A DNA stretch of 32,624 bases from a virus, in the IMG/VR virus record IMGVR_UViG_3300025671_000271, positions 1 to 32,624 of that record. One strand, given 5' to 3'. The translations under genes and the position numbers were made by a program. Of the stretch, positions 1-32,624 are shown one piece after another. How positions within the stretch are numbered: the first letter of the stretch is position 1; every line of letters starts with the position of its first letter. Below the pieces are notes generated by a model. The model did no database searches. It saw only the letters and a program-made list of their open reading frames with translations, and was not told the DNA's origin.

Positions 1-2
1 TT

Positions 3-647
3 GAAGTATTACCTACTGATGATAGCGAATATCAAATATGGGTTATTGTTAAAAGAACAATTAATGGTGTAACAAAAAGATATATAGAATATTTACATAA
101 TTTAGATTTTGATGAAACAGATGATACTTCATTTAATTTTTTAGATTCACAATTATCTTATGATGGTAGTGCAGTTACAACTATATCTGGATTATCTCAT
201 CTTGAAGGTCAAGAAGTTTCAATCTTAGCTGATGGTGCAACTCATCCAAATAAAACAGTTTCAAGTGGTGAGATTACTTTAGAAAGATCAGCATCAAAAG
301 TTAAAGTTGGTTTGCCATACACATCTTTATTACAAACAATGAGAATAGATGCAGGTTCACAGAATGGTACATCACAAAGTAAGACTAAAAGAATATATGA
401 AATAACAATTCGATTATATGAATCTATTGGTGTTGAGGTTGGTTCAGACTTAAATAACATGGAACGAATACCATTCAGATCTTCTGCCAATCTTATGAAT
501 AGTGGAGTTAATGTATTTACAGGAGATAAGGAAGTAGAGTTCAGAGGTGATTATGAAACTGATGGTTTTATATTTGTAAGACAAACACAACCATTACCTT
601 TAACTATATTATCTCTATATCCTAAACTACAAACAAACGATGGATAG
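3..647 (+). CDS. Tail tubular protein B (T7 gp12-like), C-terminal fragment
   Basis: The reading frame is open from base 3 to the stop at 645-647 and has no start in the window, so this is the last ~214 residues of a longer protein. T7 gp12 is about 790 residues and forms the tail nozzle. Visible features are a beta-rich sequence with IWVIVKRTINGVTKRYIE near its beginning, typical of gp12-type nozzles (query of virion parameters followed by a conserved C-terminal beta domain ending PLPLTILSLYPKL). The assignment also rests on synteny: gp13-, gp14-, gp15- and gp16-like genes follow immediately. The stop overlaps the next start by 8 bases. The TTG at 312 is an internal codon, not the true start. 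Confidence 0.82.
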   Translation, partial: EVLPTDDSEYQIWVIVKRTINGVTKRYIEYLHNLDFDETDDTSFNFLDSQLSYDGSAVTTISGLSHLEGQEVSILADGATHPNKTVSSGEITLERSASKVKVGLPYTSLLQTMRIDAGSQNGTSQSKTKRIYEITIRLYESIGVEVGSDLNNMERIPFRSSANLMNSGVNVFTGDKEVEFRGDYETDGFIFVRQTQPLPLTILSLYPKLQTNDG

Positions 648-1092
648 CATATTAAATATTGTTAAATACAAAGGAGAACATGGTCAATACATTATGAAGC
701 AAAGAATGAATCATGTATTGATGGATAAAGATATGGAATTTGATGGCAACCCAATGAACTTAGAACAAGATAACTTAGCATTTACTGGTATGATTGATGG
801 TGAACCTATCTTTGCAGCAGGTATGAAAATCATTTGGGGACAAGTTGCAGAAGGTTGGGTGATCGCTACGAACAAAGTATTGCAACATCCTTTACTTGTT
901 GCTAAAGCTATTAAGAAAGATTTTGCAAGAGTTGCTAAAGAAAACAATATCAAAAGAGTTCAAACTGCTGTAAGAGCTGACTATACAACTGGTTTAAAAT
1001 TTGCTAAATGGTTAGGTTTACAGGAAGAAGGTTTAATGAGAAAATTTGGTTTCGATGGTTCTGATCAATATATGTATGCGAGGTTATTCTAA
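640..1092 (+). CDS. Internal virion protein A-like (T7 gp13 position), GNAT-like fold
   Basis: 150 residues. The pattern (DNLAFTGMIDGEPIFAAGMKIIW, then a helix, then VQTAVRADYTTGLKFAKWLGLQEEGLMRKFG) is that of a GNAT acetyltransferase-like fold, in which the last segment is the usual 'moves as a unit, larger index' region ending in Y-A-R-L. T7 gp13 also has a GNAT-like fold and follows gp12, so position and fold agree. Whether it has any acetyltransferase activity cannot be told; no clear Q/R-x-x-G-x-A pyrophosphate loop is visible. It overlaps the upstream gene by 8 bases and shares the A of TAA with the ATG of the next gene, indicating translational coupling in the late operon. Confidence 0.72.
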   Translation: MDSILNIVKYKGEHGQYIMKQRMNHVLMDKDMEFDGNPMNLEQDNLAFTGMIDGEPIFAAGMKIIWGQVAEGWVIATNKVLQHPLLVAKAIKKDFARVAKENNIKRVQTAVRADYTTGLKFAKWLGLQEEGLMRKFGFDGSDQYMYARLF

Positions 1093-1586
1093 TGGGATGG
1101 ATTGCAGCAGCAGCACCAGCAATTACAACAGCAGCAACAACAGCTGCTCCTTATGTAGCTATTGGTAGTACAGCATTAGGAGTTGTTCAAGCAGGTAAGA
1201 TAGGTGCTTATAATGAAGCAGTTTTAAATAGAAAAGCTGCTGTATTAGAACAAGAAGGTGAACTTATTGCTAAACAAACAGAATTTGATTTAGCACAATT
1301 TGATAAAGAATTTAGAAAATTAGAAGGTAAAACAAAAGTTGCTCTTGCTAAATCTGGTGTCGTTAGAGGAGAAGGAACTGGAAGAAGAATTGAAATAAAT
1401 AATTTAAGAGAAGCAGAAATTGAAAGAAATAATATAAGATATAATTCTCAAATAGCACAAGCTAAAAAATTTGAAGAAGCATCTTTTGCAAGAATAAATG
1501 CAGACATTGCAAAACAACAAGCAAGATTTGAACAAATAAGATTAGGTACTCAGTTAGGTACAAGTCTATTAACAATGCAAGGATAA
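1092..1586 (+). CDS. Internal virion protein B-like (T7 gp14-like)
   Basis: 164 residues. The N-terminus (about residues 3-40) is Ala/Gly/Thr-rich and hydrophobic (WIAAAAPAITTAATTAAPYVAIGSTALGVVQAG). It is followed by a long helical, charged stretch with Gln/Glu/Lys. This is the usual design of gp14-type ejected proteins, which insert into the outer membrane of the host to start the DNA channel. The segment VALAKSGVVRGEGTGRRIE matches the conserved 'G..G.s' stretch of this family as I recall it. The start ATG overlaps the previous stop (TAATG). Length is close to T7 gp14 (196 residues). Assignment rests on order and composition. Confidence 0.75.
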   Translation: MGWIAAAAPAITTAATTAAPYVAIGSTALGVVQAGKIGAYNEAVLNRKAAVLEQEGELIAKQTEFDLAQFDKEFRKLEGKTKVALAKSGVVRGEGTGRRIEINNLREAEIERNNIRYNSQIAQAKKFEEASFARINADIAKQQARFEQIRLGTQLGTSLLTMQG

Positions 1587-1594
1587 AATAATAA

Positions 1595-3361
1595 ATGCCA
1601 ACTATACCTGTAATTACTGCAAAAACAAGACCAACAGCAGAAGCACCAAGTACAACTGGTGGAACTACTATTGATCCTAGTCAAAATATTGCAACTGCTA
1701 CTGCACCATTAACAAGTGGTTTAACTAAACTTTATGTAAAAGAAAAACAACAAGAAGCTAATAACAAAGCAATAAAAATATTATCTGATCTTTATGTTAA
1801 TCAAGAAGATGGAACAAAAGGTTTGTATTCAATTCAAAGTGAAACAAGTGCCAATCCTAATCCTAGTGAAGCATCTTCTGGTTATGATAATGATGTAGAA
1901 AAATTATGGAATTACGCAAGAAATACAAAGTTACAAGGTTTAGATAATTTTACTAAAAAAGCATTAGAAAATAAATTTTATTCTACTGCTAGTTTATTTA
2001 AAATAAAATCATTAGAAGGTTCAAGAAATTCACAAATAAAAGAAACAAGAAATGTAACAGATGATTTTGTTTTAAAAGAATCTCTAGCATTAAAATTAAA
2101 TGGTATTGAATATTTAGAACCTTATAAAAATAATATATTAGATGTAGTTGAAAAAAATTATTTAAAAGAAGATGAAGGTATAAAAAAACTTGATATACAA
2201 AATTATTTAAAGTTTGGTCAATCACAATTAGCAAATGATTTAGCTGTTAAAGATCCATTATTTTTAAAAGAAAATATAAATAAATTTGATGCTTTATCTG
2301 CTGAAGATCAGATGAATATATTAGCTACTGCTGATAAACAAATTTTTGAAAATAAAAAAACATACTTTACTGATGGTATGGAATTAACAGAGGATAGTAC
2401 AACACAATCTATTATAGATGCTTATGATCAAATTAAAGATGCTACATTTGGTGGTGATATAAACAAAATAAATTTATGGCAATCTCTACCAGAAAATGAA
2501 AAAAAAGAAATATTAGATCATGCTAAAACAGTAAGAAGATCTAATACAGCAGAATTAAATAATAGAAACAATGCTGTTCTTAATGAATCAAAACAAAAAA
2601 GTATTAATGATTTTCAAAAAATGTTTAATGATTCTCAATCATTGGAAACTTTAACAGAACTTGAAATCAATAATATTTTTGGTGAACCTAAAAATGATTA
2701 TGAATTAGATGCTAAAAATCAAATTGTAGAACTATCTACAAAAATAGGTCAAAAAGAATTTTCTAATGTTAATAATTATTATAAAAATTTTGATATTCAG
2801 AAAGCAATATTATCTGGACAAATTACAGATCACATTACACCTTTTCAATTAGAAGGAGAAACAGAAGCTAAGAGTATTACTCAAAGAGTTGGCGATGGTA
2901 TTTCTAAAAAAGAATTTGGTTATTATATTAATTATTTATTACCAAATAAAAACAATCAAGTATTTGTTGATAATCATAAAAAATTATATTCTGTTATTGA
3001 GCAACTTCAACCTTTTGTTGAAGGACCAAGTTCTTTACAATATTTAGATACAACTGTTGATAATCGTTTAAATGATTTTCAATCTCAAATGATATTTAAT
3101 TTTTCTGAAGCTATAAGAAATGGAGAAAATATAAATGAAGTTTTAAATATTAATAGTAAAAAATTTATTTTAAAAAATTTACAACAATTTAAACCAAATA
3201 AAGATTTATTAACAAAATTAATTTCAGAAAAAAATGTTGATTCATTAGATGAAAATATCTTAGTTCCGCCTCAATGGAATCCAGATGTTCATAAATCCTA
3301 TGAAGATTATATAAATTCAAAAGAATACCAAGAATATTTAATTAAAAAACAGGAGCAATAA
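1595..3361 (+). CDS. Internal virion protein C-like (T7 gp15 position)
   Basis: 588 residues; T7 gp15 is 747. The first ~45 residues are low-complexity (Pro/Thr/Ala) and the rest is strongly helical and charged with no membrane segments, as expected for a core protein ejected into the periplasm. No enzyme motif is visible. The coding strand is strikingly A-rich, with codons almost always ending in A or T, more extreme than the terminase or capsid genes. It lies 8 bases after the gp14-like stop and its TAA overlaps the ATG of the gp16-like gene. Function is inferred from position only; sequence similarity to gp15 is not evident by eye. Confidence 0.66.
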   Translation: MPTIPVITAKTRPTAEAPSTTGGTTIDPSQNIATATAPLTSGLTKLYVKEKQQEANNKAIKILSDLYVNQEDGTKGLYSIQSETSANPNPSEASSGYDNDVEKLWNYARNTKLQGLDNFTKKALENKFYSTASLFKIKSLEGSRNSQIKETRNVTDDFVLKESLALKLNGIEYLEPYKNNILDVVEKNYLKEDEGIKKLDIQNYLKFGQSQLANDLAVKDPLFLKENINKFDALSAEDQMNILATADKQIFENKKTYFTDGMELTEDSTTQSIIDAYDQIKDATFGGDINKINLWQSLPENEKKEILDHAKTVRRSNTAELNNRNNAVLNESKQKSINDFQKMFNDSQSLETLTELEINNIFGEPKNDYELDAKNQIVELSTKIGQKEFSNVNNYYKNFDIQKAILSGQITDHITPFQLEGETEAKSITQRVGDGISKKEFGYYINYLLPNKNNQVFVDNHKKLYSVIEQLQPFVEGPSSLQYLDTTVDNRLNDFQSQMIFNFSEAIRNGENINEVLNINSKKFILKNLQQFKPNKDLLTKLISEKNVDSLDENILVPPQWNPDVHKSYEDYINSKEYQEYLIKKQEQ

Positions 3362-6300
3362 TGCCTTTGGTAGTAGACCAAATAAATGACATGATCAAAG
3401 CAGGAGTTCCTATTGATCAAGTGAATAAATTTAAAGAAGATAAACTTCTTGAAATGAAACAAGGTAATGTTCCTTTAAAAATAATATCAGAACAGTTTGG
3501 TCAGAAAGAAGTTGATAGAACTGATATACAAAAATTTTGGCAATCAATTTCTACAGAAGTAGAAAAGGATGTTGGCTATGGTGGAATTTTAGATGTTGAT
3601 CAAATTCCAGATGATAATGCTCCAGACAGAATACAAAAATTTTTATTAGGAAATGATGAAAGGTATCAATTTAAACCATATTTTGAAAGAGCATTAGGAA
3701 ATTCTGGTTTAAATAAAATGATTAAATATCATTCGGATGGTCAATGGGGTTATAAAGTTGATCAACCTTTACCAGAAGGTACAGGTTTTTTAGAAAAATT
3801 AACTGAAGGTGCAGTAGGTTTGGTTGCTGAAATACCAACATTTATTCCTGGTGCTGTTGCTGGTACTTTTGTTGGTGGTCCAGGTGGAGCAGTTATAGGT
3901 GGTGGATTTAGTGCTGGTGCTATTCAAGGAATATATTCCGAAGCATTAAAAAGAGGAGAGGTAAAAGGTTTCTCTGAATGGTGGGATATTTTTGTAGAAG
4001 AAGGTTTATCAGAAGGTGCTAAGACAGCAGCAAAATTATATGCTGCTTATAAAGCTCCTGCATTATTACCTTTTACAAATCCTATTGTTAATAATATTGT
4101 TGGTAGAACTTTAACACAATCAACAGCATATACTGCAACAGGAGTTGCTATGGGTGAAGATATGCCAACAGCAGAAGATTTTGCTGTAACATCTTTATTG
4201 TTTGCACCATTTAATATTAAAGCTCCTAAATCAAAATTAGATAATGTAGTTGCAAAGACAGGTAAAAAACCAATAGATATTATTGAAGATGTAGTAAAAG
4301 ATAGAACTATCTGGGAAGATCTTAATTCAAAAAATATTGAAACACCAAGAGCATATAGGGATATAGCATTAGAAAAAACAATAGAACAAAAAATTAAAGA
4401 ATTAAAAGAACAAAATAAAAAAATTTATAAAGATTCACGAGAACAAAATAATTTAGATAGAAGAAAGGTAGAGCAAGAAGTAAAGAAAAAAAATCCCAAT
4501 ATTTCTATGGATGAAATGTATAGAATGGTTGATTCTATTCTTGCAGAAAGAACTAATAAAAAAATAGAACCTATTATTAATCAAATTAAAGAATTAGAAT
4601 CTCAATTAAAAAATAAACAAGAACCATTAACAAAAGAACAATTTGAAAAAGCAGACAAAGTAAAAGACGAAACAAGAAACGAATTAGATAAAAGTATCTC
4701 TTATGAAACTAAAGAAAGAATTTGGAAAACAGAAAATTTTATAGATGATTTGTTTTATAATCTTATAGATCAAAATCATGTTTATAAAAGAGCTGAAAAA
4801 AAAGCAGAAAAATATGGAGTCAAATATGAAGAAAATATTTCTCCTTATGAAAATTTTCAATTATTACATGGTGTAAAAAATACAATTCAATCTTTTATTG
4901 AAAGAGGTGCTATGGATTTTAAAACAGATAAAGTTATAGGACCTTCAATGAAAAAAATATTTATTGAAAATAATATTAAAGATTTATCTACTTATAAAGA
5001 TTTTATTAGATATTCTATTTCAAAAAGAGCTATAGAAAAAAATGCACAAAAACTTGAAACAGGAGTTAATATAAAAGCTGCTGAAAAATTTGTAAAAGAA
5101 AATAAACAATTTGAAAAACCATTTAGAGATATTGTTAAAGTATCTGAACTTTCTTTAAAATATTTACTTGATGCTGGAGTTATATCTAAAGAAGTTTATC
5201 AAGCTGCATTAAAAGCAAATAAAGATTTTGTTCCTTTTTATAGAGATTTTTTAGAAGAAGCTGGTAGTGGTAATTTTTCAAAAAATGTTAGAAATCCATT
5301 AAAGTTTTTTAAAGGCAGTAAGAAAAAAATTATAGATCCATTTGAAAGCATATATAATAATATTGGTACTTTTGTTACTATAGCAAAAAGAAATGAAGCA
5401 AATTTATCATTCTTAGAAATGATTGAACAAGTTAGAAAGGTAGATCCTAATGCTTTTCCAGAAGTTCAAATTTCTCCAAAAAGAACTAAAGAAACAAAAA
5501 TTTCAGCTAAAGAACTTGAACAAGTAGTAGAAAATCCTAAGAGTTTAAAGCCAGAAGTTGTTGATGGTTTTTCAGTATTTAGAAAAGAAAGTGGATATTT
5601 AAAAGATACAGAAATTGTAGTTTATAGAAATGGTAAAAGAGAAGTTTGGGAAGTAGGTGAAGCATTTGCAAGACCAACAAAAACTTTTGAAAAAGGAATA
5701 TTTAGATACTTAGCTGATTTTTTTAGTTTACCATCAAGAACATTAAGAGCTGGTGCTACAGGAGCTGCGGAATTTGTATATAACAATGTATCAAGAGATG
5801 CTTTTAGTTCAGCTATATTAAGTAAAGGTTGGTATGTTCCTTACTTTCAAACTTTAATGGGAATAAGTATGGTCTTAAAACCTACAAGAAAAAAATTTGG
5901 TTTAGATAAAGTTTATGAAGAATACTCAAAATCACCAGCAGTACAAAATTCTATAGTTACTCTTGATAGAACTTATTTTGATAGAACAGTAAAAGAATAT
6001 TTTACAAAAACTAGACCAATAAATTATATAAAAAATATTCCAGAACTTTTTAGAATATATGTTGAATTTTCTGAAAAAGTTAATAGAGCTGGTAATTTTA
6101 AACTAGCTCTTGATAGAAATTTAAAAAGAGGTTTATCAGAAGACCAAGCTATAAAAAAATCAGCAGTTGAAACTAGAGATAATCCTATTGATTACAGAAG
6201 AATGGGTGCATCTATTCAAGGATTAAATCAAATTTCTGCTTTTTTTAATGCTAGAATACAAGGTTTAAATCAAACAATAAAAGCATTTAAAGATAGACCA

Positions 6301-7299
6301 TTACAAACTTATGCTAAAGTTTTTATGTATGTGCAATTACCTTCTATATTATTATGGATGGCTAACCATGATGATCCAGATTATCAAGATTTACCTCAAT
6401 GGAGAAAAGATTTATTTTGGCATATTAAAGTAAATGGAACATACTATCCAATACCCAAACCATTTGAAATTGGATTAATATTTGGTACTGGAACTGAAAG
6501 ATTTTTAGATTATTATTTTGATAAAGATCCTAAAGCTATAGAAAAATTTAAAGATGCTGTTACAGTTCAATCTTTTAAAGGTTTAGTTCCATTTCCAGAT
6601 ATACTTAAACCATTTTTTGAAGCTAAAAATAATAGAAGTTTCTTTTTTGATAGACCTATTATTCCTGCTGGTTTAGAAAATGTTCCATCAGAATATCAAT
6701 ATACTGATTACACATCTGAAACTATGAAGTTAATTGCAAGTCTAATTAGAAAAGTAAATGGTGATGATTTTTCAAAAGCATCTTCACCTCTTGTTTTAGA
6801 AAATGCTTGGAGAGGTTGGTCTGGTGGTATTGGTGGATATATATTACAATTATCAGATTCATTATTAGATGCTGTTGGTATTGTAAATAGATCTAAAAAT
6901 AGAAAAAAAATGTTATCAGAATATCCTGTTATTAAAGCTCTTATAATTAAAAATCCAGACAGAAATGCAGAACCTATAACTGATTTTAGAAAGTTATACG
7001 AACCTGTGATGAAAAGAATTAATGCAAAAAGAATACTAGAACAAAAAGGTGAAATAGAAAAAGCAAAAATAGAACAAGAAAAACTACCTAAAAATTGGGT
7101 AGTATTAGAAAGAGCATATAAAGCATTGCAAGTTCAAGAACAAATTATAAGAAATATTAATGAAGATCCTAAGGAATCTCCAGAAGCCAAATTACATATG
7201 ACTAATATAATGATTAAAGAAATGATTAGAGAAGCTAAACACGCAATTAACTTATATTATGATAAGGAAGTTTATACTATTAAAGTAGACAAAGAATAA
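3361..7299 (+). CDS. Large internal virion protein (T7 gp16-like), LPD38-like C-terminal region
   Basis: 1312 residues, close to T7 gp16 (1318), the ejected protein that builds the inner-membrane part of the DNA channel. About residues 140-200 form a Gly/Ala-rich hydrophobic stretch (VGLVAEIPTFIPGAVAGTFVGG and following) that could be membrane-active. Residues ~340-450 look coiled-coil. Residues ~790-1050 resemble the large polyvalent protein-associated domain LPD38: RAGATGAAEFVYNNVSRDAF, then a helical region, then ETRDNPIDYRRMGASIQ and FFNARIQGLNQ. I see no lysozyme or transglycosylase motif at the N-terminus, unlike T7 gp16, so cell-wall cutting during entry may lie elsewhere. It starts on the TAATG overlap with the upstream gene. 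Confidence 0.78.
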   Translation: MPLVVDQINDMIKAGVPIDQVNKFKEDKLLEMKQGNVPLKIISEQFGQKEVDRTDIQKFWQSISTEVEKDVGYGGILDVDQIPDDNAPDRIQKFLLGNDERYQFKPYFERALGNSGLNKMIKYHSDGQWGYKVDQPLPEGTGFLEKLTEGAVGLVAEIPTFIPGAVAGTFVGGPGGAVIGGGFSAGAIQGIYSEALKRGEVKGFSEWWDIFVEEGLSEGAKTAAKLYAAYKAPALLPFTNPIVNNIVGRTLTQSTAYTATGVAMGEDMPTAEDFAVTSLLFAPFNIKAPKSKLDNVVAKTGKKPIDIIEDVVKDRTIWEDLNSKNIETPRAYRDIALEKTIEQKIKELKEQNKKIYKDSREQNNLDRRKVEQEVKKKNPNISMDEMYRMVDSILAERTNKKIEPIINQIKELESQLKNKQEPLTKEQFEKADKVKDETRNELDKSISYETKERIWKTENFIDDLFYNLIDQNHVYKRAEKKAEKYGVKYEENISPYENFQLLHGVKNTIQSFIERGAMDFKTDKVIGPSMKKIFIENNIKDLSTYKDFIRYSISKRAIEKNAQKLETGVNIKAAEKFVKENKQFEKPFRDIVKVSELSLKYLLDAGVISKEVYQAALKANKDFVPFYRDFLEEAGSGNFSKNVRNPLKFFKGSKKKIIDPFESIYNNIGTFVTIAKRNEANLSFLEMIEQVRKVDPNAFPEVQISPKRTKETKISAKELEQVVENPKSLKPEVVDGFSVFRKESGYLKDTEIVVYRNGKREVWEVGEAFARPTKTFEKGIFRYLADFFSLPSRTLRAGATGAAEFVYNNVSRDAFSSAILSKGWYVPYFQTLMGISMVLKPTRKKFGLDKVYEEYSKSPAVQNSIVTLDRTYFDRTVKEYFTKTRPINYIKNIPELFRIYVEFSEKVNRAGNFKLALDRNLKRGLSEDQAIKKSAVETRDNPIDYRRMGASIQGLNQISAFFNARIQGLNQTIKAFKDRPLQTYAKVFMYVQLPSILLWMANHDDPDYQDLPQWRKDLFWHIKVNGTYYPIPKPFEIGLIFGTGTERFLDYYFDKDPKAIEKFKDAVTVQSFKGLVPFPDILKPFFEAKNNRSFFFDRPIIPAGLENVPSEYQYTDYTSETMKLIASLIRKVNGDDFSKASSPLVLENAWRGWSGGIGGYILQLSDSLLDAVGIVNRSKNRKKMLSEYPVIKALIIKNPDRNAEPITDFRKLYEPVMKRINAKRILEQKGEIEKAKIEQEKLPKNWVVLERAYKALQVQEQIIRNINEDPKESPEAKLHMTNIMIKEMIREAKHAINLYYDKEVYTIKVDKE

Positions 7300-7322
7300 A
7301 TAATTTAATATAGAGAAACAAT

Positions 7323-9800
7323 ATGACAATATCATCTACTACAGTAAAGAACTCATACGCAGGTAATGGTACTCTTGATACCTTCAACTACACATTCAAG
7401 ATCTTTGCTGACACAGATTTACAGGTTATCATTAGAGATGCGACAGCTACTGAAACAGTAAAAACTTTAACTACTCACTACACAGTAACAGGTGCAGGTT
7501 CTGCTTCTGGTGGAACGATTGTATTCACAGCAGGTAATATACCAACTGCTACTGAAACTGTTGTGATTAGAAGAGCTGTTCCGCAAACACAAGCGATTGA
7601 TTATATCGCTAATGATCCTTTCCCTGCGGAATCACATGAAGAGGGATTGGATCGTGCAATGATGACACTTCAACAACTTCAAGAAGAGGTTGATCGAAGT
7701 ATAAAACTTTCAAGAACAAACACCATGAACTCTACAGAGTTTACTGTTGGTGATACTGATAGAGCAGGAAAAATTTTTGGCTTTGATTCTAATGGAGAAC
7801 TTGTTGTATCGCAAGAGCTGGGAACATTTAAGGGAAATTGGTCTGCTAGTACCACTTATGCTGCTAGAGATATTGTAAAAGATACCTCAACAGGAAATAT
7901 ATTTTTATGTAATACAGGTCACACTTCTTCTGGTGCTGAACCTCTAACTACAAACACAGATAGTGCTAAATGGGATTTATTGGTAGACGCAGAAACTGCT
8001 ACTACTGCTGCAAATACTGCAACAACTAAAGCTGCCGAAGCTCTAGCTTCAGCTAACAATGCAGCGACAAGTGAATCAAATGCTTTAACTTATAAGAACG
8101 ATGCAGAAACTGCAAAGACAGCAGCAGAACTAGCGGAGACAAACGCAGAAACCGCACAAACAGCAGCAGAGGTAGCACAAGCAGCAGCTGAAGCTGCGTT
8201 AGATACTTTTGATGATAGATTTTTAGGAGCTAAAGCAACAGATCCAACTTTAGACAACGATGGTAATGCTCTCCAGGATGGAGCTTTATATTACGATACT
8301 ACAAATGAGTTGATGAAGGTTTATGACCTTACCAATACTGTTTGGAGACAATTAGCTTTAACTGGAACAAATCAAACAAATGTTAATTTAGTTGCTGGAC
8401 AAATTTCGCCAACAAATAATATTTCAACACTTGCTGGACTAAATACAGAATTAACTAATCTTGGAACTTTAACTACAGAAATTTCAAATCTAAATACAAT
8501 TAGAACTGACATTACTCAAGTAAGTACCGATAGTGCAGATGTTCAAACAGTTGCAACAGATCTTGCTGGAAGCGATACGATTGGAACAGTAGCAACAGAT
8601 TTATCTGGTTCAAATAATATTGGATCAGTAGCTACAAATATTATTCCAATTCAAAATGTTAATACTAATCTTCCTGTAATTCAGAATGTAAATAATAATT
8701 TAACTTCAGTTCAAAATTTTGGAAATGTTTATAGAATTTCTGCAACTGCACCTACTACCTCTTTAGACATTGGAGATTTATATTTTGATACAACTGCTAA
8801 TGAATTAAAAGTTTACAAATCATCTGGATGGAGTGCAGCAGGTTCTACAGTAAATGGTACTTCTGCTAGATTTACATACACAATATCTGGTACACCTACT
8901 TCTGTATCTGGTGTGGATGATAATGGTGCAACTTTGGCATACGATGCGGGATTTGCGGATGTCTATGTTAATGGGGTTCGTATGTCTTCAGCAGATATTA
9001 CAATTACTTCTGGTACTGAAGTTGTATTTGCTTCAGCTTTAACAAATGGTGATGTAGTAGATATTGTTGCTTATGGAACATTTAGTGTTGCAGCTATTGA
9101 TGGTTCTAATATTACATCTGGAACAATCGCTAATGCTAGACTAACTGGAAGCGGTGCAATTACAATCAATGGTTCAGCAGTATCATTAGGTGGAAGTGTA
9201 ACTATTGGAGAAACAAAACCTACAATTAGTTCTATCTCTCCAGACACAATCACTAATGCTCAAACTTCAATTACAATAACTGGTTCAAATTTTGCATCAG
9301 TTCCTCAAGTAGAATTTTTAAATCCATCAACAGGTATATGGTACACAGCAGATACAATAACATTTAATAACTCAACATCTTTAACAGTACAAGCAACATT
9401 AAGTGTAGATGCACAATATAAAATTAGAATTGAAAACCCAGATGGTAATTCAGTATTATCATCTACTAATATTTTAACAGTATCAGATGCACCAACTTGG
9501 ACAACTGCGGCTGGAGATTTAGGTACTTTTGCAGGAGATTTTTCTGGTACTTTAGCAACAGTAGTTGCAACATCAGATAGTGCTGTTACATTTAGTGAAG
9601 TAGGAAGTAACTTGACAACAGCTAATGTTACTTTATCATCTAGTGGTGTATTAAGTACAACCGATTTTGGTGGTGCTAGTACACAAGCAACAACTTATAA
9701 TTTTACAATCAGAGCAACAGATGCTGAAGGTCAAACAGCAGACAGAAGTTTTAGTTTGACATCATCATTTGGTGCAACAGGGGGAGCACAGTTTAACTAA
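7323..9800 (+). CDS. Tail fibre with T7-fibre-type N-terminal anchor, coiled coil, IPT/TIG domain
   Basis: 825 residues. Residues 1-~135 match the T7 gp17-type N-terminal tail-attachment domain (NSYAGNGTLDTFNYTFKIF, VVIRRAVPQTQAIDY, FPAESHEEGLDRAMM). Next come a carbohydrate-binding-like module (GNWSASTTYAARDIV, ~175-220) and an Ala/Thr/Glu heptad coiled coil (~222-300). Then there are two copies of a G-x-LY-[YF]-DTT-x-NEL-KVY motif flanking a ladder of short 'VATDL..S' / 'IQNVN' repeats. An IPT/TIG domain (TISSISPDTITNAQTSITITG) follows at ~630-710, and an Ig-like domain sits at the C-terminus. It probably anchors the fibre complex to the tail and may bind the host surface. A GAGAAA ribosome-binding site lies 7-8 bases before the ATG. 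Confidence 0.88.
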   Translation: MTISSTTVKNSYAGNGTLDTFNYTFKIFADTDLQVIIRDATATETVKTLTTHYTVTGAGSASGGTIVFTAGNIPTATETVVIRRAVPQTQAIDYIANDPFPAESHEEGLDRAMMTLQQLQEEVDRSIKLSRTNTMNSTEFTVGDTDRAGKIFGFDSNGELVVSQELGTFKGNWSASTTYAARDIVKDTSTGNIFLCNTGHTSSGAEPLTTNTDSAKWDLLVDAETATTAANTATTKAAEALASANNAATSESNALTYKNDAETAKTAAELAETNAETAQTAAEVAQAAAEAALDTFDDRFLGAKATDPTLDNDGNALQDGALYYDTTNELMKVYDLTNTVWRQLALTGTNQTNVNLVAGQISPTNNISTLAGLNTELTNLGTLTTEISNLNTIRTDITQVSTDSADVQTVATDLAGSDTIGTVATDLSGSNNIGSVATNIIPIQNVNTNLPVIQNVNNNLTSVQNFGNVYRISATAPTTSLDIGDLYFDTTANELKVYKSSGWSAAGSTVNGTSARFTYTISGTPTSVSGVDDNGATLAYDAGFADVYVNGVRMSSADITITSGTEVVFASALTNGDVVDIVAYGTFSVAAIDGSNITSGTIANARLTGSGAITINGSAVSLGGSVTIGETKPTISSISPDTITNAQTSITITGSNFASVPQVEFLNPSTGIWYTADTITFNNSTSLTVQATLSVDAQYKIRIENPDGNSVLSSTNILTVSDAPTWTTAAGDLGTFAGDFSGTLATVVATSDSAVTFSEVGSNLTTANVTLSSSGVLSTTDFGGASTQATTYNFTIRATDAEGQTADRSFSLTSSFGATGGAQFN

Positions 9801-9831
9801 TGAATACAATTTTCAAATCGGAGATTTGCTA

Positions 9832-11121
9832 ATGGCTAGTACATATTTATCATTTACACAAGGAGCTGCTACAAGCAGAAGAATATTTACTATTTCTGTT
9901 TGGGTAAAAAGAGCAAACTTATCAGCACAACAACAAATATTTGAAACTTGGTTAGATAATAACAATAGATTTGATGTTCAATTTACAGCATCTGATAAAA
10001 TTTTAGTACAACATACATTAGGTGGTTCAACATCAATTAATATTGAAACATCTAGGTTATTTAGAGATACTTCAGCTTGGTATCATATTGTAGTTGAAGT
10101 AGATACAACACAAGCAACAGCAAGTGATAGAGTTAAAATTTATATAAATGGTTCTCAAGAAACATCACTTTCTCCAGCAACATACCCATCACAAAATCTT
10201 GATTTAGCTTTAGGCACAGCAAGTTATACAAATTTTTTAGGTAAATATAGTTCTGCTGGTGGTAATTATTTTGATGGTTCAATGTCTCATGTTCACTTTA
10301 TAGATGGCACAGCTTATGATGCTACAGCATTTGGAGAATATGATGCCAATGGTGTTTGGAAAATTAAAACAGATGTAAGTGTAACTTATGGAACTAATGG
10401 TTACTTTATTTTAAAAGATGGTAATAGTGTTACTGACCAATCTGGTAACGGTAATAACTTTACAGTTGCAGGTGGTACATTAACGAATACTGAAGATAAT
10501 CCTTCAAATGTTTTTTGCACAATGAATCCTTTAGATAAATCTTCAAGTTTGGCTTTAAGTAATGGTAATACAACAAGTGTATCTCCATCTGATGCTTGGC
10601 AACCAGGTAAAGCAACAATAGGTATGATTGGTCAAAGCGGAAAATTTTATTGGGAAGCAAAAATTGTAAGTGGGTTATATCCTTATATTGGTGTTTATGA
10701 TGCTTCTGGAACTGTAAGAGGTTCAGTACAATCTGATATGGATACTAATAGATTTGCTTATACATACGCAGGTGGTATTGAAAGAACTATAACTGGTCAA
10801 AGTGGTATTCCTGGTGGTACTTATGCTACTTTTGGAGCTGGTGATATAATTAGTGTTGGTGTTGATAAAGTAAATGGAACAATTACTTTTTGGAAAAATG
10901 GAACACAAATTTATACAGAAACACATAGTAGCTTACAAACCAAAGATTTAATTCCAGGAACACAACAATATAATTCTCAAGTAGATTGGAACTTCGGTAA
11001 TGGCTATTTTGGAACTACAGCAGTAGCTAGTGCAGGAACTAACGCAAGTGGTATAGGAATATTTGAATATGATGTTCCAACAGGTTATACTGCTTTATCA
11101 ACAAAAGGATTAAATTTATAA
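9832..11121 (+). CDS. Fibre/adhesin protein with LamG-like and SPRY-like domains
   Basis: 429 residues from the ATG at 9832, chosen because a GGAGA ribosome-binding site sits 8 bases upstream; an in-frame TTG at 9769 would overlap the previous gene and gives no recognisable extra sequence. About residues 1-150 look like a concanavalin/LamG jelly roll (ISVWVKRANLS, FDVQFTASDKILVQH, WYHIVVEVDTT, VKIYINGSQ). Residues ~236-420 look like a SPRY domain (GKFYWEAKIV, YIGVYDASG, GDIISVGVDKVNGTITFWKNG, VDWNFGNGYF). Both are binding folds, so receptor recognition is likely. Its stop overlaps the next ATG (TAATG). It is part of a run of four fibre genes. Confidence 0.8.
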   Translation: MASTYLSFTQGAATSRRIFTISVWVKRANLSAQQQIFETWLDNNNRFDVQFTASDKILVQHTLGGSTSINIETSRLFRDTSAWYHIVVEVDTTQATASDRVKIYINGSQETSLSPATYPSQNLDLALGTASYTNFLGKYSSAGGNYFDGSMSHVHFIDGTAYDATAFGEYDANGVWKIKTDVSVTYGTNGYFILKDGNSVTDQSGNGNNFTVAGGTLTNTEDNPSNVFCTMNPLDKSSSLALSNGNTTSVSPSDAWQPGKATIGMIGQSGKFYWEAKIVSGLYPYIGVYDASGTVRGSVQSDMDTNRFAYTYAGGIERTITGQSGIPGGTYATFGAGDIISVGVDKVNGTITFWKNGTQIYTETHSSLQTKDLIPGTQQYNSQVDWNFGNGYFGTTAVASAGTNASGIGIFEYDVPTGYTALSTKGLNL

Positions 11122-12152
11122 TGGCTTACACTACAATTAAAAAACCTTCGGATTATTTTAATACTAAACTTTATACAGGTAATGGTACAACAGATACAGC
11201 TATAACAGGAGTTGGATTTCAACCAGATATGACTTGGATTAAATCAAGGTCTGCCGCTACACCTCATTCACTTACTGATGCTGTTAGAGGTAATAATCAA
11301 GGATTATATCCAAATTTAACTAATGCAGAAAATACATCAAGTAATTATGTTAAATCTTTTGATAATGATGGTTTTACTCTTGGCACAGATAGTATAATAA
11401 ATGCTAATTCTGCAACATTTGCATCATGGAATTGGTTAGCCTCAAACACAACTGCATCAAACACAGTTGGAGATATAAACTCTACTGTTAGTGCTAATAC
11501 AACAAGTGGATTTAGTATTGTGTCTTATACAGGAACAGGTTCTTCTAGTGCAACAATTGGTCATGGATTAGGTGTTACACCTAAAATGATTATTATTAAA
11601 AATCGTAGTACTACAAGTAATTGGGTAGTTTATCATGAAACTATGGGAAACAATCAAATTATGTTTTTAGATTTAACTGATGGTCAATCTCTATCTAATG
11701 GAACTTTTAATGCAACATCTCCAACAAATTCAACATTTACTGTTGGTAATTCACTTTCAACAAATGGTTCTGGTAATAATATAATTGCTTATTGCTTCAG
11801 CGAAATTAAAGGCTTCAGCAAGTTTGGTTCTTATGTTGGCAACGGTTCGGTTGACGGAAGTTTCTGCTATCTCGGATTTAAACCAAAATTAGTTATTGTA
11901 AAAGAATATGGTGCATCAGGAAATTGGATTATGAAAGAAAGTAGATTTGATAATCAAAATGATAGCTATATACTTTCTAATGATCCTTCTTCAGAAGTTA
12001 ATGCAAATGCAGTTGTTGGTTTTGATTTATTAAGTAATGGTTTTAAATTAAGAGGCACAGCAGGAGATAGTAATGGAGCAGGTGCTAATATTTTATACAT
12101 GGCATTTGCCGAAGAACCTTTAGTGGGAGATAACCCTTGTACAGCGAGATAA
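11121..12152 (+). CDS. Repeat-containing tail fibre protein (DUF7483-like)
   Basis: 343 residues built from repeated motifs of the form [YT]-GNG-x-x-D-...-GF-[QK]-P-[DK]-...-[IV]-K-[SE], seen at about residues 17-45 and 240-265. A middle copy carries GHGLGVTPKMIIIKNRSTT followed by NWVVYHE. This is a common fibre family in marine phages (DUF7483 as I recall). The segment YCFSEIKGFSKFGSYVGNGS (~228-247) is the most conserved part of the family, and here it is encoded by visibly GC-richer codons than its surroundings. Likely a receptor-binding or fibre-extension component. The start overlaps the previous stop. Confidence 0.74.
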   Translation: MAYTTIKKPSDYFNTKLYTGNGTTDTAITGVGFQPDMTWIKSRSAATPHSLTDAVRGNNQGLYPNLTNAENTSSNYVKSFDNDGFTLGTDSIINANSATFASWNWLASNTTASNTVGDINSTVSANTTSGFSIVSYTGTGSSSATIGHGLGVTPKMIIIKNRSTTSNWVVYHETMGNNQIMFLDLTDGQSLSNGTFNATSPTNSTFTVGNSLSTNGSGNNIIAYCFSEIKGFSKFGSYVGNGSVDGSFCYLGFKPKLVIVKEYGASGNWIMKESRFDNQNDSYILSNDPSSEVNANAVVGFDLLSNGFKLRGTAGDSNGAGANILYMAFAEEPLVGDNPCTAR

Positions 12153-12156
12153 TATT

Positions 12157-12207
12157 ATGACAAAAGCTAATTGCAAATTATCTTTAAAGAAAGTAAAAGG
12201 AAATTAG
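12157..12207 (+). other. Tiny reading frame beginning MTKA, possible remnant of a fibre-gene start
   Basis: ATG at 12157 opens a 16-codon frame (MTKANCKLSLKKVKGN) ending two bases before the start of the next fibre gene, which begins MTKARDLANI. The shared first four codons suggest either a duplicated gene start or chance in an A-rich leader. No ribosome-binding site is obvious ahead of it, so translation is doubtful. Confidence 0.25.
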
Positions 12208-12208
12208 A

Positions 12209-12898
12209 ATGACTAAAGCAAGAGATTTAGCAAACATTATATCTGGTGGATTTACAGCAGATGATATTCCAAACATTGATGCTAGTAAAATAACTACAGG
12301 AACAATTACTCCTAGTGATAATACAGTTACCAATACAAAAATAGTAGATAGCACAATTCAACTTGCTAAACTTTCAGCAACAGGAACTAAAGATGCTACA
12401 ACTTTTTTAAGAGGAGATAATACTTTTGCAGAAGCTGGTGGTGGTATTGAAGAAGCTGATATATTTAGATTTACAACTAATAAAGCAGATTCTGCACAAC
12501 AACCTTTAAGTGGAAGTTGGGAAAGAGTAGATGATGCAAGTTTTGCTAAAATTGGAACAGGAATGACAGAAAGTTCTGGTGTATTTACTTTTCCATCAAC
12601 AGGATTATACTATGTTATATTTACAACAACTGGCTATGCAATAAATAATGGTTGTGATGCTAGAATTTTAGGAACAGTAGATAATGGTTCTAATTGGGAT
12701 ATTTTAGCTCAAGCTAAAATTGGAGAAGATAGTGGTTGGTATTGGAATGCTACAATTAATAGTTATTTTAATTGCACAGATACATCAAATCGTAAAGTTA
12801 GATTTGACATAACATTAGGTGCAGATACAGATATGTATGGTTCAACAACAGAAAATTCTACTTATGCAAATTTTATAAGATTAGGAGATAGTCAATAA
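12209..12898 (+). CDS. Small fibre/spike protein with C1q/TNF-like jelly-roll domain
   Basis: 229 residues. The N-terminus MTKARDLANIISGGFTADDIPNIDASKITTGTI is the stereotyped start of many marine phage fibre proteins, with a short beta-helical 'DASKITTGTI' segment that presumably trimerises. Residues ~85-229 follow the C1q/TNF jelly-roll plan: FTFPSTGLYYVIFTTTGYA, a middle with DNGSNWDILAQAKI, and a closing strand YANFIRLGD. Such domains end receptor-binding fibres. AAAAGGAAAT lies 6-8 bases before the ATG. The stop overlaps the ATG of the next gene. Confidence 0.78.
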   Translation: MTKARDLANIISGGFTADDIPNIDASKITTGTITPSDNTVTNTKIVDSTIQLAKLSATGTKDATTFLRGDNTFAEAGGGIEEADIFRFTTNKADSAQQPLSGSWERVDDASFAKIGTGMTESSGVFTFPSTGLYYVIFTTTGYAINNGCDARILGTVDNGSNWDILAQAKIGEDSGWYWNATINSYFNCTDTSNRKVRFDITLGADTDMYGSTTENSTYANFIRLGDSQ

Positions 12899-13194
12899 TG
12901 GAAAAAGATTATTTACAATTAGCATTAAAATATTTTAATGGTGGTAATTGGTACACTTGGAAAAAATATGATGATGATGGAAACAAAATTCCTAACGATC
13001 AAAGAATGTGTTATGAATGTATAGAGATTATTAAAGATGGTGCTACTATGCCAACTGAGGCAGAAGTAAATGCAAAGATTGAAGAATTAAAACAAGCTGA
13101 TGCAGATAGAGAAACTAAAAAAGCATCTGGCAAACAAAAACTTTTAGACTTAGGTTTAACTGAAGAAGAAGTAAAAGCATTAATTGGTATATAA
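12898..13194 (+). CDS. Hypothetical protein after the fibre genes (possible fibre-assembly chaperone)
   Basis: 98 residues, not recognised with confidence. The N-terminal half is aromatic (YFNGGNWYTWKKYDDDGN, then CYECIEIIKDG). The C-terminal half is helical with an acidic/lysine pattern ending LLDLGLTEEEVKALIG, a motif common in small phage tail-fibre assembly and tail chaperone proteins. It is coupled to the fibre gene by TAATG overlap, and its own stop overlaps the following ATG. A fibre-assembly helper is the best guess by position, but this is inference. Confidence 0.6.
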   Translation: MEKDYLQLALKYFNGGNWYTWKKYDDDGNKIPNDQRMCYECIEIIKDGATMPTEAEVNAKIEELKQADADRETKKASGKQKLLDLGLTEEEVKALIGI

Positions 13195-13415
13195 TGAAAT
13201 TTATATTAGCCTTTAGCATATGCTCTGCTATAACAGGCTATTGTAATAATACCGCAACCTTACCTACAGAGTTTAAGTCTTGGTCTGAGTGTGTCGGTGC
13301 AGGTGGAAAATTAATAATTAACTTTTCACGAGAAATGGAAACAAGTATAGAAGATAACAAATTATATATGAACTATTTTTGCAACGAGATACAAGACAAT
13401 GAGAAAGACAGTTAA
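13194..13415 (+). CDS. Small cysteine-containing protein with signal-like N-terminus
   Basis: 73 residues. The first ~22 (MKFILAFSICSAITGYCNNT) form a short positive start and hydrophobic core like a signal peptide; C10 or C17 could be lipid-attachment candidates, but no good lipobox is present. Four cysteines could form two disulphides in the periplasm. It lies at the head of the lysis region, where spanin-type or other envelope proteins are common, but no spanin pattern is evident. It overlaps the next gene by 17 bases in a different frame. Confidence 0.58.
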   Translation: MKFILAFSICSAITGYCNNTATLPTEFKSWSECVGAGGKLIINFSREMETSIEDNKLYMNYFCNEIQDNEKDS

Positions 13416-13647
13416 AAAGAAATCATTTAAATCAGCGATAGAGGATAACAACTCTATTCGTATCTCCTACCATGAAAAGGTTTGTGCAGAAAGAATGAAA
13501 ACTTTATTCAAAGCAATAGATGAAATGAGAAAAGATATTAGAGATTTAAAAGCAGATGTAAATAAAAGTAAAGGTGGCTTTAGAGTCTTATTACTTATTG
13601 GTGGTGCAATAGCTTCCTTGCTAGGCTACATTAAATATAATGGCTAA
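13399..13647 (+). CDS. Small membrane protein, XhlA/holin-like
   Basis: 82 residues. A basic N-terminus is followed by a coiled-coil region (EKVCAERMKTLFKAIDEMRKDIRDLKADVNK, ~25-55) and a single C-terminal membrane helix (VLLLIGGAIASLLGYI, ~63-78). This is the plan of the haemolysin XhlA family, which works with holins in lysis. It overlaps the upstream gene by 17 bases and the downstream one by 8. The endolysin is two genes on, supporting a lysis role, but the assignment is by architecture rather than by a diagnostic motif. Confidence 0.62.
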   Translation: MRKTVKKKSFKSAIEDNNSIRISYHEKVCAERMKTLFKAIDEMRKDIRDLKADVNKSKGGFRVLLLIGGAIASLLGYIKYNG

Positions 13648-13951
13648 ATCAAACAGAAGAGTTAAGGCAATCGCTGGATTAACTACTGAACTTGCTGCAC
13701 AACTCCGACTTGCAAAAGATCCTAATATACTTGTGTTTGTTCCACTTGGTGGTCTTGGTCCAGTAGATATTGTAACTTTAAATATGACAACTGGTGAGTA
13801 TACTGCTTATGATGTTAAGGCAAAAAATTACAGAAAGAAAAACAGTTATGTTGCACCCGATGGATATAAAAGAAATCTTAAAGGATCATTTATATCAAGA
13901 GGTACGACTAAAGAACAAAAGAAACTAGGAGTGAAAATAATATACGAATGA
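13640..13951 (+). CDS. Small PD-(D/E)XK nuclease-like protein
   Basis: 103 residues. The layout matches minimal PD-(D/E)XK nucleases: a helix with G13-x-x-x-E17 (IAGLTTELAAQLRLA), then GGLGPVD43IVTL, then a strand with D58-V-K60 (EYTAYDVKAKNYR). E17, D43, D58 and K60 have the usual order and spacing of the catalytic residues in Holliday-junction-resolvase-like and restriction-type folds. It could resolve branched replication intermediates before packaging, analogous to the T7 gp3 role, although its place is in the lysis block. It is coupled to both neighbours by 8- and 4-base overlaps. Function is inferred from motif spacing only. Confidence 0.6.
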   Translation: MAKSNRRVKAIAGLTTELAAQLRLAKDPNILVFVPLGGLGPVDIVTLNMTTGEYTAYDVKAKNYRKKNSYVAPDGYKRNLKGSFISRGTTKEQKKLGVKIIYE

Positions 13952-14415
13952 AATTATCTAAAAATTTTACATTAAAAGAAATGACTAAGTCTGATTTTGC
14001 AATCAGAAATGGTATCGCTAATGAACCTAACATGGATCAGATTGTTAAGTTAAAAGAGTTATGCCAAAAATTATTACAACCCGTTAGAGAAAAGTTTGGT
14101 CCAGTAATTGTAACTTCTGGTTACAGATCTCCAGAACTTTGTGCCAAGATTGGAAGCTCATTGGATAGCCAACACGCAAAAGCAGAGGCGGTAGACTTTG
14201 AAGTTATAGGATTTGATAATGCAGATATTGCTTATTGGATTAAAGATAACATTGAATGTTGGGATCAAATGATCCTTGAGTTCTATACTCCTGGCGAACC
14301 TAACTCTGGATGGGTGCATTGCAGCATATCAGATAAACCTAGAAAACAATTCTTGAGAGCATTTAAAGAAGATGGTAAGACGAAATACAAACCAATCATA
14401 GGAGACATAAGATAA
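13948..14415 (+). CDS. Endolysin, peptidase M15 family (D-Ala-D-Ala carboxypeptidase-like)
   Basis: 155 residues, the usual size of a single-domain phage M15A endopeptidase. Visible motifs: FTLKEMTKSD near the N-terminus, SGYRSPEL at 57-64, zinc ligands H76 and D83 in SQHAKAEAVDFE, catalytic E111 in WDQMILEFY, and the third ligand H124 in GWVHCSI. These cut peptide cross-links of peptidoglycan at lysis. There is no signal peptide, so release should depend on a holin; membrane proteins lie on both sides. ATGA overlap couples it to the nuclease-like gene upstream. Confidence 0.92.
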   Translation: MKLSKNFTLKEMTKSDFAIRNGIANEPNMDQIVKLKELCQKLLQPVREKFGPVIVTSGYRSPELCAKIGSSLDSQHAKAEAVDFEVIGFDNADIAYWIKDNIECWDQMILEFYTPGEPNSGWVHCSISDKPRKQFLRAFKEDGKTKYKPIIGDIR

Positions 14416-14416
14416 A

Positions 14417-14794
14417 ATGTGGTTGAAATTATTATCGATGGGTATAAAGACGGGTTCTCACCTGTATCAAAATAGACAAAGAACTAAGATGCTTATGTCT
14501 GATGCAGAAAGATTACACGCAGAGAAGTTAGCTAATGGAGAACTGGAATATAAAAAAGAAATTATTGCATCTAATGACAAAGGTTGGAAAGACGAGTTTG
14601 TACTTATACTTGTATCTCTTCCTATTTTGTTATTGGTCTATAGTGTTTTCAGCAACGATCCAGATATTAAAGTAAAGCTAGACTTATTCTTTGAATACTT
14701 TAATGAGCTGCCAATGTGGTTTCAAATATTATTTGTATCTGTAGTGGGTGCAATTTATGGTATAAAAGGAACTGAATTAATTAAGAGGAAATAA
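14417..14794 (+). CDS. Holin-like membrane protein
   Basis: 125 residues. An amphipathic, charged N-terminal half with a helix ending EIIASNDKGWKDEFV is followed by two hydrophobic segments (LILVSLPILLLVYSVF, ~63-78, and MWFQILFVSVVGAIYGI, ~100-117) and a basic tail. The W-x-DE-F-V...P motif before the first membrane helix resembles the GTA/3TM holin family. It begins one base after the endolysin stop. A role in timed membrane permeabilisation is therefore likely; an anchor for another function cannot be excluded. Confidence 0.66.
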   Translation: MWLKLLSMGIKTGSHLYQNRQRTKMLMSDAERLHAEKLANGELEYKKEIIASNDKGWKDEFVLILVSLPILLLVYSVFSNDPDIKVKLDLFFEYFNELPMWFQILFVSVVGAIYGIKGTELIKRK

Positions 14795-14795
14795 T

Positions 14796-14912
14796 ATGTC
14801 ACAACAAATACCTACAATGTTTGTATCTCAATACAGCAAAAAGAAACCTACACTTCTATCTCAGCAAATGGGTAAGAAGAAAAAGAAAAAAAAATATAAG
14901 AAGAAGAAGTAA
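14796..14912 (+). CDS. Tiny lysine-rich protein 1
   Basis: 38 codons from ATG 14796, with AGAGGAAAT 5-10 bases upstream as ribosome-binding site. The product starts MSQQIPTMFVSQYSKKKPTL and ends in a nearly pure Lys tail with one Tyr. The stop TAA overlaps the ATG of the next tiny gene. The good ribosome-binding site and the unbroken chain of overlaps make it a credible gene; it may bind nucleic acid by charge. Function unknown. Confidence 0.62.
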   Translation: MSQQIPTMFVSQYSKKKPTLLSQQMGKKKKKKKYKKKK

Positions 14913-15046
14913 TGGCTAAGCAAAAGTTCACACATTATATCCCAAGAGAGAAGCCACCTAAGAGAAGAGGTGTGCATAAAAAATCTCAATCAAAGTCGGA
15001 GAAGAGACAGAAGAAACAAACAAGATACAAAGGTCAAGGCAGATGA
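14912..15046 (+). CDS. Tiny basic conserved phage protein ('YKGQG' type)
   Basis: 44 residues: starts MAKQKFTHYIPREKPPKRRG and ends in Lys/Arg/Gln/Ser-rich sequence with TRYKGQGR. I recall short proteins with the same THY.PREK start and K-Y-x-GQG end in many marine and T7-like podoviruses, where they have no known function. It overlaps the previous stop (TAATG), and its own TGA overlaps the next ATG (ATGA). Strong positive charge suggests nucleic-acid contact; that is inference. Confidence 0.7.
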   Translation: MAKQKFTHYIPREKPPKRRGVHKKSQSKSEKRQKKQTRYKGQGR

Positions 15047-15147
15047 TTGATAAGTTCTTATATAAATTTTTTGGTTTGGTAGACTCATGGTTTTATTGGG
15101 TAGAAAAACAATTCATTAAACAAAATAAGAAGAGAAAGAAAAAATGA
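15043..15147 (+). CDS. Tiny aromatic/basic protein
   Basis: 34 residues with an aromatic amphipathic core (FLYKFFGLVDSWFYWVEKQF) and a Lys/Arg tail. It could lie on a membrane surface as an amphipathic helix. ATGA overlaps at both ends (15043-15046 and 15144-15147) are the main evidence that it is translated. Not recognised. Confidence 0.55.
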   Translation: MIDKFLYKFFGLVDSWFYWVEKQFIKQNKKRKKK

Positions 15148-15308
15148 GAGATACTAAAACTATTGAAATGTATAGTAAGAAATTAGAAAAAAAATTAAAA
15201 GAACTAGAAATATTTAAACTTCTAAAGAAAGAAGTAAATCATGGTGCTAATGGTACACAAGATTATGTAATTAAAAAGGGAGTGAATAAAGGTAAAGTTG
15301 CGAAATGA
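15144..15308 (+). CDS. Small coiled-coil/basic protein
   Basis: 54 residues. The first ~30 form a Lys/Glu/Leu helix (KKLEKKLKELEIFKLLKKE), and the rest is polar (NHGANGTQDYVIKKG). It is linked by 4-base ATGA overlaps to the genes on each side. Not recognised; likely one member of a translationally coupled set of small late proteins. Confidence 0.6.
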   Translation: MRDTKTIEMYSKKLEKKLKELEIFKLLKKEVNHGANGTQDYVIKKGVNKGKVAK

Positions 15309-15499
15309 AAATTGATATTAAATGGATTATAGGATTTATAGGTAGTGCTTTATTTGGTTTATGCACATGGGTTCTAGTATCTATTGTTGATTTAAAAGAA
15401 GATACAAATTATATTAAAGGTGAATTGTTTGGAATTGATAAAGCTATTGGCAGAGTATATAATTATATTAATGGAAACAAAAATAGTCCAGCGGAATAA
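15305..15499 (+). CDS. Small single-pass membrane protein
   Basis: 64 residues. The membrane segment WIIGFIGSALFGLCTWVLVSIV (~7-28) is preceded by MKIDIK, and the C-terminal half is soluble with a helical pattern (LKEDTNYIKGELFGIDKAIGRV). This resembles small holin or antiholin-like proteins, and the earlier lysis block is 500 bases upstream, but no specific family is recognised. ATGA overlap with the previous gene. Confidence 0.62.
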   Translation: MKIDIKWIIGFIGSALFGLCTWVLVSIVDLKEDTNYIKGELFGIDKAIGRVYNYINGNKNSPAE

Positions 15500-15501
15500 A
15501 C

Positions 15502-15750
15502 ATGGCAATAACATATAGAGGTGAAAGATTTTCTGGTTACAATAAACCTAAGAGAACTCCAGGTGCTAAAAAGAAATCTGCTGTTCTTGCAAAGGTAGGA
15601 AAGAAAGTTAAGCTAGTTCGATTTGGCGATCCAAAGATGTCAATCAAGAAACAAATACCCGCAAGACGAAAGAGCTTCAGAGCTAGACACAAATGCTCTA
15701 CAGCTACCAATAAACTAACACCTAGATATTGGAGCTGCAAAGCATGGTAG
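15502..15750 (+). CDS. Conserved basic phage protein (DUF6321-like)
   Basis: 82 residues: begins MAITYRGERFSGYNKPKRTP, with the core VKLVRFGDPKMSIKKQIPARRKSFRARHKC and the end LTPRYWSCKAW. I recall this pattern as a widely conserved short phage protein (DUF6321), of unknown function. Cys residues in RARHKC and YWSCKAW and the very high Arg/Lys content suggest a compact nucleic-acid-binding or zinc-stabilised fold. It is the last gene of the rightward late block; a minus-strand gene converges 4 bases after its stop. Confidence 0.85.
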   Translation: MAITYRGERFSGYNKPKRTPGAKKKSAVLAKVGKKVKLVRFGDPKMSIKKQIPARRKSFRARHKCSTATNKLTPRYWSCKAW

Positions 15751-15754
15751 TTAA

Positions 15755-16051
15755 TTAACTTACTGCGTAAACAGTTTTAAGATGTTTTAATGGTTTGTTT
15801 GTTTCTTTATCTTTTACAACCATATCCAATCTTGCATACCAACCTTCTGAGTTAGTAAAATCATAAATATTTACTGGATGTACATGTTTCTTTTTAAATT
15901 TAAAAAGATGTTTCCAATCTTGTTTACACATCTTTGCAACTTCAACAGCTACTTCTCCAATTTCATCTCCTATTAACCATGAACAACCCCCCATGCCAAT
16001 ATAGATTATGCCTAAATATTTTTTAGGTTTTTTATTTTCTTGTGTTTTCAT
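15755..16051 (-). CDS. Hypothetical protein transcribed leftward against the late block
   Basis: 98 residues. It has a hydrophobic middle (YLGIIYIGMGGCSWLIGDEIGE, ~12-33), a basic aromatic stretch (KQDWKHLFKFKKKHVHPVNIYDF) and a C-terminal strand pair. I do not recognise it. A strong ribosome-binding site (AAAGGAG, 8 bases before the ATG) and a sigma70-like promoter just upstream support a real, separately transcribed gene. It stands alone on the minus strand between two plus-strand blocks, as an accessory early gene would. Confidence 0.65.
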   Translation of the reverse strand: MKTQENKKPKKYLGIIYIGMGGCSWLIGDEIGEVAVEVAKMCKQDWKHLFKFKKKHVHPVNIYDFTNSEGWYARLDMVVKDKETNKPLKHLKTVYAVS

Positions 16052-16081
16052 TTTTTTCTCCTTTGTTTTTTTTATAATTAT

Positions 16082-16110
16082 ATGATAACCGATTTGTATA
16101 TTTATTTCAA
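16082..16110 (-). promoter_or_regulatory. Candidate sigma70 promoter for the 15755-16051 gene
   Basis: On the minus strand, TTGAAA (16110-16105) and TATCAT (16087-16082) are 17 bases apart and lie upstream of the leftward gene's AAAGGAG site. An overlapping TATAAT-like sequence follows immediately. Seen by eye; no start site is known. Confidence 0.45.
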
Positions 16111-16144
16111 CAATTAATTTTGTATAACTCTGTCGCAGTTTTTA

Positions 16145-16183
16145 TTGTAATCATGCAACACCTGTTGTAAAAATATCACAATG
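16145..16183 (+). promoter_or_regulatory. Candidate promoter giving a leaderless or near-leaderless transcript
   Basis: TTGTAA (16145-16150) and TAAAAA (16168-16173) are separated by 17 bases. The start codon of the following gene begins 8 bases after the -10 element, where transcription itself would be expected to start. No Shine-Dalgarno sequence is present in between. The segment 16153-16183 recurs, 25 of 31 bases identical, at 24940-24970. Confidence 0.45.
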
Positions 16184-16486
16184 AAAAAAACTTGGGTTAA
16201 AAAAAAATCAACAGTATTAGTTTGTGGTTACTGCAAAGAATGCGGTAAACAATTATTAAGTAATGAAGGTGGATGGATAGTTACTCTTAAAAAAGAATAC
16301 TTTTGCCATGATGGTAAAGATGGTTCTTGCTTCGATAACTATTGTGAATTAAAATATAAACAACAACAACAGGAGAAACAATATGCCAATGGTAGGAAAA
16401 AAGAAGTTCAGCTATACGAAAGCTGGAAAGAAAAAAGCAAAAGCATACGCAAAGAAAAAGGGTATGAAGATGAAATCAAAAGGTAA
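16181..16486 (+). CDS. Zinc-finger-like small protein
   Basis: 101 residues. C15-x2-C18-x2-C21 in VCGYCKECGKQL, then C42 in YFCHDG, and SCFDNYCELK, give a cysteine-rich pattern typical of small phage zinc-binding proteins. The C-terminal ~35 residues are Lys/Glu/Gln-rich. They share DNA with the next gene (16383-16493) in another frame, so that tail may be dispensable. No ribosome-binding site precedes the ATG; the candidate promoter suggests a leaderless mRNA. Possible roles are early DNA-binding or host-interaction protein; function unknown. Confidence 0.66.
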   Translation: MKKTWVKKKSTVLVCGYCKECGKQLLSNEGGWIVTLKKEYFCHDGKDGSCFDNYCELKYKQQQQEKQYANGRKKEVQLYESWKEKSKSIRKEKGYEDEIKR

Positions 16487-16493
16487 ATACTAA
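16383..16493 (+). CDS. Tiny basic conserved phage protein ('MPMVGKKKFSYT' type)
   Basis: 36 residues: MPMVGKKKFSYTKAGKKK, then Ala/Lys-rich to the end. I recall nearly the same sequence as a recurring short protein in marine phages. An excellent ribosome-binding site (CAGGAGAAA) lies 5-8 bases before the ATG. It is wholly out of frame with the zinc-finger gene whose 3' part it overlaps by 104 bases. Its TAA overlaps the ATG of the next gene. Function unknown; charge suggests DNA or RNA contact. Confidence 0.78.
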   Translation: MPMVGKKKFSYTKAGKKKAKAYAKKKGMKMKSKGKY

Positions 16494-16630
16494 TGCCAAA
16501 AAAAGGTTTGTACTACAACATCAATCAGCGAAAGAAAAAAGGGATCAGTAGATCTAAAAAGAAATCTACTATCTCTGCTAAAGCATACAAGAATATGTTG
16601 ATGGGTTTTCCTAAGAAGAAGAAGTCTTAG
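16493..16630 (+). CDS. Tiny basic conserved phage protein ('MPKKGLYYNINQRKK' type)
   Basis: 45 residues: MPKKGLYYNINQRKKKG, ISRSKKKSTISAKAY and MLMGFPKKKKS. I recall the pattern PKKGLY.NI..RKK.G.SRSK.KSTIS..AY..M..GF as conserved across marine and alphaproteobacterial phages, always as a tiny protein of unknown function. It overlaps the previous gene by one base and ends convergent with a minus-strand gene whose stop lies within its last codons. Confidence 0.8.
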   Translation: MPKKGLYYNINQRKKKGISRSKKKSTISAKAYKNMLMGFPKKKKS

Positions 16631-16778
16631 TTAATCTTTTTATTTTAAACTCTAGCTGCCTAACATACAAACGCATATCATCTAGTTTGTGTTCAAGATC
16701 TTCGATCTTCAATCGATAACGAAGATGCCAATTAACTCCGACTATAGTATTTCTTTTAGTTCTTGAAACTCTTGCCAT
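16611..16778 (-). CDS. Small coiled-coil protein
   Basis: 55 residues from the ATG at 16778 (MARVSRTKRNTIVGVNWHLR), with an in-frame alternative at 16799. GGGATGGGGAG lies upstream of the chosen start and could serve as ribosome-binding site. The second half is a heptad coiled coil (KIEDLEHKLDDMRLYVRQLEFKIKRL). It overlaps the 3' end of the DnaA-like gene and appears to be the last gene of the leftward operon. Unknown function. Confidence 0.5.
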   Translation of the reverse strand: MARVSRTKRNTIVGVNWHLRYRLKIEDLEHKLDDMRLYVRQLEFKIKRLTKTSSS

Positions 16779-17230
16779 ATCGTTTGCTCCCCATCCCAAA
16801 ATCTTTGCTTGTTATGTTTCATTCGTAATGAATGTAAAACTGTGGTATGATCCTGTCCAAAAAATCTACCAATATTAGATAGGTTCATATTATATTTTTC
16901 ACTCAATAGATTGTGTATGATGTTTCTAACTCTCACTACATCTTGAGTTCTAATTTTAGAAAACAAATCTTTCTTACTCACTTGATACCTTTGGCAGACC
17001 TTATCAATAATTAAATATACTTTATCTTTAGGTACAGAATAGGAGTGAGCTATAATCTTTCTTGGTTTAAACTCTTGTTTAGTTTTGCTGATATGAAACT
17101 TGGCTAATCGATAGCCATTCTTAAAAGCATTCTTATAAATTAATTTTTCTTTCTTAGTTAAGCTAGAATAATGTCCAGCTTTCATGGCAAGTTTAATCTC
17201 TTTAAACTTTGTACTTTCAATTTTAGTCAT
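16742..17230 (-). CDS. DnaA domain IV-like DNA-binding protein without AAA+ domain
   Basis: 162 residues. Residues ~71-140 match bacterial DnaA domain IV, which reads DnaA boxes: a helix region with R94-x-Q-DVVRVRNIIHNLL, then NLSNIGRFFGQDHTTVLHSL, containing the diagnostic DHTTV at 127-131 in the helix-turn-helix. There is no ATPase domain; the first 70 residues are basic and helical (LTKKEKLIYKNAFKNGYRLAKF). It could bind host-type DnaA boxes on the phage genome to steer replication, or compete with host DnaA. AGGGGAT precedes the ATG. It is in the leftward recombination/replication operon, which supports a replication role. Confidence 0.8.
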   Translation of the reverse strand: MTKIESTKFKEIKLAMKAGHYSSLTKKEKLIYKNAFKNGYRLAKFHISKTKQEFKPRKIIAHSYSVPKDKVYLIIDKVCQRYQVSKKDLFSKIRTQDVVRVRNIIHNLLSEKYNMNLSNIGRFFGQDHTTVLHSLRMKHNKQRFWDGEQTIWQEFQELKEIL

Positions 17231-17278
17231 AGATCCCCTACAGATTTTATTGTTTTTTTATAATTTTTAAATTACTAA

Positions 17279-17446
17279 CTATTTATTAGCTAATAACTTT
17301 TCTTTCACCTGCTCAATTTGCCAAAGTAATTTATAAGAATCTTGTTGATACTTATTTACTTTATGTTTTGCTTCCAGGAACTTCTGATGTTTTTTCGCTT
17401 GAAGATCCTTTAGCTTTTGCAGGTGCATCTTGATGTTTTCCATCAT
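17279..17446 (-). CDS. Small helical protein overlapping the upstream gene
   Basis: 55 residues starting MMENIKMHLQKLKDLQAKK, helical and Lys/Gln-rich throughout. AAAGGAG precedes two consecutive ATGs; spacing favours the second (17443). It reads the last ~85 bases of the 17361-17606 gene in another frame, so those bases are coding twice. No family recognised. Confidence 0.5.
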   Translation of the reverse strand: MMENIKMHLQKLKDLQAKKHQKFLEAKHKVNKYQQDSYKLLWQIEQVKEKLLANK

Positions 17447-17606
17447 GCTCCTTTGTTACTTTTGCAAAATCAAATTTTAAATTTTCGATCTTGCATTCTA
17501 CAAACTCTCCTCTATTCGAGTTGTTTGCAGCTTTTTGTACATCATCAAAGAGTTCAATCATTTCAAAATGACATTCCCCATTAATAATTCGTTTGTACTT
17601 TGTCAT
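17361..17606 (-). CDS. Hypothetical early protein
   Basis: 81 residues. The first ~50 look folded (YKRIINGECHFEMIELFDDVQKAANNSNRGEFVECKIENLKF). The last ~28 are low-complexity Lys/Ala/Ser and lie over the next, out-of-frame gene, so they may be a disordered tail. Not recognised. The start overlaps the stop of the DUF6378-like gene upstream by 4 bases (ATGA), placing it in the operon. Confidence 0.6.
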   Translation of the reverse strand: MTKYKRIINGECHFEMIELFDDVQKAANNSNRGEFVECKIENLKFDFAKVTKEHDGKHQDAPAKAKGSSSEKTSEVPGSKT

Positions 17607-17899
17607 TTTTTATCCTGTTTGTCTATATCTTTTTTATGTAAACTAAATGTCATATCATTATAGATACTCATGTCGTGATAGTTATCAGCTTTATATCCTC
17701 TAGTTGATCTAAACAATTTGAGTGCCATCATAATATGACCTACTTGGTGTGGTTTTATTTTTGTTTTTAGATTGTCAGCAAGGACCAATGTAAACATTTC
17801 TGCTAACATATGGAAATTATATTGATAGTCTCCATAATCTTTTTCTCGATCTTGGACTATCTTATTTTTAATTTCTTTATCTAAATCTGTTACTTTCAT
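17603..17899 (-). CDS. DUF6378-like phage protein
   Basis: 98 residues with the conserved run DREKDYGDYQYNFHMLAEMF, then HQVGHIMMALKLFRSTRGYKADNYHDMSIY. In this family the R-x-x-x-YG start and the L-K-x-x-R-...-D-x-x-D helix are constant. The reaction is unknown; the His/Asp/Glu-rich helices have suggested a nucleotide-hydrolase-like all-alpha fold to me, but that is inference. An AAGG site precedes the ATG. It belongs to the leftward replication/recombination operon. Confidence 0.75.
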   Translation of the reverse strand: MKVTDLDKEIKNKIVQDREKDYGDYQYNFHMLAEMFTLVLADNLKTKIKPHQVGHIMMALKLFRSTRGYKADNYHDMSIYNDMTFSLHKKDIDKQDKK

Positions 17900-17939
17900 A
17901 CCTTGTTTTTAAAGGTGTGCCAAAGAAAAACAAAGAGGG

Positions 17940-18023
17940 ATTGGCTAGAAAGGGATAGAAGCCAAATTTTAAACCCAAAAAACTTCGACACACCATTGAT
18001 TACAATCTAGTATCGATTGTAAT
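17940..18023. other. Two inverted repeats at and after a gene end
   Basis: ATTACAATC (17999-18007) and GATTGTAAT (18015-18023) are perfect 9-base arms with a 7-base loop, covering the last codons of the leftward 18007-18345 gene. TTGGCT (17941-17946) pairs with AGCCAA (17960-17965). Neither is followed by a T tract on the minus strand, so they look more like mRNA processing or stabilising hairpins than terminators. Confidence 0.35.
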
Positions 18024-18345
18024 TGTTTTGTTTATAGTCTGAACCTTGACCTTTTGCAAATCTATTATTGCTTCCAAAAGATTTCTGCTGTCCGCTAGGC
18101 TTGGCAGATGTCGATCCAGAATTTGAAGGTGTCAAGACGACATTGATAATTCCTGTTGGATTACCTTGCTCATCAAGATCTTCAAATGCAGCTTGATTGT
18201 ACCATGCTTCTCCTATCTTTACTCCAAGTCTCCAGGTTTTACCCTCTGGACTTTTAGGATTAATTGGTGCAACAAATACTGGTCTGTTGTCTCCTGCTTG
18301 TTTGTCTGCGTTATGTGTAAGTTTTATATATATCTTATCACTCAT
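18007..18345 (-). CDS. Small protein of the recombination operon, possibly ssDNA-binding
   Basis: 112 residues. The N-terminal ~75 look like a beta-rich domain (KIYIKLTHNADKQ, RPVFVAPINPKSPEGKTWRLGVKIGEAWYNQAAFED, GIINVVLTPSN). The C-terminal ~38 are Ser/Gly/Gln/Asn-rich and disordered, ending in NNYNRY. A small beta domain with a flexible tail next to a recombination exonuclease and annealing protein suggests a single-strand-binding partner, but the classical acidic SSB tip is absent. It follows the ERF-type gene directly (the ERF gene's stop overlaps its ATG). No family recognised. Confidence 0.62.
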   Translation of the reverse strand: MSDKIYIKLTHNADKQAGDNRPVFVAPINPKSPEGKTWRLGVKIGEAWYNQAAFEDLDEQGNPTGIINVVLTPSNSGSTSAKPSGQQKSFGSNNRFAKGQGSDYKQNNYNRY

Positions 18346-19061
18346 TATATAACTCCTTGTTGGTTTAGTTTAGTCTCATGTACATCATACAAATCTGTGA
18401 CTTGTCGGTATACTCTGAGATTTTTATTAGGATCAAATAAGCTAGGATTTTCTTTTCTAAATTTCCTTAGAGCATAAATATCTTTAATAGATTTTATGGC
18501 ATCTCTTACTTGACTCATATCAATGTTCATATCAACATTGGCATGACCTGTACCACTTACTTTTTGTTGTGGAATATTGTTAGTAGGTTTAGTATTGCTT
18601 GGCTTAAAAAGTTTTGCTCCACTCTCTCTAGTGCTTTCTTTAACATTGTTTGTTCGAGTAGAGAAAGGACTAGCCTTGTAGCCATCATCATTATCCAAAC
18701 CTGTTTTTAAATTTAATGCGTTTAAGAAAGCATACTTCTTAGCATAACTCATACCATTACCTGTACCAAACTTATCTAAGTTTCCCATTGCACTACATCC
18801 TGTAATATCGACATAGCTTTCTGGGTTCTCAACATCGTGTATTCTCATTGAACAAGTAACCATGACAAAGTTTTCTTTAATCTCATTGGTGTAATTACAG
18901 ACAGGATATAATCCATTGTTTAGTAATGACTCCATTGCAACCTTTTGTACTTCATCATGTTGTAAAGGATTGAAGTGCATACCAGGAACTTTCTTTCCTT
19001 TTGCAACACCCCCCGCTTCACAAGCTGCTTTGTGTAGTTTTTGATATATGTTTGTTTTCAT
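18345..19061 (-). CDS. ERF-family single-strand annealing protein
   Basis: 238 residues from the ATG at 19061, preferred over one at 19076 because it forms a 4-base ATGA overlap with the exonuclease stop. The signature region GCSAMGNLDKFGTGNGMSYAKKYAFLNALNLKTGLDNDDG (~100-140) is that of ERF recombinases, which anneal complementary single strands in exonuclease-coupled recombination. The N-terminal part has IYQKLHKAACEAGGVAKGKK. The C-terminal ~90 residues are linker plus a helical tail. It pairs functionally with the adjacent PD-(D/E)XK exonuclease, like Red-type systems. Confidence 0.86.
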   Translation of the reverse strand: MKTNIYQKLHKAACEAGGVAKGKKVPGMHFNPLQHDEVQKVAMESLLNNGLYPVCNYTNEIKENFVMVTCSMRIHDVENPESYVDITGCSAMGNLDKFGTGNGMSYAKKYAFLNALNLKTGLDNDDGYKASPFSTRTNNVKESTRESGAKLFKPSNTKPTNNIPQQKVSGTGHANVDMNIDMSQVRDAIKSIKDIYALRKFRKENPSLFDPNKNLRVYRQVTDLYDVHETKLNQQGVI

Positions 19062-19972
19062 GCGTCTAACCCCCATAGTTGTTTGATTTGTTTTTTTTGA
19101 TCGTCTATTAAATCCCTATAATAAAAAGGATGATTTAATTCTGGTGGTTCTGCAAAGTTAGATAGCTTTTTAATATCCCCCTTACAGAATATAATTAATT
19201 GTTCCCAAGATATTATTCTTTGAACCATTAAATTGTATTGCTCTTCTAAATATTTTGGATTGAGTTGATAATATTCTTTATCAAAGATTTGATATTCATT
19301 TTCATTTACATAAACTAAGTGAGGTATTCTATTGGTACAATGATAATAGAATGCTACTTGTTTAATGTGCATTGGATCGGGTTCAGTTGGTAGTTGAGTA
19401 GTTGCCATGTAGTATTCATCCTTGTTTCTTTTTTTCTTTATGCTTGGTGGTTTTGTTTTTAACTCCATGAACTTTGTATTACTTTCATAATCGATACGAC
19501 CTATAATGTCATGGATCATTTCATCTTCCTTGCTAGACACATATCGTTCAGCGACTAACTTTTCACTACCAAATATTTCTTTAACTGCTTTCTCTACATT
19601 TTTAATTGTAGGATGTGCAGCTTCAATCATCATGTCTCTTGCAAGTTTATCCTTGTCATCCACAGGTGGTGTCAAGTTATTTATTTCATCTAATTCTTGT
19701 TGAAAGACATCATCATAATCTTTATTCTCTAAGGTTATTTTTTTATCGCCTTGAAATAAAATCTCACATAATAATCTTTGAGCTGTGTTGTTGGTTAGGT
19801 TTCCAAATGGTGCTTTGTATCGTATTAAAAAACTTCTTCTTAACTCTTGAGGTAAGGAATAGTTTAATAAAAATCTTGTAAAGTTTTGGGTTGAAGATGG
19901 AGACCAATGGTCCAGACCTTTACCCCCATTGAAGTTGGTAAAGTATTGTTTTAGGTTTTCTTTTGTAATCAT
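19058..19972 (-). CDS. PD-(D/E)XK exonuclease (RecB/Cas4-like recombination nuclease)
   Basis: 304 residues. The nuclease core is DMMIEAAHPTIKNVEKAVKEIFG, then IIGRIDYESNTKFMELKTK, giving D in GRID and E-L-K in the next strand. It is followed by TTQLPTEPDPMHIKQVAFYYH, the usual Q-x-x-x-Y helix of RecB-type nucleases. It should resect DNA ends to give single strands for the ERF protein next door. It is the first gene of the leftward operon, with an AAAGGA site before the ATG, and its expression is set by the divergent control region to its right. Confidence 0.82.
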   Translation of the reverse strand: MITKENLKQYFTNFNGGKGLDHWSPSSTQNFTRFLLNYSLPQELRRSFLIRYKAPFGNLTNNTAQRLLCEILFQGDKKITLENKDYDDVFQQELDEINNLTPPVDDKDKLARDMMIEAAHPTIKNVEKAVKEIFGSEKLVAERYVSSKEDEMIHDIIGRIDYESNTKFMELKTKPPSIKKKRNKDEYYMATTQLPTEPDPMHIKQVAFYYHCTNRIPHLVYVNENEYQIFDKEYYQLNPKYLEEQYNLMVQRIISWEQLIIFCKGDIKKLSNFAEPPELNHPFYYRDLIDDQKKQIKQLWGLDA

Positions 19973-20082
19973 TTTTTCCTTTGTTGTTTTTTACACAAAC
20001 TAACAGAATTAAATTAGTTGTCAAATAAAAAAACCATGCTATATAAATCCTGTTAGTATAATTAAAACAAAGGAGAAATTAA
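19973..20082. promoter_or_regulatory. Divergent control region with inverted operator-like repeat
   Basis: Between the leftward exonuclease operon and the rightward Cro-like gene. On the plus strand TTGTCA (20018-20023) and TATATA (20040-20045, spacer 16) or TATAAA (20042-20047, spacer 18) form a sigma70-like promoter. ACTAACAG (19999-20006) and CTGTTAGT (20050-20057) are an exact 8-base inverted pair that brackets it; their centres are 51 bp apart, near five helical turns. AAAGGAG then precedes the 20083 ATG. Confidence 0.55.
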
Positions 20083-20316
20083 ATGACACTAGCTGAATGG
20101 CGAAAGAAACAAAACATATCCCACTATACATTAGGACAAATGTTGGGATTTAGATCTATCAATCCTGCAACCAACTCGCAACGATATTGCCTTGAGAGTA
20201 AAGAAAAAAGATTTCCAAAACCAAGTACAGTAAAAAAGATATTGGAAGTGACTAAAGGTGAAGTTAAGATTGAAGATCTTTACAAGGCTTGGTGGGAATA
20301 TGAAAAAGCAAAGTAA
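20083..20316 (+). CDS. Cro/XRE-like helix-turn-helix regulator
   Basis: 77 residues. The start MTLAEWRKKQNISHYTLGQMLGF and the later R-Y-x-LESKEKRFPKPSTVKKILEVTKGEV follow the XRE/Cro plan: helix, turn, recognition helix, then the 'P...t..kI...t.g.v' region. It is the first gene of the rightward early operon and lies next to an operator-like inverted repeat in the divergent region, so it probably controls its own operon and the leftward recombination operon. A strong AAAGGAG site precedes the ATG. No full-length CI-type repressor is present in the window. Confidence 0.8.
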   Translation: MTLAEWRKKQNISHYTLGQMLGFRSINPATNSQRYCLESKEKRFPKPSTVKKILEVTKGEVKIEDLYKAWWEYEKAK

Positions 20317-20566
20317 TAAACTACCTTATAAAAAGGTAAGAATTATTTGGCAAGATATTTGTAGCTCATCAAATTGGTATGATGATCTTACTGATGTTGA
20401 TGACTTTAATTTTTCTTGGTGTGAGGACATAGGATATTTGTATGAAAAAACTCCTAAGAAGATTACCATATTTAGTAGTTATTCTTATGATGGTAATAAG
20501 TTATCTGTTGGTAATATATCTTGCTATCCAAGATGCGTAGTAAAAAAAATAATATACGAAAAATAA
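20300..20566 (+). CDS. Hypothetical early protein
   Basis: 88 residues from ATG 20300, chosen over 20258 because GGTGGGAA lies just upstream and the longer form would overlap the regulator more. Aromatic and acidic (SSSNWYDDLTDVDDFNFSWCEDIGYLYEK), then strands (KITIFSSYSYDGNKLSVGNI). It overlaps the Cro-like gene by 17 bases. Not recognised. Confidence 0.62.
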   Translation: MKKQSNKLPYKKVRIIWQDICSSSNWYDDLTDVDDFNFSWCEDIGYLYEKTPKKITIFSSYSYDGNKLSVGNISCYPRCVVKKIIYEK

Positions 20567-20567
20567 A

Positions 20568-20750
20568 ATGACTTACTCAACGATCTTTGAAGATGCTGAA
20601 TTAAAATCAGAATTAAAAAGATATAAAAGGGAAGTTGATAAGCTAAGAAAAATAATTGACATACTTGAAACTGATTTATCTGTCAAAGAGTATGAGATCA
20701 GACAACTAAAAGAAAGGCTAAATAAAAATGAGGTACGCAAAACATTTTGA
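20568..20750 (+). CDS. Small coiled-coil protein
   Basis: 60 residues, almost entirely a charged heptad coil (LKSELKRYKREVDKLRKIIDILETDL, then EYEIRQLKERL). It begins one base after the previous stop and overlaps the next gene by 23 bases. There is no clear ribosome-binding site, so expression probably depends on coupling. Function unknown. Confidence 0.55.
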   Translation: MTYSTIFEDAELKSELKRYKREVDKLRKIIDILETDLSVKEYEIRQLKERLNKNEVRKTF

Positions 20751-21111
20751 TAAGGACCTATACTCAAAGTGGCATAGGACCTTTGAAAAAATAGCAATGA
20801 TCGACATAGATTCTGTAGAAATATGTCAGAATAAAGGATGTTGGCAACCTTTAGCCTTGATCGAGACAGTATATGATACAGGAAACTATAAAAAATATAC
20901 TAACTCTATGCGTTGGTTAGGCAAAGCTGCTAATCTTCCTTGTTTCTTGGTGTTTTATAAAAAAATGACACAAGGTATGCTTGAGTTCAAAGTTCAGCGA
21001 CTAAGCACCCTCTATGAGCCTTTAATCGCTATGTCTCAAGAGGAGTGGGTAGGTATTTTAAGAGATATACAAGAACAACATCAGAAAGTATGTAAATATG
21101 CTAAAGACTAG
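20728..21111 (+). CDS. Hypothetical protein, possible degenerate PD-(D/E)XK-like fold
   Basis: 127 residues. The centre reads I-D26-I-D28-S-V-E-I...WQPLALIE46TVYD, then NSMRWLGKAANLPCFLVFYKK. This is the order of a PD-(D/E)XK nuclease (D, then hydrophobic strand with E, then a helix and a P-x-F-x-V-x-Y strand). The usual Lys two residues after the second acid is replaced by Val48, so it may be inactive or use another residue. Cys33 and Cys38 could bind a metal. It overlaps the winged-helix gene by 14 bases. The nuclease idea is inference from pattern only. Confidence 0.6.
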   Translation: MRYAKHFDKDLYSKWHRTFEKIAMIDIDSVEICQNKGCWQPLALIETVYDTGNYKKYTNSMRWLGKAANLPCFLVFYKKMTQGMLEFKVQRLSTLYEPLIAMSQEEWVGILRDIQEQHQKVCKYAKD

Positions 21112-21766
21112 GGGTTTTTTACACTTAACTTATAAGCTGTACCATTATTTAGACAAACTTGGCGAAAGAAAGGCAACTTGTTTATGTGTTTATCTTGCTT
21201 TGCTTAAATATGCTTGGAAAAAAAACGATTATGTCTGTCATATCCGACACTCAACTTTAGAAAAAGATACTATGCTTTCAAGACCTACAATCAAACGATG
21301 TCTTGACACTTTAGAGACTTTGAATGTCATAAAATCTGTTCGAGGAAAGTCTGGCAAGACCTATGCTGTAAATGATAAGTTTTTAAAGGAAGAAAAAGCT
21401 ATGATAGTAAATAATGAGCTATCTAATGTAAATAAAAGAGCTATATTAGAAGAAACAACATACCAATATAATAATATTAATAAAATTATAGGTATGTATA
21501 GATCAGATAAGGATAGAATGATCTTAGAACTAGCCAAGCTACCCCTGTCAGACCTTAAAGAAGATACTAACAATGTTTATTATTGTAAGTTAGCCATTCA
21601 AAAGAAAGAGGAACTTGCTCGTGAAAAAAATACAACTTATGTTAGTAGTGATAAGATTTTATCAGCTCTTAAAAAGATTGGAAAGATGTCCAACCCAAGA
21701 TACCGAGAGAAAGTAGAATTTAATAAACGAAACAACCTAGATTATAAAGGTAATCCTAAAAAATAA
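21098..21766 (+). CDS. Winged-helix, replication-initiator-like protein
   Basis: 222 residues. The N-terminal ~95 form a winged helix: LTYKLYHYLDKLGERKATCLCVYLALLKYAWKKNDYV, then HSTLEKDTMLSRPTIKRCLDTLETLNVI (recognition helix) and SVRGKSGKTYAV (wing). This HTH_36-like domain occurs in plasmid and phage replication proteins. The C-terminal half is helical and basic with no helicase or primase motif. With no polymerase in the window, it may bind the phage origin and recruit host factors; a transcription factor is the alternative. Confidence 0.7.
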   Translation: MLKTRGFLHLTYKLYHYLDKLGERKATCLCVYLALLKYAWKKNDYVCHIRHSTLEKDTMLSRPTIKRCLDTLETLNVIKSVRGKSGKTYAVNDKFLKEEKAMIVNNELSNVNKRAILEETTYQYNNINKIIGMYRSDKDRMILELAKLPLSDLKEDTNNVYYCKLAIQKKEELAREKNTTYVSSDKILSALKKIGKMSNPRYREKVEFNKRNNLDYKGNPKK

Positions 21767-21767
21767 C

Positions 21768-22184
21768 ATGGTTGGCAGACCAAAAAGAAAAGTTTTTTGT
21801 CAAGCTATTACTCGTAAAAGTATTCGAGAAGGTAAGCCTAGAAATTGTATGGCAAAGGGTTATTTGTGTGCAAATGGCAAATATTTATGTAGATTTCATG
21901 GATCACAAAATGTAGAAGGATTTAAAAGACCTAATTATACAGATGACTCAAGAAAAAAACAACTCAAAGCTCTTAAACAATTCAGAAACTACAGCGATGA
22001 ACAACTCGACCAATATTACCGAGAAAAAATTAAACGACAAATTGAATTTGGAGAAAAATCTACCTACCATACTCGATTCATTAATAGAAGGAAATACTCT
22101 AACGCATTGTATCGAATCCAAGATAACAAATCCATCGGGGATCAGCTTAAGCAAATTTTACAGCACATTAAAGAAAAATCCTGA
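21768..22184 (+). CDS. Small zinc-ribbon-like protein of the HGGxSTG type
   Basis: 138 residues. RKVFCQAITRKSIREGKPRNCMAKGYLCANGKYLCRFHGSQNVEGF carries the Cys/Cys-x-x-His-Gly arrangement of the small phage 'CRFHGGxSTG' proteins, often encoded just before small terminase. Here the motif reads CRFHGSQNVEG, a divergent form. The second half is a charged helix, and from 21943 onward its DNA is also read by the small-terminase-like gene in another frame. It begins one base after the winged-helix gene's stop. Confidence 0.72.
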   Translation: MVGRPKRKVFCQAITRKSIREGKPRNCMAKGYLCANGKYLCRFHGSQNVEGFKRPNYTDDSRKKQLKALKQFRNYSDEQLDQYYREKIKRQIEFGEKSTYHTRFINRRKYSNALYRIQDNKSIGDQLKQILQHIKEKS

Positions 22185-22479
22185 GCTTGAGCAACAAGTT
22201 TTAGATGCTCGTAAAATTGGAGTGCAAACTTTAATTGATAGATTGCTTGAGATTTTTATGCGTCAAGAATTAGAAAATCCAAATCAAATTTTATGGATAA
22301 GATCTAAAACTGATTTTGTTAAATGGGTTGCAGGTAAAATAACTGATCTTTATTCTGATAATAAGGTACAATCTGTTAAAACAGATCAATCTATTAAAAT
22401 TTCTTGGGAAGATAATCAGGATGATTTGATTGATGTGTCTGGGGATATAACTGATATACCCCCAGAAAATAAAGATTAA
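21943..22479 (+). CDS. Terminase small subunit-like protein
   Basis: 178 residues from ATG 21943; ATG 21997 is an alternative start and would shorten the overlap. Residues ~35-150 resemble small terminases of the Sf6/Terminase_5 kind: LPTILDSLIEGNTL..C, a helix-turn-helix with SLSKFYSTLKKNPELEQQVLDARKIGVQTLIDRLLEI, and WIRSKTDFVKWVAGKITDLYS. It would recognise the packaging site and hand DNA to the large subunit, which is 3 kb downstream beyond an opposite-strand cassette. The first 80 codons overlap the previous gene and encode a polar, probably disordered stretch rich in Asn, Ser, Thr and Lys. Confidence 0.7.
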   Translation: MTQEKNNSKLLNNSETTAMNNSTNITEKKLNDKLNLEKNLPTILDSLIEGNTLTHCIESKITNPSGISLSKFYSTLKKNPELEQQVLDARKIGVQTLIDRLLEIFMRQELENPNQILWIRSKTDFVKWVAGKITDLYSDNKVQSVKTDQSIKISWEDNQDDLIDVSGDITDIPPENKD

Positions 22480-22628
22480 TTTTTAATTATTTGTTTTAAA
22501 TATTTCTTTGCTTTGATTTTATCTTTAACAAAAATCCATCTTTCTTTTACAATTTTATTTAAAAAACTTTCTAATTCTTGATTAGAAAATTTTCTAATTT
22601 TTTGATTAGGATAATCTATAATATACAT
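22476..22628 (-). CDS. Small accessory protein 1 of the leftward cassette
   Basis: 50 residues: MYIIDYPNQKIRKFSNQELE, then a basic helix ending KAKKYLKQIIKN. An AAAGAGGTAAAAATG leader, like those of other genes in this cassette, makes it credible. Its stop overlaps the stop of the small-terminase-like gene on the other strand by two bases. Two near-identical palindromic half-repeats (22569-22609) lie inside it. Unknown function. Confidence 0.6.
   Translation of the reverse strand: MYIIDYPNQKIRKFSNQELESFLNKIVKERWIFVKDKIKAKKYLKQIIKN
22582..22597. repeat. Perfect 16-bp palindrome within a duplicated motif
   Basis: TTAGAAAATTTTCTAA is its own reverse complement. It sits between two near-identical copies of TTTCTAAT(T)..TTGATTAG (22569-22586 and 22591-22609), so the stretch is both a direct and an inverted repeat. 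It lies inside a small minus-strand gene near the end of the convergent small-terminase-like gene. Confidence 0.6.
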
Positions 22629-22752
22629 TTTTACCTCTTTCTTTTAGTTTGTTTTTATAATGAGTGTAAATTATACCTTTAACACTCAAGATATTTAATA
22701 GAGTTTGTTTTTTTAACTCAATTAAATTTTGTTTTATTATTTGTTTTTTCAT
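22606..22752 (-). CDS. Possible small basic protein
   Basis: 48 codons from ATG 22752: MKKQIIKQNLIELKKQTLL, then ILSVKGIIYTHYKNKLKERGK. It overlaps genes at both ends in other frames and has no ribosome-binding site, so it may be only an open frame in AT-rich DNA. The helical, basic sequence looks protein-like, which is the only support. Confidence 0.28.
   Translation of the reverse strand: MKKQIIKQNLIELKKQTLLNILSVKGIIYTHYKNKLKERGKNVYYRLS
22662..22687. promoter_or_regulatory. Imperfect inverted repeat upstream of accessory gene 1
   Basis: GAGTGTAAA (22662-22670) and TTTAACACTC (22678-22687) form an inverted pair with one bulged base, about 40 bases upstream of the start at 22628. It could be an operator or a leader hairpin. 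It is not the TATACA-type palindrome seen upstream of the other cassette genes. Confidence 0.35.
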
Positions 22753-23008
22753 TTTTTAAAGTGTGTCTTAATCTTAAACCTTTATCAACCAAGTATCTAT
22801 AGTATTTTAAAAAATAATTAATGTTAAGCTGCAACCAATTAAATTTTTTATACCATACTTTTTTAACTTCTTGATCGTAACAATTATCAATTACATCCAT
22901 TAAATTATTTTCATAAAATTTTAGATATTCTCTTTCATCATCCTTTATTTTATTTAATGGAAGTTTATTTAACTCTTTAATTAAATCTAATCTTTGTTTA
23001 TCAATCAT
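22718..23008 (-). CDS. Accessory protein 2 of the leftward cassette
   Basis: 96 residues from ATG 23008 (MIDKQRLDLIKELNKLPLN), chosen because GAAAGAGGAC lies just upstream; a longer form from 23071 would add only an Asn-rich stretch translated from an ATT/ATA repeat. Helical and aromatic (KVWYKKFNWLQLNINYFLKYYRYL). Not recognised. Many such Lys/Asn/Tyr-rich proteins are early host-takeover genes, but that is inference. Confidence 0.6.
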   Translation of the reverse strand: MIDKQRLDLIKELNKLPLNKIKDDEREYLKFYENNLMDVIDNCYDQEVKKVWYKKFNWLQLNINYFLKYYRYLVDKGLRLRHTLKNEKTNNKTKFN

Positions 23009-23077
23009 TTGTCCTCTTTCTATATTGTTATTATTGTTATTATCATTAAGAATAAAATAAAAACGCAGCAATAAAAA

Positions 23078-23242
23078 TTAACACTTGTCATTATTAGCCT
23101 CACTTTCTATATATTCTGGTATTTCTCTCTCTAAGTATTCAATAAAACTTTCTTTCATGTCAAAACCTATTTTGAAATAATAGTTTTTATAATCTAACCA
23201 ATCTTGATATAGATATTTAATAGCTTGTTGTTTGTTTATCAT
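23078..23242 (-). CDS. Accessory protein 3 of the leftward cassette
   Basis: 54 residues from ATG 23242 (MINKQQAIKYLYQDWLDYKN). It has a 4-base overlap with the stop of the membrane protein upstream and a GGGGGGT ribosome-binding site. Helical, acidic C-terminus (EYLEREIPEYIESEANNDKC). An in-frame start at 23269 would lie within the upstream gene. Unknown. Confidence 0.58.
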   Translation of the reverse strand: MINKQQAIKYLYQDWLDYKNYYFKIGFDMKESFIEYLEREIPEYIESEANNDKC

Positions 23243-23352
23243 ATTGCACCCCCCGAATTTACAACCCATTGATGCAAGGCAAACAATCCTAAGCTAACAG
23301 ATACACTTATAAAAAATATTCCAACAAATATTTTTATTAATAAATCTCTCAT
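23239..23352 (-). CDS. Tiny membrane protein of the leftward cassette
   Basis: 37 residues: MRDLLIKIFVGIFFISVSVS, then LGLFALHQWVVNSGGAI, a single membrane helix with a short basic start. It is joined by overlaps on both sides (TAATG with 23352-23534, ATGA with 23078-23242), and AGAGGTAAAT precedes its ATG. The gene encodes its neighbour's Gly-rich ribosome-binding site in its last codons. Function unknown; small inner-membrane host-interaction proteins fit this form. Confidence 0.6.
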   Translation of the reverse strand: MRDLLIKIFVGIFFISVSVSLGLFALHQWVVNSGGAI

Positions 23353-23534
23353 TATTTACCTCTTTTTAATTGGTTAACTGCTTTTTTATACATAGCTGCA
23401 GGATCTTTTATCTGTTTGATTTCATTAAAAAAATCATTACAACTTTTTAAATAACTTTCTGGCAGCTGCTTATGATCTCTAATGAAATAAAATGTTAGAT
23501 CATTTTTGTTTATTCTCATTTTTTTTATTGTCAT
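23352..23534 (-). CDS. Accessory protein 4, first gene of a three-gene unit
   Basis: 60 residues: MTIKKMRINKNDLTFYFIRD, then a helical part ending KKAVNQLKRGK. It is preceded by the shared cassette leader (AAAGAGGTAAAAATG) and by a good sigma70-like promoter. It probably leads a transcript also encoding the tiny membrane protein and accessory protein 3. Not recognised. Confidence 0.6.
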   Translation of the reverse strand: MTIKKMRINKNDLTFYFIRDHKQLPESYLKSCNDFFNEIKQIKDPAAMYKKAVNQLKRGK

Positions 23535-23562
23535 TTTTACCTCTTTGTTTGTTTATATTATT

Positions 23563-23590
23563 ACTATACATTTTATATATTTATAGTCAA
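23563..23590 (-). promoter_or_regulatory. Candidate promoter with overlapping TATACA-type palindrome
   Basis: On the minus strand TTGACT (23590-23585), spacer 16, TATAGT (23568-23563). The plus-strand 15-mer TATACATTTTATATA (23565-23579) overlaps the -10 and resembles two other sites upstream of cassette genes. The AAAGAGGTAAAAATG leader of the 23352-23534 gene follows. Confidence 0.5.
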
Positions 23591-23594
23591 CCAA

Positions 23595-24311
23595 TTAATA
23601 GTTGACTACAAATCCTGATTGGTCCTTCTTAGCTTTACCCTTAGCAACTAAACCAACTATAATATTTTTGGGATCTTTAAACCTTAGATCGTTTTTATCT
23701 CCATCAATTACAGTTTTATTTAAATATACTTCAGGCAATTTGTCTTTAAAAACAATTGCAGCATTGCCGCCATTGTTTAAAACTTCTTGCACATCCTGGT
23801 CATTGCTTTCCGATTTACTGAAAGTTAAACTATAATTAGAAGGCAATTTTTGATCCAATCTATTTTTGATTTTTGTATAATCGTAAAATATAACATCAGG
23901 ATTATTCTCCATTAAATTTAAACCATTCTCCAACTTATATCTCTCATATGGAAGGTCACTTGTACCATTTAATCTAACCGCTAATGTTAAATTATTTTTA
24001 TCACAATATTTCTTTTTAGTTTTTATTTCATGATCCAGTTGTTTTAAAAATCCTGGTCTGTTAGCTAAAAAATAATATTTTTTATTTAATCTGGATAATT
24101 GCACACTTGTCATTTGTCCACGACCTGCAGTATTTAAACAACCTGCAATGCATCCTTTACTTGCAGAAGGACAAATATTAACACCGCCAATATTGTATGG
24201 AGCTAAGAATAAACCTAAGTTGTAATAACCAACTTTAAACCCTTTATTCATTTTGTATTGGGTTTCAGGTTTACTGAATAATCTTTTTACTGGTTTATAT
24301 GTATATTTCAT
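23595..24311 (-). CDS. Gp88/DUF7227-like protein
   Basis: 238 residues. Recognised by NIGGVNICPSASKGCIAGCL, NTAGRGQMTSVQLSRLNKKYYF, LAVRLNGTSDLPYE, VIFYDYTKIKNRLDQ, NYSLTFSKSESND, DLRFKDPKNIIVGLVAKGKAKKDQSGFV. This is a conserved phage family (I recall it as gene product 88 / DUF7227) with a three-cysteine cluster C-x7-C-x3-C near the N-terminus that could bind a metal or iron-sulphur centre. The biochemical activity is, to my knowledge, not established. It has its own leader and upstream palindrome, independent of the flanking units. Confidence 0.75.
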   Translation of the reverse strand: MKYTYKPVKRLFSKPETQYKMNKGFKVGYYNLGLFLAPYNIGGVNICPSASKGCIAGCLNTAGRGQMTSVQLSRLNKKYYFLANRPGFLKQLDHEIKTKKKYCDKNNLTLAVRLNGTSDLPYERYKLENGLNLMENNPDVIFYDYTKIKNRLDQKLPSNYSLTFSKSESNDQDVQEVLNNGGNAAIVFKDKLPEVYLNKTVIDGDKNDLRFKDPKNIIVGLVAKGKAKKDQSGFVVNY

Positions 24312-24332
24312 TTTTTACCTTTTTGTTTGTTT

Positions 24333-24367
24333 TATACAAGTTGTATACTATTTATATATATTGTCAA
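24333..24367 (-). promoter_or_regulatory. Regulatory region of the Gp88-like gene with perfect palindrome
   Basis: TATACAAGTTGTATA (24333-24347) is a perfect 7-1-7 palindrome. A minus-strand -35-like TTGACA (24367-24362) lies upstream; the best -10 matches (TATACA at spacer 14, TATAAA at spacer 25) are badly spaced, so this promoter may need an activator. The leader AAAAAGGTAAAAAATG follows. Confidence 0.45.
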
Positions 24368-24371
24368 CCAT

Positions 24372-24408
24372 AAAAAAAACCCCCAATAAAATTAATTATC
24401 AGGGGTTT
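24372..24408 (-). terminator. Rho-independent terminator of the LPD29-like gene
   Basis: Read leftward: AAACCCC (24408-24402), an 18-base AT loop, GGGGTTT (24383-24377), then a continuous run of eight T (24379-24372). It lies 12 bases after the stop of the 24421-24834 gene and just before the promoter of the Gp88-like gene, so it separates the two units. Confidence 0.82.
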
Positions 24409-24420
24409 AATTGTTTATTA

Positions 24421-24834
24421 TTAAGCTGCTTTTTTAGAAGTCAATATGTATGGTTTTAAGCTATCACCAATTTGAATTGAAATATAAAAAGCTGTACTAA
24501 AATAATCGGTCATTGGATCGGAATTATCATACCATTGATTATCAGTTGCAGCTGTTTTAATGATCTTAATCATGTCACTAAAAAAACTTTCAAATTCTTT
24601 ATAAAAGTTTAAATGATAATGATTAATTCTATAACCATTTAAATTAAAATTATCATTCTCATATAAATTATTTGAATATTCTTTTAAATTCCAAAAATTT
24701 AATGGACCTGATAATATTTTGATTTGTACTGTACTTGAGTATTTATTCTTAGATACACTCAATTTAAAATCAGGATAAGACTTTTTTAAAGCTGCTCTAA
24801 TATCCTGAATATCTTTTTTAGTTACATAAGCCAT
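24421..24834 (-). CDS. LPD29-like (large polyvalent protein-associated domain) protein
   Basis: 137 residues. The start AYVTKKDIQDIRAALKKSYPDFKLSVSKNKYSSTVQIKILSGP follows the LPD29 pattern (K.t...IR..Lk..fP..kfSV....ys....I.v...dGP). It is followed by helices and a beta part with GYRINHYHLNF and WYDNSDPMTDYF. LPD29 occurs in large polyvalent proteins of mobile elements and in stand-alone phage proteins; its exact role is unknown. Here it is a separate gene with its own promoter, leader and terminator, suggesting an independently regulated early accessory function. Confidence 0.65.
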   Translation of the reverse strand: MAYVTKKDIQDIRAALKKSYPDFKLSVSKNKYSSTVQIKILSGPLNFWNLKEYSNNLYENDNFNLNGYRINHYHLNFYKEFESFFSDMIKIIKTAATDNQWYDNSDPMTDYFSTAFYISIQIGDSLKPYILTSKKAA

Positions 24835-24868
24835 TTTTTACCTCTTTGTTTATTGTTTATTTATGATC

Positions 24869-24896
24869 TTTATATATACAATTTATATAATGTCAA
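24869..24896 (-). promoter_or_regulatory. Promoter of the LPD29-like gene with TATACA-type site
   Basis: On the minus strand TTGACA (24896-24891), spacer 16, TATAAA (24874-24869): a near-consensus sigma70 promoter. TATACAATTTATATA (24875-24889 on the plus strand) fills the spacer up to the edge of the -10, and resembles the sites at 23565 and 24333. The leader AAAGAGGTAAAAAATG follows. Confidence 0.6.
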
Positions 24897-24939
24897 TTAA
24901 TAAAAACAAAAATAATTAAAAAATATTAGTGTGATATTT

Positions 24940-24970
24940 ATGCAACTGTTATTGTAATAATATCACATTG
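24940..24970 (+). repeat. 31-bp regulatory module, copy 2
   Basis: 25 of 31 bases match 16153-16183 without gaps. Shared parts: ATGCAAC, then TTGTAA at the same 12-base offset, then AATATCACA. In this copy the AATATCACA is also the right arm of an inverted repeat with TGTGATATT (24930-24938). A partial third copy in the opposite direction is at 25045-25061 (14 of 17 bases). Confidence 0.6.
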
Positions 24971-24974
24971 TTAG

Positions 24975-24991
24975 TTTAGAATAATTCTAAG
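24975..24991. repeat. 17-bp palindrome, copy 1 (ICE-box-like)
   Basis: TTTAGAATAATTCTAAG: palindromic except for the final base. Part of a three-copy family in the region before the packaging genes. Confidence 0.75.
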
Positions 24992-25050
24992 TTTAAATAT
25001 ATTGGGGTTGGATAAGTTACTATTCTAATATAAAGGCAGCTTGTTTTTTA

Positions 25051-25087
25051 TTGCAGGTGTTTATCATCGGTTTAGAATAATTCTAAA
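25051..25087 (+). promoter_or_regulatory. Promoter overlapped by 17-bp palindrome, copy 2
   Basis: TTGCAG (25051-25056), spacer 16, TAGAAT (25073-25078). The perfect palindrome TTTAGAATAATTCTAAA (25071-25087; 7-base arms plus flanks around a 3-base centre) covers the -10 and the expected transcription start, as a repressor operator would. Confidence 0.6.
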
Positions 25088-25204
25088 GTACCAGGACCAA
25101 TTAAAAGATTTTATTAATTTATTACTGATAATCTTTTATTATCGATACACCAAAGCATATAATATTTACAGAATAGATCGACAATTTTTGAAACTTGACC
25201 ACCC

Positions 25205-25236
25205 CCCACCCCCGCAAATGCGGTGTGGGTTTATTA
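25205..25236 (+). terminator. GC-rich hairpin, terminator-like
   Basis: CCCAC (25205-25209) pairs with GTGGG (25225-25229), and CCGC (25212-25215) with GCGG (25220-25223), around an AAAT loop; TTTATTATATAT follows. It could end rightward transcripts starting at the 25051-25087 promoter before the packaging genes, i.e. act as an attenuator, or be part of a packaging site. Confidence 0.45.
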
Positions 25237-25249
25237 TATATATATACAT

Positions 25250-25266
25250 GGGACTCGAGGACTCCC
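25250..25266. other. Isolated GC-rich semi-palindromic island
   Basis: GGGACTCGAGGACTCCC stands out in AT-rich DNA. It contains the palindrome CTCGAG, a GGACTC direct repeat and GGGA/TCCC ends. It is a candidate protein-binding or packaging-recognition site; no direct evidence for either. Confidence 0.35.
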
Positions 25267-25288
25267 TTACACACAGACATTCATTCTT

Positions 25289-25325
25289 TTGCACAGCAAC
25301 AATTTTACTTTAAAATAATTCTAAA
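25289..25325 (+). promoter_or_regulatory. Promoter overlapped by 17-bp palindrome, copy 3
   Basis: TTGCAC (25289-25294), spacer 16, TAAAAT (25311-25316). The palindrome copy TTTAAAATAATTCTAAA (25309-25325, one change from copy 2) covers the -10. Same layout as copy 2. Transcription would start about ten bases before the ATG at 25334, giving a very short leader for the packaging/head operon. Confidence 0.6.
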
Positions 25326-25333
25326 TAAGCTAG

Positions 25334-25534
25334 ATGTGGTATATGAACTATTTTTCATCAGAAGATATGGATTGTGTTTGCTACATTGAAGAGAAAACAA
25401 ACAATGTAGTAATCAAGTTCTTTGGTATGGATAACCAAGATTCAGCTGAACTATTCACAATCTATGTGATGAACAGACTAGGCTTTGAATATAATTCACT
25501 TAGCTATGAGATGCCTAGCAAAGCAGTTCATTAA
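25334..25534 (+). CDS. Small protein preceding the large terminase
   Basis: 66 residues: MWYMNYFSSEDMDCVCYIEE, then KTNNVVIKFFGMDNQDSAELFTIYVMNRLG. Looks like a small alpha/beta domain; in many phages a short protein of this form sits right before terL. Start at 25334 or at the second Met (25343); no clear ribosome-binding site, in line with a very short leader from the promoter at 25289. It ends 5 bases before the terminase start. Function unknown. Confidence 0.65.
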   Translation: MWYMNYFSSEDMDCVCYIEEKTNNVVIKFFGMDNQDSAELFTIYVMNRLGFEYNSLSYEMPSKAVH

Positions 25535-25539
25535 TTGCT

Positions 25540-26811
25540 ATGGATATTAAAATACCCTATACACCAAGACGACACCAATCCTACTTGCACAAACAAATCT
25601 CCAGATACAGATGGAATGTGCTTGTATGCCATAGAAGGTTTGGCAAAACAGTATGTATGATCAACCACCTAATTAGGTCAGCATTGCTGTCCAATCAAAA
25701 AAACCCTAGATTTGCTTACATTGCACCAACCTTCAAACAAGCTAAGTCTATTGCTTGGGATTACATGAAACAGTTCACGGCAAAAATTCCTTACACTAAA
25801 TTCAATGAAACAGAACTAAGGGTAGATCTGCCTAATGGCAGCAGAATAACATTACTGGGTTCAGAAAACTCAGATGGCTTGAGGGGTATATACCTAGATG
25901 GGTGTGTCATCGATGAGTATGCGAATGTAAATTCAAAACTATTCCCAGAAATTATTAGACCTGCACTATCAGATAGAAAAGGATATTGCGTATTTATTGG
26001 TACTCCAGCAGGAATGAACAACAACTTTTACGAATTATTTCAACACGCACAAGGTGCAGAAGATTGGTTCTCCTACAAGGCAAAAGCATCAGAGACTAAG
26101 ATTGTAGATGAAGAGGAGCTTATCAAGGCAAAAGAGGTAATGGGTGAGAAGAAGTACCTACAGGAGTTTGAGTGTGATTGGATTGCCAACATTGAGGGTG
26201 CAGTATATGGAGATATTATTGCTAAGATGGATGATGACAAGAAGATAGCAAGAGTACCTTATGATCCTACCTTGCCTGTCAATACTGCTTGGGACTTGGG
26301 AGTCTCCGACCATACTGCCATAATCTTCTTTCAGCAAAAAGCAGGAGCAGTAAACATTATTGATTACTATGAGGAACGAGGTCAAGGCTTACCACACTAC
26401 ATTCAGATTATAAATGAAAAGGGATATATCTACAAAGATCACTTTGCACCACACGACATTGAGGTAACAGATTTTAGTAATGGCAAAACCAGAAGAGAGG
26501 TAGCCTACCAATTAGGGGTGCGGTTCAAGGTAGTTCCTAAGATCCCACTAGAGGATGGAATCCACGCAACCACTATGACATTGCCAAGATGCTACATTGA
26601 TGTAGACCATTGCAAAAAATTGATAGATGCGTTAAGACACTACCATAGGAAGTATGTTGACAAAAATAGAATGTTTAGGTCTAAGCCTAATCACGATTGG
26701 AGTTCACATGCTTGTGATAGTATGAGGTACTTAGCTGTCGGCTTACAAGAACTAAATACTAGACAAACTGCTCCACAAAGTGTAGCAGATAATAATTACA
26801 ATATTATTTGA
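25540..26811 (+). CDS. terL: Terminase large subunit
   Basis: 423 residues. The ATPase domain has a Walker A-type loop CHRRFGKT (30-37, K36), IAPTFKQAKSIAWDY (adenine-motif region), GSENSDGLRGIYLDG, and Walker B plus catalytic Glu in CVIDEYA (D125, E126), with a coupling motif near FIGTPAG. The nuclease domain begins about residue 255 with AWDLGVSDHTAIIF (first Asp) and ends with NHDWSSHACDSMRYLA, whose Asp completes the metal site. It packages DNA into the prohead together with the small subunit and portal. Shorter than T7 gp19 (586) but normal for this group. Codon use is visibly less AT-biased than in the internal virion protein genes. Confidence 0.95.
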   Translation: MDIKIPYTPRRHQSYLHKQISRYRWNVLVCHRRFGKTVCMINHLIRSALLSNQKNPRFAYIAPTFKQAKSIAWDYMKQFTAKIPYTKFNETELRVDLPNGSRITLLGSENSDGLRGIYLDGCVIDEYANVNSKLFPEIIRPALSDRKGYCVFIGTPAGMNNNFYELFQHAQGAEDWFSYKAKASETKIVDEEELIKAKEVMGEKKYLQEFECDWIANIEGAVYGDIIAKMDDDKKIARVPYDPTLPVNTAWDLGVSDHTAIIFFQQKAGAVNIIDYYEERGQGLPHYIQIINEKGYIYKDHFAPHDIEVTDFSNGKTRREVAYQLGVRFKVVPKIPLEDGIHATTMTLPRCYIDVDHCKKLIDALRHYHRKYVDKNRMFRSKPNHDWSSHACDSMRYLAVGLQELNTRQTAPQSVADNNYNII

Positions 26812-26820
26812 GGATTTTTT

Positions 26821-27042
26821 ATGGGATCAATATTTAAACCAAAAATTCAAGCACCACCACCTGTTCAACCTTTGCCAGAACCGCCTAAAGCAGAACTAAG
26901 TGATGAGGAAAAAGCAAGAATAAAAGCTGAGCAAGATGCGATTGAGAGAAGAAGAAAAGGTAGAAAGTCTACTATCCTTACTGGACCACTTGGTGTGCAA
27001 GAATCTGAAGAAACAAAATTAAAAACTTTGTTAGGAGAATAG
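26821..27042 (+). CDS. Small Pro-rich protein upstream of the portal
   Basis: 73 residues. PPPVQPLPEPPKAELSDEE is followed by a charged helix and then GRKSTILTGPLG...KLKTLLGE. The GRKSTILTGP-LG motif recurs in small podovirus proteins next to terminase and portal genes, as I recall, with unknown function. A similar stretch (RSLTIQTGPSG) is in the 27435-27923 protein. GAGGAT precedes the ATG. The final codons (TTAGGAGAA) also contain the ribosome-binding site of the next gene. Confidence 0.7.
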   Translation: MGSIFKPKIQAPPPVQPLPEPPKAELSDEEKARIKAEQDAIERRRKGRKSTILTGPLGVQESEETKLKTLLGE

Positions 27043-27043
27043 C

Positions 27044-27271
27044 ATGGGATCAACAACAGGATTAAGACCAAAATCTTTAAAAGATAAATCTGTTATAGCT
27101 TACGCAAAAGCTAAATCAGAAGGTAGAGGATTTGATAGTTTGCCAAAAGGTGGAAGTGTTATGGCAACTAGAGTTTATAATAAAAAAAAATCTAAAGAAA
27201 TAAATGTTCAACAATTAATTGATGAAGATAAAACTTATTCTTTAGGTAAACCAAGTTTATTAGGAGCATAA
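27044..27271 (+). CDS. Small head-region protein with C-terminal LGKPSLLG tag
   Basis: 75 residues: MGSTTGLRPKSLKDKSVIAY, basic middle, end TYSLGKPSLLGA. The last eight-residue motif is repeated at the end of the 27435-27923 protein. An AGGAG site inside the previous gene's end precedes its ATG, and its own TTAGGAGCA end supplies that of the next gene. Unknown function; likely a late virion or assembly component. Confidence 0.65.
   Translation: MGSTTGLRPKSLKDKSVIAYAKAKSEGRGFDSLPKGGSVMATRVYNKKKSKEINVQQLIDEDKTYSLGKPSLLGA
27241..27264 (+). repeat. 24-bp repeat encoding the LGKPSLLG tag, copy 1
   Basis: Identical at 23 of 24 bases to 27893-27916. It encodes the same C-terminal peptide in two different proteins and, in this copy, ends in the Shine-Dalgarno sequence of the next gene. 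Confidence 0.8.
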
Positions 27272-27432
27272 TGCTAAATAAAATTAAAAAGTTTTTTAAA
27301 AAGAAACAAGAAGATATTTTGTATTTAAAAGAAGAAGTAAAGTTTAACAACATAGATGATTTAAAATCAAAAAAAGAAACTAACTCAGAAACTAAATCTG
27401 AAACTAAATCATCTTTAACATTTGGAAAATAA
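27271..27432 (+). CDS. Small charged protein
   Basis: 53 residues: MLNKIKKFFKKKQEDILYLK, then a Lys/Glu/Ser/Thr-rich tail with a repeated ETKSETKS stretch and the end SSLTFGK. AGGAGCAT ribosome-binding site; the ATG overlaps the previous stop. The amphipathic basic N-terminus could touch membrane or DNA. Not recognised. Confidence 0.6.
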   Translation: MLNKIKKFFKKKQEDILYLKEEVKFNNIDDLKSKKETNSETKSETKSSLTFGK

Positions 27433-27434
27433 TT

Positions 27435-27923
27435 ATGGGTTCTAATTCTGGATCTAATAGTGGAAGTGCAGATGCACCAATGACTACAAGATCAAAAGTA
27501 TCTACCACAACAAAAGCAAAAATTGCCACACAAAAAGCTGTAGATTTTGTTAAAGGTGGTGGAATTGTAGGAGCAGCTGTTAGAGGTATAACAAGTGCTG
27601 TTAGAAAAGGAAGAGTTAATACATCATTAATGGGTACATCAGATTATCAAGGTTCAACAACAAGAAGTAATATTGGAGATACTGGAAGAGGAGATGGTGG
27701 CGGAGCAATGGGAACAAGCGGTCAAGTCGTACAAGCACCTCAACCAATGGTAGCTCCTACTACAGCAGAAGTATCGCAAAGTTCAGCAACTGATGCAGAA
27801 GATCCACTTCTATTAAGAAAAAGAAAAACATTAGCAAGAGGAAGATCATTAACAATTCAAACTGGTCCAAGTGGCACAACAGGTAGCTTGACTTTAGGCA
27901 AACCAAGTTTATTAGGTAGATAG
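27435..27923 (+). CDS. Low-complexity head-region protein with C-terminal LGKPSLLG tag
   Basis: 162 residues rich in Gly, Ser, Thr and Ala, mostly disordered. There is one helical stretch with a Gly-rich hydrophobic core (AVDFVKGGGIVGAAVRGITSAVRKG, ~35-60). The C-terminus RKRKTLARGRSLTIQTGPSG combines the TGP motif of the 26821 protein with SLTLGKPSLLGR, the tag of the 27044 protein. It ends one base before the portal start. The composition suggests a flexible virion or assembly protein; no family assigned. Confidence 0.62.
   Translation: MGSNSGSNSGSADAPMTTRSKVSTTTKAKIATQKAVDFVKGGGIVGAAVRGITSAVRKGRVNTSLMGTSDYQGSTTRSNIGDTGRGDGGGAMGTSGQVVQAPQPMVAPTTAEVSQSSATDAEDPLLLRKRKTLARGRSLTIQTGPSGTTGSLTLGKPSLLGR
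27893..27916 (+). repeat. 24-bp repeat encoding the LGKPSLLG tag, copy 2
   Basis: One base different from 27241-27264. Here the downstream Shine-Dalgarno (TTAGGT) leads to the portal gene. Confidence 0.8.
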
Positions 27924-27924
27924 T

Positions 27925-29550
27925 ATGGCACAAACAGATAAAGCTAAAAATTTATTAAAACGATTTGACAGATTAAAATCTCAAAGACAAAATTGGGAAA
28001 GTCATTGGCAAGAAGTTGCAGACTATATGCAACCAAGAAAAGCAGATGTAACTAAGTCAAGATCTAAAGGTGATAAAAGAACTGAATTAATTTTTGATTC
28101 TTCTCCATTACAATCAGTAGAATTATTAGCTGCATCATTACATGGTATGCTAACTAATCCATCAACTCCTTGGTTCTCTTTAAGATTCAAAGAAGATGAA
28201 ATGGAAAATGAGGATGAAGCAAAAGAGTGGTTAGAGTCTGCAACAGAAACAATGTATGCAGCATTTAATAAATCAAACTTCCAACAAGAAATTTTTGAAC
28301 TGTATCACGATCTAATTACTTTTGGTACAGCAGCAATGTTTATCGAAGAAGATGATGAAGATATTTTAAAATTTTCTACAAGACACATTAATGAAATGTA
28401 TATTGCTGAAAATGAAAAAGGTAGAATCGATACAGTATTTAGAAAGTTTAAATTATCTGCAAGAGCTGCAATACAAAAGTTTGGTCAAGTATCTACTAAC
28501 ATTGCAACTACTGCAAAGAAAGATCCATACGAAGAAGTAGAAATACTTCATGCAGTATATCCAAGAACTGACTTTGATCCTAAGAAACAAGACAAATCAA
28601 ATATGCCATTTGAATCTGTTTACTTAGAAGCAGGTACAGGTGAAGAATTATCTGTGTCTGGATTTAGAGAGTTTCCATTTGTAGTACCAAGATACTTAAA
28701 AGCATCCCATGAAATTTATGGAAGATCCCCTGCAATGACAGCATTGCCAGATGTGAAGATGTTAAATGAAATGTCTAAGACTACAATCAAGTCTGCACAG
28801 AAACAAGTTGATCCACCTTTATTAGTTCCAGATGATGGATTTATATTACCAGTAAGAACAGTACCTGGTGGTTTAAATTTTTACAGAGCAGGAACTAGAG
28901 ATAGAATTGAACCATTAAACATTGGAGCAAATACTCCACTAGGTTTAAACATGGAAGAGCAAAGAAGAAACTCAATTCGAAATGCGTTCTATGTAAATCA
29001 ATTAATGATGCAGAGTGGTCCACAAATGACAGCAACAGAAGTTATTCAAAGGAACGAAGAGAAGATGAGATTACTTGGTCCAGTTCTTGGTAGACTTCAA
29101 TCTGAATTATTAAAACCATTAATCGATAGAGCATTTGCTTTAATCCTTAGAAAGAATTTATTTAGACCAGCTCCAGAATTTTTAAGCGGTAAAGATATTG
29201 AAATCGAATATGTATCTCCACTAGCTAAAGCACAGAAGTCTAGTGAACTACAATCGATTATGAGAGCAATAGAAATCATGGGTAGCTTATCTAATGTTGC
29301 TCCAGTATTCGATCATATCAATATGGATAAATTGGTTAGACACTTAGCAGACATTGTTGGTGTACCACAAAAAATATTAAAACCACAATCTGAGTTAAAT
29401 GCTGAACGACAACAAGCACAAGCTCAACAAGAACAAATGCAACAAATGCAACAGCTACAACAAGTAGCGGAAGCAGGGGGAAAAATAGCACCACTCGCAA
29501 AGGCTTTACCAGAAGAAGCTAGAGCTGTAGCGAATGCTGATATTGAGTAA
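27925..29550 (+). CDS. Portal protein (head-to-tail connector, T7 gp8-like)
   Basis: 541 residues, matching T7 gp8 (536). Typical features: RFDRLKSQRQNWESHWQEVADYMQPRK at the start, SSPLQSVELLAASLHGMLTNPSTPWFSL, then EFPFVVPRYLKASHEIYGRSPAMTALPDVKMLNEMSKT and GPQMTATEVIQRNEEKMRLLGPVLGRLQSELLKPLIDRAF. All are landmark stretches of the podovirus head-tail connector family. The C-terminal ~60 residues are Gln-rich (barrel/crown region). It forms the dodecameric ring through which terminase packages DNA. The start follows TTAGGTAGATAGT; its stop overlaps the next ATG (TAATG). Confidence 0.95.
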   Translation: MAQTDKAKNLLKRFDRLKSQRQNWESHWQEVADYMQPRKADVTKSRSKGDKRTELIFDSSPLQSVELLAASLHGMLTNPSTPWFSLRFKEDEMENEDEAKEWLESATETMYAAFNKSNFQQEIFELYHDLITFGTAAMFIEEDDEDILKFSTRHINEMYIAENEKGRIDTVFRKFKLSARAAIQKFGQVSTNIATTAKKDPYEEVEILHAVYPRTDFDPKKQDKSNMPFESVYLEAGTGEELSVSGFREFPFVVPRYLKASHEIYGRSPAMTALPDVKMLNEMSKTTIKSAQKQVDPPLLVPDDGFILPVRTVPGGLNFYRAGTRDRIEPLNIGANTPLGLNMEEQRRNSIRNAFYVNQLMMQSGPQMTATEVIQRNEEKMRLLGPVLGRLQSELLKPLIDRAFALILRKNLFRPAPEFLSGKDIEIEYVSPLAKAQKSSELQSIMRAIEIMGSLSNVAPVFDHINMDKLVRHLADIVGVPQKILKPQSELNAERQQAQAQQEQMQQMQQLQQVAEAGGKIAPLAKALPEEARAVANADIE

Positions 29551-29786
29551 TGAGTGATCTCAAACAGTTTGAAAAACAAATAAAAGAAATAAGAGAAGCA
29601 TACAAACAAATTTTTGAATCAGATGAAGGTAAAAAAGTTTTATCTGATTTAGAAAAGCGATGCCACTTTTGGTCTACCACTAATGTTAAAGGGGATAGCC
29701 ATGAGAGTGCATACATGGAAGGTCAAAGGAGTGTACTTCTATTTATTAAATCAATGCTCCAAAATGATAACACTAAAGGAAGATAA
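29550..29786 (+). CDS. Bbp19-like small phage protein
   Basis: 78 residues: KQFEKQIKEIREAYKQIFESDEGKKVLSDLEKRCHFWSTTNVKGDSHESAYMEGQRSVLLFIKSML. The F-x-S-x-x-G-K-x-V-L-x-D-L-x-x-x-C and EGQRSVxxxI patterns are those of the Bbp19-like family, found between portal and scaffold genes in podoviruses. Its role is unknown, probably in head assembly. It is coupled to the portal gene by TAATG. Confidence 0.8.
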   Translation: MSDLKQFEKQIKEIREAYKQIFESDEGKKVLSDLEKRCHFWSTTNVKGDSHESAYMEGQRSVLLFIKSMLQNDNTKGR

Positions 29787-29788
29787 CT

Positions 29789-30655
29789 ATGTCACAAGAA
29801 CAGATAACACAGGAAACTGTGCCTGTAGCAGAGACAACACAAACTACTACAGAAGCACCAGTACAAGAGACACAGATAGAGCAACCAGTTCCAACTGTTG
29901 CTAAATCTTGGAAAGAAGCAATCTCAGAAGATTTAAGAAATGATCCAAACATATCTAAGTTTACTGAACTAGAAGCTCTTGCTAAATCATATGTCAATGC
30001 AACAAGAATGATTGGTCAAGATAAAGTTGCAGTACCAAATAACAATTCAACAGAAGATCAATGGAATGAAGTTTATAATAAACTTGGCAGACCAGAGTCT
30101 CCAGATAAATATCAACTTGAAGTTAAATCAGATGTTGTTCCATTAGATGAAAGTGCAATTAAATCTTTTGCAGAGAATGCTCATCAGCTTGGTTTAAATA
30201 ATAAACAAGCTCAAGGTATCTTAGAGTTTTATAAAAATTCTATGGAAGGTTCTGCACAACAAAATCAAGTAGACATGGAAACTGCTCAAGCAAATGCCGA
30301 ACAAGAACTTAGAAAAGAGTGGGGTAGAGCTTATGAAGATAATATTAAAAAAGCAGGTGCAGTTGCTAAAGCAAACATGGATGCAAACATTTTAGATATG
30401 CAATTAAAAGATGGTACACGATTAGGAGATCATCCTGCTATTATTAAAGGCTTTGCAAACATTGCTAACCTTATGTCTGAAGATAAATTAGTAAGTACAG
30501 AATCTGAAAATGTATCTCAAGGTATAGATTATGATGCTGAAATATCTAAGATTGTTAATGATCGAGATGGTCCATATTGGAATAAAGCACATCCAGATCA
30601 CGACAAGATAGTTCAGAAAGTATTTAATCTAAGAACTATGATGACCAATGGATAA
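29789..30655 (+). CDS. Scaffold / capsid assembly protein (T7 gp9-like)
   Basis: 288 residues. The Thr/Glu/Gln/Pro-rich acidic start (~1-30) is followed by WKEAISEDLRNDPNISKFTELEALAKSYVNATRMIGQDKVAVP, a helical coil to ~residue 190, and GDHPAIIKGFANIANLMSED, the standard arrangement of T7-type scaffolds. It helps the major capsid protein form the prohead and then leaves. GGAAGATAACT precedes the ATG. The major capsid gene follows after one small gene. Confidence 0.86.
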   Translation: MSQEQITQETVPVAETTQTTTEAPVQETQIEQPVPTVAKSWKEAISEDLRNDPNISKFTELEALAKSYVNATRMIGQDKVAVPNNNSTEDQWNEVYNKLGRPESPDKYQLEVKSDVVPLDESAIKSFAENAHQLGLNNKQAQGILEFYKNSMEGSAQQNQVDMETAQANAEQELRKEWGRAYEDNIKKAGAVAKANMDANILDMQLKDGTRLGDHPAIIKGFANIANLMSEDKLVSTESENVSQGIDYDAEISKIVNDRDGPYWNKAHPDHDKIVQKVFNLRTMMTNG

Positions 30656-30842
30656 CAAAGAACTTAGATTAGAGATACTTCGTATTGTAGTAGAAAGCGG
30701 ATCTGAAAATCAAAAATCAAATCCCTTGCCAATCTGCAACGAATATTATAAATGGGTTTCTAAGGCGGATGAAAATTCGCCTAAGAAAAGTAAGACAATG
30801 CGTAAGCACCTTACTGACGACAAGGAAAGACTTGTAGTCTAA
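30648..30842 (+). CDS. Small hypothetical protein between scaffold and capsid genes
   Basis: 64 residues: MDNKELRLEILRIVVESGSE, then LPICNEYYKWVSK and a basic end. The helical N-terminus resembles small phage DNA-binding or assembly proteins, but I do not recognise it. It overlaps the scaffold end by 8 bases. A candidate promoter for the capsid gene lies just after its stop. Confidence 0.62.
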   Translation: MDNKELRLEILRIVVESGSENQKSNPLPICNEYYKWVSKADENSPKKSKTMRKHLTDDKERLVV

Positions 30843-30874
30843 AAGACTTTAAATCCAAGAGAAGCCAAATATTT

Positions 30875-30903
30875 TTGAGAACTCCTCTGATTTTGTTTAA
30901 TAA
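30875..30903 (+). promoter_or_regulatory. Candidate promoter of the major capsid gene
   Basis: TTGAGA (30875-30880), spacer 17, TAATAA (30898-30903), then about 20 bases to an AATAGGAGAC ribosome-binding site before the capsid ATG at 30931. A separate promoter would help make capsid protein the most abundant late product. Confidence 0.5.
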
Positions 30904-30930
30904 TAACTTAACAAATAATAGGAGACAATT

Positions 30931-31797
30931 ATGTCTACACAAATAACAACAGCATTTGTAGAACAATATAGTTCTAACATTCAAATGCTATCACAACAAA
31001 AAGGTTCTCTTCTAAGAGATAAAGTTAGAGTAGAATCTGTTACAGGTAAAAATGCTTTCTTCGACCAAGTTGGAAGTGTTACAGCATCTGTTCGTTCAAC
31101 AAGACACGCAGACACTCCTCAATCTGATACTCCTCACTCAAGAAGAAGAGTTTCATTGGTTGATTACGAGTTTGCTGATCTTATCGATGATCTAGACAAA
31201 GTAAGAATGTTAGTAGATCCAACTTCTACTTACGCATTAGCTGCTGCTTATGCAATGGGTAGAGCAATGGATGATGCTATCATTACTGCTGCAACTGGTT
31301 CTGCTGATACTTTTCCTTTAGGAGTAAGTACACCAGTAGCATTACCTGCATCTCAAATCATAGCTGAAACTGGTACAACTGGTATGAACATTGCTAAGTT
31401 AAGAGAAGCAAAAGAGATCATTGATTTAGCTGATGTTGATCCTTCACTACCAAGACACATCATCGTATCTCCAAAACAAATCTCTGATTTGTTAGGAACT
31501 ACTGAAGTGACTTCTAGTGATTTCAATACAGTTAAAGCATTAGCACAAGGTGATATTAATACTTTCTTAGGATTTAATTTCATCGTGTCTAACAGATTAG
31601 CTGTTGCATCTCAAATTAGAGATTGTATTGCTTTTGTAAGTGATGGAATCGCTTTAGCAGTTGGTAAAGATGCTACTGCTAGAATCGATGAAAGAGCTGA
31701 CAAAGGATATGCTACTCAAGTTTACTATTCTGCTGCATTCGGTGCGACTAGAATGGAAGAAGACAAAGTAGTTAAAATCCAAGCATACGAAGCATAA
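30931..31797 (+). CDS. Major capsid protein
   Basis: 288 residues with the HK97-like capsid pattern of marine podoviruses: an N-terminal helix, VRVESVTGKNAFFDQVG, DTPHSRRRVSLVDYEFADLIDDLDKVRML, AYAMGRAMDDAIITAATGSA, PRHIIVSPKQISDLLGTTEVTSSDFNTVKALAQG, FLGFNFIVSNRL and DKGYATQVYYSAAFGATRMEEDKVVKI. It is shorter than T7 gp10A (345 residues). It has the best ribosome-binding site of the block (AGGAGA), probably its own promoter, and a strong 3' hairpin, all fitting high expression. Confidence 0.93.
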   Translation: MSTQITTAFVEQYSSNIQMLSQQKGSLLRDKVRVESVTGKNAFFDQVGSVTASVRSTRHADTPQSDTPHSRRRVSLVDYEFADLIDDLDKVRMLVDPTSTYALAAAYAMGRAMDDAIITAATGSADTFPLGVSTPVALPASQIIAETGTTGMNIAKLREAKEIIDLADVDPSLPRHIIVSPKQISDLLGTTEVTSSDFNTVKALAQGDINTFLGFNFIVSNRLAVASQIRDCIAFVSDGIALAVGKDATARIDERADKGYATQVYYSAAFGATRMEEDKVVKIQAYEA

Positions 31798-31810
31798 TCG
31801 CTTTAATTTA

Positions 31811-31832
31811 GGTGGGGGAGCAATCCCCCATC
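31811..31832 (+). terminator. Hairpin with GCAA (GNRA) loop after the capsid gene
   Basis: TGGGGGA (31813-31819), loop GCAA, TCCCCCA (31824-31830), with a further G-T and G-C pair outside: a 9-bp stem. No T tract follows, and the ATG of the next gene is two bases after the stem, so it may be a partial terminator or an mRNA-stabilising end, or may limit translation of the next gene. Confidence 0.6.
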
Positions 31833-31833
31833 T

Positions 31834-32040
31834 ATGATTATGAAACAAATAAAAGATTTAAAAACAGTATTACATTTTAGAAAAGGGGATTATGTCTACA
31901 GGTATGTATTAGTAGACAGATATAAAAATACTAGCAAAGTACATCATGGATTTGATGCTAAGCTAGAAAGAACTGAAGCGGAGATATTTGCTTTAGAAAA
32001 AGATAGACAGATTAGAAGAAAGTATATTATAAGGAAGTAA
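31834..32040 (+). CDS. Small basic protein between capsid and tail tubular A
   Basis: 68 residues (or 66 from ATG 31840): LKTVLHFRKGDYVYRYVLVDRYKNTSKVHHGF looks like a small beta barrel, and the second half is a basic helix. No ribosome-binding site is visible because the hairpin occupies the leader. Not recognised. Confidence 0.6.
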   Translation: MIMKQIKDLKTVLHFRKGDYVYRYVLVDRYKNTSKVHHGFDAKLERTEAEIFALEKDRQIRRKYIIRK

Positions 32041-32041
32041 T

Positions 32042-32623
32042 ATGGCATCAGTAGTAGATATTTGTAATGGAGCATTAAACCAACTTGGTGCATCAACTAT
32101 ATTATCATTGACAGAAGATTCAAAGAACGCAAGACTTTGCAACGCAAGATACACACAAGTTAGAGATAGTTTATTTAGATCTCATCCTTGGAATTGTTTA
32201 ATTAAAAGAGCTGAACTTGCAAGAGATACAGCAACACCTTCATGGGGTTTTAGTTATCAGTTTACTTTACCAGCAGATTGTTTGAGAGTTCTAACTATTT
32301 TAAATTATGATTATGATTATAAAATTGAAGGTAGAAAAATTTTAGCAAACCATGGCACATTAAGAGTACAATATGTTGCAAGAATTGAAGATCCAAATCA
32401 ATATGATGAACTATTAAGAGAAACTATATCAGCTGCATTAGCTGCTGACATTGCCTACGCAGTTACATCATCTAATCCTGTTGCTTCTAATATGTACAAT
32501 TTGTTTCAAGATAAATTAAAAGAAGCAAGATTTGTAGATGCTACTGAAGGTCAAAACACTAATCCAGATAATGGTCAATCAGATGTTGTTGGAGCTTCTT
32601 CATTTATAAACGCAAGGTACTAA
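32042..32623 (+). CDS. Tail tubular protein A (T7 gp11-like)
   Basis: 193 residues, T7 gp11 being 196. The landmark start SVVDICNGALNQLGASTILSLTEDSKNARLCNARYTQVRDSLFRSHPWNCLIKRAELA and the later FTLPADCLRVLTIL are those of the podovirus gatekeeper. The family has a long helix bundle and a small beta domain. It docks beneath the portal and carries the nozzle. The gene stops 2 bases before the window's end. Its AAGGAAGTAAT ribosome-binding site is in the previous gene's end. Confidence 0.94.
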   Translation: MASVVDICNGALNQLGASTILSLTEDSKNARLCNARYTQVRDSLFRSHPWNCLIKRAELARDTATPSWGFSYQFTLPADCLRVLTILNYDYDYKIEGRKILANHGTLRVQYVARIEDPNQYDELLRETISAALAADIAYAVTSSNPVASNMYNLFQDKLKEARFVDATEGQNTNPDNGQSDVVGASSFINARY

Positions 32624-32624
32624 C

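Follow-up and report, generated by a model that had tools for sequence, protein, structure and literature searches.

Three palindromes ahead of a pelagiphage packaging operon

The window (the whole 32.6-kb stretch of DNA that was analysed, an IMG/VR virus record) was identified by DNA similarity as an HTVC010P-type pelagiphage with a SAR11 host. All 21 of the 21 phage records matching it are Pelagibacter phages, with Greip, HTVC024P, and HTVC035P at the top (~80% identity). The palindromes lie in an intergenic stretch with leftward genes on one side and the rightward packaging/head operon on the other. The nearest leftward gene, which is divergent and carries an LPD29 domain, occupies 24421–24834 on the minus strand. 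The packaging operon opens on the plus strand with a small first gene (25334–25534; 66 aa, or 63 aa if ATG 25343 is the start), and comparison with isolates showed that they likewise have a small gene ahead of the terminase large subunit gene terL. In the window terL (25540–26811, plus strand) served as the anchor for all comparisons and is followed on the same strand by the portal, capsid assembly, major capsid, and tail tube genes of the late operon (26821–32623), which were named from isolate annotation.

Several neighboring features deserve mention in their own right. An Sf6-type small terminase-like gene (21943–22479) is found ~3 kb from terL, outside the packaging operon. The gene at 21098–21766 is of the kind called “transcriptional regulator” in isolate annotation but matches phage replication initiators (phrog_678) instead. 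A GP88-family gene (PF17338, cysteine-rich) is located near the palindromes at 23595–24311, and a GP88 gene is also close to an exact copy of the box in several unrelated viral contigs among the matches listed. Between the second and third palindromes, at 25220–25265, lies an element that is strongly conserved in relatives (tttattatatatatatacatgggactcgaggactccctt) and is a candidate cos/packaging site.

Palindromes starting at 24975, 25071, and 25309 had been noted from the letters alone, and all three are present there, far above shuffled expectation. Box 1 (TTTAGAATAATTCTAAG, 24975–24991) has one mismatch and sits between the divergent leftward gene and the rightward region. Box 2 (TTTAGAATAATTCTAAA, 25071–25087) is an exact 8-1-8 palindrome, and box 3 (TTTAAAATAATTCTAAA, 25309–25325), again with one mismatch, ends 8 bases 5′ of ATG 25334 and 17 bases 5′ of ATG 25343. 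When up to three mismatches were allowed on both strands, the palindrome pattern had 7 matches compared with a shuffle mean of 1.81 and a maximum of 5, and a reversed control pattern allowed up to one mismatch had 0 matches in the window. A matrix built from host sites detected 4 sites scoring at least 13 compared with 0.16 in shuffles, and boxes 1, 2, and 3 scored highest (19.3, 22.3, and 18.8, respectively).

The proposed resemblance to the inverted repeat of the ICE box, TTTAGAA-N3-TTCTAAA, also holds, as box 2 matches 14/14 of the specified bases and boxes 1 and 3 match 13/14 each. Since the N3 centre is almost always TnA, the site is better written as TTTAGAAT-n-ATTCTAAA, which is the 7-1-7 form of Fur-family boxes. 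Fur-family proteins (Fur, PerR, and Zur) bind 7-1-7 repeats, and their boxes are inverted repeats of the same general form as the phage boxes. We regard the three boxes as candidate Irr-like operators.

The box in SAR11 hosts and in related phages

A host lacking Irr had been named as evidence that would tell against an iron link. “Candidatus Pelagibacter ubique” encodes both Fur and Irr (PMC2864753), and an Irr-like gene was found in 77/101 SAR11 genomes, many of these being incomplete. FUR-family genes numbered three in each of 7/8 sampled SAR11 genomes, the eighth, a partial genome of ~0.7 Mb, having none. For one of the three, the SAR11 Irr-like protein, the best NCBIfam match is IrrA (4e-39), with a score of 133.7 that lies under the curated IrrA/Irr cut-offs (150).

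In SAR11, irr is divergent from fabA-fabB and is followed downstream by rubrerythrin or katG. The box TTTAGAATnATTATAAA was present 5′ of the irr start codon in 33/33 SAR11 irr loci (-20 to -24, mostly -21), and the gap between irr and rubrerythrin/katG contained one or two further boxes in all 33, with the variants TTATAATnATTCTAA, TTAAAATnATTCTAA, and TTAAAACAATTCTAA. The last two are forms that box 3 takes in the window and in related phages, and TTAAAATAATTCTAA is a host variant which, like TTAAAACAATTCTAA, occurs in phage box 3. Across the 101 SAR11 genomes, 82 of the 108 copies of exact TTAGAATNATTATAA flank irr, a region that makes up ~0.06% of the sequence.

The suggestion that the box be sought in the host upstream of iron and haem genes had a mixed outcome: the box lies 5′ of irr and of rubrerythrin/katG, whereas the strict TTTAGAA-N3-TTCTAAA sequence is rare in SAR11 (9/101 genomes, below a reversed control) and mostly away from iron genes. 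This rarity was considered as a refutation, a reading overturned by the presence in the irr flank of TTTAGAATnATTATAAA, the host form of the box. The iron-binding protein gene sfuC was rejected as an Irr target, as there was one weak, unconserved match in one genome. Its upstream boxes (TTGATAATCATTCGCAA and similar) are Fur-like and distinct from the irr box. Such Fur-like sites 5′ of sfuC are of the TGATAATCATT type, whereas the phage box matches irr/rubrerythrin instead, and the window boxes lack the TGA start of the SAR11 Fur box (TGATAATnATT-type, as 5′ of sfuC).

Phage and host sites were compared in both directions. A matrix derived from phage sites alone was applied to a complete SAR11 genome (1,343,202 bases, 94% coding according to a simple gene caller), where the irr and rubrerythrin promoters came first and second among 813 intergenic stretches; with column-shuffled phage matrices, both promoters reached the top two in 1/1000 cases. 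Across 80 related contigs, a host-only matrix identified 78 sites no more than 1.5 kb ahead of terL compared with 3 in the remaining 426 kb, and 0/200 shuffled host matrices reached 78 sites, all of these counts being drawn from related phages and related hosts and hence from non-independent samples. The host matrix is not blind, because its sites were collected using the phage consensus as probe with two mismatches allowed; the fixed placement 5′ of irr, the ranking across the genome, and the flanking bases do not hinge on this choice. Outside the matrix, the flanks agree between the host and phage sets (-3 T/C and -2 A at ~80% in both), and the asymmetric base at position 5 (G, T, or A) is identical in host and phage. 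As far as base sequence, permitted variants, and flanking bases go, the phage boxes are shown to match the boxes at SAR11 irr and rubrerythrin/katG, and their predicted sites are shown to be nearly confined to the region 5′ of the terminase genes. Scoring against a published Irr matrix had originally been proposed; the matrix that the sites match is the SAR11 irr-locus matrix built here, not a published one.

Lack of conservation in related phages, which had likewise been named as counterevidence, was not observed. A site was present upstream of terL in 45/59 sequences extending 1.2 kb or more in that direction (a set that includes the window) and near terL in 8/10 isolates scanned with the host matrix. 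Isolate scores ranged from 17.6 to 20.9 in HTVC010P, Skadi-5, Lederberg, HTVC035P, HTVC100P, HTVC204P, and HTVC203P, and HTVC024P had a weak site (14.1). No host-matrix site was found near terL in Greip and HTVC034P or upstream of terL in the other 14/59 sequences, thus the site is not essential. Box-1-type sites occur in many relatives and box 2 in about seven. Greip contains a perfect palindrome, TTGAGAATGATTCTCAT, ~525 bases upstream of terL, and two contigs contain TGAGAATCATTATCA at -436 beside a predicted Irr box; both sequences are Fur-box-like.

The box was also found in the HTVC023P group, which reportedly exceeds the HTVC010P type in abundance (PMC12753301). The best match in HTVC023P itself, ATTAGAATTGTTATAAT (11580–11596, score 16.5), is ~290 bases upstream of terS. 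Among related HTVC023P-type contigs, 9/65, forming one subclade, have a box no more than 600 bases 5′ of terS, in most cases a near-perfect copy such as TTTAGAATGATTCTAAT with flanks as in the HTVC010P type, and 10 sites were counted in 39 kb upstream of terS compared with 2 in 282 kb elsewhere. That unrelated phage groups have one site and one host in common suggests that the host supplies the reader. Infection by HTVC027P, a member of the HTVC023P group, increased host irr expression (PMC12753301). The HTVC023P gene at 44301–44921 is annotated as a putative ferrochelatase and has no Pfam PF00762 match. Ferrochelatase as the phage means of inactivating Irr was rejected, as this gene fails PF00762 and 0/22 records match.

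Predicted promoter at box 3 and candidate control by host Irr

In the window, a promoter layout is seen at two of the boxes. At box 2 it consists of TTGCAG (25051–25056), 16 bases, and TAGAAT (25073–25078), and at box 3 the predicted late promoter (25289–25316, plus strand) consists of TTGCAC (25289–25294), 16 bases, and TAAAAT (25311–25316), with the -10 inside the box. Box-3-class sites in relatives (23 sites, 17 distinct contexts) lie 7, 8, or 17 bases 5′ of an ATG within a conserved TATATG, which is the start of the first gene. Their left half is always -10-like (TAAAAT/TATAAT, or TAAAAC), with A or T at position 5 in 17/17 distinct contexts, and their right half mostly retains C. At boxes other than box 3, position 5 is mostly G (36/45). 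The best -35 match upstream of box 3 in relatives averaged 4.06 of 6 compared with a background of 3.05, and around all other copies it equalled background (3.13).

The promoter layout was rejected as a property common to every box, as it is conserved at box 3 only, where we predict a late promoter. The original prediction placed the same promoter over copies 2 and 3, and what stands of it is the layout seen at both in the window together with its conservation at copy 3; at copy 2 the layout is not conserved. Copy 1, also thought to overlap a late promoter, turned out to sit between divergent genes over no common promoter type, and it may have a role for the divergent or leftward genes. A repressor at copies 2 and 3 was expected to block the packaging/head operon, an idea that can be kept for copy 3, which overlies a conserved -10 just 5′ of the operon, and that loses its promoter at copy 2.

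We consider it quite probable that the palindromes are host Irr operators, that Irr at box 3 represses the packaging/head operon, and that Irr inactivation releases it. An Irr dimer already in the cell at infection would bind boxes 1–3 and at box 3 would cover the -10 of the promoter driving the packaging/head operon. With a bound dimer over the -10, occlusion and hence repression would be the simplest reading. Inactivation of Irr, whether by peroxide or, as in rhizobia, by sufficient haem and iron, would release the operon, and late expression of the phage would thereby depend on a host physiological signal via a regulator absent from the phage. While we infer the link to iron or haem, peroxide is as possible a signal, since the host boxes are at irr and at peroxide-defence genes (rubrerythrin and katG). 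HTVC010P-type phages are believed to use the RNA polymerase of the host (PMC10504331), which makes a host regulator acting on host-type promoters plausible. As the same switch lies 5′ of the packaging genes and of the SAR11 iron/haem-sensor gene irr, the virus probably reads the iron/oxidative state of its host when particle building begins.

It seems unlikely to us that Irr reads the boxes but activates, or that box 1 serves the divergent leftward genes, with the late operon not being the main target. In the window, box 1 lies ~140 bases 5′ of the leftward gene; in other relatives it precedes a rightward gene, and the title of a 2006 paper on the Bradyrhizobium ICE (cited in PMC3413700) refers to positive as well as negative control. 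Such roles agree poorly with the position of box 3, which lies over a -10 just 5′ of the packaging operon in 17/17 distinct contexts, and with the host rubrerythrin promoter, in which the second box covers the -10 downstream of TTGACA.

The phage encodes HTH-like proteins, and Skadi reportedly has genes for two transcriptional regulators and none for an RNA polymerase (PMC10504331), so that a phage-encoded regulator (the small HTH-like product of 20083–20316 or that of 21098–21766) might read the palindromes as ordinary phage operators. This is improbable, as this box, along with its variants and flanks, recurs 5′ of host irr and rubrerythrin, and the box is also located 5′ of terS in an unrelated phage group. 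Furthermore, the 21098 protein resembles a replication initiator, and no Fur-family gene above the cut-off was found in the 22 phage records (window and 21 others).

Identity with the host irr box would be left unexplained if the palindromes belonged to a DNA packaging (cos) site or to some other structural element of the DNA beside the terminase genes, a reading to which we assign very little weight. They do lie 5′ of terL or terS in two phage groups, and a strongly conserved element with GGGACTCGAGGACTCCC is present between boxes 2 and 3, but this nearby element is the better cos candidate, and box copy number and distance vary, with some phages having no boxes. Chance recurrence of AT-rich palindromes in AT-rich DNA can be dismissed, for although the motif is AT-rich and has exact matches in many unrelated viral contigs among the matches listed, its sites are nearly confined to one region, are not reproduced by shuffles or shuffled matrices, and are absent from two other phages of this host, HTVC011P and HTVC019P.

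Returning to host Irr as the probable reader, the HTVC010P type and a subclade of the HTVC023P type, which are unrelated SAR11 phages abundant worldwide, may independently have acquired an Irr operator 5′ of their terminase genes, with assembly gated by iron/haem or peroxide state, a proposal for which we see the chances as evenly balanced.

Relation to known host-sensing operators

This analysis supplies a predicted Irr box for SAR11; literature searches found neither SAR11 Irr binding data nor a published SAR11 Irr box. A literature search also returned no report of Irr sites in phages, which is weak evidence of novelty as subscription papers were mostly outside its coverage, and the one pelagiphage paper that it returned names Irr solely alongside phage genes annotated as ferrochelatase. 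Iron is limiting in large ocean areas, SAR11 are the commonest ocean bacteria, and pelagiphages are among the ocean's most abundant viruses. If true, control by host Irr would be a direct and testable link from host iron/oxidative state to virus production, and if both phage groups acquired the operator, particle assembly would be gated by host state across much of the surface ocean.

The half-site TTTAGAA/TTCTAAA is common to the phage boxes and the alphaproteobacterial ICE/Irr box of the rhizobial regulon (mbfA, bfr, and rubrerythrin-like genes), and the likeness extends to the presence of Irr in the SAR11 host with a host box at irr and rubrerythrin. The ICE overlaps the core promoter at S. 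meliloti mbfA (PMC7540006); of the phage boxes, box 3 overlies a predicted -10 conserved in relatives, and boxes 1 and 2 lie over no conserved promoter. At R. sphaeroides mbfA, transcription starts within the ICE box (PMC3413700), which can be likened to the overlap of phage box 3 and its predicted promoter. The differences are that the phage boxes occur in a lytic phage, 5′ of packaging genes and not of iron genes, and that the SAR11 boxes read TTTAGAATnATTATAAA, a predicted Irr box known from sequence.

Pho boxes in cyanophages (at pstS of P-SSM2 and in S-PM2d promoters; PMC10976474) are likewise operators, carried in phage promoters, for a nutrient regulator encoded by the host and not by the phage. 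They involve the two-component regulator PhoB and phosphate, whereas the pelagiphage boxes would involve a Fur-family regulator, iron, haem, or peroxide, a late packaging operon, and probably repression. The same cyanophage paper cautions against relying on Pho boxes predicted in phage genomes unless binding is tested (PMC10976474); binding of PhoB has been shown for cyanophage Pho boxes, whereas the pelagiphage Irr boxes are predicted from sequence. If the assignment to Irr is true, a Fur-family regulator would join PhoB, with its phosphate signal, among the host sensors used by phages.
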